Source: Anatilimnocola floriformis (lineage in GTDB: Bacteria; Planctomycetota; Planctomycetia; Pirellulales; Pirellulaceae). Taken from it: 64,000 nt of DNA. The position numbers and the translations under genes are program-made. The notes under the pieces are model-generated. The model ran no database searches. It saw only the letters and a program-made list of their open reading frames with translations, and was not told the DNA's origin. Each line of letters opens with the position of its first letter. Position 1 is the stretch's first letter. Below, in pieces: positions 1-64,000 of the stretch. The stretch is taken from NCBI RefSeq assembly GCF_024256385.1, contig NZ_JAMLFW010000001.1, positions 124,001 to 188,000 on the forward strand, in the 5' to 3' direction.

Positions 1-295
1 AATTTGGTTGTGCTCAAAACATCGATCACCGCTGGAGTGGTGCCGTCGTTCGAGGTTATGGGGCGGTTTGTGGAGGTGTTATAAAAGGTTATAGGCTGGC
101 GCGGTCGTTTCGTCGCAAGACACTTGCCGATAAGCACTTCCAGCCAATCGGAAATATTATCACCTGTTATATAACACCCCCTCCGTGGAAGTATGGCGCG
201 CGGGTCGGGCCTCTTCGGGCTGACCCCATGCGAGCGATCGCGACGGGAATTGTAACCGGTGAGGAAGGTTACTGTGGCGAGCGGCGAGCGGCGAG
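1..295. other. Window-start stretch with no convincing gene; carries a motif shared with 53.1 kb
   Basis: I see no convincing gene here. A 12-nt block at 111-122 (CGTCGCAAGACA) and a 17-nt block at 159-175 containing the palindrome TGTTATATAACA recur at 53090-53101 and 53138-53154 with identical 48-nt spacing. At 53 kb they lie inside a coding frame; here the matching frame is broken by a TAA at about 131. It may be the decayed 3' end of a relative of the 52270-53304 gene, or a DNA-level signal. Confidence 0.4.
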
Positions 296-1099
296 TTACC
301 ACCAGCTGGCCCAGCCCCCTTTTTTATTGGTTGCCGAGAGCGAACCGCCGCCGTAGACACTGCTGCAAGCGGCTCGGGTGGGCCAGACATCGCCGGTGGC
401 GGTTTTCAGGGCGACGGCGTCGATGCAGGGCCAAACATTTTGGCCGGTGGTATCGACGTGGATGGTCACCCGTTGGACTGACTTGATCGAAGGGAGAATC
501 GCGACATTGAAGACGCCTGTCCGCGGGACGGGAGCGAGAGTTGGCGGGATCGATGTGGTGGGGCCGACTGTCGTTGGATCGGTGTCGGCGGCAGGTGGTT
601 CAGGAGTTAGTTCAGGCGTGGGTTCAGAAATCGCCGGACCAAGTGCTGGAATGGCCGGTGGTGGTTTCAGCGGGTCGGTTCCTTTCCAGATGCTGGTGAC
701 CGTGCCGTTGCCGTCGGTGACGAGAACTTCGGTGACGTAGCCGGGGGAATACGTTTCGTAGATGTCGATGCTGGTGGCCGCGACGGCTTGGTCGTAGGTG
801 ACTTCGATCCAATCGGCGGCTGAGGCAGTTTGCGGGCACCAGGACTTGCCCATGAGGCCGGAGGCATCGTCGGGCTTGCCGAGGATTTCGACGGCACCCC
901 AGGCCGTTTGCACCTGCGGCTCGTACATCTGTTCGATCTTGCGGAGCCGCGCATTGAACTGCTGGCGATCGAGCCACCAGGCCAGCGCGATGCCGACGCC
1001 GAGCATCAGCATGAGCAGCGTTCCCAGGCTGAAGGTCCAACGAAACCGCTGCTGCTGCGGCGGGATGGGCTGGGGATCGTACATCGTCAGATCAGACAT
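296..1099 (-). CDS. Membrane-anchored protein with discoidin-like domain, unknown function
   Basis: The 267-residue protein has a cytoplasmic start rich in Pro and Gln, one membrane helix at about residues 24-43 (LGTLLMLMLGVGIALAWW) and an extracytoplasmic part. Residues about 65-145 (WIEVTYDQAVAATSIDIYE and following) look like the carbohydrate-binding discoidin/galactose-binding fold found in planctomycete surface proteins. A Pro/Thr-rich linker follows at about 150-190. The ATG at 1099 is preceded by GAGG. The helix ending in LAWW resembles those of the two small proteins at 13.9-14.5 kb. The fold call is inference; the function is unknown. Confidence 0.7.
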   Translation of the reverse strand: MSDLTMYDPQPIPPQQQRFRWTFSLGTLLMLMLGVGIALAWWLDRQQFNARLRKIEQMYEPQVQTAWGAVEILGKPDDASGLMGKSWCPQTASAADWIEVTYDQAVAATSIDIYETYSPGYVTEVLVTDGNGTVTSIWKGTDPLKPPPAIPALGPAISEPTPELTPEPPAADTDPTTVGPTTSIPPTLAPVPRTGVFNVAILPSIKSVQRVTIHVDTTGQNVWPCIDAVALKTATGDVWPTRAACSSVYGGGSLSATNKKGGWASWW

Positions 1100-1287
1100 C
1101 GGCGACCTCGCATAGGGTTCTTATTATCTGACGAGCGAACGCCGCGATTCAAGCGATTGTTACGGTTCCGTACGACTGTCGCTGTGCAAATTTAGCTCAT
1201 GGCCGCCAGGCGAAACCCGCCGCGGCCCGTGGGGTTGGATAAAGAGGAGCAGGTTCTCATCACGACTCTTGTTTGGGGATGGTAGTT

Positions 1288-1737
1288 ATGAAGGTCTTTT
1301 CGGCAGTGCTGGCCTTGGGTTTGTGCGCGATTCTTTCTGCTGGCATGTGGGCGGAAGACGGCAAGGGCCCCGGTGGAAAAGGTGGCGGTCCGGGCGGCAA
1401 AGGTGGTTTCGGCGGGAAGGGCGGCAAAGGCCCAGGTGGCGGCGGTTTTCAGGAACTCATCAAGAAGTTTGACAAGGACGGCGACGGCAAACTGAGCGAC
1501 GACGAACGAGCTGCCATGCGCGAAGCGATGCCCAAAGGCGGCTTTGGCGGCAAGGGTGGACCGGGCGGAAAAGGAGGCCCCGGCGGCAAAGGTGGGCCAG
1601 GTGGTCCTGGCGGCGGTGGCGACTTTCTGAAGAAGTTCGATAAGGACGGCGACGGCAAACTGAGCGACGCCGAAAAGGCCGCGATGCGCGAAGCGTTTGG
1701 TGCTCGTAAGGGCGAAGGAAAGAAGAAGGCTGAGTAA
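1288..1737 (+). CDS. Secreted Gly/Lys-rich EF-hand protein
   Basis: This protein of about 149 residues starts with a clear signal peptide (MKVFSAVLALGLCAILSAG) and then alternates GGKGG-type low-complexity blocks with two EF-hand loops, both reading FDKDGDGKLSD, so calcium binding outside the cytoplasm is likely. The ATG at 1288 gives the cleanest signal peptide; an in-frame ATG at 1279 and TTG at 1273 lie upstream. EF-hand proteins with such low-complexity spacers are common in Planctomycetes. A terminator follows directly. The biological role is unknown. Confidence 0.75.
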   Translation: MKVFSAVLALGLCAILSAGMWAEDGKGPGGKGGGPGGKGGFGGKGGKGPGGGGFQELIKKFDKDGDGKLSDDERAAMREAMPKGGFGGKGGPGGKGGPGGKGGPGGPGGGGDFLKKFDKDGDGKLSDAEKAAMREAFGARKGEGKKKAE

Positions 1738-1773
1738 ACAGCCGTTGGTTAGACTTCGATTGCGATTCAGGCG

Positions 1774-1807
1774 AGCCTCGGCATTTGAAAGTGCCGGGGC
1801 TTTTTTT
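1774..1807 (+). terminator. Intrinsic terminator after the EF-hand gene
   Basis: GCCTCGGCA and TGCCGGGGC form a 9-bp stem (one G-U type pair) around an 8-nt loop and are followed by seven T. It lies 37 nt after the stop codon at 1737. Confidence 0.85.
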
Positions 1808-1878
1808 GCGAGATGGCAACTTCATTCCTAGCTGGAGTTGTGGGCTCAGAAATGAAAACTCGTCGGCAATCGAAGCAC

Positions 1879-2325
1879 CTATCTTTGGATCACGGTCGAT
1901 CGCGCGTCATCGTGCGGCGGAAATGCTCCGTAGCTAACCCAAACTGTTCTGAGCGACACCGATTGATCATCGTTGAGGTGCAAGACAACGATCGTCGCTC
2001 TTCCAATCGAAGTGACGCCTAAGAGATGCGCTCCATCAACATCCCATTGGAAATGTGAATTCCAGCTTTGATGGCGTGGGTTGAACAGCGGTACTTCGCA
2101 ATGATTGGACGGATCCTCGGCAGAGACCTTGGTGGCTTTGTGTGAGTTGCATACGCTGCAGGCCAACCACAAGTTGTCTTCGTCGTCGCCACCGCCGCGA
2201 ACTTCGGGTAGCAGATGCTCAATCTCCAGAGGCCCCAGCACGAGAACTTGTGGCGCGTGGCAATATCCACATCGATTAAGTGCAGCGGCCCGAACTCGGT
2301 CTCGAACTGTTCGCGAAATTCCCAT
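1879..2325 (-). CDS. HNH endonuclease
   Basis: A 148-residue protein starting MGISRTVRDRVRAAA. It shows the HNH layout RCGYCHAPQ, then LEIEHLLPEVRGGGDDEDN, then ACSVCNSHK: two CxxC zinc pairs bracket the His-rich beta-beta-alpha-metal core. Free-standing HNH nucleases of this kind occur in genomes, phages and as homing-like elements. The start is fixed by a 1-nt TGATG overlap with the stop of the upstream gene, which implies translational coupling. No intein or intron is visible around it. Confidence 0.82.
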   Translation of the reverse strand: MGISRTVRDRVRAAALNRCGYCHAPQVLVLGPLEIEHLLPEVRGGGDDEDNLWLACSVCNSHKATKVSAEDPSNHCEVPLFNPRHQSWNSHFQWDVDGAHLLGVTSIGRATIVVLHLNDDQSVSLRTVWVSYGAFPPHDDARSTVIQR

Positions 2326-2702
2326 CACGAAGTAATGACCGGCACAGAGCGCAAGCCACGACGAATAGCCTCGCCAAGTGCGCGGGCTTGATATAGCTGC
2401 AACGCCTGATAGCAAGTCATCAAGTTTTGCAACTCAGCGTGTTCGACCGTTGTAATCTGGCCCGCCTGTTGCAAGTTCAGTAATTCCGAAATTCGGTCAG
2501 CGTCGCGCGGCGGCAATCGCAGGTCGGCTGCAGCCACGACTTGGTCGTCGGACCATTGATGCATGCCGGGCGCCGCTTGTTGTTGTAGCGACTCCATAAG
2601 CTTCCGCACGGTGTCCGCAACGGAAATGCCTGCGCTACGCGACTGAGCAATAATTTGTGCGGCAAACTCCGCCGGAACACTCAGCAGCACTTCACTCGAC
2701 AT
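2325..2702 (-). CDS. Hypothetical protein coupled to the HNH nuclease
   Basis: A soluble protein of 125 residues (MSSEVLLSVPAEFAAQIIAQ...), mostly helical and rich in Gln, Leu and Ala. I do not recognise a family. The first third (SVPAEFAAQIIAQSRSAGIS) resembles the short dimerisation segment of small antitoxin-like proteins, but this is weak. The ATG at 2702 has AAAGG 7 nt upstream; an in-frame TTG lies at 2717. Its stop overlaps the HNH start by one base, so the two are probably made together. A toxin-antitoxin-like or nuclease-partner role is only a guess. Confidence 0.6.
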   Translation of the reverse strand: MSSEVLLSVPAEFAAQIIAQSRSAGISVADTVRKLMESLQQQAAPGMHQWSDDQVVAAADLRLPPRDADRISELLNLQQAGQITTVEHAELQNLMTCYQALQLYQARALGEAIRRGLRSVPVITS

Positions 2703-2768
2703 CGCATAACCTTTCAAGATTGCCCGACCGAATTGCTATTATCTTTGAAAGATTACCGCCTGGCAAAT

Positions 2769-4013
2769 CTATTCCCCAGGCAAGTTATGCCCCATCTTGT
2801 CGCGCTTGGTGGCGAGATACTTCGCGTTGTGCGGATTGGCTGCCGAGATAATCGGCACTTGGTCGACGACCTGCAGATCGAAGCCGCTGTAGACGAAGGC
2901 GTCGGTCTTTTTCGGGTTGTTGGTGAGCAGCCGGATCTTGCGCAGGCCCAGGTCCTTCAGAATTTGGATGCCCACGCCGTAATCGCGCATATCGGCTTTG
3001 AAGCCGAGAGCGTGGTTGGCTTCGACGGTGTCGAGTCCTTTTTCCTGCAGGTCGTAAGCGCGGATCTTTTCGACCAGGCCAATGCCGCGACCTTCTTGCG
3101 GCAAGTAGACGATCACGCCGCTGCCCGCTTCGTGGATTTGCTTCATGGCCATGTGCAGCTGCGCACCGCAGTCGCAGCGGAGCGAATCGAGCAGGTCGCC
3201 CGTGAAGCAGGACGAATGCAACCGCACGAGCGGCGCATCGTTTTCGTCGAGCTTTCCTTTCACCAGCACAATCGGTTGCTGCGTTTCGAAACGGACCTCG
3301 TAGGCGATGATTGTGAAGTCGCCGTACTCGCCGGTGGGAATTGTGGCTTGGGCGAGGCGGGTGACGAGCTTTTCACTCACGCGGCGATACGCGATGAGTT
3401 GCTCGATCGAGATCATTTTCAAGTTGTGCTTGTCGGCGAGTTCGTTGAGATACGAGCGCGAGGCGCGATCGCCGGTGTCGTCGAGAATTTCGCACAGCAC
3501 GCCGACCGGCGCGAGGCCGGCCATGCGGCAGAGATCGACGGCGGCCTCGGTATGGCCGGCGCGGCGGAGCACGCCGCCTTCTTTGGCCAGCAACGGATGG
3601 ACGTGACCAGGGCGGACGAATTCGCCGGCGACGGAATCGCCACGGGCCATCTCGCGGACGGTGCGAGCCCGTTCATCCGCGGTGATGCCGGTCTTGCCGC
3701 TGCGGTGATCGATGGGGGTGAGAAAGCCGGTTTGCAGCGGCGCGGTGTTCGAATCGACGATCGACTGCAGATCGAGCCGGGCGGCTGTTTCCGGCAGAAG
3801 CGGGGCACAAAACTGGCCACGGCCACTGAGGATGAAATTGACCAATTCGGGAGTCGCCTTCTCGGCGGCACAGATGTAGTCTCCTTCGTTTTCGCGATCT
3901 TCGGCGTCGACGACGATAATCACCTCGCCGCGGGCAATGGCGTCGACGGCGGCTTGGATGGGCGAAAACTCACGAAACACAGGGATTCTCCGATGGTGGA
4001 AGGCTCCCTGCAT
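2769..4013 (-). CDS. ribBA: Bifunctional riboflavin enzyme: DHBP synthase / GTP cyclohydrolase II
   Basis: This protein of about 414 residues joins two cytoplasmic enzymes of riboflavin synthesis. The N-terminal RibB half (DAEDRENEGD, metal and substrate binding) makes 3,4-dihydroxy-2-butanone 4-phosphate from ribulose 5-phosphate. The C-terminal RibA half has the zinc-binding CFTGDLLDSLRCDCG and the GTP-binding LPQEGRGIGLVEKIRAY; it opens GTP to the diaminopyrimidine precursor. Length fits the RibBA family. I take the ATG at 4013; a GTG at 4031 is in frame. A long inverted repeat lies just upstream. No FMN riboswitch is visible. Confidence 0.93.
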   Translation of the reverse strand: MQGAFHHRRIPVFREFSPIQAAVDAIARGEVIIVVDAEDRENEGDYICAAEKATPELVNFILSGRGQFCAPLLPETAARLDLQSIVDSNTAPLQTGFLTPIDHRSGKTGITADERARTVREMARGDSVAGEFVRPGHVHPLLAKEGGVLRRAGHTEAAVDLCRMAGLAPVGVLCEILDDTGDRASRSYLNELADKHNLKMISIEQLIAYRRVSEKLVTRLAQATIPTGEYGDFTIIAYEVRFETQQPIVLVKGKLDENDAPLVRLHSSCFTGDLLDSLRCDCGAQLHMAMKQIHEAGSGVIVYLPQEGRGIGLVEKIRAYDLQEKGLDTVEANHALGFKADMRDYGVGIQILKDLGLRKIRLLTNNPKKTDAFVYSGFDLQVVDQVPIISAANPHNAKYLATKRDKMGHNLPGE

Positions 4014-4047
4014 TATAGCGCGAAGTCGCACCAGCGACAGGCCGCGC

Positions 4048-4136
4048 GTAGGATAGGCTTCCAGCCTGTCTTGAGATATTCAGAAGAGTTGCACGGACAG
4101 GAAGAGCTGCACGGACAGGCTGGAAGCCTATCCTAC
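4048..4136. repeat. Inverted repeat with 23-bp arms around an 18-bp tandem duplication
   Basis: Arms at 4048-4070 (GTAGGATAGGCTTCCAGCCT...) and 4114-4136 are perfect reverse complements. Between and into the right arm, the 18-bp unit GAAGAGTTGCACGGACAG is duplicated at 4083-4100 and 4101-4118 with one difference. The AGGCTTCCAGCCT core is a type of dispersed planctomycete intergenic repeat (from memory). It sits between the divergent ribBA and 4209 genes and could fold in RNA on either strand. Confidence 0.85.
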
Positions 4137-4208
4137 GGTTGACCAGCGGTTCGCGCCGCGGCCATGATTCACCTTCATTCACACCTCCCTCTCCGCCAGG
4201 AGCCCGCC

Positions 4209-5243
4209 ATGTCTCGCTGCTTGTTGCTCGCTTGCCTGCCGTTGCTATTGCTGAGTTCGCTCGCCGTTGCTCAGGAAAAGGAGCCGGCCAAGAAGGAACT
4301 GAAGCTCGGCATCATCGGGCTCGACACTTCGCACTCGATGGCGTTTGCCAAGGAGTTCAACAATCCGAAAGTCGCCGAAGATCTCGCCGGCTGCAAGATC
4401 ATCGCCGCTTATCCGCGCGGCAGTGCTGATATCGAATCGAGCGCGTCGCGGATTCCTGGTTACACCACGAGCATCAAAGAGCACGGCGTGGAGATCGTCG
4501 AATCGCTCGACGAACTGGTGAAGCGCGTCGATTGCGTGTTGCTCGAAACCAACGACGGCCGGCCGCATTTGGAGCAAGCACTCGTCTGTTTCAAGGCCGG
4601 CAAACCAACATTCATCGACAAACCAATCGCGGCCTCGCTGGCTGATACCGTTGCGATCTTTCGTGCGGCGAAGAAGTTCAACGTGCCGGTCTTTTCGTCG
4701 TCGTCGCTGCGGTTTGCCAAGGGCGCCCAAGAGATTCGCGGCGGCGCAATCGGCGACGTGCAAGGCTGCGATGCTTACAGCCCGTGTTCGCTCGAGAAGA
4801 CGCATCCCGACCTCTTTTGGTACGGCATCCACGGCGTGGAGACGCTCTTCACCGTGATGGGCACCGGCTGTGAATCGGTCAGCCGCGTGTCGACCGCGGA
4901 TTACGACGTGGCGACGGGCGTGTGGAGCGGCGGCCGCATCGGCACGTTCCGCGGCATTCGTGCGAAGGGTGGCACGGGTTACGGTGGCACGGCCTTCGGC
5001 AGCAAGGGGATTCGCGAGATCGGCAAGTTCGACGGCTATCGGCCGTTGGCAGTCGAGATCACCAAGTTCTTCCGCGGCGGCCCAGCCCCGGTTTCACCGG
5101 AAGAGACGATTCAGATCTACGCCTTCATGGAAGCAGCCGATGAAAGCAAACACGAAGGTGGCAAACCCGTGACGCTCGAATCGGTGCTGAAAAAGGCTGA
5201 ATCCGCAGCGACCGCGCGGTTGGAGTCGCTGGGAGTGAAGTAG
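4209..5243 (+). CDS. Secreted Gfo/Idh/MocA family oxidoreductase
   Basis: A 344-residue protein with a Sec signal peptide (MSRCLLLACLPLLLLSSLAV) followed by a Rossmann fold (KLGIIGLDTSHSMAFAKEF). The classic GxGxxG is altered to GIIGLDTS. The family catalytic EKP motif appears as FIDKPIAASLAD, with Asp in place of Glu. These proteins are NAD(P)-dependent sugar or inositol dehydrogenases, and exported forms are very common in Planctomycetes. The ATG at 4209 has CAGGAG 5 nt before it. The altered motifs leave its activity uncertain. Confidence 0.82.
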   Translation: MSRCLLLACLPLLLLSSLAVAQEKEPAKKELKLGIIGLDTSHSMAFAKEFNNPKVAEDLAGCKIIAAYPRGSADIESSASRIPGYTTSIKEHGVEIVESLDELVKRVDCVLLETNDGRPHLEQALVCFKAGKPTFIDKPIAASLADTVAIFRAAKKFNVPVFSSSSLRFAKGAQEIRGGAIGDVQGCDAYSPCSLEKTHPDLFWYGIHGVETLFTVMGTGCESVSRVSTADYDVATGVWSGGRIGTFRGIRAKGGTGYGGTAFGSKGIREIGKFDGYRPLAVEITKFFRGGPAPVSPEETIQIYAFMEAADESKHEGGKPVTLESVLKKAESAATARLESLGVK

Positions 5244-5264
5244 CCGGCCTACAACTACAACCAA

Positions 5265-6275
5265 TTACGCCAGGTCCTCAAACAGCGCTTCTACAAACTC
5301 CGGCGCTTTGAACTCGGCGAGGTCAGCCGACTTTTCACCGAGGCCGATGAACTTCACCGGGATGGCGAACTTCTCGCGAATGGCGACCACCACGCCCCCT
5401 TTCGCCGTGCCGTCGAGCTTGGTGAGCATGATGCCGGTGCACTTGGCAGCCGTCGAAAATCCCTGGGCCTGGCTGATGGCGTTTTGACCCGCCGTGCCGT
5501 CGAGCACCAACAGCACTTCGTGCGGCGACTCGGGAATCTGCTTGCTCATCACGCGATGGATTTTTTCGAGCTGCTGCATCAGGTTTGTTTGCGTTTGCAG
5601 CCGGCCTGCTGTGTCGACGATGCAAATGTCGGCGTTCAGCTCGACCGCTTTCGCCACGGCGCGATGGGCCACGCTCGCTGGATCGGCGCCAGGATCGCCT
5701 TTGACGATTTCAGCGCCCAAGCGATCGGCCCAGATCGTAAGTTGCTCGACAGCGGCAGCGCGGAAGGTATCGCCCGCGCCGAGGACTACCTTTTTGCCTT
5801 GATCTTTGAATCGCTGGCAAAGCTTGGCGATGGTTGTGGTTTTGCCCGAGCCGTTCACGCCGACGACGAGAATGATGGTCGGCCCACTCGCCGCAAAGTT
5901 GATTTCCTGAGCTTGGCCAGGCTGATCGAGCAGGCCGCGGAGTTCTTGCTTAACCGCGGTAAGAATATCGTTCATATGAACGACACGGCCGCGGAAGTCG
6001 ACCTTCACGCGATCGCGCAGTTTGTTCGCCGCGGCGACGCCCATGTCGGTCTTGATCAACGCGGCAAAGAGTTCGCCGAGGAATTCGTCGTCGACCAGCC
6101 GACCTTCGCGCTTGAACAAGTCGCGAATGTCGGTGTTGAGAATGTCATTCGTCTTCTTCAGCGCCGAGCGGAGCTTGCCGAAAAACGACTGAGGCTGTTC
6201 CGGCGCGGGCTTTTCTGCCGGGGCCGGCGGAACGACTTCCTCCGGCTTCTTTTTAAAGTAGTCGAAGAGTCCCAT
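5265..6275 (-). CDS. ftsY: Signal recognition particle receptor FtsY
   Basis: A 336-residue SRP GTPase that docks ribosome-SRP complexes at the membrane. A short variable, Pro/Glu-rich N-terminus is followed by the helical N domain (about 30-125) and the G domain. The GTPase motifs are VGVNGSGKTTTIAKL (G1), GDTFRAAAVEQL, DTAGR (G3) and TKLDGTAKGG (G4). The protein lacks the long acidic A domain of Escherichia coli, as is common outside Proteobacteria. It starts 2 nt after the nusB stop, so the two form an operon. Confidence 0.96.
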   Translation of the reverse strand: MGLFDYFKKKPEEVVPPAPAEKPAPEQPQSFFGKLRSALKKTNDILNTDIRDLFKREGRLVDDEFLGELFAALIKTDMGVAAANKLRDRVKVDFRGRVVHMNDILTAVKQELRGLLDQPGQAQEINFAASGPTIILVVGVNGSGKTTTIAKLCQRFKDQGKKVVLGAGDTFRAAAVEQLTIWADRLGAEIVKGDPGADPASVAHRAVAKAVELNADICIVDTAGRLQTQTNLMQQLEKIHRVMSKQIPESPHEVLLVLDGTAGQNAISQAQGFSTAAKCTGIMLTKLDGTAKGGVVVAIREKFAIPVKFIGLGEKSADLAEFKAPEFVEALFEDLA

Positions 6276-6277
6276 GA

Positions 6278-6712
6278 TTATTCCGCGGGCTTGCCAGGTT
6301 TATTCGCGACCCGCCGTTCTTTGACGAAGCGATCCAAGATGCCGTTGACGAAATGGGACGATTGCTTCGCGCCGTATCGCTTGGCCAGTTCGACCGCTTC
6401 GTTGATGGCCACACGCTCGGGCGTATCGGAGTGCAGCATTTCATACGCACCGATCCGCAGGATGTTGCGATCGACAACGGCCATCCGCTCGAGGCTCCAG
6501 TTGTCTGCCGTTTTCTTCAGCAGCTCGTCGAGCTCCGACCGGTTCTTTCGCACGCCGGCCAGCAGTCCGCGGGCAAACTCCAGCACCTCGGCATCCTGCG
6601 TCAGCCGACTGCGCATGAAGTTATCGGCCTGGACTGTGTGACAATCCGGATTCAAATCGATTTCGAAGAGTACTTGCAGCACGACTTCTCGTGCGCGACT
6701 GCGGCGACTCAT
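6278..6712 (-). CDS. nusB: Transcription antitermination factor NusB
   Basis: A 144-residue all-helical protein with the NusB signature: N-terminal RRSRAREVVLQVLFEID, then WSLERMAVVDRNILRIGAYE, then the terminal AINEAVELAKRYG and FVNGILDRF. It binds boxA RNA with NusE (S10) and promotes rRNA antitermination. It precedes ftsY by 2 nt. The length is normal for the family. Confidence 0.95.
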   Translation of the reverse strand: MSRRSRAREVVLQVLFEIDLNPDCHTVQADNFMRSRLTQDAEVLEFARGLLAGVRKNRSELDELLKKTADNWSLERMAVVDRNILRIGAYEMLHSDTPERVAINEAVELAKRYGAKQSSHFVNGILDRFVKERRVANKPGKPAE

Positions 6713-6884
6713 CGGGCGGGCAACTCCAGAGAACAGCGTGGGGGACGGCGACTTCTCTCAGTATACACTTTCGAGGCGATTTCCAGGTACGGGGTTGCGT
6801 TTGCATTTGCTGGCTTCCGCCGCGCGCCGCTGCTATGCTCAGCCCACAGCACGCAACTTTCCTCCCGCCTTTGGAGCCTTCGTT

Positions 6885-8213
6885 ATGTCGCGCCCGCTCG
6901 ATCCGAATTCTCCCCGCCAGCACGAGCTCGATCGCCGCACGTTTTTGCAAGCCGCTGGCGCGATGGCGGGGGCTGCTGTCATCGCAAACCTCGCTCCTGA
7001 ACAAGTTCGGGCCGAAAAAGGACCGAACGAAAAACTCGTGGTTGGCGTGATGGGTGTGAACGGCCGCGGCGCGGCGTTAACCAAGGGCTTTCTCGCCAAT
7101 GGCGCGCATGTGGCCTACATCTGCGACGTCGATGAACGGGCGGCAGGCAAGGTGGTTGAAAGCGTCAACAATCAGCAGGAAATCAAAGCGGTCGCTGTCG
7201 GCGATTTCCGCAAGATTCTCGACGACAAGCTCGTCGATGTGCTCGTTTGTGCCGCGCCGAACCATTGGCACGCGCCGGCGACCATTCTCGGTTGCTCGGC
7301 TGGCAAACACGTCTACGTCGAAAAGCCTTGCTCGCACAATCCGCGCGAAGGGGAACTCGCCGTCGAAGCGGCCCGCAAGAACAACCGCGTCGTGCAGATG
7401 GGCAATCAGCGCCGCACTTGGCCCGGCATCGGCGAAGCCATTCAAAAGATCAAGGACGGTGCGATCGGCAAGGTGCATTACGCCCGCGCCTGGTACAACA
7501 ACAAACGGCCGAACATCAAGCACGGCAAACCCGCCGAAGTGCCGACGTGGTTGAACTGGACGCTCTGGCAAGGGCCGGCTCCCGACAAACCGTTCATGGA
7601 CAACGTGATCCATTACAACTGGCACTGGAAATGGCACTGGGGCAACGGCGAGCTCGGCAACAACGGCATCCACGCGCTCGACGTTTGCCGCTGGGGTTTG
7701 GAGGTCGACTTCCCCAACCGTGTCACTTCCGGCGGCGGCAAGTATCGCCATGACGACGACCAAGAAACGCCCGACACGCACATCGTCACCTACAACTTCC
7801 CCGGCAACAAATCGATCATGTGGGAAGGGCTCAGCTGGTCGCCTCTCGGGTCGATGTTGAATCAGTTCGGCTGCAGCTTCCACGGCGAAGAAGGCTCGAT
7901 CGTGATCATCGATCCCGGCTACAAGCAATACGACAGCAACAACAAAGAAGTCGGCGCGTCCCCCGCCGGCAGTAAAGGCGGTGAGGTCGATCACATCGCG
8001 AACTTCCTCGATTGCATTCGCACCGGCAAACGCTCCAACAGCGACATCGAAGAAGGCCACAAGAGCACGCTGCTCTGCCACCTCGGCAACATCGCCCACC
8101 GTGTGAACCGCGTGCTGACGACCGATCCGAAGAACGGCCACATTCAAGGTGACGAACAAGCCACCGCGCTGTGGAGCCGCGAATATCGGCCCGGCTGGGA
8201 ACCGAAGGTGTAG
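6885..8213 (+). CDS. Tat-exported Gfo/Idh/MocA family oxidoreductase
   Basis: A protein of about 442 residues. A Tat signal (DRRTFLQAAGAMAGAAV) targets it, folded with its cofactor, out of the cytoplasm. A Rossmann domain (VGVMGVNGRGAALTKGF) follows, then the catalytic EKP region (VYVEKPCSHNPREGE) and a C-terminal domain with NGIHALDVCRWGL. These are predicted NAD(P)-dependent dehydrogenases acting on sugars or inositol-like substrates. The ATG at 6885 has TTGGAG 8 nt upstream. The downstream PQQ-propeller gene starts within or just after its 3' end. Confidence 0.9.
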   Translation: MSRPLDPNSPRQHELDRRTFLQAAGAMAGAAVIANLAPEQVRAEKGPNEKLVVGVMGVNGRGAALTKGFLANGAHVAYICDVDERAAGKVVESVNNQQEIKAVAVGDFRKILDDKLVDVLVCAAPNHWHAPATILGCSAGKHVYVEKPCSHNPREGELAVEAARKNNRVVQMGNQRRTWPGIGEAIQKIKDGAIGKVHYARAWYNNKRPNIKHGKPAEVPTWLNWTLWQGPAPDKPFMDNVIHYNWHWKWHWGNGELGNNGIHALDVCRWGLEVDFPNRVTSGGGKYRHDDDQETPDTHIVTYNFPGNKSIMWEGLSWSPLGSMLNQFGCSFHGEEGSIVIIDPGYKQYDSNNKEVGASPAGSKGGEVDHIANFLDCIRTGKRSNSDIEEGHKSTLLCHLGNIAHRVNRVLTTDPKNGHIQGDEQATALWSREYRPGWEPKV

Positions 8214-8224
8214 CAATTCCGCGT

Positions 8225-10132
8225 TTGCGCACTACCGCCGCCTTTCTGTTGATCTGCTCGTGGGCGGCGGTTGCCACGGCACAGTGGCCCCAATGGCGCG
8301 GACCGACGCAGGATGGCAACAGCGTTGGCGAATCGCTCGTCGATAAGTTCCCCGAGGGTGGTCCGCCGGTGCTGTGGATCCGCGAGCTAGGCCAAGGCTA
8401 TTCCAGTTTCGCGGTGGTGAACGAGCGGGCTTATACGCTGACGCAAACGCTCTACGAACAGCAACTGATCTGCCTCGATGCAGCCACCGGCGAAACAATC
8501 TGGACGACCAAGATCGGTTGGCCCTACGACGGCGGCGGTCTTTATCCAGGACCACGCTCGACTCCCGCGGTAGTTGGCGAGCGAGTCTTTTATGTCACGC
8601 CGCAAGGAACCGCCGGTTGTGCGCAAGCCAGTGACGGCGAGATCGTCTGGCAGGTCGACTTTCAAAAGACCTATGCAGGGACAGGGACCGAGTTTGGTTA
8701 CTCTGCATCGCCGCTGGTGATCGATGAGCTCGTGATCTTGCCGGTCGGAGGGCCGAGCGCGGGCGTGATCGCGCTACGCGTCGCCGATGGTAGTCTGGCT
8801 TGGAAAGCCGGCAAGAAACCGGCGAGCTATTCGACCGCGGTGCCGATCGAATGGCGTGGCGAACCGCTGGTGGCCGTGCTCATGCAGAACTCGCTCTGCT
8901 GCGTGCACCGCCGGACCGGCGAACTCTGGTGGGAAGTCTCGCTGTCGGCCGGTTACGACGAACATGCCTCGGCGCCGCTGTACCGCGAGCCTCACCTGCT
9001 CATCGCTCGGCCGTTCAAAGGAGGCGCGACCTGTTATGAATTGGTCGCGGACGAAAAGACGGGCCGCTGCAAACCCGTGGAGAAGTGGGACAGCCCGCAA
9101 CTGTCGAACGATGTCGCCTCGAGCGTGCTCGTCGGCGAAACCATCTTCGGCTTTGATCTGCGCGAAGCGCAGTCGCGGCTGAATCGTCCTTCGCGGGGCA
9201 CCTTTCGCGCGCTCGATTGGCAGACCGGCGAAACACTCTGGTCTGCGAATGAACCGGGGCAAACGCAACTCATCGCCGCGGGCGACAAACTCGTCGGCTT
9301 CAATGATCGAGGCGAAGTGCTGTTGTTTCGTGCATCGCGCGATAACTACGCCGAGCTCGGTAAGGCCGCGGTCTTTCCTGGCGAAGTTTGTTGGACTTCG
9401 CCGGCGCTCGCAAATGGCAAGCTGTTGCTGCGAACGCAATCGCGCGCGGCTTGCATCTATCTGGGGCGTTCACCATTAACGAAAGCGAAGGCGGCGATCG
9501 GGGTGAGTGATATCCCCAAGCATACGCGTTTCGATCCGACGGTCCTGATCGGCGCCGAGCGGGATTATCCAGCCACGAAGCCCGATGCAGACGACTATTG
9601 GCGGTGGGGACTGTTTGGCGTGGTCGCGATCGTCGCCATCGGTGGTCTCACGATGTTCGGAGAATGGTTACTGCCGTCTCGGCAGCACAGCGGGACTTGG
9701 CTGATCTTCTTTTGGTCCGCGCTGTTCGTCATCGGTGCCACCGGCAGCCGCGTGATCCATCTGTGGCGCGATGACTATTGGTTTACCTGGCCACTCGCTT
9801 TGTGGGCCGTCTATCAGTTGACCATCGGCTTCAGTCTCGCTGGCGGGCGTGCGAAATTTCAAAGTCGCGAGCGGTTCACTTCGTACGCGGTCGGCCTGAT
9901 GTTTCTGGCCTTGTGCGCGCTCTATTTTCACTTGCTGCGCTGGCTTGGCCTGGCGCTCGAGTGGTGTTTCCTTACCGGCTTTGTGCTGACCTTTCCGCTG
10001 GCGGCGACCTGCGAGATCATCGCCAGCCGCGCGGGTGGTTACGCGTGGGCCCGTCGCCTCGCCGCGTACCTCGTTTCGTTCGCTGCTTACTATTGGGCCA
10101 GCGTTACCTTTCTCGATTGGTGGCTGTCGTGA
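8225..10132 (+). CDS. PQQ-like beta-propeller protein with C-terminal membrane domain
   Basis: A protein of about 635 residues. A signal peptide (RTTAAFLLICSWAAVATAQ) leads into an extracytoplasmic propeller made of PQQ-like blades, each carrying a variant of the AxDxxTGExxW motif: LDAATGETIWTTK, RVADGSLAWK, VHRRTGELWWE, LDWQTGETLWS. The last 160 residues hold about five membrane helices (GLFGVVAIVAIGG..., TWLIFFWSALFVIGA...). The TTG at 8225 gives the best signal peptide; an in-frame GTG at 8171, overlapping the previous gene, is the alternative. PQQ ligands are not certain, so it may be a scaffold like BamB. It ends flush against the convergent reductase gene. Confidence 0.8.
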   Translation: MRTTAAFLLICSWAAVATAQWPQWRGPTQDGNSVGESLVDKFPEGGPPVLWIRELGQGYSSFAVVNERAYTLTQTLYEQQLICLDAATGETIWTTKIGWPYDGGGLYPGPRSTPAVVGERVFYVTPQGTAGCAQASDGEIVWQVDFQKTYAGTGTEFGYSASPLVIDELVILPVGGPSAGVIALRVADGSLAWKAGKKPASYSTAVPIEWRGEPLVAVLMQNSLCCVHRRTGELWWEVSLSAGYDEHASAPLYREPHLLIARPFKGGATCYELVADEKTGRCKPVEKWDSPQLSNDVASSVLVGETIFGFDLREAQSRLNRPSRGTFRALDWQTGETLWSANEPGQTQLIAAGDKLVGFNDRGEVLLFRASRDNYAELGKAAVFPGEVCWTSPALANGKLLLRTQSRAACIYLGRSPLTKAKAAIGVSDIPKHTRFDPTVLIGAERDYPATKPDADDYWRWGLFGVVAIVAIGGLTMFGEWLLPSRQHSGTWLIFFWSALFVIGATGSRVIHLWRDDYWFTWPLALWAVYQLTIGFSLAGGRAKFQSRERFTSYAVGLMFLALCALYFHLLRWLGLALEWCFLTGFVLTFPLAATCEIIASRAGGYAWARRLAAYLVSFAAYYWASVTFLDWWLS

Positions 10133-11899
10133 CTACTTCACGGTCGCAAAGTTGCCCACCCAAGCGGCGAGATCTTCTTGACCTTTGCGATGGCAGAAGT
10201 CGCCGAAGGTTTCGTTCGGCTGGCGTTCGGTTTTGAAATATACGAACAGCGGCACGAGCGTGCTGACCACTTCTTCGGACGGCACGTAATCCTTGTACAT
10301 GAAGTTCAAGCGATCGCCGAGCAAGCGGCCGCCGACGAACACGCTGTACTGATTGCGGGCCCGACCCACGAGACCAACGTCGCAGTTGTAAGGCCGAGCG
10401 CACCCGTTCGGGCAGCCCGTCATGCGGACGGTGAACTTCTCGCTCGACAGGCCGAGGCGAGCGAGTTCCACTTCCATTTGATCGATCATGCCGGGCAACG
10501 CTCGTTCGCTTTCGGTGATCGACAAACCGCACGTCGGCCAGGCCACGCAGGCCATGCTCCAGCGGCGAACTTCGCTGATCTCTTCGCTCAGCTTGACGCT
10601 GTGCTTCTTCAAAATCGCTTCGAGCTTGTCTTTGTTTTCCGGCGCGATGTCGGTGAAGAGAATGCTCTGATGGGCAGTCAAGCGAATGCCCGGATTCAGC
10701 GTGCGGCAAACTTCCCGCAGCGCGGTCTTCAGCTGAAAATCGGCCGTGTCCTTGATCCGGCCGTTCTCGACGTTCAGACCATAGAACCACTTGCCATCGC
10801 CTTGCTCGAACCATCCCATGTGATCGTCGAAGCCGTACACATCGTTTGGCAGCGGATCAGGCAGCGATCCGCCAAAGTACTCTTCGACCTTGGCTTTGAA
10901 CTTTTCGATGCCCCAGTTGGCGATGACATACTTCAAGCGAGCTTGCTTGCGATCATCGCGGTTGCCGTAGTCGCGTTGCACCTTGAAGACGGCTTCGATG
11001 ACTTGCATCACGTTTTCGGGCGTTGCATAGCACAACCGCTTGGCCACGGCTGGGAATGTCTTCTTCACCGAGGGTGAAGTTCCCATGCCACCGCCGACGA
11101 TCACGTTGTAACCGAGGATCTTGTCGCCCTCGGTGATCGTGATCAGGCCCAAGTCGTTGGCATACAGATCGACGCAGTTGTCGAAATCAAAGCCGATCGC
11201 CATCTTGAATTTGCGCGGCATGTAATGCTTGCCGTAGATCGGCTCGACATCAAAGCCATCGCCGGCCTTTTCGTCCATGCCGCCGACGAGTTCCTTTTCG
11301 CCAGTCGATGAATCGGTCAACCACACGCTGTGATAAGCGCAAGTCTTCGGGGCAAAGTGATCGGCAATCTTATCGGCCAGCGCCTGCGTCTCGCGATAGA
11401 TATTGCTGGCGATCGGCGCTGGGCAGCACATCACATTGCGATTCACATCGCCGCAAGCGCCGAGCGTCGACAATTGGATTTCGTTGATCCGCGCGATCGA
11501 CTTCTTGAGGTTGCTCTTCAGCACGCCATGCAACTGCAAGCCTTGGCGGGTCGTGATCCGCAGCGTGGTGTTGGCCAGTTCATCGCACAGGTCGAGTTCG
11601 GCGAGCAGTTGTGCGCTCGTCAGCTTGCCGCCCGGAATCTTGGTCCGGACCATGAAGCTGTAGGCCTTCTTTTTCTTGCCGTCTTCGCCCACCTGGCCGC
11701 GCTCGTCGCGGTCGTCTTGCTGATAAGTGCCGTGGAACTTCAGCAGCACTTCGCTGTCGTGACCGAAGTTGGGGTTCTCATCGGCGAGTTCGGTCGCGAG
11801 CGGTCCCGCCAGAAACTTGCTGTGATCCTTGACCCCTTCGACCTTGCTGAGCTTGGCTTGCGGATTGAGGGTCGGATAGTTGGGAAGTTGATCGGTCAT
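10133..11899 (-). CDS. Siroheme/[4Fe-4S] assimilatory sulfite (or nitrite) reductase
   Basis: A 588-residue soluble reductase with two ferredoxin-like/sulfite-reductase repeats. The siroheme-iron-sulfur centre is held by Cys451, Cys457 (ACVAWPTCGLSITESER) and Cys496, Cys500 (TGCPNGCARPYN). This pattern is closest to CysI/ferredoxin-sulfite reductase, which reduces sulfite to sulfide with six electrons for cysteine synthesis; a ferredoxin-nitrite reductase role is less likely. The arginine-rich substrate region includes LRITTRQGLQLHG. No flavoprotein partner (CysJ) is adjacent, so ferredoxin may be the donor. The start is the ATG at 11899; the upstream 630 bp carry repeated TCACAAC motifs. Confidence 0.88.
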   Translation of the reverse strand: MTDQLPNYPTLNPQAKLSKVEGVKDHSKFLAGPLATELADENPNFGHDSEVLLKFHGTYQQDDRDERGQVGEDGKKKKAYSFMVRTKIPGGKLTSAQLLAELDLCDELANTTLRITTRQGLQLHGVLKSNLKKSIARINEIQLSTLGACGDVNRNVMCCPAPIASNIYRETQALADKIADHFAPKTCAYHSVWLTDSSTGEKELVGGMDEKAGDGFDVEPIYGKHYMPRKFKMAIGFDFDNCVDLYANDLGLITITEGDKILGYNVIVGGGMGTSPSVKKTFPAVAKRLCYATPENVMQVIEAVFKVQRDYGNRDDRKQARLKYVIANWGIEKFKAKVEEYFGGSLPDPLPNDVYGFDDHMGWFEQGDGKWFYGLNVENGRIKDTADFQLKTALREVCRTLNPGIRLTAHQSILFTDIAPENKDKLEAILKKHSVKLSEEISEVRRWSMACVAWPTCGLSITESERALPGMIDQMEVELARLGLSSEKFTVRMTGCPNGCARPYNCDVGLVGRARNQYSVFVGGRLLGDRLNFMYKDYVPSEEVVSTLVPLFVYFKTERQPNETFGDFCHRKGQEDLAAWVGNFATVK

Positions 11900-12531
11900 A
11901 CTTTTCGCCAGGAAAGACCCGCGGTTGCGGGCGATTACGCGAGAAACGAGCAAATGCCACGGCTGAAACTGGCAACGCCACCAAACATCACCATGTTTAC
12001 CATCATTGTAAAGTTTCGGTCGTGCCGGTCAAGCAAGTATAGCGGTGCAATAAACTTCCTTAAATGCCAATCGGGCGAAACGGGGAGGCTGGGCAAAGCT
12101 TGGCGACGGTTGAAAGGGACACAACCTCACAACACTTGTTTCAGCTCCTGAAATCTCGCAACCCACTTCGGTCAAACACTTTGCGAAAAACAGCCCCTGT
12201 TTTCTCACAACACTTTGGCCCCAAATACAACAGTTTCACAACAAAACCACCTCGAGCCACAACGAAGTGGACTGCCAGGTCACAACAAGCCCGACTGATC
12301 GCTGGCGTGCTGCAATGTCGCGTCGCCTGCTCGTGCAATCAAATTTCGCCAACTGAGAATAGTATACAGTTGGCCACTTAATATCAAGCCTAGCCCCGAA
12401 CTTTGCACCCACCGCCACTTTCAAAAAACAATTGCGTTCCGCCAAACCGATCGGATACGATAAGCGCTGCCGAATGGATCAATTCGGCTCCCACCCGAGT
12501 GCCCTCCTAGCCTCCCCACCTGAGGTGCCGC
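11900..12531. promoter_or_regulatory. Gene-free divergent region with six CACAAC motifs
   Basis: No believable gene lies in these 632 bp between the reductase (leftward) and a DUF1501 gene (rightward). CACAAC occurs at 12120, 12128, 12206, 12237, 12258 and 12281, four of them preceded by T. The last four starts are 31, 21 and 23 nt apart, close to whole helical turns. Read on the other strand they are GTTGTG(A) half-sites, as bound by CRP/FNR-type regulators. The region between 12180 and 12440 is AT-richer than its surroundings. Confidence 0.45.
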
Positions 12532-13860
12532 ATGTTGAATCTCTTCCCCGCCCGGACGCGCGATTGTGAAGGTGTTTCTCGCCGCAGCTTTTTGCAGGTT
12601 GGCGCGCTCGGCGGTCTCGGTTTGTCACTGCCTGGTTTGCTCGGCCTGCAATCGGCCGCTCGGGCGGCGGGTAAGTCGTCGCTCGGGCAGTGCAATGTCA
12701 TTCTCGTCTGGACCCGCGGCGGCACGAGTCATCACGACACGTTCGATCCCAAGCCCGATGCGCCGGTCAATGTGCGCGGCGAATATGGCGTGATCGACAC
12801 GGCTATTCCTGGCGTGAAGTTCACCGAGATCGTCCCCACGTTTGCCAAAGAGATGAAGCGCTTCGCGCTGCTGCGAGGTTGGAATCCGCAGAACGGCAGC
12901 CACGGCGCCGCCGATCAATATGTGATGTCGGGCCGCAAGATGAACCAAGCCGTGCGCTATCCCACGATGGGCTCGGTCGTCAGTTATCACAAGGGATTCA
13001 AATCGGCGTTGCCGCCGTTCATTCAGGTCGGCACCGAAGTCGACCGCCGCTTCGGCGGTGGCCAACCGGGACTGCTTGGTCTTGAGCATGGTGCGTTCGA
13101 AATCGCTGCCGATCCGAGCAAGGAAGATTTCCGTGTCCGCGACATCACGCCGCCGAGTGGCGTCACTTCCGAGCGCATCGATCGCCGTCGCAAAATGCTC
13201 ACCGCGGTCGATCAGATCCAGCGGCAAGCCGATCTGCAGCCAGCCGCGTACGCCGCGCTCGATGAGCACTACAAGACCGCGCTCAACATGATCACCGCGC
13301 CAGAAACCAAAGGCGCTTTTGAACTTGCCAAAGAAAACGACAAGCTCCGCGACAGCTACGGCCGCAACAAATTCGGCCAGGGGTTGCTCCTCGCTCGTCG
13401 CATGATCGAAGCCGGCGTGCGGTTCGTCACCGTGACCGACGGCGGTTGGGACACGCACGCCAACAATTTCAAATCGCTGAAGAACACCCGCATTCCGCCT
13501 GTCGACCAAGGCTTGCCGGCGCTGGTGAAAGATCTGGAAGATCGCGGCCTGCTCGACACTACGCTCGTCGTGTGGCTCACCGACTTCGGCCGCACCCCGA
13601 AGATCAACTCGGCCAGCGGTCGCGACCACTGGGCGACGTCTGGCTTTGCAATGATGGCCGGCGGCGGAGTTCCGGGCGGCACGGTGCTCGGTTCGACCGA
13701 CGACGAAGGTGGCTTCGTCACGAAGGACGAATACCTGAGCGAAGACATCGTCACCACCATCTACTCAAAGGTTGGCATCCCAACCGACCTGATGGTGAAC
13801 GCCCCCGACGGCCGGCCGATCCGGCTGCTCGAAGGAAAGCCGATTAAAGAGTGGATGTAA
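12532..13860 (+). CDS. DUF1501 domain protein, Tat-exported
   Basis: A 442-residue protein of the alkaline-phosphatase/sulfatase-like superfamily. The N-terminus has a Tat motif (SRRSFLQVGALGGLGLSL). Core motifs are ILVWTRGGTSHHDTFDPKP, then RFVTVTDGGWDTHANNF, then LVVWLTDFGRTPKINSASG and GRDHWA; the Asp/His set is consistent with metal binding. DUF1501 proteins are greatly expanded in Planctomycetes and usually pair with DUF1549/DUF1553 proteins, but this copy stands alone. The substrate is unknown. It ends flush against the convergent gene at 13861. Confidence 0.88.
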   Translation: MLNLFPARTRDCEGVSRRSFLQVGALGGLGLSLPGLLGLQSAARAAGKSSLGQCNVILVWTRGGTSHHDTFDPKPDAPVNVRGEYGVIDTAIPGVKFTEIVPTFAKEMKRFALLRGWNPQNGSHGAADQYVMSGRKMNQAVRYPTMGSVVSYHKGFKSALPPFIQVGTEVDRRFGGGQPGLLGLEHGAFEIAADPSKEDFRVRDITPPSGVTSERIDRRRKMLTAVDQIQRQADLQPAAYAALDEHYKTALNMITAPETKGAFELAKENDKLRDSYGRNKFGQGLLLARRMIEAGVRFVTVTDGGWDTHANNFKSLKNTRIPPVDQGLPALVKDLEDRGLLDTTLVVWLTDFGRTPKINSASGRDHWATSGFAMMAGGGVPGGTVLGSTDDEGGFVTKDEYLSEDIVTTIYSKVGIPTDLMVNAPDGRPIRLLEGKPIKEWM

Positions 13861-14220
13861 CTACTTGGATGACCCAAGCTCGGCATTCACTTGAGCTTTT
13901 TGCAACTCGATCTTGGCAGCGTTGCGTTGAAATTCTGCGCGGCGATATTCTTGCCGACCGAAATCCACAGTCAGTCGCAAGATTTGCTGCTGGGCAAATT
14001 CCGCCTCTGCGAGTCGCAACTCCTCCTGGGCCGTTTTTAGTGGCAGCACATCTACGTACTGCTTGGTTGCTTGAATTGCAGCGGTGTGGCGACGAACGCG
14101 AACATGTTCGTGCAACCATGCCCAAGTCAGCCCGACTGCCAGCAACAGCCAGAAAACGTCGCGCCAATAGAAGCGACGAAGTTTTCCACGACGTTCCGTT
14201 GGTGGTAGTTCGCCACTCAC
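13861..14220 (-). CDS. Small membrane-anchored coiled-coil protein
   Basis: A 119-residue protein with one N-terminal helix (VFWLLLAVGLTWAWLHEHV) and a long charged helical tail (about 40-115) rich in Ala, Glu and Gln that should form a coiled coil. The start is GTG at 14220, which overlaps the TGA of the next gene upstream (GTGA). It is a tandem relative of that gene: both have the same helix-then-coil plan. No known family; such proteins recur in Planctomycetes. Confidence 0.65.
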   Translation of the reverse strand: MSGELPPTERRGKLRRFYWRDVFWLLLAVGLTWAWLHEHVRVRRHTAAIQATKQYVDVLPLKTAQEELRLAEAEFAQQQILRLTVDFGRQEYRRAEFQRNAAKIELQKAQVNAELGSSK

Positions 14221-14540
14221 TTTTTGGCCGCTCCCGCGTTTGATTTGGTGCGAACCGTCTCCAGCCTCATCTTGGCGGCCTGGAATCGCGCTTTAGTGAG
14301 TTGCACTTCGGTCTGGGAAATTGCACCGGGAGCTTTGCGAACAATATTATCGACCATGGCCTGTTCGGTTTCGGCTACCAAAAACCTGGCCTCAGCACTC
14401 TGGAGTGCCAAAGCGTCCAGGCGCTCCGCGGCAACTTGCAGCCTGTCAGCTTCGCGGCGATCGCTCCACCACGCCAGCGCGAGCCCGACCACCAGCAGCA
14501 GCCAAAGCAAATCGCGCAGGTGAAGGTGCGGAAGTTTCAT
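14217..14540 (-). CDS. Small membrane-anchored coiled-coil protein, paralogue
   Basis: A 107-residue protein starting MKLPHLHLRDLLWLLLVVGL, with one membrane helix ending in LAWW and a helical coil behind it. The ATG at 14540 is preferred over a TTG at 14558. Its stop overlaps the start of the 13861-14220 gene, so the pair is translationally coupled. The helix resembles that of the 296-1099 protein. The function is unknown; a self-associating envelope protein is a guess. Confidence 0.65.
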   Translation of the reverse strand: MKLPHLHLRDLLWLLLVVGLALAWWSDRREADRLQVAAERLDALALQSAEARFLVAETEQAMVDNIVRKAPGAISQTEVQLTKARFQAAKMRLETVRTKSNAGAAKK

Positions 14541-14638
14541 CAGATGTACTGGAAGCAAATGATAGTAGCTGCGACCGTCCTACTATAACCCTACAATGGC
14601 CGGCTGGCCTATTCGCTTTTCTTTTCGCGGAGCCTGCC

Positions 14639-16747
14639 ATGCGACTTGTTTTGATTGCTGTTCTCTTTTGCGCGCTGATCTGTGGTGCAGTTGTCTCAAC
14701 ATTGCTGGCCGTGACACCCGCGCCAGCCCCACAGCCCGAACCGCCGCCCGATGCACCCGCAAAACTTCCGCCGCCACCACCTGCGGAAGTGCTCGCGCGC
14801 ATTCAACCGCCGGCCGCCAAGCCAGTGATCAAAACCCGGCAAGAGTTCTCGATTGAGGTCGATCGGTCGAAACAGATCCTAGCCGTCAACGTTCCCAAAA
14901 AGGACCTGTGGATCTCGCCGCAAGTCGAAGCGTATCAGACGGTGGAAGTGGTGACCGAGGGTGCGCCGCTACAGCAGACGACGACGGTTCTCGCCCGGTT
15001 GAAGAAGGGACGCATTCTTTACACCACGGCCCAGAACCAGGATTGGGTCCAGCTGCAAATTGTGGAGAACGGAGAAGTTCTACGCGGTTGGGTGCAGAAG
15101 AAAAACCTCAAGCCCGTCGCCGAAGATCGTCCGCTGCACAAGAGCCTGAACCAAGGCGGGCAGTACGCTTCGGCAGCGATGCTGGTTCAAAAAGGGAAGC
15201 AGTTCGACGATGGCCTGTATGCTGCCGTAGAGCTAGCGATGCAAAACGGACTCGGCCCCACGACGGGCAAAAAAGATTGGCTGCCGCGACTCGCGGCCGC
15301 GGTGAAAGCCGATGCCGGCGGTACTCCGCTGGCGACAATCTTTGCCGCGACTGAACTGAGCGGCAATTCGCCGCCAGTTCCGCCAGCGATCGCGAAACTC
15401 AAAAGTGACGCGCTCACCAAATTCCTCGCCGATGAAAAACGGAGCAAACCGATCGGCTTCTACACCTGGTCAAAGCCACTGGAAGCCATCTTCCGCCAGG
15501 ACCGAATGCTGCAGAGCAGTGTGTTGGCGAAACACAATGCGGCCAGCATCACAGCCATCGGTCAGGCCCTCGCCGCCGATGCCTCCGCCCGCGAGAGCTA
15601 CGAAAAAACGATGCGGCTGAACGAACGTTTGACGAACAAGCTCAAAGGGCCCGGCTATCGCAATGTGCTGGCCGCAATTGATGCCGGCAAGACACCGGAA
15701 TTTGATCCCAATGAGCAGATTAGCTTGCTGCCGCCGTCGCGCAGTCACGAGACCGATCTCATTATGAGGCTCTACGGCGATCGACCAATCCCGGCGGGTT
15801 TTGATCTGATGAACGAAGTCATCACGCGGCTAAAAAACGGCCAGCTGTCGTTTCAGCCCCAAGCCGACTCGGGTTGGTACGATCACCAACTCTGGTCCCT
15901 TGAATCACTGGTCCGCTTCGACAAGTCGCTTGAGGCGAGCAGGCTGCGGCCGAACGATTTGTACCACAAACATCTCGAGAATCTCTTCAAGGGAACCTAT
16001 GCCCTGATGCGCGAGACGCATATCAAACAACTCGATCACCCCGCGCCAGCCTCGGCCGCGCCGCCACCGATGATCGAGCGCGAAAAAGTTTACATCACCC
16101 CTGACCCGCATGTGGAACTGTTGCCGACCATGTATCTGCGGCGGGCAGCCTCCTATCGCTTTGCGCGTAGCGTGCTGATCGAGATCTTCGGCCAGGAAAA
16201 CGTCGCGAAGATGTTTCGGCAAACGGCGAACGGACCTGTCGAAACAAACCTACTGGAAGAACTCGATCAACTGGCCGGACTATTCGGTGGCGCGTACATC
16301 ACCGCCTGTCGCGAAATCGGCATGCCCGCAGAAGCCGCCGCTGAAATCGGCAACGGTAAAACGGCCGACGAGCAAGCAGTGGGCTTCTTGCGGTGGTTGG
16401 CTGCGCTTCGTTCCGATCCCGATCTCGCGCCCGACGTGCGGATGATGGCGCCGGTCTTCTTCGATCAGCAGCGGGGTAAAAACAAAGTGTGGCTGATGCT
16501 CGGCTGGGAAGAAGCTTCGAGCACGATCAGTTATGCACAAACGCCGACGGTGACCGTTACCGATCGTGATGGCAAACCAGTGGCAGCCGACACCGGCCCG
16601 GAAATTCACTTCGGCTCGAACTACTGCAGCCTCGCTACACCAGCCTTCGCCGAAGTTTATGTAACAAAGATCCTCAACCGCGCCGAATTCCGCCGCCACT
16701 GCGACACGTATCAAACCAAAGCTGCGATCCTGGCGAATTTGGAATAG
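14639..16747 (+). CDS. Large secreted protein with SH3-like domain, copy 1 of a tandem pair
   Basis: A 702-residue protein. The signal helix (MRLVLIAVLFCALICGAVVS) is followed by a Pro-rich stretch, a bacterial SH3-like module at about 95-165 (VLARLKKGRILYTTAQNQDW ... LRGWVQKKNL), and a long helical region of unknown fold. The latter contains SRSHETDL and GWYDHQLWSLESLVR. I recognise no catalytic motif, though the repeated His/Glu residues could bind metal. GGAG precedes the ATG at 14639. It is about 70% identical by eye to the next gene and the two end in nearly the same nucleotide sequence. Confidence 0.72.
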   Translation: MRLVLIAVLFCALICGAVVSTLLAVTPAPAPQPEPPPDAPAKLPPPPPAEVLARIQPPAAKPVIKTRQEFSIEVDRSKQILAVNVPKKDLWISPQVEAYQTVEVVTEGAPLQQTTTVLARLKKGRILYTTAQNQDWVQLQIVENGEVLRGWVQKKNLKPVAEDRPLHKSLNQGGQYASAAMLVQKGKQFDDGLYAAVELAMQNGLGPTTGKKDWLPRLAAAVKADAGGTPLATIFAATELSGNSPPVPPAIAKLKSDALTKFLADEKRSKPIGFYTWSKPLEAIFRQDRMLQSSVLAKHNAASITAIGQALAADASARESYEKTMRLNERLTNKLKGPGYRNVLAAIDAGKTPEFDPNEQISLLPPSRSHETDLIMRLYGDRPIPAGFDLMNEVITRLKNGQLSFQPQADSGWYDHQLWSLESLVRFDKSLEASRLRPNDLYHKHLENLFKGTYALMRETHIKQLDHPAPASAAPPPMIEREKVYITPDPHVELLPTMYLRRAASYRFARSVLIEIFGQENVAKMFRQTANGPVETNLLEELDQLAGLFGGAYITACREIGMPAEAAAEIGNGKTADEQAVGFLRWLAALRSDPDLAPDVRMMAPVFFDQQRGKNKVWLMLGWEEASSTISYAQTPTVTVTDRDGKPVAADTGPEIHFGSNYCSLATPAFAEVYVTKILNRAEFRRHCDTYQTKAAILANLE

Positions 16748-16783
16748 AGAACAGAGCAATTATTTCGACTCATGGAGGTTGTC

Positions 16784-18850
16784 ATGCGTTTTGGTCTTCT
16801 GTGGCTTATCGTCTTCGTTTCCTGCTCTCTTGGGTCGGCACAGGAAGTTCCGCTGACACTTCCGCCACGTCCGTCTCCCGAAGTCCTGGCGCGTATTCAA
16901 CCGGCGGTGGTGAAGCCGGTTATCAAAACGAGGCAGGGCTATACCCTGGAGTTCGATCGGTCAAAACAGATCCTGAGCGTGCGAATTCCCAAAAAGGAAG
17001 ATTCGATTTCTGATGAGATTGGACGGGGTAACACCGTCGAAGTCATTGCGGATGACGTTCCACTCCAGGAATCTAACAAGGTGCTTGCGCGGCTCAAGAA
17101 GGGGCGCATTCTGTTTGTGACGAAGGAAGACAAGGGTTTGGTGCAAGTCGCAATTGTGGAAAACGGCGAGGTACTGCGCGGCTGGGTGCCGACGAATCAA
17201 CTCAAGTTGCTGGCCGAGACACAACAACCATTGCCGTGGTTGGCCTGGCAACCCGAGTGTGCGTCGGCGGCGATGTTGATTCAGAAGGGGAAGCAGTTCG
17301 ATGACGGCCTATACGCTGCCGTTGAACTCGCGCTGCAAAACGGCCTGGACGCGACATCCGGCAAAAAGGATTGGTTGCCGCGACTGGCAGCAGCCGTGAA
17401 GGCGGATGCCGGCGGGACTCCACTGGCAGTGCTCCATGCCGCGATAGAATTGAGCGGCAACGCTCCGCCGACTCCTGCCGCAATTGCCAATCTCAAAAAA
17501 CAGGCACTGGCGAATTTCCTCGCGGATGAAAAGCAGAGCAAACCGATCGGCTTCTACACCTGGTCGAAGGAACTTGCAGCCATCTTTCAGCAGGATCGCA
17601 TACTGCAAAGCGAACTCGATTCCACGCAAAATGGCGCCGGCATCCTCGCGATCGGCAAGGCACTCGCCGCCGATACGGCCGCCCGCGCGAGCTACGAGAA
17701 GATGCTTCGCTTGAACGAGCGACTAACGAACAAGCTGACCGGCGCTGGCTATCGCGAAGTGCTCGCCAGTCTCGACGCCGGAAAAACCCCCGATTTCAAG
17801 ACACTGGGGCAAATCAGTTTTCTGCCGCCGTCGCGCAGTCACGAAACCGATCTCGCCCTGCGGCTGTTTGCGGCTCAGCCTGTACCCGCGAATTTCGACT
17901 TGATGACGGAAGTCATCACGCGACTCAAGGACGGCCGGCTGTCGTTTCAGCCCCGCGAGGACTCCGGCTGGTATGACCATCAGTTGTGGTCGCTCGAGTC
18001 GCTCGTCCGTTACGACCAATCGCCCGAAGCGTTCCGGCTTTCCCCGGACAGCGAGTACCTTAAGCATCTGGAGGAACTCTTCAAGGGAAGCTATGCCCTG
18101 ATGCGCGAGACTCACATCAAGCCACTTCGAGCTAGCCGACTTGGTTCGGCGCCGGGGGACCGTGGGCCGAAGATCGAACGGGAGATTGTTGTTGTCTCGC
18201 CCGATCCTCAAGTCGAAATGCTGCCAACGATGTACTTGCGGCGGGCGGCCTCTTATCGATTCGTGCGCGGCGTGCTGATCGAAATCTTCGGTCAGGACAA
18301 TGTTGCCAAGATGCGCAGGCAGACCGCAGACGGCCCAGTCGAGATGAACCTGCTCGCGGAGCTCGATCAAATGGCCGGCATCTTCGGCGGTGCTTATTTC
18401 ACTGCCTGTCGCAATTGCGGCTTAAAAGAAGAAGCGAATGCAGCCGAAATCGGTAACGGTAAATCAGCCGACGAACAGTCCGTCGGATTTCTCCGGTGGG
18501 TCGCTGCTTTGCCGTCAGATCCCGATACTGCGACGGACTCGCGTATGATGGCACCAGTCTTTTATGATCTGCAGCGGAAGAAAACGAAGGTCTGGCTGAT
18601 GCTGGGCTGGGAGGGAGTGTCGAGCTTAGTTGGCTACGCTCGGCATCCCGCGACGAAAATCATCGATGCGGACGGCAAGGAACCGGCCGCCGACACCGGC
18701 CCGCGCGTAGTCTTTCGCGAGCGCGAGTGCCGCCTGACCGCGCCGGTCTTCGCCGAAGTGTATGTGACCAAAATCCTCAATCGCGCCGAATTCCGCCGCC
18801 ACTGCGACACGTATCAAACCAAAGCTGCGATCCTGGCGAATTTAGAATAA
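16784..18850 (+). CDS. Large secreted protein with SH3-like domain, copy 2 of a tandem pair
   Basis: A 688-residue paralogue of the preceding gene with the same plan: signal peptide (MRFGLLWLIVFVSCSLGSAQ), SH3-like module (RLKKGRILFVTKEDKGLVQ ... LRGWVPTNQL), then the helical region with SRSHETDL and GWYDHQLWSLESLVR. A strong GGAGG lies 5 nt before the ATG at 16784, which fixes this start over the ATG at 16772. The last 25 codons match copy 1 almost base for base, suggesting recent gene conversion. The function is unknown. A MITE-like repeat follows. Confidence 0.72.
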   Translation: MRFGLLWLIVFVSCSLGSAQEVPLTLPPRPSPEVLARIQPAVVKPVIKTRQGYTLEFDRSKQILSVRIPKKEDSISDEIGRGNTVEVIADDVPLQESNKVLARLKKGRILFVTKEDKGLVQVAIVENGEVLRGWVPTNQLKLLAETQQPLPWLAWQPECASAAMLIQKGKQFDDGLYAAVELALQNGLDATSGKKDWLPRLAAAVKADAGGTPLAVLHAAIELSGNAPPTPAAIANLKKQALANFLADEKQSKPIGFYTWSKELAAIFQQDRILQSELDSTQNGAGILAIGKALAADTAARASYEKMLRLNERLTNKLTGAGYREVLASLDAGKTPDFKTLGQISFLPPSRSHETDLALRLFAAQPVPANFDLMTEVITRLKDGRLSFQPREDSGWYDHQLWSLESLVRYDQSPEAFRLSPDSEYLKHLEELFKGSYALMRETHIKPLRASRLGSAPGDRGPKIEREIVVVSPDPQVEMLPTMYLRRAASYRFVRGVLIEIFGQDNVAKMRRQTADGPVEMNLLAELDQMAGIFGGAYFTACRNCGLKEEANAAEIGNGKSADEQSVGFLRWVAALPSDPDTATDSRMMAPVFYDLQRKKTKVWLMLGWEGVSSLVGYARHPATKIIDADGKEPAADTGPRVVFRERECRLTAPVFAEVYVTKILNRAEFRRHCDTYQTKAAILANLE

Positions 18851-18863
18851 GAGTCGTCCTCAA

Positions 18864-19169
18864 GTCGTCGAACGCTCTGCGGTCGATGAATGGAGCCAAG
18901 CCCTGCCGCGCGCCCAGGAATAAGCGCCAGCGATATTCCGGCTGTTGGCGAGTGGACCTATTGTCGCCGAATCGCTCCGCGTTCGGCCAAATGCCGCTGG
19001 ACCTGCAGTGTGCTGCGGGTTGCTCGAAGACTTCCCTGCGCGAACTTCACTCGCCGAAATGCCGAAAGTCGCGGCGCTCTTTCGGCGGCTATCGGCAGGT
19101 TGCCCTCGGCCATCGTTCAGGGACTGAACGACGACTGTGAGTCGTCGAACGCTCCGCGATCGATGAATG
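18864..19169. repeat. MITE-like non-coding repeat, divergent copy D
   Basis: A 29-bp unit starting GTCGTCGAACGCTC is present at 18864-18892 and, with two differences, at 19141-19169 in the same orientation. The interior contains AAGCGCCAGCGATATTCC, which matches the interior of the repeat at 51566-51814. Frames on both strands are open by composition only. It fills the 332-bp gap between the SH3-like gene and the epimerase; nothing else is visible there. Confidence 0.7.
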
Positions 19170-19182
19170 AACTCGGCCTCGC

Positions 19183-20208
19183 CTAAACCGCCCGGGCCAG
19201 CAACTGCACGCCAGTCCCCGGCGCATCGGGGTAATGACAAATCCCCCGTTCGACGCGCACACCGGTCGCGATATCTTTCGCCAATAACACCGCGCCATCC
19301 ATATCGACGTAATCAAGCAACGGCAGCAATTGGGCGATGGCCGAGATGCCGACGGTCGATTCGGTCATGCAGCCGACCATCACCGATAGGCCGAGTTGCC
19401 GCGCCTCGGCAATCATTCTTCGAGCGGGAGTGAGGCCGCCGCACTTCACCAGCTTGATGTTGATGCCGTGAAACAATCCCGCGCAGCGGCGGACATCGCT
19501 TTCCACAATGCAACTTTCATCGGCGATGATCGGCAGCACGATCGACTCGCGGACGCGGCGAATGTCTTCCCAGCGATCGGCCGGCAACGGCTGTTCGATG
19601 AACTCCACGCCGAGGGCTTTCAGCTGCGGCGCATACTCGAGGGCTTGTTCCGCCGACCAACCGCAGTTGGCGTCGACGCGAAAAGTTGCCGACGTGTGCT
19701 TGCGCAATTCACGCACGATCTCAATGTCGTTCGCCGTGCCGAGCTTGATCTTGTAGATCGGCCAATCGGGAAACTCCTGCAGCTTCTCGAGCATTTTGGG
19801 AATCGTATCGATGCCGATGGTGTAATTCGACGCGGGAATTTTCGCGGTCGACAAACCCCACATTTCATACACCGGTTTGCCCGCGCGCTTGCCCCACAAA
19901 TCATGCGCCGCCTGATCGATCGCACAGAGCGAAAACGGATCGCTCGCGAGCGCCGGTTGCAATTGCTGCCAAAGTTCCTCAGGCCGATTCCACGTCGCGG
20001 TCTCAATCATCGGCCGCAACGTTTCGATCCGCTGCGTCATCGCTTCGATCGTCGCGCCGTAATATTTATTCGCCGTCGCTTCGCCGTAGCCGCGATGCTC
20101 GCCGTCACGCAGTTCGACGATCAACGTCGGCTGGGTGTTGATCGACTCGCGCGAGATGGTGAAGGTGTGTGCGAGCGGTAAATCGAACGAGTGGAGTTTG
20201 AGTTGCAT
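19183..20208 (-). CDS. L-Ala-D/L-Glu epimerase-type dipeptide epimerase
   Basis: A 341-residue cytoplasmic enzyme of the enolase superfamily (muconate-lactonising subgroup). The acid/base pair is Lys153-x-Lys155 (YKIKLG) and Lys255 (KLVKCGG). The Mg2+ ligands are Asp179 (VDANCGW), Glu205 (IEQPL) and Asp230 (ADES). The closing DMDGAVLLAKD motif is typical of dipeptide epimerases, which convert L-Ala-D-Glu from murein recycling to L-Ala-L-Glu. Substrate assignment is by family only. No peptidoglycan-recycling gene is adjacent. Confidence 0.88.
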   Translation of the reverse strand: MQLKLHSFDLPLAHTFTISRESINTQPTLIVELRDGEHRGYGEATANKYYGATIEAMTQRIETLRPMIETATWNRPEELWQQLQPALASDPFSLCAIDQAAHDLWGKRAGKPVYEMWGLSTAKIPASNYTIGIDTIPKMLEKLQEFPDWPIYKIKLGTANDIEIVRELRKHTSATFRVDANCGWSAEQALEYAPQLKALGVEFIEQPLPADRWEDIRRVRESIVLPIIADESCIVESDVRRCAGLFHGINIKLVKCGGLTPARRMIAEARQLGLSVMVGCMTESTVGISAIAQLLPLLDYVDMDGAVLLAKDIATGVRVERGICHYPDAPGTGVQLLARAV

Positions 20209-20222
20209 GAGAGTCGCTCATC

Positions 20223-20328
20223 GTCGTCTTTCGCTCCGCGAAAGAACGCGTCTGCTTCCGGTTTGAGTGGCAACAAAATTCCGACTTGCCAAAGACGCGT
20301 CCTTTCACGGAGTGAAAGGCGACTGTGG
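20223..20328. repeat. REP-like pair of palindromic hairpins, copy 1
   Basis: Two hairpins face each other: CTTTCGC-TCC-GCGAAAG at 20228-20244 and CCTTTCAC-GGA-GTGAAAGG at 20301-20319. Each is flanked by ACGCGTC on its inner side and by a GTCGTC or GACTGTGG end on its outer side. The same pair, in inverted order, occurs at 45972-46097. It lies in the promoter region between the divergent epimerase and DUF1549 genes. Confidence 0.85.
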
Positions 20329-20405
20329 TAAAATTGACAGCCCCGCGCCGGTTGGCTAGCGTGACACCTGCCTGCCCGCTCGATTCTAGCGAGAACTCCC
20401 GCCTT

Positions 20406-22871
20406 ATGGTTTCCTCCCGCCGACGAATCTGTTTTTCCCTCCTGCTGCTCGCTGGCTTGCTGTTCGGCGTGCAGTCGCGTGTTCGCGCTGACGACAAGAC
20501 CGAGCAACCCACGCCGGAGCAACTCGAGTTTTTCGAAAAGCGAATCAGGCCGATCTTTGTCACGCATTGCTATGAATGTCACAGCGGCGAGAAGAAGAAA
20601 AACGAAGGCTCGCTGACGGTCGATTCGCGGGCGGCGCTGCTCAAAGGCGGCGATTCCGGTCCGGCGATCATCGTCGGCGATGCGGAAAAGAGTCTGCTGA
20701 TGATCGCTGTCCGGCAGAACGACAAAGATTTGAAGATGCCGCCTGAAAGCAAGCTCTCGGCAGCACAGATCGACGACCTGGCCGCGTGGATCAAGATGGG
20801 CGCGGCCGATCCGCGTGTTGCCGTCACGACAGATCTAGCCGCCCGACCGAAAACGGGCATGAGTCTGGAAGAAGGCCGCAAGTTCTGGTCGTTTCAACCG
20901 GTGAAAGATCCACAGCCGCCGGCAGTGAAGAACACAGCTTGGCCGCGAAATGCACTCGACAACTTCACACTCGCGCGCATGGAAGTAGTTGCCGTTTCTC
21001 CTGCGACCGATGCAGATAAGCGAACGCTATTGCGGCGAGTCACATACGATCTAACGGGCCTGCCGCCCACACCGGAGGAGATGGCGGCGTTCGTTGTCGA
21101 TGATTCGCCGCAGGCGTGGGAGCGCGTGATCGATCGGCTGCTTGCCTCGCCGCGCTACGGCGAACGTTGGGGTCGGCATTGGCTCGATGTGGTGCGCTAT
21201 GCCGATACTTGCGGCAACGCGTCGGACTATCCCGTGCCGCAGGCGCACAAGTATCGCGACTGGGTGATTGCCGCGCTCAACCGTGACTTGCCCTACGATC
21301 AATTTCTCCGCGAACAACTCGCCGGCGATTTGCTGCCGAGTGAGAATGACGCACAGCGGTTCGAGCGTGTCACGGCAACTGGCTATCTCGCTATCGCGCG
21401 GCGGTTTGGAGGCGATCGGATGGGGGAACATCATCTGACGCTGGAGGACACCATCGACAACGTCGGCCGCGCGATGCTGGGGACGAGCATCGCGTGTGCT
21501 CGTTGTCACGATCACAAGTTCGATCCGTTCACGGTCAGCGACTACTACGGGTTGTACGGCATCTTCAGTAGCACGCGTTATCCATTTCCCGGCGCCGAAG
21601 TGGGCCGCGAACAAGTCGATTTCGTGCCGTTGCTCACGGCGGAACAAATCGACGCGCTAAACAAACCGCATCAAGAACGACTCGCCGCGCTGCAGGCGGA
21701 AGTCGCGCAATTGCAAGCCGCCGAAGCCGAAGCGAAGAAGGCCGAAGAGACTCCCGAGAAAGCAGCCAAGGTCGCCGAAGCAACAAAGCTACTGAAAGAA
21801 GCTCAGCAACGACACGCAGCCGCGGCGAAAGAAAAGCCGGTGATCAGCAACGCCTACGCGGTTGCCGAAACGGCGGCAGCGAATGCGAAGGTGCATTTGC
21901 GTGGCGATCCCAAACGCCTCGGCGATGAAGTGCAACGGCACTTCCCGGCGATCCTCGGCGGCCAAGAGTTGGCCGCTGACTCCAAGGGCAACAGCGGTCG
22001 GCTGCAATTGGCCCATTGGATTACCGCTCCGGAAAATCCGCTTACCGCCCGCGTGATCGTCAACCGTGTCTGGCAATACCACTTCGGCCGCGGCGTGGTC
22101 GAAACGCCCAACGACTTCGGCAAGCAAGGGAAAGCGCCGACGCACCCCGAGCTGCTCGACTATCTCGCATCGCGACTCGTGCAGAACGGCTGGTCGCTGA
22201 AGTCGCTGCACAAGCTCATTCTCATGTCGCACACTTGGCAACTGAGCTGCAACGACGTTGCCGCGAGTAGCAAAGTCGATCCCAACAACGAACTCTTCTG
22301 GCGGTACACACGTCGACGACTTGATGCGGAGTCGTTGCGAGATTCGCTCCTCATGGTCAGCGGCGAACTCGATGAGTCACCGGCCGGCGCACATCCTTTT
22401 CCGCCGGCGCACACCTGGGGCTGGACGCAGCACAATCCGTTCAACGCCGTGTACGAAACCAAACGCCGCAGCATTTATCTGATGCAGCAACGGCTCAAAA
22501 AGAATCCTTACCTCGCGATCTTCGACGGCGCTGACCCAAGCTCCAGCACGGCAGTTCGATTGCCGAGTACCACGCCGTTGCAAGCTCTGTTTATGCTCAA
22601 CGATCCGTTTGCTCATCAGAGCGCCGCGAAGTTCGCTGCCCGCGTGATTGCTGCCAAATCGGACGAACCAGCGCGGATTGAAACGATCTATCAGCTGACG
22701 ATGACACGTTCACCGAGCGCCGACGAAGCCCGCGAGTGCAGTGAGTTCCTGAAGGCCTATCGCGAGAAACTCACCGCCCGTGGCGTACCGCCACCGCAAG
22801 TCGATGGTGATACGTGGTCGGCGCTCGCGCGAGCGATACTTAGCAGCAACGAATTTGCGTTTGTGGATTAA
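20406..22871 (+). CDS. Cytochrome-c/DUF1549/DUF1553 (PSD1) protein
   Basis: An 821-residue exported protein with the planctomycete plan: signal peptide; PSCyt1 haem-binding domain with C55-x2-C58-H59 (THCYECHSGEKKK); DUF1549 domain (about 160-380, RVTYDLTGLPPTPEE and AGDLLPSE); an Ala/Glu coiled-coil spacer; and the C-terminal DUF1553 domain (VIVNRVWQYHFGRGVVETPN). These proteins are thought to act in extracellular or periplasmic breakdown of complex substrates and pair with a DUF1501 partner, here at 23586. The ATG at 20406 is chosen over an earlier in-frame start because it begins the signal peptide. Confidence 0.92.
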   Translation: MVSSRRRICFSLLLLAGLLFGVQSRVRADDKTEQPTPEQLEFFEKRIRPIFVTHCYECHSGEKKKNEGSLTVDSRAALLKGGDSGPAIIVGDAEKSLLMIAVRQNDKDLKMPPESKLSAAQIDDLAAWIKMGAADPRVAVTTDLAARPKTGMSLEEGRKFWSFQPVKDPQPPAVKNTAWPRNALDNFTLARMEVVAVSPATDADKRTLLRRVTYDLTGLPPTPEEMAAFVVDDSPQAWERVIDRLLASPRYGERWGRHWLDVVRYADTCGNASDYPVPQAHKYRDWVIAALNRDLPYDQFLREQLAGDLLPSENDAQRFERVTATGYLAIARRFGGDRMGEHHLTLEDTIDNVGRAMLGTSIACARCHDHKFDPFTVSDYYGLYGIFSSTRYPFPGAEVGREQVDFVPLLTAEQIDALNKPHQERLAALQAEVAQLQAAEAEAKKAEETPEKAAKVAEATKLLKEAQQRHAAAAKEKPVISNAYAVAETAAANAKVHLRGDPKRLGDEVQRHFPAILGGQELAADSKGNSGRLQLAHWITAPENPLTARVIVNRVWQYHFGRGVVETPNDFGKQGKAPTHPELLDYLASRLVQNGWSLKSLHKLILMSHTWQLSCNDVAASSKVDPNNELFWRYTRRRLDAESLRDSLLMVSGELDESPAGAHPFPPAHTWGWTQHNPFNAVYETKRRSIYLMQQRLKKNPYLAIFDGADPSSSTAVRLPSTTPLQALFMLNDPFAHQSAAKFAARVIAAKSDEPARIETIYQLTMTRSPSADEARECSEFLKAYREKLTARGVPPPQVDGDTWSALARAILSSNEFAFVD

Positions 22872-22880
22872 GGAACAGCG

Positions 22881-23564
22881 ATGGGCTTTTACACGGGACT
22901 CGTTTACTACCGGCCGGGCGCTCCACCGGTTGTTACCTGCGCAGAATTGGCAGCGTGGATTGCCGCAGTCACTGCAACGCAAACGCTGCATGGTGGCAAC
23001 CATCTTTCGCTCAAGGTCAAGTTCGGCGAAGCCATTGACCAAGACTATGAAACTGACAGCATCTTTGACCTCGACTGCGAAATCGACTCACGAGATTTCA
23101 AAACGGTCGAGATGATGACGCAGCAGCTGGCCGGACGCAAGGAAACCATTTATCGCGCCTTCGTCAGCCTGGATCGGTTGCGCGACGACGTTGTTCAGCC
23201 GATCACGCGAGTCGGCTCGCCCGAGAACAAGATCGATTTTTGGCCGAGCTATTTGTCGCTCTCGATTGGCCCCGTGCAATGCTACGAACTGGGCGGCGAA
23301 GAACCGATTATCACGGGTTGTCTCGCTCTTTCGATTTCCGGTAACGGCTATTTGTATCCGTGGAAGTTTGCGGACGTGGTGCGACGATTGGAAGGTTCCG
23401 CGGAGATTCAGCGCTTAATGCAAGCCTGTCGCGATCAATGGCCCGTCGCACCCGACAAGCCGAGCGCCGAAGCCGTGGCCAACCGCCAAGAGGTGGGAAC
23501 GCTGTGGCCCTATGATTTGAACAAGCCGCGCGATTGGTTTTGGGGATTGCAAGAATCGGGTTAG
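22881..23564 (+). CDS. Uncharacterised cytosolic protein between DUF1549 and DUF1501 genes
   Basis: A 227-residue acidic protein (MGFYTGLVYYRPGAPPVVTC...) with no signal peptide, membrane helix or motif that I recognise. It starts 9 nt after the DUF1553 stop and ends 21 nt before the DUF1501 start, so it lies inside what is usually a two-gene unit. The C-terminal GTLWPYDLNKPRDWFWGLQE is Trp-rich. The coding frame is sound: codon use resembles its neighbours. An immunity- or SMI1-like fold is conceivable but unsupported. Confidence 0.7.
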   Translation: MGFYTGLVYYRPGAPPVVTCAELAAWIAAVTATQTLHGGNHLSLKVKFGEAIDQDYETDSIFDLDCEIDSRDFKTVEMMTQQLAGRKETIYRAFVSLDRLRDDVVQPITRVGSPENKIDFWPSYLSLSIGPVQCYELGGEEPIITGCLALSISGNGYLYPWKFADVVRRLEGSAEIQRLMQACRDQWPVAPDKPSAEAVANRQEVGTLWPYDLNKPRDWFWGLQESG

Positions 23565-23585
23565 TTTCACGGGGACGATTTAACA

Positions 23586-25016
23586 ATGTCGAACGATCAA
23601 TCCAATTTGCAATCTCGCCGCGGCGTGATTCAATCGCTCGTTGCCGGTTCGCTCCTCATGCCTGGCATCGTTTCGCAGTTGCTGGCCGATGATGCGTCGC
23701 GAAAGAGCGACGTCGATCCTCTCTCGCCCAAGGCGCCGCATTTTGCCCCGCGGGCGAAAAGCGTGATCTTTCTCAACATGAGCGGCGGCGCGTCGCACGT
23801 CGATTCGTTCGATTACAAACCGGCGCTAGTCCAGGATCACAACAAAGCCTTTCAAGTGCCGGAGAAAATGCTGGCCGCGTTTGCGCCCAACAATCGCGTC
23901 GTCGAGAAGTTCTTCAAGCAGCCGCAGTGGGAATTCAAACAGCGGGGCCAATCGGGGCTGTGGATCAGCGAACTCTTTCCGCATGTCGCTGCCTGTGCCG
24001 ATGATTTGTGCCTGGTCCGCTCGATGCGGAGCGACCATCCTGATCATTTTCAGGCGACGCTCGGCATTCACACGGGCTCGGTGACGTTCGCGCGGCCGAG
24101 CATCGGCGCTTGGGTGAGTCACGGTCTCGGCACGATCAATCAGAACCTGCCGTCGTTTGTGGTCCTCGCGCCGCATCTGCCGTACGCGGGTGGCCAGGTG
24201 TGGGCTTCCGATTTTTTGCCGGGTTGCCATCAAGGAACGCTCGTCACGCCCGGCGCCGAGCCGATTGCAAACATCAAGCGTCGGCAGGCCGCGGTCGAAT
24301 TACAGGAAATGGAGATTGGTCTCGCGCAGGGCTTCAACCGTCGTCATTTGGCCGATCGTGCGGGAGACAACAATCTCGCCGCGCGGATCAAATCATTCGA
24401 AACGGCCTTCGGCATGCAAGCCGAGGCGCCGGAAGCCTTCGATCTGTCGAAGGAAACTGAAGCGACGCACCAGATGTATGGTCTGCCGCGGGGCAGTGCG
24501 AAGGGCTTTGCCTGGCAGTGCTTGATTGCTCGCCGGCTAGTCGAGCGCGGCGTTCGGTTCATCGAGTTGATCGATACGGGCGCATCGAACAACTGGGACT
24601 CACACGGCGACATGGGGGCTCACGGGCCGCTGGCGAAAAACGTCGATCAGCCGATCGCGGGTCTGCTCAAAGACCTGAAGATGCGCGGCATGCTCGATGA
24701 GACGCTGGTCGTGTGGACTACCGAGTTCGGCCGCACGCCGTTCAACACCGGCAAGGACGCGCGGGGCCGCGAACATCACGCCGAAGTCTTCACCAGTTGG
24801 CTGGCTGGTGGCGGTGTGAAGGGTGGTTTTAGCTACGGCGAGAGCGACGAGCATGGCTGCACCGTCGGTGCCAACGAAGTGCATGTGCATGACTTCCATG
24901 CCACGATCTTGCACCTACTCGGCCTCGATCACGAACGGCTCACCTACCGCCATGCCGGACGCGATTATCGTTTGACCGATGTCGCCGGCCGCGTGGTGCG
25001 CGAGATCATTGCGTAA
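23586..25016 (+). CDS. DUF1501 domain protein, exported
   Basis: A 476-residue DUF1501 protein. The N-terminus SRRGVIQSLVAGSLLMPG is a Tat-like signal. Core motifs are VIFLNMSGGASHVDSFDYKP, RFIELIDTGASNNWDSHGD, LVVWTTEFGRTPFNTG and GREHHAEVFTSWLAGG, followed by the conserved HDFHATILHLLGLDHERLTY ending of this subfamily. It is the expected partner of the DUF1549/DUF1553 protein upstream. The Asp/His pattern suggests metal-dependent hydrolysis of a sulfate or phosphate ester, which is inference. Confidence 0.9.
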   Translation: MSNDQSNLQSRRGVIQSLVAGSLLMPGIVSQLLADDASRKSDVDPLSPKAPHFAPRAKSVIFLNMSGGASHVDSFDYKPALVQDHNKAFQVPEKMLAAFAPNNRVVEKFFKQPQWEFKQRGQSGLWISELFPHVAACADDLCLVRSMRSDHPDHFQATLGIHTGSVTFARPSIGAWVSHGLGTINQNLPSFVVLAPHLPYAGGQVWASDFLPGCHQGTLVTPGAEPIANIKRRQAAVELQEMEIGLAQGFNRRHLADRAGDNNLAARIKSFETAFGMQAEAPEAFDLSKETEATHQMYGLPRGSAKGFAWQCLIARRLVERGVRFIELIDTGASNNWDSHGDMGAHGPLAKNVDQPIAGLLKDLKMRGMLDETLVVWTTEFGRTPFNTGKDARGREHHAEVFTSWLAGGGVKGGFSYGESDEHGCTVGANEVHVHDFHATILHLLGLDHERLTYRHAGRDYRLTDVAGRVVREIIA

Positions 25017-25031
25017 TCGGCTGCGAGCCTC

Positions 25032-26267
25032 TTACTTCCCGGACTGCACGTCACGGATTTGCTGAACAATGCCATCGCCGCGCTTCAGCACGCGGTCTTT
25101 AAAGTTGCGGATCTGTTCGTCGAGTTGTTGCGCCGCGGCAGGGCTAGTGGTTTTGGCGATCGCTGCCAGCCGCGGATAAAGAGCGTCGACCTTGGCATTG
25201 AGGCGGGCCGGGCTGAAGAGAGGCGTGAGTTGCTTCACGCGTTCGAAATAGGCAAACCGCCATTCCTTGCGGCTGAAGACCGCATTGGCCACGATCGAAT
25301 CGGGCACGTGGAAGACCGAGTAGTTCGCATCGCCGAACATTTGATCCATGCCGTGCGGCACGAAGATCGCTTTCTTGCTCGGCGGGGCAAAGTAGATGCG
25401 ATAGTTGTTGTGCTTCTCCGAATAGCCGTCCCAATGGCACATCATCAGCTCCATCGCCATGAACGTGAGGAACTTGTCGATGTCGAGAACCTTCTCAAGT
25501 TCGGCCCAGCGCTTCTTCTCATCCGGCTCGCGACAAGCGTTCAATAGCCCGGTCAGGTCGCTGTTGTCCTCGGCAGGATCGCCGCTGTGCTTGACCAGCT
25601 TCTGGTCGATGTCCTGCAGAAAGCCGCCCTCATAAAAGCTGCCGGTCAGATCGGGAAAGTGCCGCTTCATCCACTCCTCTTCAAAGCTCTCCTTGAGCAC
25701 AAAGATGCCCAGGTCGCGGCCGTTCAACATCACGCGGGCGTGCGTGACGCGGGTGTGCGGATAGTTGGCGTCCTTGAGGATCGAAGCGCACAGCCATTCG
25801 CACATGAACGCCGGATCCTGCACCGAGTTGTTGAGATGGATCTTGTCCATTGCATGAAACTTTACGTCCTTCCCTTTGATCTTCATGGTGATCGCGGGCT
25901 TGTCGTCGATATCACGAGTGCTGCCCGCCGAACCTTTCACCTTCACTTCGACGTCAAATTTGTTCTTTTCATTTTCGATCATCACGGCTGGCGTGTAGGT
26001 TCGCGGCGCAGCCTTCCACTTGGCCATGTTCTCGGGCGTGAGCTCGATTTTCAAAAAAGGAATCTGCGGTCGGGCAGGATCGAAGAAGAGATCGCTTTCG
26101 TCCCTCTTGATCACCGGCTTCGTGACCTTCGGCAAACCCTTCTTGGTGTCATCTTTTCCCGCAGTGCCGGCCGGCGTCTTCGGCTGTTGCGCCGTGATTG
26201 CGGCAGCCGTGCAAAAAATGCTGCAGAGGGCCAGAAAACGAATGGCTGTCGCGGGAACGGGCTTCAT
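25032..26267 (-). CDS. Secreted CotH-kinase-like protein
   Basis: A 411-residue exported protein. A signal peptide (AIRFLALCSIFCTAAAIT) and a Lys/Pro-rich linker precede a CotH fold. Characteristic segments are MDKIHLNNSVQDPAFMCEWL, then GRDLGIFVLKESFEEEWMKR (the protein-kinase-like Lys/Glu site), then the HWDGYSEKHNNYRIYF region and VPHGMDQMFGD (the metal-binding Asp). CotH proteins are atypical extracellular kinases, known from spore coats and widespread in Planctomycetes. The start is the ATG at 26267; the ATG/GTG-like start at 26348 would hide the signal peptide. Confidence 0.85.
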   Translation of the reverse strand: MKPVPATAIRFLALCSIFCTAAAITAQQPKTPAGTAGKDDTKKGLPKVTKPVIKRDESDLFFDPARPQIPFLKIELTPENMAKWKAAPRTYTPAVMIENEKNKFDVEVKVKGSAGSTRDIDDKPAITMKIKGKDVKFHAMDKIHLNNSVQDPAFMCEWLCASILKDANYPHTRVTHARVMLNGRDLGIFVLKESFEEEWMKRHFPDLTGSFYEGGFLQDIDQKLVKHSGDPAEDNSDLTGLLNACREPDEKKRWAELEKVLDIDKFLTFMAMELMMCHWDGYSEKHNNYRIYFAPPSKKAIFVPHGMDQMFGDANYSVFHVPDSIVANAVFSRKEWRFAYFERVKQLTPLFSPARLNAKVDALYPRLAAIAKTTSPAAAQQLDEQIRNFKDRVLKRGDGIVQQIRDVQSGK

Positions 26268-26551
26268 AGCAATATTCGGAGTAGAACAAGGAAAAGGCGT
26301 TAGCTTCGCTACAAACTGACTATCGTCTGCGACAGGTGGGACTGTCAACGTCAGAGAGTCGACAGCCGCTGCTGATGGGCGACCAGGGTGATGAAAAGGC
26401 AGCCAGGCTGCACTTCAGCATATTCGGGCCAATCGCTTTGTAGTGGCAGCATCCTCTGAATGAACTGCAAGAACGGTGCAGGCCGCAGTGGTACGGCCCT
26501 TGCCTCACTTCGGAGGGAGTGTTCGGGGCAGAACTACTAAAGGAGTTGAAC

Positions 26552-26827
26552 ATGGATCATGCAGCCATCGAATGTGCACGCTGCGGCATGCACCTGCCGC
26601 TGAAGCGCGATCTCGCGGCCGATCATCAAGAGGCGGCTTGGGTTTGTGCGAACTGCGGTTGGGAGATGCCGGGAGTTCTCGATCCTGAGGCGCGCGATAC
26701 GATCGTGGACAACGTCGCTCCCATTGCGCCGCTCGCCGAAATCGAAATTCGCCGCGCGGAGCAGTTTGATGCAGACGAGCCCATCCTGAGTCGGATCATT
26801 GCGGGGATGAAGCTCACGCCGGGGTAA
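26552..26827 (+). CDS. Small zinc-ribbon protein
   Basis: A 91-residue protein with CARCGMHLPLK and VCANCGWEMPG, a four-Cys zinc ribbon in the first 37 residues, and an acidic tail. AGGAG is 6 nt before the ATG at 26552, which decides the start over one at 26519. It could bind nucleic acid or protein; the partner is unknown. A strong inverted repeat follows its stop. Confidence 0.75.
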   Translation: MDHAAIECARCGMHLPLKRDLAADHQEAAWVCANCGWEMPGVLDPEARDTIVDNVAPIAPLAEIEIRRAEQFDADEPILSRIIAGMKLTPG

Positions 26828-26841
26828 GCGCGAGGGATGTC

Positions 26842-26914
26842 TGTAGCTGAGTTCGCCAGAACTCCGAGGTTACTTCCAACTGCCGGCCTCGGAATTCTGG
26901 CGAATTCAGCTACA
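26842..26914. repeat. 28-bp inverted repeat, possible terminator/REP element
   Basis: TGTAGCTGAGTTCGCCAGAA... at 26842-26869 pairs with CCTCGGAATTCTGGCGAATT... at 26887-26914, with about three mismatches and a 17-nt loop. No T-run follows, so it is better called a dispersed hairpin repeat that could also stop or shield transcripts of the zinc-ribbon gene. Confidence 0.75.
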
Positions 26915-26994
26915 TGTATTATTAAACGGGACTTCGCTGCGGCGGCGTGTTACGCTGCTCCCTCTGGTTTTATTTCCAAGGGAGCTACGAATCC

Positions 26995-27471
26995 ATGTTG
27001 CGCAGAATTGTGGTGAGCGGCGTCATTACGGTCCTCTTTCTCGTGTGTGGATTGATGAGTTCCACTGCCTCGGCACAGACCGCGCTCGCGGGTGGTTTTG
27101 AAATCACGTTGCCAGCCGGTGCGAAGCACGAAACGCAACGAGGCATCGATAGCAGCCCCGGCAAGATCACGGCCAAAGGTGGGCTCGAAATCTATTACGA
27201 CATTGGCGTCGCGACCAAGCCGGGCGCGCCGCGGCTGGGTGGCGGCTACATGAACGCCGCCGCGCGAGTGCCCATGGATCAGGTCCAGTGGACGAAGGAG
27301 CAAACTGTCGGCGGCCACACGTTTTCGATCACCTACAGCAAGGACAAGCGGCTGTACGTCAGCACGGCTGGCATGACGCACGGCGTGAATTTCAGCGCGC
27401 CGGCCGAGACGCCCGGTGATGTTGCCGATGTGCTCTTGATTACGTTGTCGCTGGCAGAGAAGGCAAAGTAA
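26995..27471 (+). CDS. Small secreted protein of unknown function
   Basis: A 158-residue protein with a signal peptide (RRIVVSGVITVLFLVCGLMS, then ASAQ cleavage region) and a compact beta-rich mature domain (GGFEITLPAGAKHETQRGID ...). No cysteines remain after cleavage. AAGGGAGC lies upstream of the ATG at 26995. I recognise no family. It ends 3 nt before the next gene, so they are probably co-transcribed. Confidence 0.7.
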   Translation: MLRRIVVSGVITVLFLVCGLMSSTASAQTALAGGFEITLPAGAKHETQRGIDSSPGKITAKGGLEIYYDIGVATKPGAPRLGGGYMNAAARVPMDQVQWTKEQTVGGHTFSITYSKDKRLYVSTAGMTHGVNFSAPAETPGDVADVLLITLSLAEKAK

Positions 27472-27474
27472 GGC

Positions 27475-28377
27475 ATGGCCCTGCCGAGCAATCCTTACGC
27501 GTCACCCGTGCTCGATCCGGCGGAGTCGCATTCTCTGCGCGCTTCCTCGGGCCGGGTTGATCCGGTTTTGTTTCCGCTGGCAGCGCTGGTCTGCATCGCA
27601 GTCTCGCTGGCCGTAGCGGCGGTGCTCGCGCAGTTGTTTGCAGCCGGCTACTACCTGGCGATGATCGTCCCCATTGCTGCTTCGATTGTCGTGGCAGCGG
27701 CGGTTTATTTTGCGATTCGTCTGGGCAAGTGTCGCAATCGTTGGCTTGGAATGGCGCTGGGGGCCTGTTGCGGCAGTGCGATGTATCTGGGGTATTACCA
27801 GTTTGACTTGGCCCGCCAAACGGGCAACCACATGCTGTGGCGGCTCGATGCGTTGCCCGGGCATGTTGCGTTTCGCCTCCGGAACGATGCCACGCGCAGT
27901 TTGAAAGAGGCAGGCGCACCGAATCGCAAGCCAGCGGCGTCCACGAACCTGATCATGTTCTTAGGTGAGTGGGCGCTGGTTTTGTATCTCACTTCGGTGA
28001 TGGGCCTGCGCGCCGCGTCGCGAGCCTTCGATGAAGCGCCAGGCCGATGGGGAAAAATTTCGTACGCCACGATAGCGCATGGCCAATCGCAACGACTAGA
28101 GTTGGCGCGGCGGCAGAACTGCCTGGCAGAGGTCTTGTGGCAGCTGACACCCCTGCAGCACAAGCTCCACACTGCGCACTGCATGTTGACGCTCGAGCAA
28201 TTTGAAACAGTCGAAGGCGAGCCGCCGTGCGCGTTTCTTTCGGCCTATGAACTTCAAATGCCCGGACAGTCGCTGATGATCAATGAGCTGCTGTTCGGCA
28301 AGCGAGTGGCGATCCGGCAGGCTGAACTACCTGCCGCTGACTTGGCGGCCTGCAAACGACTGTTCGTCCGTGCTTGA
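27475..28377 (+). CDS. Multi-pass membrane protein with NPYASP start
   Basis: A 300-residue protein starting with the planctomycete NPYASPVLDP motif, followed by about four membrane helices (residues about 32-60, 63-82, 90-108, 155-178) and a C-terminal cytosolic domain of about 110 residues. The motif is typical of uncharacterised planctomycete membrane proteins. The tail (MLTLEQFETVEGEPPCAFLS ...) has no family that I recognise. It probably forms an operon with the preceding secreted protein. Confidence 0.7.
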   Translation: MALPSNPYASPVLDPAESHSLRASSGRVDPVLFPLAALVCIAVSLAVAAVLAQLFAAGYYLAMIVPIAASIVVAAAVYFAIRLGKCRNRWLGMALGACCGSAMYLGYYQFDLARQTGNHMLWRLDALPGHVAFRLRNDATRSLKEAGAPNRKPAASTNLIMFLGEWALVLYLTSVMGLRAASRAFDEAPGRWGKISYATIAHGQSQRLELARRQNCLAEVLWQLTPLQHKLHTAHCMLTLEQFETVEGEPPCAFLSAYELQMPGQSLMINELLFGKRVAIRQAELPAADLAACKRLFVRA

Positions 28378-28391
28378 AGATTGGCGAGCGT

Positions 28392-29105
28392 TTACTTGCT
28401 CTTCGACTTCGTAGGCGCCTTGGTGCCGGCGGCGGCTTTGCTGAGAGGCATTTTTGAAGTGGTGGTAGCTTTCTTGGTCGCAGTCGCCTTCTTACCTGAG
28501 GACTTGCCGGGTTGCAGCAGCAACAATAGACCACCAACAAACAGCACAGCGATTAGCAACGCGCCGGCGACGGCGGCGAGGATGAAGAACCGGAGCTTGC
28601 GTTCTTCTTTTTGCTTTTGTGTCGGCGGCGGTGGTGCGGCATTCGCGGCAGCCTTCTTGTTGTTGCTCACCGCAGGCTGAACACCCGTCTTGGCTTTGCT
28701 GGTCGCGCTCGTGGGAGCGCTTGCCGCTGCAGTCGGTTGCGGGGCCGAGTTCAATTTCAGTTCGAAGCCGCCCGAACCATTGCCCGTGTCCAGAGGGAAA
28801 TCGAGCGCAGGGCTAGATTCCTTTTTGCTTGGTTTGCTTTCGGCGACCGCGATCGGAGCGGCCGTGCGCAGCGCGGGAAACGATCCGCTGGAGCCACCTT
28901 TGGCAGTCGCCGCCGCGGTTACCGGAGCGCGAACGCTCACTTGCGGCGAGCTTGCAACCTCGGTCTCTTCACTGAGCAGTACGCCTTCGACGGGAATGTC
29001 GACGACGGTCGCGCATTTGGGGCAACGAGCTTTTTTGCCGGCAAACTGTCCGCCGACTTTGAACCTGGCGTTACAAGCCGAGCAACTGCACACAATGTCC
29101 GACAT
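28392..29105 (-). CDS. MJ0042-type zinc-ribbon membrane protein
   Basis: A 237-residue protein. The N-terminus holds a zinc ribbon, CSCSACNARFKVGGQFAGKK and ARCPKCATVVDIPVEG, of the MJ0042 type common in Planctomycetes and Myxobacteria. A long Ala/Ser/Lys-rich disordered stretch follows, then one membrane helix (FFILAAVAGALLIAVLFVGG) near residue 180 and a basic Lys/Thr tail. The ATG at 29105 starts exactly at the ribbon. Such proteins may sense or scaffold at the inner face of the membrane; no partner is evident. Confidence 0.78.
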   Translation of the reverse strand: MSDIVCSCSACNARFKVGGQFAGKKARCPKCATVVDIPVEGVLLSEETEVASSPQVSVRAPVTAAATAKGGSSGSFPALRTAAPIAVAESKPSKKESSPALDFPLDTGNGSGGFELKLNSAPQPTAAASAPTSATSKAKTGVQPAVSNNKKAAANAAPPPPTQKQKEERKLRFFILAAVAGALLIAVLFVGGLLLLLQPGKSSGKKATATKKATTTSKMPLSKAAAGTKAPTKSKSK

Positions 29106-29327
29106 CGTTGACCAACTGAGAAAAGAGGGGAGGCAAGGCCAGCGTTCAGCAGGACTATTATCGGTTCCACGTCGGGCCGCCGCAAGCTTGGACGGCGGCA
29201 AAGTAACGGAGCCGAAATCCGGCGAGCTGGATTCTGTTGAATTTGGCCACCGTCATTTCGACTCGGCTGTGCTCTTGAGTTAGACTCTGAACTTCCTCCC
29301 CGTCGCCCGCCTCTCCCGACGTGCTCG

Positions 29328-31016
29328 ATGCCTGACAAAAAGAAGCTAGATTCCAGCGCCAGCCCTCAGGGCTATCCCGACGTCGCGGTGCAGGCGAAGC
29401 CCGAAAAAAGTCGGTTCGATCCTTACGAAATGCCGCCCGAGGCGGTGCAAGATCCACCGACCTCGCTCTGGACCGCACTGCGCCAGATTGGCCCCGGCAT
29501 TATTCTCGCTGGGACGATTGTCGGTTCGGGCGAACTGCTCCTCACTACCTCGCTGGGAGCCAGGCAGGGCTTTATTTTTCTATGGCTGATCTTGTTCAGC
29601 TGTGTGATCAAGGTCTTTGTTCAAACCGAACTGGGCCGTTATGCCATCTCGTCGGGCAAGCCGACGCTGGGTGCGATCAACGAACTGGGCGGGCCGCACT
29701 TCGGCGCGCATTGGATCGTGTGGTGGTGGTTCGTGATGATGGCTTCGACCATCTTTCAGCTCGGCGCGATGACCGGCACGGTGGGGCAGTCGCTCAACCT
29801 GGCCTTTCCGCAGGCCTCGATTCAACTGGCGAACTCGGTGGAAGGAATTTTGCCTGCTTTAAGCAAGTCGATTCTCGATCGGCCTGAATATCCGTGGGCG
29901 ATTCTCACCTGCATCACAGCGATTGCGCTGCTGTGGAGCGGTAATTATCGGCGGATCGAAATCGTCACAACATTTCTGGTCGTGAGTGTGACGTTGCTGA
30001 CGGTCACGGCGACGTGCGCGCTGCCGTTTACTGACTATCCCATTCGCTGGGGCGAAGTGGCTCAAGGGCTAACCTTCCAGTTGCCCAAGGAGCAAGCGCC
30101 GAAGGACGAGCAATCAACCAAGGATGAGCAAACGCCAAAGGGCGAGCAAGCTCCCAAGGATGACGAATCGCCAAAACAGGATCAATCGCCGAAGGGTGAC
30201 CAAACGCCCAAGGATGAGCAGGAACCTAAGAGCCAAGCGCCCAAAAGCCAATTGCCAAGTGATGCCATCATGGTGGCCTTCGGCGTGTTCGGCATCACGG
30301 GCGTGGGAGCGACAGAACTCTTCTATTACCCCTACTGGTGCCTGGAAAAAGGTTACGCCCGTTACACCGGTCAGCAACAGCCGACGGCCGCTTGGGAACA
30401 TCGCGCCAAGGGTTGGATTCGTGTGATGTATCTCGATGCCTGGGTCAGCATGGTGGTTTTCACCATCTCGACACTCGCTTTCTACTTCATGGGCGCAGCC
30501 GTACTCTATCCACAGGGCTTGAATCCCCAAGGCAAGGACATGATCGAGACCCTCTCGAAAATGTTCACCGGCACCTTCGGCACGTGGACACAGCTGGTCT
30601 TCCTGATCGGCGCTGCGGCCGTTCTCTTCAAGACGCTGTATCTGGCGAGCGCCGGCAACGGCCGGCTGATTGCCGATTTTCTCGTGCTGAACAAAGCAGT
30701 GGAGTACACCGCGCCGGGTCAGCGGTCGCGGGTGATTCAGCGTGTGTCGGTGCTGATTCCGATTATCGCTCTGGTCCTCTTTCTGTGCTTCAAGGAGCCG
30801 AAGTTCATGGTCGTGGTCGGCGGTTTCGGCCAGGCCCTGACGCTGCCGATTATTTCGGCGACGACGCTTTACTTCCGCTACCGCAAGCTCGACCGCCGAC
30901 TCACGCCGTCACTGCTGATCGACATTTGCCTGTGGGTCGCGTTTGTGTCGATCACCGCCGTGGCTGTTTATGCCCTGCGCAATCAAATTGAGACTTTGGT
31001 TTGGCCGAAAAAGTAA
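29328..31016 (+). CDS. Nramp-like divalent metal transporter with a PKDEQ-repeat loop
   Basis: A 562-residue membrane protein with about 11 helices. The first, GPGIILAGTIVGSGELLLTT, is the Nramp TM1 region, but the canonical metal-binding DPGN is replaced by VGSGE. The usual MPH motif of TM6 is absent; GVGATELFYYPYWCLEKGYA stands there. It is therefore a divergent Nramp-related protein whose ion is uncertain. Between helices, residues about 250-305 are a hydrophilic six-residue tandem repeat (PKDEQS, TKDEQT, PKGEQA, PKDDES ...). It is encoded alone, ahead of the 440-bp regulatory gap of the respiratory cluster. Confidence 0.82.
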   Translation: MPDKKKLDSSASPQGYPDVAVQAKPEKSRFDPYEMPPEAVQDPPTSLWTALRQIGPGIILAGTIVGSGELLLTTSLGARQGFIFLWLILFSCVIKVFVQTELGRYAISSGKPTLGAINELGGPHFGAHWIVWWWFVMMASTIFQLGAMTGTVGQSLNLAFPQASIQLANSVEGILPALSKSILDRPEYPWAILTCITAIALLWSGNYRRIEIVTTFLVVSVTLLTVTATCALPFTDYPIRWGEVAQGLTFQLPKEQAPKDEQSTKDEQTPKGEQAPKDDESPKQDQSPKGDQTPKDEQEPKSQAPKSQLPSDAIMVAFGVFGITGVGATELFYYPYWCLEKGYARYTGQQQPTAAWEHRAKGWIRVMYLDAWVSMVVFTISTLAFYFMGAAVLYPQGLNPQGKDMIETLSKMFTGTFGTWTQLVFLIGAAAVLFKTLYLASAGNGRLIADFLVLNKAVEYTAPGQRSRVIQRVSVLIPIIALVLFLCFKEPKFMVVVGGFGQALTLPIISATTLYFRYRKLDRRLTPSLLIDICLWVAFVSITAVAVYALRNQIETLVWPKK

Positions 31017-31247
31017 GCCCAAGCAGCCGATTTCAGGGCCGGGCGAGCGCCGCGGCCAAGGTTTTTTCGGAAAATACCGGCGGTGGCAAGGCGCATTCCA
31101 GCTGGGTCCCATAACGGCCGAAAAATCCATTCCCTCACCCGATTCACCTTTTCTACTGGCGCGGATAGATTACGCCCTTCCTGAATGGAGAGTTGGTGGG
31201 AACTGTCGGGCCGAGCTGCCTGCGCAGCCTCACCTGCTTTGGGGTGG

Positions 31248-31275
31248 TTGACAGAAAGCGAGAACCAGGTAAAAC
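31248..31275 (+). promoter_or_regulatory. Candidate sigma-70-type promoter of the respiratory cluster
   Basis: TTGACA at 31248-31253, a 16-bp spacer and TAAAAC at 31270-31275. It lies in the 440-bp gap 31017-31456, which holds no gene; the remaining sequence before it shows nothing distinctive. The predicted leader to the Rieske start would be about 175 nt. Confidence 0.5.
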
Positions 31276-31287
31276 GGTACAAAGAGG

Positions 31288-31307
31288 CTTGTGAAAAACT
31301 TCACAAG
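31288..31307. promoter_or_regulatory. CRP/FNR-family operator-like palindrome
   Basis: CTTGTGAA-AAAC-TTCACAAG is a perfect 8-bp inverted repeat and contains TGTGA-N6-TCACA, the consensus recognised by CRP-type regulators. It lies just downstream of the candidate promoter (which would make it repressing) and about 160 bp before the Rieske gene; an unseen promoter further down could make it activating. Confidence 0.55.
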
Positions 31308-31456
31308 GTTCTGGGCCGATCCTGATTTTGTCGTAAGTTGCTTCCGGAAAGCAGCTTGCGATTGCTGACGGTGATTAACAACACGGGGGAACGACGGTTC
31401 CCGTTTAATAGCTTTGCCCGACGGGGCGAAGCATTTGTGGGCAAAGGCTTGGCGTT

Positions 31457-32497
31457 ATGGCCAAAAAAATGTCGGTCGAGGAAATTCTGGCGGCTGCCCG
31501 TGGTGGCCCGGCCAAGAAACCTGCGGATGCTCCGCCTCCTGCCGCTGAAGCGGCTCCTCCTGCAGATGCGCCCGCTGCCGCGGAAGCCGCTCCCGCTGCG
31601 AGTGAATCGGCTGCTCCCATCAAGCCGGTGAAAACTGCTGGCATGAGCGTGGCCGATATTCTGGCCGCCGCGAAGGCTGGCAAGTCGGCTCCGAGGCCCG
31701 CTGCTGCCGCGCCAGTCGCTGCCAAGCCGGCCGCCGCTGCTGCTCCTGCTGCAGAGAAAAAGGCACCGCCGAAAACCGATGCGGCCACGGCTGCTGCGGT
31801 TCCCAAAGACACTGCGAGCATTCTCGCTGCCGCCCGCAAGGGTGCGAAGCCTGGTCCGGTTTCGAAGGCCGAAGCTGAGAAGAAGGGGATTGCCCCGCCG
31901 GCCAAGAAGAAGCTCGAAGCTCCGCCGATGCCGGCCAAGCCCGAGTTTGCCCGGCCTGCCGCGACCAATGACGATCCTTCGCGCCGCACGTTCATGGCTG
32001 CCATCGGTGGCGCGCTGTTTGGTTCGTCGCTGGCCGTTGGTTTCACGTCGCTCGCGGTCACGCAAGTGATGTGGGTCCTCGGTCTGGCTCGCTACATGTT
32101 CCCGAATATTTTGATCGAGCCCCCGACGAAGTTTAAGGTCGGCTCGCCGTCGAACTTTGGTCCCGGCCAGGTCGAGACCAAGTTCATTCCCGAATTCGGC
32201 GTGTGGATTGTTCGCTATGAATACGAAGGGCGGCCGATGATTTACGCCCTCAAGTCGGTGTGTACGCACCTGGGTTGCACGCCCAACTGGCTCGAAGCCG
32301 AACAGAAGTTCAAGTGTCCCTGCCACGGCAGTGGTTTCTACAAAGACGGTATCAATTTCGAAGGTCCCGCGCCGCGGCCTCTCGAGCGTTACGCCATCAG
32401 CCTGGCCGACGACGGTCAGTTGGAAGTCGATAAGAGCCGCACCTTCAATCAAGAGCAGGGCCAGTGGAAAGACGCGGCCTCGTTCGTGCCGGTCTAA
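31457..32497 (+). CDS. Rieske iron-sulfur subunit of the bc complex, with repeat-bearing N-terminus
   Basis: A 346-residue Rieske protein. The 2Fe-2S cluster is held by Cys269/His271 (CTHLGC) and Cys287/His290 (CPCHGSG), with Cys274-Cys289 as the structural disulfide. One membrane helix lies at about 180-205, preceded by a Tat-like RRTFMAAIGGALFG. Unusually, the first 170 residues are an Ala/Pro-rich cytoplasmic extension with a thrice-repeated short motif: VEEILAAARGG, VADILAAAKAG and TASILAAARKG. It takes electrons from quinol and passes them to a c-type haem. It leads the cluster. Confidence 0.93.
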   Translation: MAKKMSVEEILAAARGGPAKKPADAPPPAAEAAPPADAPAAAEAAPAASESAAPIKPVKTAGMSVADILAAAKAGKSAPRPAAAAPVAAKPAAAAAPAAEKKAPPKTDAATAAAVPKDTASILAAARKGAKPGPVSKAEAEKKGIAPPAKKKLEAPPMPAKPEFARPAATNDDPSRRTFMAAIGGALFGSSLAVGFTSLAVTQVMWVLGLARYMFPNILIEPPTKFKVGSPSNFGPGQVETKFIPEFGVWIVRYEYEGRPMIYALKSVCTHLGCTPNWLEAEQKFKCPCHGSGFYKDGINFEGPAPRPLERYAISLADDGQLEVDKSRTFNQEQGQWKDAASFVPV

Positions 32498-32591
32498 TTG
32501 TTTTTTGCCGGGAGTATCCGGTCTGGTTTGATTGGCTGGTGGCAGTTCGGCAGCTTCCGTTTGGCGACCTAACTACTGAATTCTGATCTAT

Positions 32592-33368
32592 ATGGCAACG
32601 CTCGGCGAAATCATCCGCGAATCGCAGATTTGGAAGAGCATCTTCCGGCACCCGGCTCCGCTTGATCGGCGGAATCGCATCGTCGTGATGCTTACCAACT
32701 TCTTCCTGCACTTGCATCCGGTCTCGATCAAAAAGCAAGGCATCGCGCTAAGCTTCACCTGGTGCATGGGCGGTGTGACGTTCTTCCTGTTTCTGGTTGA
32801 GACGATCACCGGCGTGTTGTTGATGTTCTATTACCGGCCAACGCTGGAATGGGCTTACAACGATATTCTGGCGCTCCGCGATGTCACCTCGCTCGGTATC
32901 CTTCGCGAAATTCATCGCTGGGGTGCTCACGCGATGGTGATCACGGTTTGGCTCCACATGTACCGAGTGTTCCTCACGGGGTCTTATAAGCCACCGCGAG
33001 AGTTTAACTGGGTGATTGGTGTCATCTTGCTCCTGCTTACTCTGCTCTTATCGTTCACCGGCTACTTGCTCCCCTGGGATCAGTTGGCCATTTGGGCGAT
33101 CACGGTGGGTTCGAACATGGCCCGCGCTCATCCAATTTTGGGTTACGAAGGTCCCGGCGCCATGTTCCTGCAGATTGACGGCGTGAACATGATCACGAAC
33201 GCTTCGGATGCACGCTTCGGCTTGCTCGGGGCTCGCTTCGTGGGTGAAGAAACGTTGAACCGCTTTTATGTGCTCCATTGCGTGGCGATCCCGCTCGCGG
33301 CGTCGCTCTTGATGGCGATTCACTTCTGGCGGATCCGCAAAGACGGCGGTATCAGCGGGCCGTTGTAG
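32592..33368 (+). CDS. Cytochrome b, N-terminal (b6-like) subunit
   Basis: A 258-residue membrane protein with four core helices. The haem-ligating His pairs are in [20 protein letters not shown] and [35 protein letters not shown] forms part of the quinol-oxidation site. Cys58 in [13 protein letters not shown] is at the position of the b6f Cys that binds the extra haem c(i), so a b6f/Firmicutes-like split cytochrome b is indicated. It follows the Rieske gene by 94 nt, with a hairpin (32508-32521) after a T6 run between them. Confidence 0.93.
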
Positions 33369-33427
33369 TTCGGTTTGGAATGTTGGTTTTGGTTTGTTGA
33401 ACTAGTTCAGGCGAATGGCAGGCAGCG

Positions 33428-34810
33428 ATGCACGGACACGAACCAGCTGGGATTTTCATCGGCAAGATTGCCGCGTTTCTCGGTTCGTACTATTTGCTGA
33501 TGTCGGTGATGAACGCAGCCGTTGCGCTCGTCATCTGGCAGTCGGGCCGCGATCGCGCGTTCTTCAAGCTGCCGGTTGCGAAGTTCCCCTTCACGACGTC
33601 GATTGTTTGGTTGATCGTTTCGATCGGCCTGCTGTTGATGTCGGCCCTTGCCTATAGCGGTTCGGCGGACCTGGTTCACTACATCACGATGCCTCAGTTT
33701 GTGGTGGGGCTGACGACGAAGTACATGAATCCGACCGTGTACACGCTCGGTTCGCTCGCCTTGCTGAGCTTTCTGTTCTGGTTCCGGCGGTTCTTTGTGC
33801 AGCCGACGGTGGCTTGGGTTCTGTTGAATATCTCGATGCTGCTGATGGGCATGTCGATGCCCAATCAAGACTTTGCCTCAATCGTGATGAAGCCCGACAA
33901 CGTGCCGATCGTGGGCTTGATGTTTTTGCTCGGTTATTTCACCTGGCTGGGTGCTTATCAGGCCGTCATCAACGACGACCGGGCCAAGCAGGGCCTGGAG
34001 CCGATGGAAAAGCTCGACAACGAAAAAGTGCTCGTGTGGCCGGACCTGGTTTACACCGAACTGATCTGCATGGTCGCGCTCACCGCGTTCATGTTTGTCT
34101 GGGCGATCTCGCTGCAAGCTCCGCTCGAAGAGCCCGCCTCGGCCGTGAAGACGCCGAATCCGTCAAAGGCCCCTTGGTACTTCCTCGGTCTGCAAGAAAT
34201 GCTGGTGTACTACGATCCTTGGATGGCGGGCGTGGTGCTGCCGGGCATGGTCGTGGGTGGTTTGATGGCCATCCCTTACATCGATTTCAACAAGGCTGGC
34301 AATGGTTATTACACGATCGATCAGCGGAAATTTGCCTACGTGACGTTCCAGTTCGGCTTTCTCGTGCTGTGGGTCACTCTCATCGTGATGGGTACGTTCT
34401 TGCGAGGTCCCAACTGGAACTTCTTCGGGCCGTTTGAGTATTGGGATACGCACAAGGTCGAGGCACTCAATAACGTCGATCTATCCGAGTATTTCTGGGT
34501 TAACTTGATGCACAGCAGTCGTCCGGCCGCGCCCGAGGGTTCGGCCTTTGCGACCAAGCTGGGCTACAACATCTATCGCGAATTGCCCGGCATTTTCCTG
34601 GTGATCAGCTACCTGACCATTTTGCCGCCGCTGCTCGTGATCTTCAGCAAGTTCTTTCAGCATCTGTTCGTGCGGATGGGCTTCATTCGCTACATGGTGA
34701 TGACCAACTTCCTGCTGATGATGATGCTGTTGCCGCTGAAGATGGTGGCGCGGTGGACGGTGAACTTGAAGTACTTCATCGCGCTGCCTGAATACATGAT
34801 GAATTTCTAG
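33428..34810 (+). CDS. Cytochrome b C-terminal (subunit IV-like) protein with extra N-terminal helices
   Basis: A 460-residue membrane protein. The second half is recognisable as subunit IV/cytochrome b C-terminal domain (PNPSKAPWYFLGLQEMLVYY then PWMAGVVLPG). The PEWY motif is represented only by PLEEPA. The first 190 residues add about five helices (FLGSYYLLMSVMNAAVALVI, TSIVWLIVSIGLLLMSALA, ...) not found in ordinary subunit IV of about 160 residues. It would complete the quinol site with the preceding subunit. A 12-bp palindrome TGAACTAGTTCA lies 18 nt before the start. Confidence 0.87.
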   Translation: MHGHEPAGIFIGKIAAFLGSYYLLMSVMNAAVALVIWQSGRDRAFFKLPVAKFPFTTSIVWLIVSIGLLLMSALAYSGSADLVHYITMPQFVVGLTTKYMNPTVYTLGSLALLSFLFWFRRFFVQPTVAWVLLNISMLLMGMSMPNQDFASIVMKPDNVPIVGLMFLLGYFTWLGAYQAVINDDRAKQGLEPMEKLDNEKVLVWPDLVYTELICMVALTAFMFVWAISLQAPLEEPASAVKTPNPSKAPWYFLGLQEMLVYYDPWMAGVVLPGMVVGGLMAIPYIDFNKAGNGYYTIDQRKFAYVTFQFGFLVLWVTLIVMGTFLRGPNWNFFGPFEYWDTHKVEALNNVDLSEYFWVNLMHSSRPAAPEGSAFATKLGYNIYRELPGIFLVISYLTILPPLLVIFSKFFQHLFVRMGFIRYMVMTNFLLMMMLLPLKMVARWTVNLKYFIALPEYMMNF

Positions 34811-34823
34811 CCAGTGTTTTTTG

Positions 34824-34859
34824 CCAGGATTGCCTGGTGTTTTTGCCGGGGTTGCCCGG
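34824..34859 (+). promoter_or_regulatory. Tandem intercistronic hairpins, each next to a T-run
   Basis: CCAGG-ATTG-CCTGG (34824-34837) and CCGGG-GTTG-CCCGG (34846-34859) repeat the plan TTTTTGCC-hairpin, as does 32501-32521 between the Rieske and cytochrome b genes. They follow the subunit IV-like stop by 13 nt. They may end some transcripts or protect upstream mRNA, setting subunit ratios. Confidence 0.6.
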
Positions 34860-34925
34860 GAGTTTTGTTGCGAAGTTGGACTGCGAAGTTTTGTTAGAAG
34901 GGCCGCCTAGGCGGAGATCGTAATC

Positions 34926-37900
34926 ATGCCCGCAACCGAATCGACCTGGTACAACATGCCGTTCATGCACCGCCTCTTTGCGGTGACTGGCGTCGTGCTG
35001 ACCCTGGCTACGGTCTGGATGTTCTACAAGGATCACTATCGTCCTTGGAAAGATCATCAGCGCATCAACGTTAAAGCCGAAGAAAACCTCAATCACTTGC
35101 GCGAGGCCGCCTTTGAAACGGCCACGGCGCAGGCCAATGTGGCTCGCTTTTCGATCGCCGAAAGCGAAGCCAAGGCGTTGCCGATCGATCCGGCTGCCGT
35201 GCTGGCCTTCGATGCGGAATGGAAGAAGCAGAACGAAGGGAAGTTCGGCGTTGCCGACAAGCAACTCGAAGATCTCCGCGCTGCGTCGACACAGGCTGTC
35301 GAAGCTCGCGGCGTGGCCAAGGCCGCCCGCGCTGCTGCCGATTTAAAGCTCAATGACGCTGGTTTGCAAACTGCAGCCCGCGACGCGATGCGTGAAGCCG
35401 AGGCCAAGGAAGCGGCCGCGGCCAAGTTGCGCAGCCGAATCGTCAGCACGCTGCAAGGCTACGTCAATCAAGCCAAGATCAACGAAGACGCCAAGAACCT
35501 GCAGCGCAAGTTTCAATCGGCTCACGTCGACAAGGCGAAAGCCGATCTCGACATCGCCATTCGCGACGGCCAAGACCAAGTCGGCCCGCAAAAGAAGATC
35601 GACGAACAGGTTGGCAAGTTCAATGCTCTGAAGGAAGAGTACCAGCACCTGAGCGCTCACCGCAAAGAGCTGGAAAACATCCTGCGGAACATTACCGCCC
35701 CCGTCGATGCCGCCAGCAAGGCGCTCTCCGATGCTCAGGCAGCTCACAAGCGACTGGATACGACCCTCCGCGAAAAGCGGGAAGGCTATTTTGTCAGCTA
35801 CGATGGCTTTCCTTGGGTCGGTCCCGGCAAGGACATTTTGAATCTGCCGATTCTCGATGCCTTCGGCGCCACGCGCAAGCCAGAGACCAAGTGGTCGTCG
35901 GACTTGATGCAGGACTACACGCACGCCAAGGTCCGCCGTTTCGATCGCTGCACGACTTGCCACGGTGCGATGCAAAAGTCGCTGCCAGGCGATCCTACCT
36001 CGCCGCTGTTTGACGAAGAGCGTTCCTTCGACGTCGTCCTTGTGCCGCGCACGCCCGAGGAAATCAAAGCCATCCGCGCTGCGTTGAAGAAGCCCGAACT
36101 CGACGACAAGGGCCAGCCGATTCCGTTCACGGTCGACGAGTACCTCGGCATTCGCCTGGCCGATGGTGGGCTCATTAAATCGGACGACGTGATTGTGAAG
36201 TATGTCGAACCGCAATCGCCGGGCGCCGCTGCTTTGCCGATCAATGCAGCCGCGAGTGAGCAACTTCCGACGGGTGCTGAAATTCAAGAACAGGTTGCGT
36301 CGGGCATCGCGCCGGCGCCGCCCACAACGATTCCGAATCGCGCCGGTTTGCTGGTCGCCGATGTGATCGAAGCGGTCGATGGCAGCGATCTGTATGGTCA
36401 AAATCGCGGTGCGGCCCGCACGGCTGCCACGCTCGTCGACCTCGCCGCTCTCGGCAAGCCTGTGACCATTACCATTCGCCGTGGCTTGCCTCATCCCTAC
36501 AACACCCACCCGCGCCTGGATCTGTTCATCAGCGACTCGAGCCCGCACAAGCTCTCGACGTTCGCCTGCACGATCTGCCACGAAGGTCAAGGAAGTGCGA
36601 CCGAATTCAAATGGGCGTCGCACACCCCCAACGATCAGGTTCAGCAAGAGCGTTGGTCGAAGGATGGAGAGCTGGGATGGTTCAATAACCATCACTGGAT
36701 CTATCCGATGTATCCCGAGCGGTTCACGCAGGCGACCTGCCTCAAGTGCCATCACGACGTGGTGGAACTCGAGCCCAGCGATCGCTTCCCCGATCCGCCG
36801 GCCGCCAAACTGATGCACGGCTATCACTTGATTCGTAAGTACGGCTGTTACGGCTGCCACGAAGTGAACGGTTACGACGGCCCGTCGAAGCGGGTTGGTC
36901 CTGACCTGCGTCTCGAGCCGAACTTCTTTGCCGTCGCGCAGCAGTTCGACTTCGAAGTTGCCAATCGGCCGCTACAGCTGAATCAAAAGATCGAGGAATT
37001 GGCGAAGCCGCTGCCCGAATTGAAAAAGTCGATTGATGAGCTGAATAAAGCGATTGAAGAGCTGAATAAGACGGAAGAAAGCGCTGAGAAAACGGAGCAG
37101 TTGAAAGTCTTGACCGACAAGCTGAAGGACCTGTCCGAGAAGTTTAAAGTCGCGTCGGCGCAGTTTGACTATGCTAACAAGCAGAAGAATCAACTTGACG
37201 AAATGATGCGTCTATCCCGGCAATTGTCTGCCCATCCCGATCAAGACGCGACCCGTCGTCGGTTGATGACGATGATTGACGAAGACGCTGCCGTCACCGC
37301 CGACAAGCAAGTAGTCGCCGGCCCGACGCACCGCCTCGGCGGCATGCTCCGCGATATCGATGCTCCGGGTACGCTCCGCAAAGCAGGTCCGAGCTTGCGG
37401 TTCGTCAAGGAGAAGGTCGATACCACGTTCCTCTACGACTGGATTTGGAATCCGAAAAATTTCCGCGAGAACACGCGCATGCCGCGGTTCTTCGGCTTGA
37501 CCGATCACCTGACTGACGAGCAGTCAATCGACATCTCGCACAATCTCGAACCGATCGAAGTTCGCGGTGTGGTCGCTTATCTCAACGATCGTTCGCAGAC
37601 CTTCCAGCCCATTCCGCGGCCTGAAGGGATTGCGGATTGGTCGGACGAAGTCATGGTTGCCCGCGGTCGGACTCAGTTCGAAACGCGCGGCTGCCTCGCC
37701 TGCCACACTCACAAGGAATTCCCCGACACGGCCAAGTTCCGCACCAAAGAAGAAATCGTGCAGGGACCTGATCTGTCGAATATCGGCGCCAAGTTCTCGC
37801 GCGAAACGAATCCGAACGGCCCGGCCTGGCTCTACAGCTGGATCAAGGAACCGACGAAGTATCACGCTCGCACGGTTATGCCGAATTTGTTCCTCGAGCC

Positions 37901-40058
37901 GATCAAGGTTCGCGATGCGAGCGACAAGGACGAGAAGGACAACCCGAAGGAAAAGTGGGCCGATCCTGCCGAAGATATCACCATGTTCCTGCTGTCGGAT
38001 AACGACGGCAAATGGAAGCCGGTCCTCTCGAAGGAGCAGCTCGCTGCTGGCCTGACGGGCGGCCAACAAAAGGCCCTGCAAGACCTGACCGTTGAATACC
38101 TCAACGAGCCGTTCTTCAAGGACGACGTCATCAATCCCGACGGCAAGGGTGGTTACTACTACACCGGTCTGCCGGAATCGATGCGGTCGGAACTCAAGGG
38201 TGCCGAAACCGAACTGATCACGAAGACGGGCAAGCTGACCGATGAACAGCGGCTGCGCTACATTGGTTTGAAGACCGTTTCGAAGTATGGCTGCTATGGC
38301 TGCCATGACATCCCGGGCTTCGAAGATGCCAAGCCGATCGGCACGCAGTTGCAGAACTGGGGTCGCAAGGATCCCTCGCGGTTGGCGTTCGAGCACATCA
38401 CGCACTACATCGAGCATGGCCATGGTGCGAAGCACGGCGGCCATGGAAAGCATGATGCGAAGGACGACAAGCACGCCGTCGCCAAGACCGGCGATGCGGG
38501 TGGCGATGCTCACAGCCACGACAAGGGCGCTGCGACTGGTAATGAACCCGCACCGGCGACTGCAGTGGCTCACAAGGACCACGTCCCTGCCGGCACGACG
38601 GAGTACTATCAAGCAGAACTCGGCGGCGGCAGCCGGATCGGCTTCATCTATCAGAAGCTGAAGGAACCCCGCAGCTACGACCACGACAAGACGCTCAACA
38701 AGCGGTTCAACGAACGGCTCCGCATGCCGCAGTTCCCGTTCAGCGTCGAAGATCGTGAAGCCGTGATCACGTTTGTGCTGGGCCTCGTCGCTGAGCCGCC
38801 GCGCGAGAAGTATCTGTACAAAGCCAATCCGCGGGCCAAGGCGATTGTGGAAGGCAAGATCGTTCTCGAGAAGTTCAACTGCGGCGGCTGCCATATTCTG
38901 GAAGCCGACAAGTACAAGCTGGCCTTCACGCCCGGCACTTACGAGCCGCAGCAACTGGCCGATCCGGTTTATCCGTTCCTCGTGCCCCACTTCACGCCAG
39001 TCGAGCTGGCCAAGTCGGCTACGCCGGACGCGAGCAATTTGTTGCACGCTCACATCTCAGGCCTTCCCAAGCTGACCAAGCCCACCGGCTTGCCGGAATT
39101 GGTGAATGCTGAAAACGAAGAACTGAATCCCGACGATCGCTACGACCCCAAGACCACGAAGCTCTCGGTCGATGTGGTTCGCCCGACGACTCTCGCCGGC
39201 GGCGGCTTCTTGCCGGGCCTGTCGAGTGTGTCGCTCGCGGGAAGCACGGTAAGCAATGCCTACACAGGTCATGGCGGCATGCTGACTCGTTATCTGTCGC
39301 CGCGGGCTACCAAGATGGCCCAGGATCCGAACAACGTCTTTGTGCCCGGCGTGGAAAACGCCAGCGGTATTGAAGCCTACGGCTGGCTCCCGCCGCCGCT
39401 GTTCGGCGAAGGTGACAAGGTGCAGAGCAACTGGTTGTTCGAATTCCTTCTGGAACCCTATCCGATTCGTCCTGCGGTTTTCCTCCGCATGCCGAAGTTC
39501 AATATGTCGCGCGACGAAGCTACGAAGCTCGTGAACTACTTCGCTGCTGTCGACAATGCGAACTATCCCTACGAAGCTTCGCCAGCCCGGCAAGACAGTC
39601 GCCTGGCCGAACGCCAAACGGCCTATGCGGAGCAAGCGGGCAAAGCTGGCCGCACCGATGCGAATCGGCTCGATGACGCGATGAAGATCCTCATCGATAA
39701 GAAGAGCTACTGTGCTCAGTGCCACGTCATCGCCGACTTCCAACCGGATGGCCAAGGTCGCAACCGCGGCCCGAACCTGGCCGATGTTTATCGCCGGTTG
39801 CGTCCCGAGTACGTGCGCAATTGGATTGCCAATCCCAAGATGATTCTGCCCTACACCGGCATGCCGGTGAACTTCAAGTATCAACAAACGAAGATCGCGC
39901 CCGAGCAATTCGTCGGCGACGGCGAGCAGGCCATCGATGCGGTCACCGATTTGTTGCTGAACTTCGATCAATACTCGAAGCGAAAGAACTTGATCGCGCC
40001 GCAGATTCCGAAAGCCCCGACCGAGCCGCCAGCCGCTGCGGCTGGAACTCAAAATTAA
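34926..40058 (+). CDS. Giant membrane-anchored eight-haem cytochrome c
   Basis: A 1710-residue protein. One N-terminal helix (about 15-35) anchors it; residues about 45-285 are an Ala/Glu/Lys coiled coil. Eight CxxCH haem sites follow at about residues 342 (CTTCH), 548 (CTICH), 605 (CLKCH), 640 (CYGCH), 923 (CLACH), 1122 (CYGCH), 1319 (CGGCH) and 1596 (CAQCH). A PDZ-like part (about 400-530, AGLLVADVIEAVDGSDLYGQ) precedes haem 2, a second coiled coil lies at about 690-770 and a His-rich loop at about 1155-1200. It sits where a bc complex would have cytochrome c1/f, so it probably accepts Rieske electrons and forwards them to the oxidase. Confidence 0.9.
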   Translation: MPATESTWYNMPFMHRLFAVTGVVLTLATVWMFYKDHYRPWKDHQRINVKAEENLNHLREAAFETATAQANVARFSIAESEAKALPIDPAAVLAFDAEWKKQNEGKFGVADKQLEDLRAASTQAVEARGVAKAARAAADLKLNDAGLQTAARDAMREAEAKEAAAAKLRSRIVSTLQGYVNQAKINEDAKNLQRKFQSAHVDKAKADLDIAIRDGQDQVGPQKKIDEQVGKFNALKEEYQHLSAHRKELENILRNITAPVDAASKALSDAQAAHKRLDTTLREKREGYFVSYDGFPWVGPGKDILNLPILDAFGATRKPETKWSSDLMQDYTHAKVRRFDRCTTCHGAMQKSLPGDPTSPLFDEERSFDVVLVPRTPEEIKAIRAALKKPELDDKGQPIPFTVDEYLGIRLADGGLIKSDDVIVKYVEPQSPGAAALPINAAASEQLPTGAEIQEQVASGIAPAPPTTIPNRAGLLVADVIEAVDGSDLYGQNRGAARTAATLVDLAALGKPVTITIRRGLPHPYNTHPRLDLFISDSSPHKLSTFACTICHEGQGSATEFKWASHTPNDQVQQERWSKDGELGWFNNHHWIYPMYPERFTQATCLKCHHDVVELEPSDRFPDPPAAKLMHGYHLIRKYGCYGCHEVNGYDGPSKRVGPDLRLEPNFFAVAQQFDFEVANRPLQLNQKIEELAKPLPELKKSIDELNKAIEELNKTEESAEKTEQLKVLTDKLKDLSEKFKVASAQFDYANKQKNQLDEMMRLSRQLSAHPDQDATRRRLMTMIDEDAAVTADKQVVAGPTHRLGGMLRDIDAPGTLRKAGPSLRFVKEKVDTTFLYDWIWNPKNFRENTRMPRFFGLTDHLTDEQSIDISHNLEPIEVRGVVAYLNDRSQTFQPIPRPEGIADWSDEVMVARGRTQFETRGCLACHTHKEFPDTAKFRTKEEIVQGPDLSNIGAKFSRETNPNGPAWLYSWIKEPTKYHARTVMPNLFLEPIKVRDASDKDEKDNPKEKWADPAEDITMFLLSDNDGKWKPVLSKEQLAAGLTGGQQKALQDLTVEYLNEPFFKDDVINPDGKGGYYYTGLPESMRSELKGAETELITKTGKLTDEQRLRYIGLKTVSKYGCYGCHDIPGFEDAKPIGTQLQNWGRKDPSRLAFEHITHYIEHGHGAKHGGHGKHDAKDDKHAVAKTGDAGGDAHSHDKGAATGNEPAPATAVAHKDHVPAGTTEYYQAELGGGSRIGFIYQKLKEPRSYDHDKTLNKRFNERLRMPQFPFSVEDREAVITFVLGLVAEPPREKYLYKANPRAKAIVEGKIVLEKFNCGGCHILEADKYKLAFTPGTYEPQQLADPVYPFLVPHFTPVELAKSATPDASNLLHAHISGLPKLTKPTGLPELVNAENEELNPDDRYDPKTTKLSVDVVRPTTLAGGGFLPGLSSVSLAGSTVSNAYTGHGGMLTRYLSPRATKMAQDPNNVFVPGVENASGIEAYGWLPPPLFGEGDKVQSNWLFEFLLEPYPIRPAVFLRMPKFNMSRDEATKLVNYFAAVDNANYPYEASPARQDSRLAERQTAYAEQAGKAGRTDANRLDDAMKILIDKKSYCAQCHVIADFQPDGQGRNRGPNLADVYRRLRPEYVRNWIANPKMILPYTGMPVNFKYQQTKIAPEQFVGDGEQAIDAVTDLLLNFDQYSKRKNLIAPQIPKAPTEPPAAAAGTQN

Positions 40059-40159
40059 CGTGCTGGATTTAGTGCGCAGTGCCGCAAACGCCGGGATGCC
40101 GAGCGGGGCCGCGATTGATTCCCTGATATGATGATTTGCTGCGTTTTTCCATCCCGCCT

Positions 40160-40185
40160 CGACTGGCAAGCCCTGGTGCCAGTCG
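40160..40185 (+). promoter_or_regulatory. Hairpin in the leader of the cupredoxin-like gene
   Basis: CGACTGGCA and TGCCAGTCG form a perfect 9-bp stem with an 8-nt loop, 25 nt before the ATG at 40211. Without a T-run it is more likely an mRNA processing or stability element than a terminator. Confidence 0.5.
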
Positions 40186-40210
40186 CGACTTCCAACCTCG
40201 GAGTCCTCTG

Positions 40211-40981
40211 ATGATTCGCCACGTTGTTACCTTGCTGGTCGTCGCTGCCGTAGCGTCGTCCGCCTTTGCCGCCGATGGCAGCTTGAAGGCCACGTTCAAA
40301 CTCACCGGCACGGCTCCTACGCCAGCCAAATTGAAGATCGACAAGGACCCGGAATTCTGCGGCCCGAAGATGCTGGTCGATGAATCGATCAAGGTCGGCG
40401 CCAGCGGCGAACTGCAAAACGTCGTGATGTACATGTATCTCGCCGCAGGCAAGAAGGCCCCGGAGAGCGCTGCCGCGACGGCTGCCCTCGCCAAGGAAGT
40501 GAAAGTCGACAACCAAGGTTGCCGCTACGAACCGCGCGTCACGCTGCTCCACACTTCGCAAACGCTGATCATCGGCAACCCCGATCCCATCGGCCACAAC
40601 AGCAAGGGCGACACCTTTGCCAACCCAGCCTTCAACGAATTGATTCCCGCTGGCGGCTCGACCAAGAAGACCTTCGCCAAGACCGAAACCCGCCCCATGC
40701 CGTTGGCTTGCAACATTCATCCTTGGATGAGCGGTTGGATCTTGATTCGCGACAACCCGTACTTCGGTTCGAGCAACGACAAGGGCGAACTGACGATCAA
40801 GAACATTCCCGAAGGGAAGCACACCTTTGTCATCTGGCAAGAGAAGGCCGGGTTCGTGACCAAGGGTAAGCTCGCCGGCAAAGATACGGAATGGAAGCTC
40901 GGTCGCATCGAGATCGACGTCAAGGGTGACGTCGACCTGGGTGAAATCAGCGTTCCCGTCGACGTGATCAACAAGAAGTAA
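40211..40981 (+). CDS. Periplasmic cupredoxin-like protein, copy 1
   Basis: A 256-residue exported protein (signal MIRHVVTLLVVAAVASSAFA). It has the pattern of plastocyanin-like copper proteins: IGHNSKGD with a His ligand, then ACNIHPWMSGWI with Cys, His and Met close together, followed by a carboxypeptidase-regulatory-like beta domain (GELTIKNIPEGKHTFVIW). Similar proteins are often annotated as methylamine-utilisation proteins. Lying between cytochrome genes, it may carry electrons or copper to the oxidase. The ATG at 40211 follows GGAG. Confidence 0.78.
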   Translation: MIRHVVTLLVVAAVASSAFAADGSLKATFKLTGTAPTPAKLKIDKDPEFCGPKMLVDESIKVGASGELQNVVMYMYLAAGKKAPESAAATAALAKEVKVDNQGCRYEPRVTLLHTSQTLIIGNPDPIGHNSKGDTFANPAFNELIPAGGSTKKTFAKTETRPMPLACNIHPWMSGWILIRDNPYFGSSNDKGELTIKNIPEGKHTFVIWQEKAGFVTKGKLAGKDTEWKLGRIEIDVKGDVDLGEISVPVDVINKK

Positions 40982-41004
40982 GGTCTGAAAGCAGGAACCT
41001 TCCC

Positions 41005-41952
41005 GTGAATCGTTTTGTACTCTTCAGTTCCGCCTTGTTGCTCGCCTGCGGCGCGCTCGCCCTGAATGGCTGTGCGCGTCCTTTGGCGGGAAATGCGCGA
41101 GTGGTGGCCAGCAACGTCGATTCGCTGAAAAAAGCGTTCGGCGGCGGCGCAGCAGAAGCTGGTGCGGCGACAGCCGTGGCAGCCGCTGAGCCAACGGGTT
41201 GGTCCACCGTGAAGGGACAGTTCAAACTCACGGGCGCACCGCCAGTGCGGCTCGCCTTGGCGATCACCAAGGATCCGCAGGTGTGCGCTCCCGGTGGCAA
41301 GCCGGTGCTTGGCGAGGAAATGGTTGTCGACAGTGCTGGCGGCATTAAAGATGTCGCCATCTTTCTCACGACAAAACTTCCGGCGAACAATCCCAAGTGG
41401 GAACACCCCGACTATGCGGCCACCGCTACCGCGGAAACGGCCCTGCCGTTTGATCAGAAGAACTGCGTGTTCTTGAGTCACTTGTACATTATGCGGTCGA
41501 CTCAAACGGTGGTGATCAAGAACAGCGACGAAGTCGGCCACAACACCAGCATCAGCCCTTCGGCGGGAAGCAAGGCGGCCTCGCTCAATGAGTTGATGCC
41601 GGCCCTGGGAAGCACGAAGTACAAGCCGATTGGCGAATCGATCGTTCCCAATCCGGTCGCCTGCTCGATTCACCCTTGGATGTCGGCGTTGATCCTCACG
41701 CGGAACAATCCTTACTACGCGGTCACTGCTGCCGACGGCACGTTCGAAATCAAGAACGTTCCCGCCGGTGTCGAGCTCGAGTTTGCCGTTTGGCAACAAA
41801 AGGTCGGCTTCCTGGGCAAAGTCAGCGTGCAGGAAAACGGCGGCGCTGCCGCTGCTCAGTCCTGGAAAAAGGGCCGCTTCAAGAAGACGCTCACGGCCGA
41901 CATGCCGTTGGATTTGAACGTCACGCTCGATGCTGCTGATGTGCCGAAGTAA
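41005..41952 (+). CDS. Cupredoxin-like protein, probable lipoprotein, copy 2
   Basis: A 315-residue paralogue of the preceding protein. The N-terminus (FVLFSSALLLACGALALNGC) ends in a lipobox-like LNGC, so it is probably lipid-anchored. An Ala-rich linker leads to the shared core: VGHNTSISP, then ACSIHPWMSALILTRNNPYY and DGTFEIKNVPAGVELEFAVW. The start is GTG at 41005 with CAGGAA upstream. The anchored/soluble pair suggests an anchored and a free electron or copper carrier (inference). Confidence 0.77.
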   Translation: MNRFVLFSSALLLACGALALNGCARPLAGNARVVASNVDSLKKAFGGGAAEAGAATAVAAAEPTGWSTVKGQFKLTGAPPVRLALAITKDPQVCAPGGKPVLGEEMVVDSAGGIKDVAIFLTTKLPANNPKWEHPDYAATATAETALPFDQKNCVFLSHLYIMRSTQTVVIKNSDEVGHNTSISPSAGSKAASLNELMPALGSTKYKPIGESIVPNPVACSIHPWMSALILTRNNPYYAVTAADGTFEIKNVPAGVELEFAVWQQKVGFLGKVSVQENGGAAAAQSWKKGRFKKTLTADMPLDLNVTLDAADVPK

Positions 41953-42050
41953 CGAATACGTAGCTAATACAACGTAACCAATACAACGATTTGCTAACCC
42001 GCACTTGGATTTGCCCCGCGGCCTTGTTGCCCGCGAACGGGATGAGACTT

Positions 42051-43280
42051 ATGAATCTGCGTTGGATAATGATGTTGGCGATGCTCGGCTGCGGCATGTT
42101 TGCCGCCGGCTGTGGCTCGCCGCCGCCCCAGTTTCAGCGGTATGTGACTTTCATTCGGCTCACCGAAAAGCAAGCCGGCGCCGAATTCAAGTTCAAGCCG
42201 GAGCAGCTGCAGGCTCTCGATGAAATCTTGGCCGCCCAGTTCGGCACGCCGAACGAGCCCTCGATTCCGGCGCTCGGCGAGCTCGATGTCGCCAAGGTCA
42301 TGCGGCTCAACAATCTCAAGACCGCAGCCGGCGGCGTTGGCAGCGATGCCAGTGGGCGGGCGGTTGGTTTGTATCGCGAGCATTGTGCTCACTGCCACGG
42401 CGTGACCGGCGACGGCATGGGGCCGACGGCTGCCTTTTTGAATCCTTATCCGCGCGACTATCGCAAGGGACAGTTCAAGTTCAAGTCGACCCCCGTGGGC
42501 TTCAAGCCGACGCACGAAGACTTGACTCGGATCATCAAGGATGGCATTCCCGGTACGGCGATGCCCTCGTTCCTGTTGCTGCCCGAAAACGAAATCGAAG
42601 CGATCGTCGAATACGTGAAGTACCTGGCCATTCGCGGTGAAGTCGAACGGAATCTGCTCAACCTGTATGCAGCCGGCGAACTAGGTGCTGAAGACAAGTT
42701 GATCAGCAACGCCGCCGAGCCGAACCCCGAGCAAGTTACGATGCTTAAGGACCAAACCGCTGGCGTGGTGACCAAGTGGCTCGAAGCCGAAGCGAATGCG
42801 ACAGGCGTAAGCGTTCGGCCGAATTACACTCCCGAAGAATTTATCAAATCCAAGGAAGCCGGCCGCGCGCTGTTTCAAGGCACCAAGGCCAACTGCTTCA
42901 GCTGCCACGGCATCACGGCATTGGGCGATGGTCAGTTGACCGGCTTCGATGAATGGACCAAAGAACTCATCGCGCCGACCGGCGTGCGTAACCCGGAATT
43001 GATTCGCGAGTTTACTCACCTCGGCATGCTCGAGCCCCGCAACATCCGCCCGCGTAACTTGCGGCAGGGTGTGTTCCGCGGCGGCCGTCGCCCGCTCGAT
43101 ATCTTCTGGCGCGTGCGGAACGGTATCGAAGGAACGCCGATGCCGGGTTTCAAGCCTGAGGTGTTGTCGGACAACGACATTTGGAACATCGTCAATTACG
43201 TGCAGTCGCTGGCCTACGAACCGATCAGCGATCCGCGGCAAGCACGCGATCCCATCAACGTTCAAGATTCGGCCAAGTAA
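42051..43280 (+). CDS. Dihaem cytochrome c, probable lipoprotein
   Basis: A 409-residue exported protein with a lipoprotein-like start (MLAMLGCGMFAAGCGSPPP). Two cytochrome c domains carry CAHCH (about residue 110, with GTAMPSF as the Met-ligand region) and CFSCH (about 283, with GTPMPGF). It lies directly upstream of the oxidase subunit II gene. It could be the immediate electron donor to CuA, doing the job that a fused cytochrome domain does in caa3 oxidases. The ATG at 42051 is chosen; an in-frame ATG at 42042 is possible. Confidence 0.88.
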   Translation: MNLRWIMMLAMLGCGMFAAGCGSPPPQFQRYVTFIRLTEKQAGAEFKFKPEQLQALDEILAAQFGTPNEPSIPALGELDVAKVMRLNNLKTAAGGVGSDASGRAVGLYREHCAHCHGVTGDGMGPTAAFLNPYPRDYRKGQFKFKSTPVGFKPTHEDLTRIIKDGIPGTAMPSFLLLPENEIEAIVEYVKYLAIRGEVERNLLNLYAAGELGAEDKLISNAAEPNPEQVTMLKDQTAGVVTKWLEAEANATGVSVRPNYTPEEFIKSKEAGRALFQGTKANCFSCHGITALGDGQLTGFDEWTKELIAPTGVRNPELIREFTHLGMLEPRNIRPRNLRQGVFRGGRRPLDIFWRVRNGIEGTPMPGFKPEVLSDNDIWNIVNYVQSLAYEPISDPRQARDPINVQDSAK

Positions 43281-43333
43281 GACAGCACCATAAATCAGTC
43301 AGCACACTTGCCGGATGGCGAGGAGAACATAAC

Positions 43334-44137
43334 GTGGGTCGTTTTTGGAGTTTGTTGTTTTTGATGGTGCCGATCGTCGGCGTCCTCGTGTTTGTCTGGG
43401 CGATGGCTGGTTGGCCAGGCATGGTCAATCATTGGCTGCCAGAAAACATCGGCGGCAATGAAGCGATCTGGATCGATCGACTGTTCCTGTTCATCCTCGG
43501 CTTGACCGGTGTGATCTTCATCGCAACCGGCGTTGTGTTCTTCTGGTTCTTGTGGGCGTACGACGCGGAAAAAACAACGCAGCCGGTGAAGTACTTTCAC
43601 GGCAGTCACACACTGGAAGTCGTTTGGTCGATCATTCCCGCCGCGACGCTCCTCTTCATTGCGATTTTTCAGATGAAGGTGTGGGCCAACGCCAAGCTGG
43701 AACGGCCGCAGGTCGATGGCTTGCCGAAGGCTCCGATCGCCGAGATCACTGGCCGGCAGTTTGAGTGGCGGATTCGCTACGCCGGCAAGGATGGCATCGT
43801 CGGCACGCAGGACGACATCCTCAAGGTCAATGATTTGCACCTGCCCATCAACGAAGACGTGGTGTTGCTCATCAAGAGCCAGGACGTGCTCCACAGCTTC
43901 TTCCTGCCGCACGTGCGCGTGAAGCAGGACGTGGTTCCGGGTATGCAACAGTTTGTGTGGTTCAAAGCTAATCGCACCGGCAAGTACGACATCGTCTGTG
44001 CCGAGTTGTGTGGTTGGGGACATTACAAGATGCGCGGCCGAATGACGCTGCAAAAGCGGGCCGATTTCGACAAATGGCTGGAACAGGCGTGGCAGGAGCA
44101 GGAGGTTTCGTCCTTCGCACCTTCCGCGGGAGAGTAA
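43334..44137 (+). CDS. ctaC: Cytochrome c oxidase subunit II
   Basis: A 267-residue subunit with two N-terminal helices and a periplasmic cupredoxin domain. The binuclear CuA centre is complete: His187 (DVLHSFFLP), Cys222, Glu224, Cys226, His230 and Met233 (CAELCGWGHYKM). There is no signal peptidase II Cys and no fused haem domain. The start is GTG at 43334, with AGGAG 8 nt upstream, which overrides the longer open frame starting at 43181. It receives electrons from cytochrome c. Confidence 0.95.
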   Translation: MGRFWSLLFLMVPIVGVLVFVWAMAGWPGMVNHWLPENIGGNEAIWIDRLFLFILGLTGVIFIATGVVFFWFLWAYDAEKTTQPVKYFHGSHTLEVVWSIIPAATLLFIAIFQMKVWANAKLERPQVDGLPKAPIAEITGRQFEWRIRYAGKDGIVGTQDDILKVNDLHLPINEDVVLLIKSQDVLHSFFLPHVRVKQDVVPGMQQFVWFKANRTGKYDIVCAELCGWGHYKMRGRMTLQKRADFDKWLEQAWQEQEVSSFAPSAGE

Positions 44138-44146
44138 CGCAAAGCA

Positions 44147-45958
<1,812 letters not shown>

Positions 45959-45971
45959 AACTTTCGCTCCG

Positions 45972-46097
45972 ACAGTCGCCTTTCACTCCGTGAAAGGACG
46001 CGTCTGCGGTAGTCCGAACGCCAATCGATTTCACAACCCCAACAGAACCCCACCCAAATAGAAGACGCGTTCTTTCGCGGAGCGAAAGACGACTGTG
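45972..46097. repeat. REP-like pair of palindromic hairpins, copy 2, abutting ctaA
   Basis: CCTTTCAC-TCC-GTGAAAGG (45979-45997) and CTTTCGC-GGA-GCGAAAG (46072-46088) are the same two hairpins as at 20223-20328 in opposite order. The right end runs to within 4 nt of the ctaA ATG and supplies an in-frame GTG at 46095. A further partial unit, CTTTCGCTCC, begins at 45961. Confidence 0.85.
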
Positions 46098-46100
46098 ACC

Positions 46101-47099
46101 ATGACCAACCCCACCTCGACATATCGCTGGCCTCACCGCCTGGCCCTGCTGTCGGCGGTGGTTATCTTCCCGCTGATTTGGGTCGGCGGGTTGGTGACAA
46201 GCTATGACGCCGGCATGGCCGTGCCCGATTGGCCGGGTACCTATGGTTACAACCTGTTCCTCTACCCTTGGACCACTTGGTTCTTCGGGCCTTGGGATCT
46301 GTTCATTGAACACGGTCACCGCATGCTCGGCGCGACGGCTGGCATGCTGATGATCGCGCTCGTGGTCGCCACTTACTTGTCGAAGTGCCCGCGCTGGTTG
46401 CTGCAGTTTTCGCTGGCTCTGCTCGTGCTCGTGATTCTCCAGGGCGTCCTCGGTGGCATTCGCGTGCGTCTTGACGATCGCATGTTCGCGCTGCTGCATG
46501 GTTGCACGGGACCTGTGTTCTTCGTGTTGGTTGTAGCCTTTGCCACGCTCACGTCACCGCGCTTCGCTCAGCGACCGCTGGGCGAACAAAAAGCCCCGCA
46601 GTCGCTCTCGACGGCAGCCTGGGGTTTTGCCGGAGTTTGCTACCTGCAGCTCGTGCTCGGCGCCCTGGTGCGACACGTACCAGTGACCAGCTCGGCGGGA
46701 TTCTTCCGCGCGGTAGCGCTGCTGCACATCGTCATGGCGATGATCCTGCTTGGTCAGGCGCTGCTCCTTTCCGGCAAGGTGCTGTTTGGCAGAGACCGGA
46801 ATGTTTCGCGCTGGGTTGGCGGTTTATTGTCGGCTCTGATTGTCGTGCAAGTTTCCCTCGGCGCTGCCACTTGGATTGTCAAATACGGTTGGCCGGGCTG
46901 GATGGGTTCGTTCCAGTTCGCCGCCGAACACGTCAACTACGAAAAGTCTGTCCTGCAGGCTGTTATTTCCACCGCGCACGTTGCCAATGGCTCGCTGATT
47001 TTGGCGACGGCAGTGATTCTGTCGCTGCAAGCGTCGCGTCACTGGCGGCCGGCAGTGGCCATTGCTGCTCCTTTGTTGCTCGTGAGGCCTACCGCATGA
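46101..47099 (+). CDS. ctaA: Haem A synthase (COX15/CtaA family)
   Basis: A protein of about 332 residues with eight helices in two four-helix halves. The conserved His residues lie in FIEHGHRMLGATAG, LLHGCTGPVFF, LLHIVMAMILL and STAHVANGSL. It oxidises the C8 methyl of haem O to the formyl of haem A, for the aa3 oxidase beside it. The ATG at 46101 abuts a REP-like repeat, and no proper ribosome site is visible (GGAG is 18 nt away); the GTG at 46095 is an alternative. It overlaps ctaB by ATGA. Confidence 0.92.
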   Translation: MTNPTSTYRWPHRLALLSAVVIFPLIWVGGLVTSYDAGMAVPDWPGTYGYNLFLYPWTTWFFGPWDLFIEHGHRMLGATAGMLMIALVVATYLSKCPRWLLQFSLALLVLVILQGVLGGIRVRLDDRMFALLHGCTGPVFFVLVVAFATLTSPRFAQRPLGEQKAPQSLSTAAWGFAGVCYLQLVLGALVRHVPVTSSAGFFRAVALLHIVMAMILLGQALLLSGKVLFGRDRNVSRWVGGLLSALIVVQVSLGAATWIVKYGWPGWMGSFQFAAEHVNYEKSVLQAVISTAHVANGSLILATAVILSLQASRHWRPAVAIAAPLLLVRPTA

Positions 47100-47998
47100 G
47101 CACTGTCAGCATCAGTCGCCGCGAATCTGCGTCGCGCATTCTCGATTACGTTGAACTCGCCAAGCCACGCATCGGCGCGTTTGTGTTTCTGGTCGTGCTG
47201 GCCAGTTGCTATATCGCGACCAGCGGCAGTTGCAGCCTGGCCGTGATGTTCGCGGCTGCGTTCGGCACGTTGCTCGTCGGTGCTAGTGCGAGCGCGATGA
47301 ATCACTGGATCGAGCGAAATCTCGACCGCCGCATGGTCCGCACGGCCAACCGGCCGATCGCGAGTGGCCGGGTGTCGTCGACCGAAGCGTTGCTATTTGC
47401 GACCGCCACATTTGTTGCCGGCAGCGGGCTGCTGCTCGTCACCAACAATCCCGCGTCGGTCCTCTGGGGCGCGGCGACGTGGGCTGCTTATGTGCTGATC
47501 TACACGCCGATGAAAACGCTCAGCAGCTGGAACACCTGGTTTGGCGCGGTGGCCGGCGCCATGCCCGTGCTCATGGGCTGGTCGGCGACGGGTGCCGAGC
47601 TCAACGCTCCCATCGTGGTCTTGTTTGCGATTCTCGTCTGCTGGCAGTTGCCGCACTTCATGGCCATCGCCTGGTTGTATCGCGATGACTACGAACAAGC
47701 GGGCCATCAAATGGCTACGGTTGTCGACAAGACGTATCGCCTCGCGGCTTGGCAAGCAATCAGCTTTGCAATTGTTCTCGCGCTGCTGCCACTCGGTTTG
47801 CTCGCCGGTCCGCGCACCGCGGCTGCGATGATGGCTGGTGGTTTGCTCATTTCGCTCGCCATCGGCCAAGGTTATTTTGCCTGGCGGTTTTTCCTGAATC
47901 AAAACGAACGAACGTCGCGCCAACTATTGTTGGCGTCGCTGATTTATTTGCCCGCCACGTTGCCTTGCCTTTGCCTGGCTGCCTGGCCTGCCCTGTAA
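47096..47998 (+). CDS. ctaB: Protohaem IX farnesyltransferase (haem O synthase)
   Basis: A 300-residue UbiA-family membrane prenyltransferase with about nine helices. The polyprenyl-diphosphate/Mg site is [19 protein letters not shown] and the second conserved loop is [20 protein letters not shown], as in CtaB/COX10. [10 protein letters not shown] at the N-terminus is also typical. It adds farnesyl to haem B, giving haem O for CtaA. The start overlaps the ctaA stop (ATGA), implying coupled translation. Confidence 0.95.
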
Positions 47999-48033
47999 CA
48001 ATTTTAATTCCCGCTCGAAACGGTACGTTTGCT

Positions 48034-49422
48034 ATGTCGGACCATTCACACGATCACGGCCATGACGATCATGGCCACGGGCACCTCAAGCTGCAGTACC
48101 AGCGCAGCCTGCCGATTCCGAACGGCAAGCTTTGCTTGTGGCTGTTCTTGTCGACCGAAATCATGTTCTTCGCCGGTTTGATCGGCGCGTACATCGTGCT
48201 CCGCTTCGGCGCTCCCTCGGGCAGCTGGCCGCTGCCGCACGACGTGCACCTGGTCGAATGGATCGGCGCGATGAACACCTTCGTGCTCATCTGCTCCAGC
48301 GTGACCATCGTGCTCGCTTACGAAGCGTCGAAGTCGAACGCCGTGAGCGTGGCCCGCGGCTGGTTGTTCCTCACGCTCATCCTCGGCTCGGTGTTCCTCG
48401 GCGTGAAGATGGTCGAGTACCGCTCGAAGTTCGCCCACGGCATTTATCCTGCCGCTCCCCGCAGCCTGCTGCACGAAAAGGCAGACGTTTATTATCTGCA
48501 AGACGTTCGCCTGAAATTGGCCGCCCAATTCGACACGTTGAAGTCCAAGCAGAGCGCCTCCGAAACAGATGAAAAACTGCCGAAGCTGACCGACGAAGAG
48601 ACCAAACGGCTCGACACGCTGACCAAGCTCCTCGACTACGTGAAGTGGACCGAAACGATCGCTGCCGTTGATCCCGATACCCTCCGTCGCCATGTCGCCA
48701 TGGAACGCCTGGCCATGTCGATCTACCCGATCGATCACAGCCACGAGAGCGCCGAGAAGAAGCACGAGAAGATCGTCGGCATTCTCAAAGACGAATACGC
48801 CGAAGTCGAAGGGAAGAAAAACGCGGTCAACATTCACAAGACTGATCTGGCCAAGGCCCGCGCTGTCGCAGCTGAAAAGCACGTGAAGCTCGAAGCCGAC
48901 ATCAAGGCATTGAACGAAAAGAAGGCCAACCTCGCCAAGCCGGCTGGCACCACCAGCACTGAGGCTGGCGGCACGACCTTTGTCGCCGTGCAAGACCAGC
49001 CTGCCGAAGCTCAGCAGATCGACTCGCAGATCGCTGCCGCCACCACGGAATTGAACAAGGCCAAAGACGAGATGGCCAAGATCGATGCCGATCTCGTGCC
49101 CCTCGACGCCGAGGTGAAGTTGATGGACGGCCGCTTGAATGCTCAAGAAGTGCTGGTGAACGCTCACGGCGGTTTGAACGAACACGAGAAGTGGCTCCGT
49201 CTGCCGATGATGATTCCCAGCGGCAATATGTGGGCCAGCACCTACTTCCTCATGACTGGCTTTCACGCGATTCACGTGCTCGTCGGCTTGATTGCGTTCG
49301 CGCTGATCCTGCCGAAGCAACTCGATTCGCGCAAGTCTCACATCCTGGAAAACGTCGGCCTGTATTGGCACTTCGTCGATCTGGTCTGGATTTTCCTCTT
49401 CCCGCTGCTGTACCTGTTCTAA
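48034..49422 (+). CDS. ctaE: Cytochrome c oxidase subunit III with a 240-residue coiled-coil insert
   Basis: A 462-residue subunit III; normal bacterial forms have about 200-270. A His-rich tail ([14 protein letters not shown]) precedes helices at about 33-57, 74-97 and 107-125. Residues about 140-385 are a soluble, strongly charged, helical insert rich in Ala, Lys and Glu ([39 protein letters not shown]). Two last helices carry the family signature [14 protein letters not shown] and [16 protein letters not shown]. The frame is continuous and the composition matches its neighbours, so the insert is genuine. The ATG at 48034 follows the ctaB stop by 35 nt. Confidence 0.93.
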
Positions 49423-49468
49423 AAATACATGGGGACAATTGAAGTCCCTCCGACATACAAGGTGGTTC

Positions 49469-49939
49469 ATGGGTCACGATAAAAAAGAAGTCGAGCGCCA
49501 GCACTTAGGCCCGACGACCAACATCGACAAGCATGCCTCGCATGGCGGCCTCGGTACTTACATTGCCGTGTTCGTTTCGCTGTGCGTCCTCACGCTGTTG
49601 TCGTTCCTGGTCGGCAACTCGCAGTCGCTGCGGGTGAACGCTCCGCAGGTGATGTGGGCCGCGATGATGGCCGTTTCCTGTGCCAAAGCCATGCTCGTGA
49701 TGCTGTTCTTCATGCATCTCAAGTGGGAAGCCAACTGGAAGTACGTCCTCACGGTGCCGGCCAGCATGATGAGCCTGTTCCTCGTGCTCATGCTCGTTCC
49801 CGACGTGGGCCGCCGCACCCGAACCTATTCCGATGAACGCTGGTTGTATTCGGCCACTCCCCGCGCAGCCCACACGGATGAACATCACGACGAGCACCAC
49901 GAGGGTCATTCGCACGACGCACCTGCCGAGAAAAAGTAG
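49469..49939 (+). CDS. ctaF: Cytochrome c oxidase subunit IV (prokaryotic type)
   Basis: A 156-residue membrane protein with three helices (TYIAVFVSLCVLTLLSFLVG, VMWAAMMAVSCAKAMLVMLF, YVLTVPASMMSLFLVLMLV). FFMHLKWE is the mark of the COX4_pro family. The C-terminal tail is His-rich (HTDEHHDEHHEGHSHD). AAGGTGG precedes the ATG at 49469, which is chosen over the upstream start at 49439. It is a small non-catalytic subunit. Confidence 0.9.
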   Translation: MGHDKKEVERQHLGPTTNIDKHASHGGLGTYIAVFVSLCVLTLLSFLVGNSQSLRVNAPQVMWAAMMAVSCAKAMLVMLFFMHLKWEANWKYVLTVPASMMSLFLVLMLVPDVGRRTRTYSDERWLYSATPRAAHTDEHHDEHHEGHSHDAPAEKK

Positions 49940-49970
49940 TCGAAGTTCGGCTTCGACGGATTGGTGAGAT

Positions 49971-50789
49971 ATGAGTAAGGCAGTGTTGGCGTGGTTGGGT
50001 GTCCTCTTCGTTGCGATGGGGATCACCTTCGTTTGGCTGGGCATCAAATACAGCTTGCCCGCCGTGGAAGTGCGGCCGTCGCACTCGGCGATCGATCAGG
50101 GTTACGAGATCAAGCCGCCGTCGGCCAGCGAGCCGATTCTGACGGAGTTCACGCTCACGGAGCGGAGCGGCCGCAAACTCGGCACCGCCGATTTGGCCGG
50201 CCGCGTGTCGGTGACTAACTTCTTCTTTTCGACATGCCCCGCCGAGTGCTTGACGCAGCAGCGGCAGTACGAAATCGTGCAGAAGGAATTCGGACCCAAG
50301 GGGGTTCAGTTCGTCAGCATCACTTGCGATCCCGAAAACGATACGCCTTCACGTTTCAATAAGTATGTCGCCGAGAAACGGTTCGACATTGCCAACAACG
50401 GCGAAGCTTGGTGGTTCCTCACCGGCGACCTCACGTACATTCAGCGAATCGCCGAAGAGATTTATCAAGTGCCGCTCAAGCGGTTCACGCACACCGAGAA
50501 GTTCGAAGTCCGCGACAAGTGGAACAATCCGCGCGGCAGCTTCTCGTGGAAAGACGGCAAGTCGCTGGTCGATCTGAAGCTGACGCTCGACAAGCTCCTC
50601 GTCGAAACCGAACCGCCGCCAGAAGTGAAAGCCGCCGCTGCCGAACGGACCGCGATGATCGAGCGAGCCATTACCAACGCCAAGGCCGCAAAAGAAGGCA
50701 AGCCGGCAGCAGAGCCCAAGGAAGAAGTGAAGCCAGCTGAAGAAGCGGCTCCAGCGGAAGCACCGAAATCAGAAACACCCGCGCCGTAA
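49971..50789 (+). CDS. SCO1/SenC-type copper chaperone
   Basis: A 272-residue thioredoxin-fold protein anchored by an N-terminal helix (AVLAWLGVLFVAMGITFVWL). The copper-binding Cys89-x3-Cys93 is in FFFSTCPAECLTQ. The SITCDPENDTP segment is also typical, and the distal His may be in KRFTHTEKF. It loads copper into CuA of subunit II. The last 60 residues are a Lys/Glu/Pro/Ala-rich tail absent from usual SCO proteins. Confidence 0.9.
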   Translation: MSKAVLAWLGVLFVAMGITFVWLGIKYSLPAVEVRPSHSAIDQGYEIKPPSASEPILTEFTLTERSGRKLGTADLAGRVSVTNFFFSTCPAECLTQQRQYEIVQKEFGPKGVQFVSITCDPENDTPSRFNKYVAEKRFDIANNGEAWWFLTGDLTYIQRIAEEIYQVPLKRFTHTEKFEVRDKWNNPRGSFSWKDGKSLVDLKLTLDKLLVETEPPPEVKAAAAERTAMIERAITNAKAAKEGKPAAEPKEEVKPAEEAAPAEAPKSETPAP

Positions 50790-50801
50790 GGAACCTGCCG
50801 G

Positions 50802-51269
50802 GTGGAATCTCTCGTCCGTGTGCTACCGCACATCAATGCATCGCTCAACGGTCTGGCCGCGGTGTTGCTCGTCGTCGGTTGGGTGCTAATCAAGCAGCGC
50901 CGCGAAGTCGCCCACAAGTGGTGCATGCTCAGTTGCTTCGGCGTGTCGGTCGTCTTCCTTGCTTGCTACCTCACCTATCACGGCTTGCGACATCAGGTCC
51001 TCGGCGAAACAAGCAAGATGTTTCCCGCCGCGACCTATCCAACGGCGGCCTGGTTTTATTATCCGATCCTCATCACGCATGTCATCCTCGCGGCCCTGGT
51101 CCCGTTTCTCGCCATCGCGACGATTTACTTCGGCCTCAAGGACCAGCGGCAGCGGCACATTCGCCTAGCTCGCTGGACATTTCCGATCTGGCTCTATGTC
51201 TCAGTTACGGGCGTGATCGTATACTTGATGTTGTATCAATGGTTTGTTCCGCAGGTGCCGATCCCATGA
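50802..51269 (+). CDS. DUF420 membrane protein
   Basis: A 155-residue protein with four helices and the DUF420 pattern: LPHINASLNGLAAVLLVVGW, HKWCMLSCFGVSVVFLACYL, YPILITHVILAALVPFLAI and WTFPIWLYVSVTGVIVYLML. Members cluster with oxidase genes and Bacillus CtaM, of this family, is needed for oxidase activity. The start is GTG at 50802. It overlaps the next gene by ATGA. Confidence 0.88.
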   Translation: MESLVRVLPHINASLNGLAAVLLVVGWVLIKQRREVAHKWCMLSCFGVSVVFLACYLTYHGLRHQVLGETSKMFPAATYPTAAWFYYPILITHVILAALVPFLAIATIYFGLKDQRQRHIRLARWTFPIWLYVSVTGVIVYLMLYQWFVPQVPIP

Positions 51270-51553
51270 AAGCCCGCCACATTCTCCGCTGCCTGACCGC
51301 CCTGCTGATCGTAGCTTGCTGCGCGCTGGCCGCCGAAGCGTGCCCCGGCTGCAAGGAACAGATCGCCGGCGATCCCGCCGCGTATAACATCGCCCGCGGT
51401 TACTTCTGGAGCATCCTCTTTATGCTCTCGATGCCGATTTTGATCTTCACCGGCATGGGAAGCTATTTCTACTGGGAAGTCCGCCGCGCCTATGCTCGCG
51501 AAGCCCTCGAACAAGCTGCGGTGGTTGTTGAGCAACCTGCTTCGCAGAGCTAG
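51266..51553 (+). CDS. Small membrane protein with CPGC motif
   Basis: A 95-residue protein: signal-like helix (ILRCLTALLIVACCALAAEA), then CPGCKEQIAGDPAAYNIARG, then a second helix (GYFWSILFMLSMPILIFTGM) and a short charged tail. The CxxC directly after the first helix would face the periplasm, where it could hold copper or exchange disulfides during oxidase assembly (inference). It is translationally coupled to the DUF420 gene and is the last gene of the cluster. Confidence 0.75.
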   Translation: MKARHILRCLTALLIVACCALAAEACPGCKEQIAGDPAAYNIARGYFWSILFMLSMPILIFTGMGSYFYWEVRRAYAREALEQAAVVVEQPASQS

Positions 51554-51565
51554 CCCCGTACAGAG

Positions 51566-51814
51566 ATTGTCGTCGAATACTCCGTATTCGATGGGTTGAC
51601 GTTAAACAGCAACTCCCCGAGGAATGAGCTCCGCGAAATTCCGGCGTTCGGCGAGTGGACGTGGAAGCTCTGAGATTGAAGCGCGAGTGCGTCGCGGTGG
51701 ATCACAAGCCGCTGCGAAATCAACTCGCCGAACTTGCTGGAATATCGCTGGCGCTGATTCCAGCGAGCCTCGGCTTTCGACCGCCACCACCGAATACGGA
51801 GTATTCGGCGACAT
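51566..51814. repeat. MITE-like repeat, complete copy A
   Basis: Terminal inverted repeats of about 29 bp lie at 51566-51594 (ATTGTCGTCGAATACTCCGT...) and 51787-51814 (CCACCGAATACGGAGTATTC..., two or three mismatches). The 249-bp element has no gene. Its interior AATGAGCTCCGCGAAATTCC and CTTGCTGGAATATCGCTGGC recur in the copy at 60708-60890. Confidence 0.8.
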
Positions 51815-51823
51815 AGCCGTCTT

Positions 51824-52174
51824 CTTACTCCCTCGCCTCGGTACTCCGGGGAGAGGGCTGGGGTGAGGGGGCTGGAAGTTTAGAGCGGCTCTATTTGGCA
51901 GATAGTTTTGCCAAATATCTCAGGAGATGCATTATGAGTTATTTCCTAATGGCAGCGTATTTATCGCGCTATTTAGTTGACAACCGTCCACTATGTCGCG
52001 AAAATTCAGGTCGTCCCATCAGCCGCCGGGCGCTAGCCCCCGGCTTCTTCTGCGAGTGAAGGTAAGAGCCGGGGGCTAGCGCCCGGCGGCTGATGGGACT
52101 GTGTTGAGATTAGGTCGATAGCGCTGCTAACCCCTCACCCCGGCCCTCTCCCGAGGCGGGGCGAGGGAGTGAAG
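51824..52174. repeat. Nested inverted-repeat cluster without genes
   Basis: About 45-bp arms at 51824-51870 (CTTACTCCCTCGCCTCGGTA...) and 52131-52174 (CCCCTCACCCCGGCCCTCTC...) are imperfect reverse complements. They enclose an AT-rich stretch (51890-52010) and the perfect hairpin at 52014-52098. With copy A this accounts for the gap 51554-52269. Confidence 0.7.
52014..52098. repeat. Perfect 31-bp inverted repeat
   Basis: TCCCATCAGCCGCCGGGCGC... at 52014-52044 and its exact reverse complement at 52068-52098, with a 23-nt loop. The GGGCGCTAGCCCCCGGC core is of a type dispersed in planctomycete genomes (from memory). It would form a very stable hairpin on either strand. Confidence 0.9.
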
Positions 52175-52269
52175 CGTGCTGCGCACGTGCTTTGTGGCGT
52201 GCAGCGTTTTGGCGATGTGTGATTGCATGTTGGCTTTCGTTTTCACTTCCTTTTTCTAGGAGTCGTCTC

Positions 52270-53304
52270 ATGCCTGCCAAGTCGAAGAATCCGTTGCGGT
52301 CGATTGAGATGCGGGTGTCGCAGCGCGACCGGCAGATTTATCAAGCGGTGGTCATCGAGCAGCGGTTGCAGTCGGCGGTGGCGACCGAGCATGGCATCAA
52401 GCAGCCGCGCGTGAGTGCGATCGTCAGGCGGGTGCGGAAGTGGCGAGCGCTTCCCGCGCCGCCGGGCATGGAGCAGTTTTCGCGCGAGGAGCAGTTGCGG
52501 GTGGCGGCACGCGATCATCGCGATCGGCTGGTTTTTTGGCATCAGCAGGCCGTGGTCGCGTGGCAGTCGTCGAAGCAGACGAAGCACAAAGTGAAGGTGC
52601 GAAAGGTGAAGGGCGAGGAGGTCGAGGAGCGGACGGTGGAGGTGCGCGATGGCGATGATCGGCTGTTCAAGGTTGGGCTGCTCGCCGCGGACAAGATCGT
52701 GCAATTCGAGGGCTTTGATCTGCGCGGCAATGTCGATGTGTCGAACAACGGGCGTGTGCCGGAGCCGCCGAAGATGGTCGACGAAGAGCTTTATCGCGGC
52801 GTGAAACGAAAGGTGATGAGCGGCGACTTCGACACGCTTGGCGATGAAGGCGTGCCCGGCATGTGGCAGCAAGAAGCCGAGAAACGAAATGCCGAAGTGA
52901 TCGCGGCGGCGGCAGTGGCGGAGGAGACGCTGGCGGAAGAGATACCAGCGAACGCGCCGCTGCTGGCGTGCGTGACGGCTGTGGTGGAGCAGAAGAGTTC
53001 GAACCAGAAGCCGACAGTCGTCGAGGATGAAAAGCTGAAGAGTTCCTCCGCAGAATGCAATAAAGTGTTATGCAAGAACGAAAGAAAAACGTCGCAAGAC
53101 AATCAGCAACCAGCGGTTACATCGAAAATAAAAACAGATCACCTGTTATATAACGCTCCGCCGGCCGAGGGGGCTCGCCAGCGGCCACCGACCCCGGTCA
53201 GCGCGCTGGTTCGGGGTTACTGCGTGCCGGTGCAGCATGTACCGGACGACGAACCGCCCGGCACCGGCGAATTCCGCTGGGCGAATCGGCCTCGTGGATC
53301 GTGA
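52270..53304 (+). CDS. Uncharacterised protein with N-terminal helix-turn-helix-like segment
   Basis: A 344-residue soluble, charged protein. Residues about 15-58 (RDRQIYQAVVIEQRLQSAVA then EHGIKQPRVSAIVRRVRKW) look like a tetrahelical HTH. The middle (about 75-180) is Lys/Glu/Arg-rich; the tail is Pro-rich and ends in a Cys/His-poor disordered segment. It resembles phage small-terminase-like HTH proteins only in outline. It starts 10 nt after a T-rich leader and lies at the edge of the accessory region. Sequence near its 3' end recurs at 111-175 in the window. Confidence 0.6.
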   Translation: MPAKSKNPLRSIEMRVSQRDRQIYQAVVIEQRLQSAVATEHGIKQPRVSAIVRRVRKWRALPAPPGMEQFSREEQLRVAARDHRDRLVFWHQQAVVAWQSSKQTKHKVKVRKVKGEEVEERTVEVRDGDDRLFKVGLLAADKIVQFEGFDLRGNVDVSNNGRVPEPPKMVDEELYRGVKRKVMSGDFDTLGDEGVPGMWQQEAEKRNAEVIAAAAVAEETLAEEIPANAPLLACVTAVVEQKSSNQKPTVVEDEKLKSSSAECNKVLCKNERKTSQDNQQPAVTSKIKTDHLLYNAPPAEGARQRPPTPVSALVRGYCVPVQHVPDDEPPGTGEFRWANRPRGS

Positions 53305-53312
53305 CCGTGTTC

Positions 53313-53411
53313 ATTGTCGTCGAATACTCCGTATTCGATGGTGGCGGTCGCAGGCAGTGGGCCGCTGGAATAAGCGTCAGCGAGGAATACAGAGTAGGCG
53401 AGGGTAGCCGT
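53313..53411. repeat. MITE-like repeat, shortened copy B
   Basis: The 29-bp end at 53313-53341 is identical to that of copy A. The interior is reduced to about 45 bp (GCCGCTGGAATAAGCGTCAG), and the right end (GGAATACAGAGTAGGCG...TAGCCG, to about 53411) is a degenerate form of A's right end. It starts 8 nt after the preceding gene. Confidence 0.7.
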
Positions 53412-54761
53412 TGTGAGCCGATGTCAGATTTTTTGAGGCATCTTCCCTTGCTTCAGTCCCCATAATCTCAGCGGCGAGGGGTGTTTCCTTCGCTGGGTTC
53501 GGCGTTCTGTCGCTGGCCCGAAATGAAAACGGCGAGAGTGAACGTTGACGCGTTCACCCCCGCCTGAACATCACTTGCGTATGGAGCAAGCAATGTCTGT
53601 CGTCGATTCTATGGGGCGAAGCTGCGCACCTGCAACGTCGTCTGAGTGGCTATCAATCGGGGAACTCAGCAGGAGATTCAAAGTGCATGTGAACACGGCG
53701 AGGAACGCGGCCAACGCGGGCAGGCTGCGAAGTTACCGGCTGAACGCGGCCAGCTTCGACGGCAAATCGCATCGCCGTTTCAAACTCGAAGACGTTCACG
53801 AATGGCTTGGCCTGACGGCTGTAGAGCAAGGGAGTTGTTCAGGCAACGATTCAAAGCCAACGGTGGTTCTCTGCGCCCGGGTGTCGAGCAGTGGCCAGAA
53901 AGAGGACTTGGCTAGGCAGGTTCAACGGTTAGAGGCGTACGCGAATGAACGATGGGGCGAGGACGGTTGCACCGTTCATAAGTACGTACGTATAGCATCA
54001 GGGCTGAATTACAACGCTCCTGGTCTGCTCTCGTTGGTTAACGACATTCTGAACGGCAAGCTGAACAACGCGTTCCTGGTCATCACTCACCGCGACCGGC
54101 TGATTAGGTTCGGGTTCAACCTGCTCAAGGCAATCTGCGAGACGAAGGGAATCCAGATTGTTCAAATCGAATCGGAAGAACCTAAGAGCCTGATAGATGA
54201 GCTGGTTGCCGACATTCTCTCGCTGAGCCAAGTGGCGAACATGAGCATCTACGGCCAACGCGGCAACAAAAACCGGGCGAGGTTTAGCGAAGTTCCTCAG
54301 GCCACATTCGACTTAATCTGTAACCTGAGAGCCAAGGGCGTGAGCGTGCGCGGCATTCACCGGCAACTTGAACAAGCCAAGGCCAACGTGTGTTCAGACG
54401 GCAAGACGTTCAGCATTCAGGTGGTGCGGCGAATTGCAAAAAGTGTGAACACCAACTCTCTTGCTAAACCGCAACGCGGGGCCGGGAGCTTCGACACATT
54501 CTTACGGGCCAAGCTCAGAGCAGGCGGGCCAGGTTCAAAGGTGAAGCGGTCCCGCATTCTCAAAGCGTACGCCGACTACTGCGAAGCGAATGGCGAACGA
54601 CGCGTAAGCCGGAAGCTATGCCTGGAAAAACTGAGTGAGCATGTTCGAAAACTAAATGTCTCGGTGACGGAAAACGGCGATTCGGTCCTGTACACAGGAC
54701 TCAACCTCATCCCGCACAGCGTCACAACGGCTTAACTGGTCATGTGAGCCGATGTTAGGTT
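53412..54761 (+). mobile_element. Putative IS607-like unit: serine recombinase between 19-bp direct repeats
   Basis: TGTGAGCCGATGTCAGATT at 53412-53430 and TGTGAGCCGATGTTAGGTT at 54743-54761 (17 of 19 identical) flank the recombinase. The left repeat begins where MITE copy B ends. A hairpin with 7-bp arms, GTGAACG-TTGACG-CGTTCAC, lies at 53538-53557. No tnpB is present. Confidence 0.5.
53593..54735 (+). CDS. IS607-type serine recombinase with primase-like C-terminal extension
   Basis: A 380-residue protein. Residues about 18-70 are a MerR-like HTH (SIGELSRRFKVHVNTARNAA). About 85-225 are a resolvase catalytic domain with the nucleophile Ser in CARVSSSGQKEDLARQVQRL and Arg in VITHRDRLIRFG. 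This HTH-first order is that of IS607 TnpA. The family normally ends near residue 200-230; here about 150 more residues follow, including PGSKVKRSRILKAYADYCEA and GERRVSRKLCLEKLSEHVRK, which resemble the winged helix at the end of P4/D5-type primases (inference). GGAG 6 nt before ATG 53593 decides the start. Confidence 0.85.
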   Translation: MSVVDSMGRSCAPATSSEWLSIGELSRRFKVHVNTARNAANAGRLRSYRLNAASFDGKSHRRFKLEDVHEWLGLTAVEQGSCSGNDSKPTVVLCARVSSSGQKEDLARQVQRLEAYANERWGEDGCTVHKYVRIASGLNYNAPGLLSLVNDILNGKLNNAFLVITHRDRLIRFGFNLLKAICETKGIQIVQIESEEPKSLIDELVADILSLSQVANMSIYGQRGNKNRARFSEVPQATFDLICNLRAKGVSVRGIHRQLEQAKANVCSDGKTFSIQVVRRIAKSVNTNSLAKPQRGAGSFDTFLRAKLRAGGPGSKVKRSRILKAYADYCEANGERRVSRKLCLEKLSEHVRKLNVSVTENGDSVLYTGLNLIPHSVTTA

Positions 54762-54969
54762 CTCTCTCGCAGCGATGGCTCAGCCACGCTGAAAATCGTT
54801 TCGAAGCCGTCCGCAGTGCAGGGGCACGGTTCGGCTGAGTGAGGCAAAAACGGGGAGCTTGTCGCGGCCAATCTACCCGGTTGACCGTTCGCTTCACCAG
54901 TCAGTGAAAACAACATGAGGTCATTCTGCATACTGCGGGATACCTTTTTTGTTGACTGCTGGCAATCTG

Positions 54970-54997
54970 TTGACCGCTACGGCGAATAGCTTCTAAT
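54970..54997 (+). promoter_or_regulatory. Promoter of the Abi-alpha gene
   Basis: TTGACC at 54970-54975, a 16-bp spacer and TCTAAT at 54992-54997, each 5 of 6 matches to consensus. TTGACC/TTGACT also occurs at about 54883 and 54954, so repeats of a regulator site are possible. Nothing else is evident in 54762-55017. Confidence 0.6.
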
Positions 54998-55017
54998 CCG
55001 ATGAAAGGGGTCAGTAA

Positions 55018-55791
55018 ATGAGCGAAGGTGATGGTGGAATCAATGACTTGGCGGGTGTTGGCGAAGTGCTCAATTCTGAAGTGGCCAATAAGGCGTACGA
55101 CGATGGGCTATCCAACGCGATGAAATCGACGGGCGAGGGGCTAACCGATGTAGTCGATGGGCTGCGGTTATTCCTACTGCCGTTCAATTTGCTATCGATT
55201 GCTCGCGTGAGAATTCTTCGCTTTATGGGCATCGTGCGAAACGATGTTCCACCAGAGCGGCAAATCGAAGCAGCCCCAGAAATTGCCGGGCCGGTACTGG
55301 AAAAACTACGTTACCAGCGCGACGATGACCCGCTAACCGAGCTTTACTTGAATCTACTCAAGCGAGCGATTGACAAGGAGCGGCGCGACGAAGCGCATCC
55401 AGCATTTGCAAGTATCATCGCTCAGCTTAGCGCCGATGAAGCATTATTTCTCTATCGCGTATGGAAAATTGCGAAAGACCTGAGGCACTCCCGCTTGCCG
55501 TTATTTTTTCAGGCGAACTACCAGGGGACCGGACCATTCGGAAAGAACTTCGACTTGTACCTTACTCACCTGCGAGGGCTTACGTTACTTGAGCAGCCAG
55601 AGGTCAAGCTGCAACATCGCCAGCAAATTTACAGCGGCGGAATCGAGGATAGTGATTTTACCGGCATTCGCGTCGAACAAAAAATCAATCGCAATGAAAT
55701 CAAGTTGACTCCACTTGGCAGGCTGTTCTGTCAAGCGGTTTTACCTGACCAATTCCAGGGTGAAGAGGTCACCGAATCTTCGCCCGACTAA
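55018..55791 (+). CDS. Abi-alpha (DUF4393) family abortive-infection protein
   Basis: A 257-residue protein. After an acidic N-terminus comes GLTDVVDGLRLFLLPFNLLS, probably membrane-associating, then the family core: PEIAGPVLEKLRYQRDDDPL, ELYLNLLKRAIDKERRDEAH, PAFASIIAQLSADEALFLYR. This matches the DUF4393/Abi-alpha pattern (from memory of the family), linked to phage defence. A basic C-terminal domain ends in a winged-helix-like LTPLGRLFCQAVLPD. AAAGGGG lies 7 nt before the ATG. It converges on the TIR-like gene and their stops overlap by 4 nt. Confidence 0.78.
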   Translation: MSEGDGGINDLAGVGEVLNSEVANKAYDDGLSNAMKSTGEGLTDVVDGLRLFLLPFNLLSIARVRILRFMGIVRNDVPPERQIEAAPEIAGPVLEKLRYQRDDDPLTELYLNLLKRAIDKERRDEAHPAFASIIAQLSADEALFLYRVWKIAKDLRHSRLPLFFQANYQGTGPFGKNFDLYLTHLRGLTLLEQPEVKLQHRQQIYSGGIEDSDFTGIRVEQKINRNEIKLTPLGRLFCQAVLPDQFQGEEVTESSPD

Positions 55792-56735
55792 CAGGGAACC
55801 TTCCGAAATTTCGCAAATTGCGTCCCCAACTCATCCGGCATCAATACCCCGTTCGGTTTGGCGTCATTGGCAAAATGCCGAATTAATTTCACCAGCAGCG
55901 TGCCAAGTTCCTTGCTCTGGTAGAGAACTGTGTTGCTGTCCTGAAGCTTGATTTCAAACACGAACTCGCCAACCTGTTCATCGGTCAAAGGCTGTCGATG
56001 CGGGCCGATGCCAAGCAAGTGCTTGACCAAGAATGTCAAACTGTCTGCATTCGCCCCTTCCCAAATGAGGAGTGAGTGGTCACGAACCTGGGTAGAAAGT
56101 TGCTCGCCAGCTCTTGCTGCGTCAAACAGCGAAAACGAGTTACTCGGCCGATGCAGAGAGAGCGTGTGTGGCGGCAAAGGTTTGACGTCGCAATTCGTGA
56201 CCACCAAATGAAAGCCTATTCCGCTGCCATTGGCGAACCATGAGATTTGAAAGCCAAGGTCGTAGTACGGCGACTTCCGCAGGCCAAGCCGTTTTATCTC
56301 GTTCTCGATTGCCGTAGTTGCTGGGCCAAGCGCCGATTGCCAGTTGCCAGAGTCTGGCTTCTTGTACGCCGCTGGCGTTATTCCCGCCAAGTCGCTCGGC
56401 ATTTTCGCATTCGCATCTCGGTCGATAACGATGTAAACACGTTCGCGGCCAAGTTTGCCCATGAACAAGCCTAGTTCCAGAACCACGTTATCGCGCGGTG
56501 ACTTTTTCTCTTCACCCCGGCTGATGGTTAGGTCATCGGGAGTGAGGCAGAGAACTGCAAAATCGAACGCATCGACTTTGTTGACAAGCGTTTCCAGAGT
56601 TCCTTCGCTCAGTCCGAATAGGCCCTGCGACCAGATATGCGACTCGCAAGCGTACTCCAAGTTGGCCTGAATCGCCTTCGCCGCATTCAGACCTTCGGAT
56701 GATGAACCAATGAAAACATAGGGCTGCTTGGGCAT
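55788..56735 (-). CDS. TIR-like nucleotide-binding effector protein
   Basis: A 315-residue soluble protein. Residues 5-140 match the TIR-like domain of the CAP12/Pycsar-effector type (PF10137): VFIGSSSEGLNAAKAIQANL, LTPDDLTISRGEEKKSPRDN and NVVLELGLFMGKLGRERVYI. Glu87 is in the place of the NADase catalytic Glu. The C-terminal 170 residues are unlike STING or a membrane anchor and I do not recognise them; they may sense a trigger. Known relatives deplete NAD+ during phage infection. The start MPKQPYV follows AAAGGAA; a longer frame begins at 56891 without support. Confidence 0.82.
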   Translation of the reverse strand: MPKQPYVFIGSSSEGLNAAKAIQANLEYACESHIWSQGLFGLSEGTLETLVNKVDAFDFAVLCLTPDDLTISRGEEKKSPRDNVVLELGLFMGKLGRERVYIVIDRDANAKMPSDLAGITPAAYKKPDSGNWQSALGPATTAIENEIKRLGLRKSPYYDLGFQISWFANGSGIGFHLVVTNCDVKPLPPHTLSLHRPSNSFSLFDAARAGEQLSTQVRDHSLLIWEGANADSLTFLVKHLLGIGPHRQPLTDEQVGEFVFEIKLQDSNTVLYQSKELGTLLVKLIRHFANDAKPNGVLMPDELGTQFAKFRKVPC

Positions 56736-56816
56736 AGACTTGCGTTCCTTTGACGTTGTGAAACCCCTCATTCTAGCGTAGAGCGAGCGTGAGTTGGCGA
56801 GGGCTATTTTCGAACC

Positions 56817-56844
56817 TTGACAGGCTGAAAAACTGTGGTTCAAT
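56817..56844 (+). promoter_or_regulatory. Promoter of the small-membrane-protein operon
   Basis: TTGACA at 56817-56822, a 16-bp spacer and TTCAAT at 56839-56844 (4 of 6). It lies in the 136-bp region shared with the divergent TIR-like gene. Confidence 0.5.
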
Positions 56845-56871
56845 CGTACACACAGCAAAGGAGAACGCACC

Positions 56872-57171
56872 GTGAAATACCTAATTTGCATCCTGCTTCT
56901 GGTGATTGGAGCAGCGCTTTTGGGGGTTGGCTATTCCAACTACTCTGCTCTGGTTGCGCGCGAGAACTCGTGGAACGCGAATCAAGCCAAATTCGATGAA
57001 ACGAATTGGCAGCTGGCTCAAGCAATGGGAACGGAGTCCGGATGGAAGTCCGGGCCGAAAAAGGAGTTCGACAAAAATACGGCTGTTGTGACCCTTGGCA
57101 TCGGGGGAATCGCTTGCCTTATGGGATTGCTCGCGCTAGCCATTCCCGGCAGCAAAGCAGGCAACGCATGA
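56872..57171 (+). CDS. Small two-helix membrane protein
   Basis: A 99-residue protein with helices at about 2-22 (YLICILLLVIGAALLGVGYS) and 73-92 (VVTLGIGGIACLMGLLALAI) and a charged loop of about 50 residues between, rich in Trp, Asn and Lys. The start is GTG at 56872 with AAAGGAG upstream. Its stop overlaps the next start (ATGA). No family is recognised. Confidence 0.65.
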   Translation: MKYLICILLLVIGAALLGVGYSNYSALVARENSWNANQAKFDETNWQLAQAMGTESGWKSGPKKEFDKNTAVVTLGIGGIACLMGLLALAIPGSKAGNA

Positions 57172-57686
57172 AGGAGCCATCGCGGTTTCAACTCACCATT
57201 TGTACCACCTTTCTCGCTTGCGCCGCTCCTTTCATATTTTGGGGGATTGTCGCGGGAGTCATAGCCGGTTGCTCGCAAGGCAGGCCGCAAGCTAAATCTA
57301 TCGAGTTCAAACTCCAGAAAGAGATGCGGCAGTTATCAAATAACTGGGGCGGAGTTCACGCTGTAGCAGCTGACGACGGCAAACTGCTCAGCATCCGGAT
57401 AATGTATTCCCTGCCTAACGGTTACAAGTATTGCTTTCATGGCTCCCCGTATTGGGTTCCGCCAATGGTATCTGTTTACAATGCGACCAGTGACGCGGCG
57501 CTTTCCGAAGGCAGCTATGACACTCAAACTCAACTGATAGGTGGCTACTACTTCCATCCCGACGGAAAGGTAACGGAAGACGACTTTCATAAGAATCCGC
57601 CAATGTACGATTCAAAGAAGCTCAAAGAACTGCAAGCTGCGGCTGGTCAGTTGAATGCTGTTCTTGCAAAACTAATTGGCAAGTAG
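57168..57686 (+). CDS. Probable lipoprotein/secreted protein of unknown function
   Basis: A 172-residue protein. The N-terminal helix ends in FWGIVAGVIAGCSQG, so Cys35 is a possible lipidation site. The mature part (about 40-172) is beta-rich with a possible ligand-binding fold (GKLLSIRIMYSLPNGYKYCF). The start is fixed by ATGA overlap with the previous gene. Function unknown. Confidence 0.65.
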   Translation: MKEPSRFQLTICTTFLACAAPFIFWGIVAGVIAGCSQGRPQAKSIEFKLQKEMRQLSNNWGGVHAVAADDGKLLSIRIMYSLPNGYKYCFHGSPYWVPPMVSVYNATSDAALSEGSYDTQTQLIGGYYFHPDGKVTEDDFHKNPPMYDSKKLKELQAAAGQLNAVLAKLIGK

Positions 57687-57698
57687 AGAGATGCAACT

Positions 57699-57866
57699 AT
57701 GGCGATGACAACCTGCAAAGACTGCAAACGCGACATTAGTAGCCAGGCAATGAAATGTCCGCACTGTGGAGCTTCGACAGGCTACGCGCTCTTTGTGCTA
57801 GTGCTATTGATGGTCATTCTTGGTGGTGCTGCAATCATGATAGTTGTCGGCAACAATATGCGGTGA
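57699..57866 (+). CDS. 55-residue zinc-ribbon membrane protein
   Basis: A short gene: MAMTTCKDCKRDISSQAMKC, then PHCGAST, gives a CxxC-x10-CxxC zinc ribbon, followed by one membrane helix (YALFVLVLLMVILGGAAIMI) and a short tail. GAGAG lies 7 nt upstream. It is the third gene of the 56872 operon (12-nt gap). Ribbon-plus-helix proteins often act as small membrane adaptors. The promoter of the structured region begins at its stop codon. Confidence 0.7.
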   Translation: MAMTTCKDCKRDISSQAMKCPHCGASTGYALFVLVLLMVILGGAAIMIVVGNNMR

Positions 57867-57891
57867 CGTTTTAGCTGAGACAAGGTATAAT
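57863..57891 (+). promoter_or_regulatory. Promoter of the candidate large RNA
   Basis: GTGACG at 57863-57868 (4 of 6), a 17-bp spacer and a perfect TATAAT at 57886-57891; a second TATAAT overlaps at 57892-57897. Transcription would begin near 57898, just after the zinc-ribbon stop codon. Confidence 0.6.
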
Positions 57892-57897
57892 TATAAT

Positions 57898-59199
57898 AGC
57901 AAGCGATTGGACTGGTTGTCCCGTGCGGCTTGGCTTGTTCACTGATGAATGAGCGTTAAATATAGAACTGACGAATGGGTTATGCGTTACCGTTGCTTTG
58001 CCCGAACCAAAAAAAGTTTAACACGGGTGGGAAGATTGGCAGTTGAGTTTGTCGATGGTCCTACAGAAGAAAGTTCAGCCTATAGATTAAATGCTCAGTC
58101 CTGATTCCCGGCAATAGCGGGGAATGAGCTTAGAGAGTGTGCAAAACACTCGACAAGGGGGAGCCTCACAAACTCCGATGTTTACCCATCGCCAAAAAAC
58201 CTGCACTGATTAACGCTATCAACAGGTACTTGGAGCGGAGCAATCCGAAAGGCGAAAGAGAGTAAACAGGCTATCTGGTTCAACATGACTAGATTCGGCA
58301 AGTAATCAGACTGAAAGCAAATAATCACCTTCCTTGAGTCTCCTATACTCCAAGGGTAAAGCGGTGGTGCAGATATATCCCCCGTGCTGTATTCATCAGG
58401 CAGCACAAAAACCACGCTTAGCCCGCTCGGAGCAATCTGACGGGCTTTGTCGTTTTCAGAGGCAGTTAAAGCAAGGAAGATTCATCATTCGGCTTACTCG
58501 CCATCTACTCAATCCGTATACGGCAACTGAACAACTCACAGTAAGCACATCAGGCTAAGCCATATCTGATAAAGTGATGGGCTGAGTGATGCGGGACTTA
58601 ACAACTGAGCATTCTCTCTTGCTATACATTGCTTCGTTGTTTTCGCATTGACTATCTGACGGAATGCGATATTCGCCGCTTCGACTAGACGGGCGGCAAT
58701 CTACGGATAACGTATTGCTGTCGGTGAATCCCCGAATTGAAACAGGCGAGCTAAAGCCAGGCTTGGCGAGTGGTGACGTTCTTCATACGTTGTAATCGCG
58801 TAACCGGCTGCGATTAAAGTGAAATCGGGGAATTGGCATATTTCCCGAAATGAAATGCTTTTTAATCCGAATTGTATTCTCGCAGCAATCTGGCGACGAG
58901 CAACCACTTAGCCAGCCATAGCGAGTGAACAGGCCGAGTAAATATCGGAAGTTGCTTATTAAGCCTAGATGAGGTGTTTTCCAGCGACAATCTAAGCCGC
59001 TAAACGTGGTTCGTTTTTACGTTCCACCGCACTCGGCTTTTGATTCGGTGAAGATGAAAGAGAAGTGGTGTATATGAATACAGAGCGAATTAGCTCTTTG
59101 ACATAGCTCCGCGAATTGGCAATTACTTAACCAGCTTTGCTGATTCGCAACTTAGCTTGCCCTGCCCGCTGCCATAGGTGGGTGGGGCAGGCGAGTTTT
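57898..59199 (+). ncRNA. Candidate 1.3-kb structured non-coding RNA
   Basis: No frame here encodes a believable protein, yet local hairpins are dense: 58093-58129, 58135-58151 (GAGTGT/ACACTC), 58332-58355, 58361-58417 enclosing 58384-58406, 58420-58446 (AGCCCG/CGGGCT), 58514-58523, 58644-58668, 58675-58697, 58756-58767, 58794-58815 (AATCGC/GCGATT), 58826-58847, 58995-59038, 59082-59097, 59111-59148 and 59156-59199. The first can pair 57900-57904 with 57928-57932. A consensus-type promoter precedes it and an intrinsic terminator ends it. Size and ornateness recall GOLLD and ROOL RNAs of phages, but I cannot match a family. Confidence 0.55.
59156..59199 (+). terminator. Intrinsic terminator of the candidate RNA
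   Basis: CTTGCCCTGCCC pairs with GGGGCAGGCGAG (11 bp with one bulged C; loop about 19 nt) and TTTT follows. It separates the RNA from the four-gene operon that starts at 59222. Confidence 0.7.
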
Positions 59200-59221
59200 A
59201 AGAATTTTCGGAATCAACACA

Positions 59222-59446
59222 ATGAAAACAAGCAGGGAAATATTTCCAAGTCGTTCACAACTGCGTATTACACGAACGCAGATTATGAATGAGCTATACG
59301 ACAGAAGAGCGGGCTATACGCTCAGCTTTTTCGCAGCACTTTTTGGAATTACAAAGCGTTCCGCCGTGGCAATGTGGCGAGACGTGAAAGAACAACGAGA
59401 GGCAAGCACCAATGGCGAGAATAACAGCGGCGGAAGTAATAGCTAA
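59222..59446 (+). CDS. Small HTH-like protein
   Basis: A 74-residue basic protein. YTLSFFAALFGITKRSAVAM then WRDVKEQ resembles a helix-turn-helix, so it may bind DNA or the nearby RNA (inference). The ATG at 59222 lacks a clear ribosome site; an internal ATG at 59285 is possible. Its 3' end overlaps the next gene by 35 nt in another frame. Confidence 0.5.
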   Translation: MKTSREIFPSRSQLRITRTQIMNELYDRRAGYTLSFFAALFGITKRSAVAMWRDVKEQREASTNGENNSGGSNS

Positions 59447-59738
59447 TTGCACAGTGGCGCGCAATAGAGACGTTTTAACGGGTCCGAAAGAAAGCAATCA
59501 GGCAGCAACTGCAAGAGCGATGCTTAAACGCGGGCATTCAGAGCAAGAAGTAATCGCATTCCTGTTCAATCTGCCAAGCCAAGTGGAAATTGACGGGCTC
59601 AGAGCGAAGGAGCTGGCATCGAGCCCGCCAAACGCAGCTTGCAGCCGGGCAAACGCCAGCGAAGGCGAGCTGTTGCAGCTAAAGCGGAACTCCGTCCTGA
59701 AGTGGCTCAGAACGATAGCCAGCAAGAGGGACACCTAA
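59412..59738 (+). CDS. Small hypothetical protein
   Basis: A 108-residue helical, basic protein (MARITAAEVIANCTVARNRD...). No known family. GAGAGG lies about 10 nt before the ATG. Its stop overlaps the GNAT start by one base (TAATG). Low Cys, no membrane helix. Confidence 0.55.
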   Translation: MARITAAEVIANCTVARNRDVLTGPKESNQAATARAMLKRGHSEQEVIAFLFNLPSQVEIDGLRAKELASSPPNAACSRANASEGELLQLKRNSVLKWLRTIASKRDT

Positions 59739-60214
59739 TGAACGCAATCGCGAAATTTATCGGGGCGTTCGCGCCGCGAATGGAAATTCTGGACTATCGT
59801 GACGGTGGCAGTGACGAACCGACGCTGTTCTCTTGCTTATTCGACGGAACAGCCGTAGTTCTGTTGGCCGACGTTCCGCAATCGAAACACGATTCAATTG
59901 AAATCCGAATGTTCGGAATTGCCCCGAAGATGCAACGGCAGGGGCTCGGTCGCAGGCTCTTGAACGAGATAACTGCATGGGCGGATACAGAGCGGGTTGT
60001 GCTGAATTGCGAAGCGAAGCTAATCGACTTGGCGGCGTTCGACTTTACGCTGGCTGCGTACAACAAGCTGCTTTTGGAAGACGGAATGATTGGCAAACCG
60101 TTTGGCAACACCTTGAACGACTTTGATTGGAGCAACGTGCTGATTGAAAACCACGGCTTTGAACGTGGCAGAGGCTTGGAATTGAAAAGAGTTCCGCGCA
60201 AGAGCAATGAATAG
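59738..60214 (+). CDS. GNAT-family acetyltransferase
   Basis: A 158-residue protein with the GNAT core: SIEIRMFGIAPKMQRQGLGR, whose QRQGLGR is the acetyl-CoA pyrophosphate loop (motif A), then RLLNEITAWADTERVVLNCE. The C-terminal half is longer than minimal GNATs. The substrate is unknown; small-molecule, protein or tRNA-acetylating toxin roles all occur in the family. GAGGG is 8 nt before the ATG, and both ends overlap neighbouring genes. Confidence 0.72.
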   Translation: MNAIAKFIGAFAPRMEILDYRDGGSDEPTLFSCLFDGTAVVLLADVPQSKHDSIEIRMFGIAPKMQRQGLGRRLLNEITAWADTERVVLNCEAKLIDLAAFDFTLAAYNKLLLEDGMIGKPFGNTLNDFDWSNVLIENHGFERGRGLELKRVPRKSNE

Positions 60215-60446
60215 AGAATTTTACGAAGCGCTTGAGCAAGTGCTAACCGATGACGAATTGGCGGAAGCAGGAAAGAAGCAGCCGGAGATTAGCGATTGCG
60301 AACTTAACAAGCGATTGGATTACTGCAAGCGATACGAAGAGCACCTTAACCGCCGTGCTGCTGGAATCACCGAGCCATTCGACGACCGAGAGGCAAAGAA
60401 GAACACTTCCGCCGCATTCATTCAGTCACTCATCGATTCCAACTAA
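60207..60446 (+). CDS. Small acidic protein, last gene of the operon
   Basis: A 79-residue charged helical protein (MNREFYEALEQVLTDDELAE...) overlapping the GNAT gene by 8 nt. Size, acidity and position just after a GNAT could suit an antitoxin or phage-type accessory protein, but nothing proves this. An intrinsic terminator follows within 40 nt. Confidence 0.6.
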   Translation: MNREFYEALEQVLTDDELAEAGKKQPEISDCELNKRLDYCKRYEEHLNRRAAGITEPFDDREAKKNTSAAFIQSLIDSN

Positions 60447-60485
60447 GCGAAGGGCAATCTCTCGCCGCGTTAGCTTTGCTTAGGG

Positions 60486-60515
60486 GCCACGTTACTACAA
60501 GAGCGTGGCTTTTTT
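60486..60515 (+). terminator. Intrinsic terminator of the four-gene operon
   Basis: GCCACG and CGTGGC form a 6-bp stem with a 12-nt loop, followed by six T at 60510-60515. The remaining gene-free sequence to 60707 shows nothing distinctive. Confidence 0.85.
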
Positions 60516-60707
60516 CATTCGCTCAATCGGCTCAGCGGACTTGCTTAGCTGCGACTATCTGTTATTCGTGCGGGTCTGATTTTTGAAATTCGGCTTGTTC
60601 CATGTCTCAAGGTGGTTTCGCAGAATGCGTGCCTTGGAGTCCCGGCGAACGGCATTAAAAAAACACCCCCGGCAATTCCCGCGTAAAATCACTGTTCATC
60701 AAGAGTT

Positions 60708-60890
60708 GGCAGCGAAATTCCAGCAAGTTCGGCGAGGGGGAGTCGGCGGTTGTGTTGTTCCTCGATTGCGATTCCTCGATACGACTCCATTTTCACGATC
60801 GCGCGCCAAAGCCGGAATTTCGCGGAGCTCATTCCTTGGGGAGGTGCTGTTTGGCGTTAAGCCATCGAATACGGAGTATTCGACGACAAT
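60708..60890. repeat. MITE-like repeat, truncated copy C in reverse orientation
   Basis: The right end at 60862-60890 is the exact reverse complement of the 29-bp end of copies A and B. The inner GGAATTTCGCGGAGCTCATT and ATTCCAGCAAGTTCGGCGAG match the reverse complement of copy A. The other terminal repeat is missing, the match stopping near 60708. Confidence 0.8.
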
Positions 60891-60941
60891 TGTCGCCGGC
60901 GCCGATTTGACTCAGCACTCAGGAGATGGTTTCATAGACTC

Positions 60942-62387
60942 ATGTATCCATGCCAACGAATCCGTTCGACGTGTCATTCTCGCCGCGACTTCTTGCAGCA
61001 AGCCGGGACCGGCTTTGGTGCGCTCGCGCTTACCGCGCTACTGAATAGTGGCGAGCTCGGCAACGCTCGCGCAGCTGAGCAGCAACCAGATAAGAGCCCC
61101 TTCGCGCCCAAGGCGACGCACTTTCCTGCCAAGGCGAAGAGTGTGATTTATCTGTACATGGACGGTGGGCCGAGCCAGGTCGATACGTTCGACCCCAAGC
61201 CGCGGCTGACCGCCGAGAACGGCAAACCGTTCGGTCTGAAGATGGAGCCGACGCAATTCAACAACAACGGCGCGACGCTCGGCAGCCCGTGGAAGTTCAA
61301 TCAATACGGCGACAGCGGTTTGCCGGTGAGCGACTTGTTTCCGCACATCGCCCAGCACGCCGACAAGCTCGCGGTCATTCGCTCGATGACCAGCGAGTTC
61401 CCTGAGCACACCTCGGCGAACTATTTCCTGCACACCGGCACCGGCGTGCAAGGCAGGCCGAGCATGGGGGCCTGGTTCGGCTACGGCCTCGGCAGCGAGT
61501 GTCGCGACCTGCCGGGCTTTGTGGTGATCAACGGCGGGCTGATTCCGCCGGGCGGCCTCGATTGCTTTAACAGTGGCTTCCTACCAGCCAGCTTTCAGGG
61601 CTCGGTGTTCGCCGCGCAGCAGCCGCCGGTTTCGAACATTCAACGGCTCGAAGCGACCGACAGTCTGCAGCGAAACAAGTTGTCGCTCCTTAAGCAACTC
61701 GATCAGCAGCTGCTGGAGCGGACCGGCCGTGCCGATGCGCTCGAATCAGCCGTCGCCAACTATGAGCTCGCTTATCGGATGCAAACCGTCGTGCCGGCGC
61801 TGATGGATCTCAAGGATGAAACAGCCGCGACGCAATCGATGTATGGGCTCGACAGCAAATACGGCCCGACGACAACGTTTGGGCGGCAGTGCTTGCTTGC
61901 ACGGCGGCTCGTTGAAAAAGGTGTCCGTTTTATCGAGCTCACTTGCCCCAGCCTTGGTCACGATCGCTGGGATCAGCACGGCGGTTTGAAGAAGGGGCAC
62001 GAAGACAACAGCCGTTGTGTTGATCAGCCGATTGCGGCGCTCCTCACCGATCTGCAGCAGCGCGGTTTGCTCGATAGCACGCTGGTAGTTTGGTCAGGCG
62101 AGTTTGGCCGCACGCCGTTTGCGCAGGGCTCCGATGGTCGCGATCACAATCCGTTCGGCTTCAGCCTGTGGCTGGCTGGCGGTGGCACGAAGGGGGGCAC
62201 TGTTTACGGCGCGACCGATGAATACGGTTATAAGGCGGTCGAAAATGCCTGCGAGATCCACGACCTGCACGCGACCATGCTGCACCTGATGGGCATGGAT
62301 CACACGCGCGTCACCTTCCGCTTCTCGGGCCGCGACATGCGACTGACCGATGTGAAGGGGCATGTGCTGAAGGATATTTGCGCGTAG
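60942..62387 (+). CDS. DUF1501 domain protein, Tat-exported
   Basis: A 481-residue DUF1501 protein. The Tat signal is SRRDFLQQAGTGFGALALTA. Core motifs: VIYLYMDGGPSQVDTFDPKP, RFIELTCPSLGHDRWDQHGG, LVVWSGEFGRTPFAQG, GRDHNPFGFSLWLAGGG and HDLHATMLHLMGMDHTRVTF. It is closely similar in plan to the 23586 protein. No DUF1549/DUF1553 partner is in the window. The ATG at 60942 follows AGGAG at an unusually long 16 nt. Confidence 0.9.
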   Translation: MYPCQRIRSTCHSRRDFLQQAGTGFGALALTALLNSGELGNARAAEQQPDKSPFAPKATHFPAKAKSVIYLYMDGGPSQVDTFDPKPRLTAENGKPFGLKMEPTQFNNNGATLGSPWKFNQYGDSGLPVSDLFPHIAQHADKLAVIRSMTSEFPEHTSANYFLHTGTGVQGRPSMGAWFGYGLGSECRDLPGFVVINGGLIPPGGLDCFNSGFLPASFQGSVFAAQQPPVSNIQRLEATDSLQRNKLSLLKQLDQQLLERTGRADALESAVANYELAYRMQTVVPALMDLKDETAATQSMYGLDSKYGPTTTFGRQCLLARRLVEKGVRFIELTCPSLGHDRWDQHGGLKKGHEDNSRCVDQPIAALLTDLQQRGLLDSTLVVWSGEFGRTPFAQGSDGRDHNPFGFSLWLAGGGTKGGTVYGATDEYGYKAVENACEIHDLHATMLHLMGMDHTRVTFRFSGRDMRLTDVKGHVLKDICA

Positions 62388-62391
62388 TTTC

Positions 62392-62413
62392 GACTCCGCA
62401 TCAGCGCGGAGTC
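62392..62413. terminator. Hairpin between convergent genes
   Basis: GACTCCGC and GCGGAGTC form a perfect 8-bp stem with a 6-nt loop between two convergent stop codons. No strong T-run on either side, so termination is only probable. Confidence 0.45.
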
Positions 62414-62421
62414 TTCGACGA

Positions 62422-64000
62422 CTACTGACCGATCGCGCTCGCCGTGGTGCGACTCAGATCGCGAACTTTGAGCGCATCGATTCGCACCACATTGCCAGCC
62501 GTGATCAGAGTCGGCTTTTTCAAAGTAGGAACCGCATCGGAGGCGACGTCGCGCAGTTCGCTGGGACTGCCGGACCAACTGACCCACGGCTGACCATCGA
62601 CGCTCACGGCCAATGAAGCGTTGTCCTTTTGCTGACGAACTTGCACCTCGAGGCGGGCTGTACGATTCGACGGCAGCGTCTGTTCGTTGACCGAAACATT
62701 GCCCGGCATCGGGCCGCCGCCCATATCCTGCAGCGTGGTCTTTTGCTCGGCGCCGCTCTTCGGCAGCACCGCGATGCTGCAACGATCTTCGACCGGCAGC
62801 GTCAGCTTCAACGGACCATCTCCCTCGACCCAATGCAGATCGACGAGCAGGTCGTAGTTCTTCAAGCCATCGGGGCCGAGGCCGAGCCAGGAGTCTTCGA
62901 CGGTTTCGTTTTGCCAGCTCGAGTCATCGACGATTTGCCAGTTTCCCTTGCCGGCGTAGCGGGCCGGTTCGAGATCGTCCGACATCAGATTGTCCCAGCT
63001 CAGGCCGGTGTCGCGGCGAGCAAACAGGGCTTCGTACTGGCCGTGACTGCGGGCGATCGCAAAGGTATCGAGGGCGTGGTCGGAAATCGCCAGATCGCAA
63101 ACCGTTCCCCGCCAGGCTCGCCGGCCGTTGGCATCGGCGCCGATGCTGAGCGCACCGGGCGACCAATCGAGGCCAGGCTTTAAACCGCTGATGCGGCTCT
63201 TTTCCACGCCTTGCACATAACCGGTCAGCGTCGAACCGTCGTAGCTCACCGCGATGTGCGTGGCATGGTCGGCTTTCACTTTGCCGAGCTTGAGTTCCAC
63301 CGGCGGTTCGTTCGGGCTGGTCCACAGTTCAAAGACGAATTCATTTTTGCGCTGCAGCATGCGGAAACTGGCCTGATTGCTCTGATCGCCGAGGCCGAAG
63401 ATGCGCGCGTCATTCGCGCGATTGGAATCGGGCATGATGATGGCTTCGATGGTGAAGGCTTTGTGCTGGCGAATGTTCTCGACCAGATCGTCGCCGGCTT
63501 CCCAGGAATAGAGACTGCCGCCGTTGAGGTTGTAGACGTTCACACCCTCGACGAATTGGGCTGGGCCGCGCACTTCGAGCTTCGTGATCAGCTCTTCGGT
63601 CTTGTTTGCCGGATTGCGCACCAGGGGCACGTTGTTCACGCCCCACAGCGAAAACAGCAACTGCTGCGGCGCATCGGGCCATTGCAGTTCGCGCAAGACC
63701 AGACCTTGATTGTCGGCGACGGCGGATTCGTTGGCGGCGACGCTGGCCTGTTGATCGCCGGTCGTCCGCACAAAGGAGACTTTGCCTTCGGTCACATCGA
63801 GACGGGTTGTCTCTGGCGAAACAATCAGGCGAAACTGGGTGCCGATGACGATGGCTTTGGCTTGCGGAGTTTCGAAGACCATCGGGCCCAGGTCTCGCTG
63901 GGGCGCGACATTGGCCAGGACTTCACCTTGCAGCAGGTGGACTTGTTTGGCGCGGCTTTTCCGCTCGGCGACCAGTTCGAACTTGGTCACCTGCGAAGCG
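62422..64000 (-). CDS. FecR-type protein with LamG-like domain (5' end beyond the window)
   Basis: At least 525 residues; the reading frame is still open at the window edge (codons for ASQV before the GTG at 63990), so the N-terminus is missing. The visible start is a FecR-like beta domain (VHLLQGEVLANVAPQ ... VIGTQFRLIVSPETTRLDVT), as in anti-sigma regulators. Residues about 150-300 form a LamG/concanavalin-like fold (AFTIEAIIMP, THIAVSYDGSTLTGYVQG, WRGTVCDLAISDHAL). Planctomycete relatives have an N-terminal helix and act with ECF sigma factors (family knowledge). Confidence 0.82.
   Translation of the reverse strand, partial: ASQVTKFELVAERKSRAKQVHLLQGEVLANVAPQRDLGPMVFETPQAKAIVIGTQFRLIVSPETTRLDVTEGKVSFVRTTGDQQASVAANESAVADNQGLVLRELQWPDAPQQLLFSLWGVNNVPLVRNPANKTEELITKLEVRGPAQFVEGVNVYNLNGGSLYSWEAGDDLVENIRQHKAFTIEAIIMPDSNRANDARIFGLGDQSNQASFRMLQRKNEFVFELWTSPNEPPVELKLGKVKADHATHIAVSYDGSTLTGYVQGVEKSRISGLKPGLDWSPGALSIGADANGRRAWRGTVCDLAISDHALDTFAIARSHGQYEALFARRDTGLSWDNLMSDDLEPARYAGKGNWQIVDDSSWQNETVEDSWLGLGPDGLKNYDLLVDLHWVEGDGPLKLTLPVEDRCSIAVLPKSGAEQKTTLQDMGGGPMPGNVSVNEQTLPSNRTARLEVQVRQQKDNASLAVSVDGQPWVSWSGSPSELRDVASDAVPTLKKPTLITAGNVVRIDALKVRDLSRTTASAIGQ

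What the first reader, a model, noticed from the sequence alone, without database searches (positions are those of the whole stretch)
57863..59199. A 1.3-kb gene-free stretch that looks like a large ornate non-coding RNA
Seen: no credible frame over 1,300 nt, about 18 local stems of 5-12 bp in the + direction, several nested, a TATAAT promoter directly before and an intrinsic terminator directly after. Known: very large structured bacterial RNAs (GOLLD, ROOL, OLE) are rare, often phage-linked and lie near small unknown genes. Inference: this is a member or a new class of such RNAs, carried on an accessory island of a planctomycete.
Basis: partly seen in the sequence, partly recalled or inferred. 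Interest (0 to 1): 0.87.

Follow-up and report, generated by a model that had tools for sequence, protein, structure and literature searches.

The report
New large structured bacterial RNA
A gene-free stretch in a bacterial genetic island most likely makes a long, elaborately folded RNA of a kind not yet catalogued; its first 560 letters also occur, with compensating changes, in an island of a related species, but its job is unknown.

Summary
The gene-free stretch is real, and at least its first 560 nt look like a structured RNA. No frame beats chance; the + strand of 57898-59199 folds better than shuffles (z -6.1). A same-genus genome, G001, carries a relative in an island at another place: 74% identity over 57897-58385, alignable to about 58460. 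On that pair a 135-pair fold has no broken pair, 12 two-sided and 17 one-sided compensations, and an energy z of -7.7 against shuffled alignments. A second domain (58463-58630) is shared but diverged; 58631-59199 has no comparative support, so '1.3-kb RNA' is only partly confirmed. No Rfam family matches. In both islands the RNA heads four small genes (helix-turn-helix-like, unknown, GNAT, unknown) and is better conserved (75% nt) than they are (28-45% aa). Searches found RNA and module in these two genomes only. Best reading: a stand-alone RNA, possibly a new class, on a mobile, defence-linked island. Main rival: a long cis-acting leader. No transcript has been seen.

The parts
57863..57891 (+). 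promoter-like site: GTGACG (57863-57868), 17-nt spacer, TATAAT (57886-57891); start of RNA expected near 57898
   Evidence: 10 of 12 matches; not more than chance on its own. TTAGCTGAGAC.AGGTA.AAT is conserved in G001 once its IS5-family insert is set aside
57898..58460 (+). 5' domain of the RNA: conserved, multi-branched
   Evidence: 74% nt identity to L003 over 57897-58385; 135 consensus pairs, 0 broken, 12 two-sided and 17 one-sided changes; alignment energy z -7.7, -8.4 with local shuffles; single-sequence z -3.3 here, -7.1 in G001
57936..57955 (+). 5' strand of the long-range helix that closes the 5' domain (partner 58383-58405); 17 pairs, 2 changed on both sides
   Evidence: helices 2 and 3
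58149..58272 (+). most conserved core: hairpin GGAG/CUCC changed to GCAA/UUGU around a near-constant loop, then a UGUUUACC/GAGUAAACA helix enclosing two hairpins; used for covariance model R1
58383..58405 (+). 3' strand of the closing helix of the 5' domain
   Evidence: helices 2 and 3
58414..58453 (+). hairpin at the end of the 5' domain (AGCCCG/CGGGCU; AACCCC/GGGGUU in G001), terminator-like by eye but with a broken U tract
   Evidence: helix 21: 13 pairs, 3 changed on both sides; not listed by the terminator scan
58463..58630 (+). second domain, homologous but diverged (L003:11388-11546), apparently closed by AGCAAG 58470-58475 with CUUGCU 58618-58623 (by eye)
   Evidence: z -3.3; two-sided changes not above shuffles; single-sequence z -1.8 on both strands
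58631..59149 (+). gene-free 3' part without comparative support
   Evidence: 58631-59150: z -2.8 on + and -1.7 on -; no demonstrable match to G001
59150..59196 (+). very stable hairpin followed by UUUU; possible terminator or attenuator before the genes
   Evidence: z -5.1; not listed by the terminator scan
59222..59446 (+). ORF1, 74 aa, three-helix, helix-turn-helix-like protein
   Evidence: homologue in G001, 28% aa; model pLDDT 83.8; PDB matches weak, best E 0.46; no Pfam, PHROG, PADLOC or NCBIfam family
59412..59738 (+). ORF2, 108 aa, unknown
   Evidence: homologue in G001, 45% aa over 76 columns, with an in-frame TGA there; only a sub-threshold Pfam match, RepB_primase_C, E 0.089, 13.1 of 26.1 bits
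59738..60214 (+). GNAT-type acetyltransferase
   Evidence: PF00583 3e-6; homologue in G001, 34% aa
60207..60446 (+). ORF4, 79 aa, unknown
   Evidence: homologue in G001, 31% aa over 59 columns, BLASTP 4e-8 for the single comparison; weak PHROG match phrog_5410, E 0.0035

Best explanation
The region encodes a large structured RNA, transcribed on the + strand from the promoter at 57863-57891. It has a 560-nt 5' domain closed by a long-range helix and a diverged second domain, together about 730 nt, possibly up to 1.3 kb. It acts as an RNA in trans, as a scaffold in an RNA-protein or RNA-only assembly, and not as a message. It is the core of a five-part module (RNA, helix-turn-helix-like protein, unknown, GNAT, unknown) carried on mobile islands beside anti-phage genes. 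The downstream proteins are probably made by read-through of the same transcript and may bind the RNA or modify its partners. Shown: 5' domain non-coding, structured, conserved with compensation; module order kept at two chromosomal places. Inferred: transcription, full length, trans action, any link to defence.
For: No codon phase, 13 of 14 gap runs not multiples of three, chance-length frames. Consensus fold of 135 pairs, 0 broken, 12 two-sided and 17 one-sided changes; 0 of 500 partner shuffles reach it and sliding the partners destroys it; energy z -7.7. Substitutions in 41 of 270 paired and 99 of 274 unpaired positions (the fold came from the same alignment). The 5' domain is 75% identical in nt; ORF1, ORF2 and GNAT are 40-47% in nt and 28-45% in aa. 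RNA, ORF2 and GNAT give strong matches in the same 2 genomes, and no others, among 240-241 of the family (profiles of ORF2, GNAT and the RNA core were built from these two). The promoter region is conserved. Foldedness exceeds coding and intergenic controls.
Against: Only two sequences, of one genus. No transcript data. The number of two-sided changes alone is not exceptional against refolded shuffled alignments (12 against 7.9 +/- 2.8, reached in 20 of 200; 4 of 100 with local shuffles). The - strand of the alignment also scores z -4.5, and a coding control's - strand -3.0. The RNA lies directly ahead of a co-directional gene run with no promoter-like site listed in between, as a cis leader would. 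In G001 an IS5-family insertion splits the promoter and ORF2 has an in-frame TGA, so that copy may be decaying. A 144-aa frame covers the 3' part in G001; 5 of 300 mononucleotide shuffles match its length, so that part may be coding there.
Confidence: 0.57

Rival explanations
1. Cis-acting leader. The structured region is a very long 5' leader of the ORF1-ORF4 message, in which the stable hairpin at 59150-59196 (and perhaps that at 58414-58453) acts as a conditional terminator.
For: Same strand and same order ahead of ORF1 in both islands; ORF1 starts about 25 nt after the hairpin in the window; no promoter-like site is listed between hairpin and ORF1.
Against: Some 730-1,300 nt is longer than the leaders I know of (recalled). 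I see no such hairpin before ORF1 in G001. A weak His_leader match in G001 (E 0.21, 24.8 bits against a gathering score of 49) is absent in the window.
Confidence: 0.25
2. Replication, transfer or packaging RNA of a mobile element: the RNA serves the movement or copying of the island, such as a primer or packaging RNA.
For: Island context: an IS607-family element beside it here (NF033518; second copy in the genome, 99% over 1,464 bp) and two copies, 99.9% identical over 1,431 bp, flanking the cassette in G001; GC of 46-47% against about 55-63% at 50.0-53.5 and 61-64 kb. ORF2 has a sub-threshold RepB_primase_C match (E 0.089).
Against: The IS has moved alone: its second copy in G000 lacks the RNA, which occurs once. 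No replication or packaging family passes its cut-off among the island proteins tested.
Confidence: 0.08
3. Member of GOLLD, ROOL, OLE, raiA or a group I/II intron, too diverged to be seen.
For: Similar size and multi-branched shape; mobile, defence-linked setting.
Against: No match at gathering score or at E<=10 in either copy; no tRNA; no phage match by blastn.
Confidence: 0.05
4. Decayed genes or non-functional AT-richer DNA with fortuitous folds.
For: In G001 the copy carries an insertion in the promoter and a stop in ORF2; the 3' part is not demonstrably conserved.
Against: The 5' domain is the best-conserved part of the module, with compensation and no reading-frame signal.
Confidence: 0.05

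Closest known systems
ROOL RNA
   Same: Length class (659 nt for env-120), complex predicted structure, carried by mobile elements (passages of PMC12286853)
   Different: No match to Rfam models; no tRNA or phage setting found
GOLLD RNA
   Same: Many members over 800 nt; one region conserved and the other less so (passages of PMC12286853)
   Different: In GOLLD the 3' region is the conserved one; here it is the 5' region. No Rfam match
OLE RNA
   Same: Large ornate RNA with known protein partners (OapB and OapC, from reference titles in PMC12286853)
   Different: No Rfam match; neighbours here are a helix-turn-helix-like protein and a GNAT, not Oap proteins (nature of Oap proteins recalled)
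IS607 TnpB-linked guide RNAs
   Same: An IS607-family recombinase lies nearby
   Different: No TnpB-like match among the island proteins tested; the RNA lies outside the IS

Membership tests
GOLLD / ROOL / OLE | Match to the family's covariance model at gathering score | tested here: not met
   Searches (gathering; E<=10): none of the three in either copy; presence of the models in Rfam 15 is recalled
GOLLD / ROOL / OLE | Large, multi-branched RNA structure supported by covariation | tested here: met
   for 57898-58460 only and on two sequences
GOLLD / ROOL | Location in phage or prophage, often near tRNA islands | tested here: inconclusive
   no tRNA in the 64-kb window or in L003; no blastn match in 50,697 phage records; a prophage of an unknown phage is not excluded
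GOLLD / ROOL / OLE | Homo-oligomeric RNA assembly | not testable with these tools
   needs native gel or cryo-EM
raiA motif, group I and group II introns | Match to Rfam model | tested here: not met
   presence of the models is recalled
Type III toxin-antitoxin RNA | Tandemly repeated RNA antitoxin | tested here: not met
   no tandem repeat in 57000-60600 at score 30 or more
Cis-acting leader | Same-strand position directly ahead of a gene it controls | tested here: inconclusive
   position met in both islands; control of the genes not testable here
IS607 family transposase (neighbour at 53545-54735) | NCBIfam equivalog cut-off | tested here: met
   NF033518, 132.7 bits against cut-off 110

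The most novel reading that the evidence does not exclude
A founding pair of a new class of large RNA carried by a defence-linked mobile module, in which the RNA, not the proteins, is the slowest-evolving and working part; it may build an RNA-only or RNA-protein assembly with the co-encoded helix-turn-helix-like protein and acetyltransferase.
Probability: 0.4. Interest if true: 0.82.

Novelty: new variant of a known kind. Interest (0 to 1): 0.62.

Why it matters
The functions of GOLLD, ROOL and OLE remain poorly understood (PMC12286853, passages). Another class of large RNA, in what looks like a planctomycete and beside anti-phage genes, would widen the hosts and settings of such RNAs. The fixed set of four small genes behind it gives concrete candidate protein partners, which ROOL lacks according to that paper. 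The compensated helices give a fold that can be probed directly.

Tried and rejected
More homologues of the RNA and its module. (1) blastn: 2 of 98 relatives, 2 of 241 family genomes, 1 of 392 drawn from the phylum, own genome included each time; the sets overlap. (2) Covariance model R1 of the core, run with the tool's stricter filters: 2 of 397 from the class and 2 of 240 from the family at E about 1e-41, the two it was built from. Weaker rows: 5 of 397 at E 0.33-0.71 and 3 of 240 at E 0.004-0.029. I viewed seven of these eight as alignments (the G158 match was given no locus). They have non-standard pairs and several skip parts of the model, and a per-genome E of 0.004 is expected about once in 240 genomes, so I set all eight aside as chance. 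(3) ORF2 profile: 2 of 241 strong; 18 weak at E 0.003-0.1, of which only two loci were looked at further, with R1, without a match. (4) GNAT profile: 2 of 240 at E<=1e-6. (5) IMG/VR: six patterns gave 79, 0, 16, 0, 1 and 4 stretches. Checked by blastn, nhmmer or, for 12 loci, R1, they show only short local matches (best nhmmer E 0.0055, best R1 E 0.008, in loci chosen for holding part of the motif), taken as chance. Two protein queries gave 28 and 35 pattern stretches, none confirmed by tblastn. (6) genome contigs: ORF2 profile 71 pattern stretches, none confirmed; one RNA pattern 14 stretches, best nhmmer E 0.98. (7) Phages and plasmids: no blastn match for the RNA; ORF2 tblastn none in either; GNAT, phages only, 4 records at E 8e-3 over 24% of the query.

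Empty site: the best G001 match of the right-hand gene (87% identity; DUF1501-like from recall, not scanned) lies at another locus, in a 15-kb stretch without the three left-hand neighbours, so the island's ends could not be fixed. G001's 3' part compared as peptide with the window: no match of note to its 144-aa frame. GNAT model: pLDDT 68, no fold search made. Literature: five searches listed no paper that I recognised as describing this RNA; passages of PMC12286853 and PMC2864571 were read, the rest seen as listings. In the passage seen, PMC2864571 lists a planctomycete motif, Rhodopirellula-1, without an Rfam number; I could not test against it.

Full report
What is there. The window is G000:C1:124001-188000 of an 8.93-Mb genome. 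It is unnamed; a planctomycete is inferred from the 162 matches of the DUF1501-like protein in its congener G001 (both the family name and its link to planctomycetes are recalled). Over 57.5-59.5 kb GC is 46-47%, against about 55-63% at 50.0-53.5 and 61-64 kb. The stretch 57898-59199 has no frame longer than chance (99 codons against 98.8 +/- 22 in 200 mononucleotide shuffles) and no tandem repeat.

Foldedness. On the + strand the 1,302 nt reach -440.4 kcal/mol against -389.5 +/- 8.4 in 60 dinucleotide shuffles (z -6.1); the - strand gives z -2.2. Much of the excess lies in the last hairpin: without it z is -3.8. The 5' 563 nt alone have z -3.3 on + and -1.2 on -; the relative in G001 has -7.1 and -2.5. 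Three coding controls, both strands, lie between +0.3 and -1.1, and three intergenic controls between +0.4 and -0.8.

The relative. blastn finds one other copy, in a same-genus genome G001: 74% over window 57897-58385, alignable to about 58460. Mismatches by codon position are 43, 46 and 51 of 181-182 each (p 0.62), and 13 of 14 gap runs are not multiples of three: not a protein gene. RNAalifold gives 135 pairs, -117.75 kcal/mol, 12 pairs changed on both sides; of the rest 17 are changed on one side, 106 unchanged, none broken. Against 200 column-shuffled alignments that keep the pattern of matches and gaps, the energy z is -7.7. With local shuffles it is -8.4, while a 75%-identical coding stretch gives -0.6; on the - strand the two values are -4.5 and -3.0. 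Against refolded shuffles the count of two-sided changes is not exceptional by itself (12 against 7.9, reached in 20 of 200; 4 of 100). With the structure held fixed, 0 of 500 partner shuffles reach it, and sliding the partners by 1-3 columns leaves 35-42% of cells paired against 100% (the structure came from the same alignment, so this control leans its way). The clearest cases: hairpin GGAG/CUCC becomes GCAA/UUGU around a near-constant loop; the hairpin at 58414-58453 goes from AGCCCG/CGGGCU to AACCCC/GGGGUU; the closing helix 57936-57955/58383-58405 has two double changes.

How long is it? After 58460 similarity drops, but local alignment of the remainder still beats 300 of 300 shuffles under one scoring scheme and 296 and 297 of 300 under two others. 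A second domain, 58463-58630 against L003:11388-11546, seems closed by AGCAAG/CUUGCU here and AGCAGGGAA/UUCCCUGCU there (alignment z -3.3, two-sided changes not above shuffles; single-sequence z only -1.8 and -1.9 on +, no better than on -). Beyond 58630 nothing is demonstrably shared: aligned as a whole, 58630-59221 gives z -2.2 at 44% identity. There G001 has a 144-aa frame whose length 5 of 300 shuffles match (no Pfam match); it may be a gene. So the RNA is at least 560 nt, probably 730 nt, and up to 1.3 kb only by inference.

Promoter. GTGACG-N17-TATAAT fits 10 of 12, but such sites are as common in shuffles. In G001 an IS5-family element (DDE_Tnp_1 and DUF4096), 916 bp between CTAG repeats, lies just upstream of the RNA. 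With its flanks joined, TTAGCTGAGAC.AGGTA.AAT matches the window promoter, and 0 of 500 shuffles score as high for the upstream piece. By eye, TTTACC-N17-TAAAAT then appears at the same place. The element therefore seems to split the promoter of the G001 copy.

Module and island. In both islands the RNA is followed on the same strand by ORF1, ORF2, a GNAT and ORF4. Identities are 40% nt and 28% aa (ORF1), 47% and 45% (ORF2, 3' part), 44% and 34% (GNAT), and 31% aa over 59 columns (ORF4). The RNA's 5' domain is 75% identical in nt, the TIR gene 58%, so the RNA is the best-conserved of the parts compared. ORF1 is predicted as a three-helix, helix-turn-helix-like protein (pLDDT 83.8; best PDB match E 0.46). 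Upstream in the window lie an IS607-family element (53313-54776), an Abi_alpha protein (PF14337) and a CAP12/Pycsar-type TIR protein (PF10137); in G001 an AbiJ-like protein and a TIR protein. The IS607-family unit is a separate element: a second copy, 99% over 1,464 bp, lies elsewhere in G000, and in G001 two copies, 99.9% identical over 1,431 bp, flank the cassette. In the family the RNA, ORF2 and GNAT give strong matches in the same two genomes of 240-241 and no others, within capped candidate lists per genome.

Reading. The slow evolution of the RNA beside fast-evolving proteins, the compensated fold and the absence of coding signal favour an RNA that works as RNA. I favour trans action (0.57) over a cis leader (0.25) because of its size, and because I do not see the window's stable hairpin before ORF1 in G001, where a conserved attenuator would be expected. 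The position directly ahead of the gene run keeps the leader alive. Any role in defence is inferred from neighbourhood only.

Known families. No Rfam 15 family reaches its gathering score in window or L003. At E<=10 the window stretch gives two CRISPR repeats and a viral pseudoknot, and G001 gives His_leader (24.8 bits against 49) and a viral pseudoknot, all read as chance. GOLLD and ROOL are phage- or prophage-borne, often near tRNA islands, and form RNA-only cages (PMC12286853, passages); neither setting is seen here. Membership is therefore not claimed; 'works like' remains possible.

Noticed in passing
window 52013-52099: Perfect 33-bp inverted repeat with 21-nt spacer; the 150-nt stretch from 52001 is extremely stable on both strands (z -10.8 and -12.3).
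   Followed up: no
window 51566-51813, 53313-53383, 60808-60890; L016 9438-9620: Dispersed repeat around CCATCGAATACGGAGTATTCGACGACAAT, in both orientations, on both sides of the island and beside the second IS copy in G000.
   Followed up: partly
window 53313-54776; L016 9614-11077; L003 5470-6900 and 13558-14988; L017 10037-11426: IS607-family element without a recognised TnpB: a 99% second copy in G000, two 99.9% identical direct copies flanking the G001 cassette like a composite transposon, and in G001 a third, 69% identical to the window's.
   Followed up: partly
window 55018-56891; L003 7108-9057: Convergent pair of an abortive-infection-like gene (Abi_alpha here, AbiJ-like in G001) and a CAP12/Pycsar-type TIR gene; no cyclase was recognised among the proteins tested.
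   Followed up: partly
L003 9874-10789: IS5-family insertion between CTAG repeats inside the RNA's promoter in G001.
   Followed up: yes
L003 12224-12565: G001's ORF2 has one in-frame TGA, by eye after about 31 codons.
   Followed up: no
L003 11601-12035: 144-aa frame over the 3' part of the G001 region; 5 of 300 shuffles match its length; no Pfam match.
   Followed up: partly
G001 whole genome: 162 matches to the DUF1501-like protein (name recalled) of window 60942-62387.
   Followed up: no
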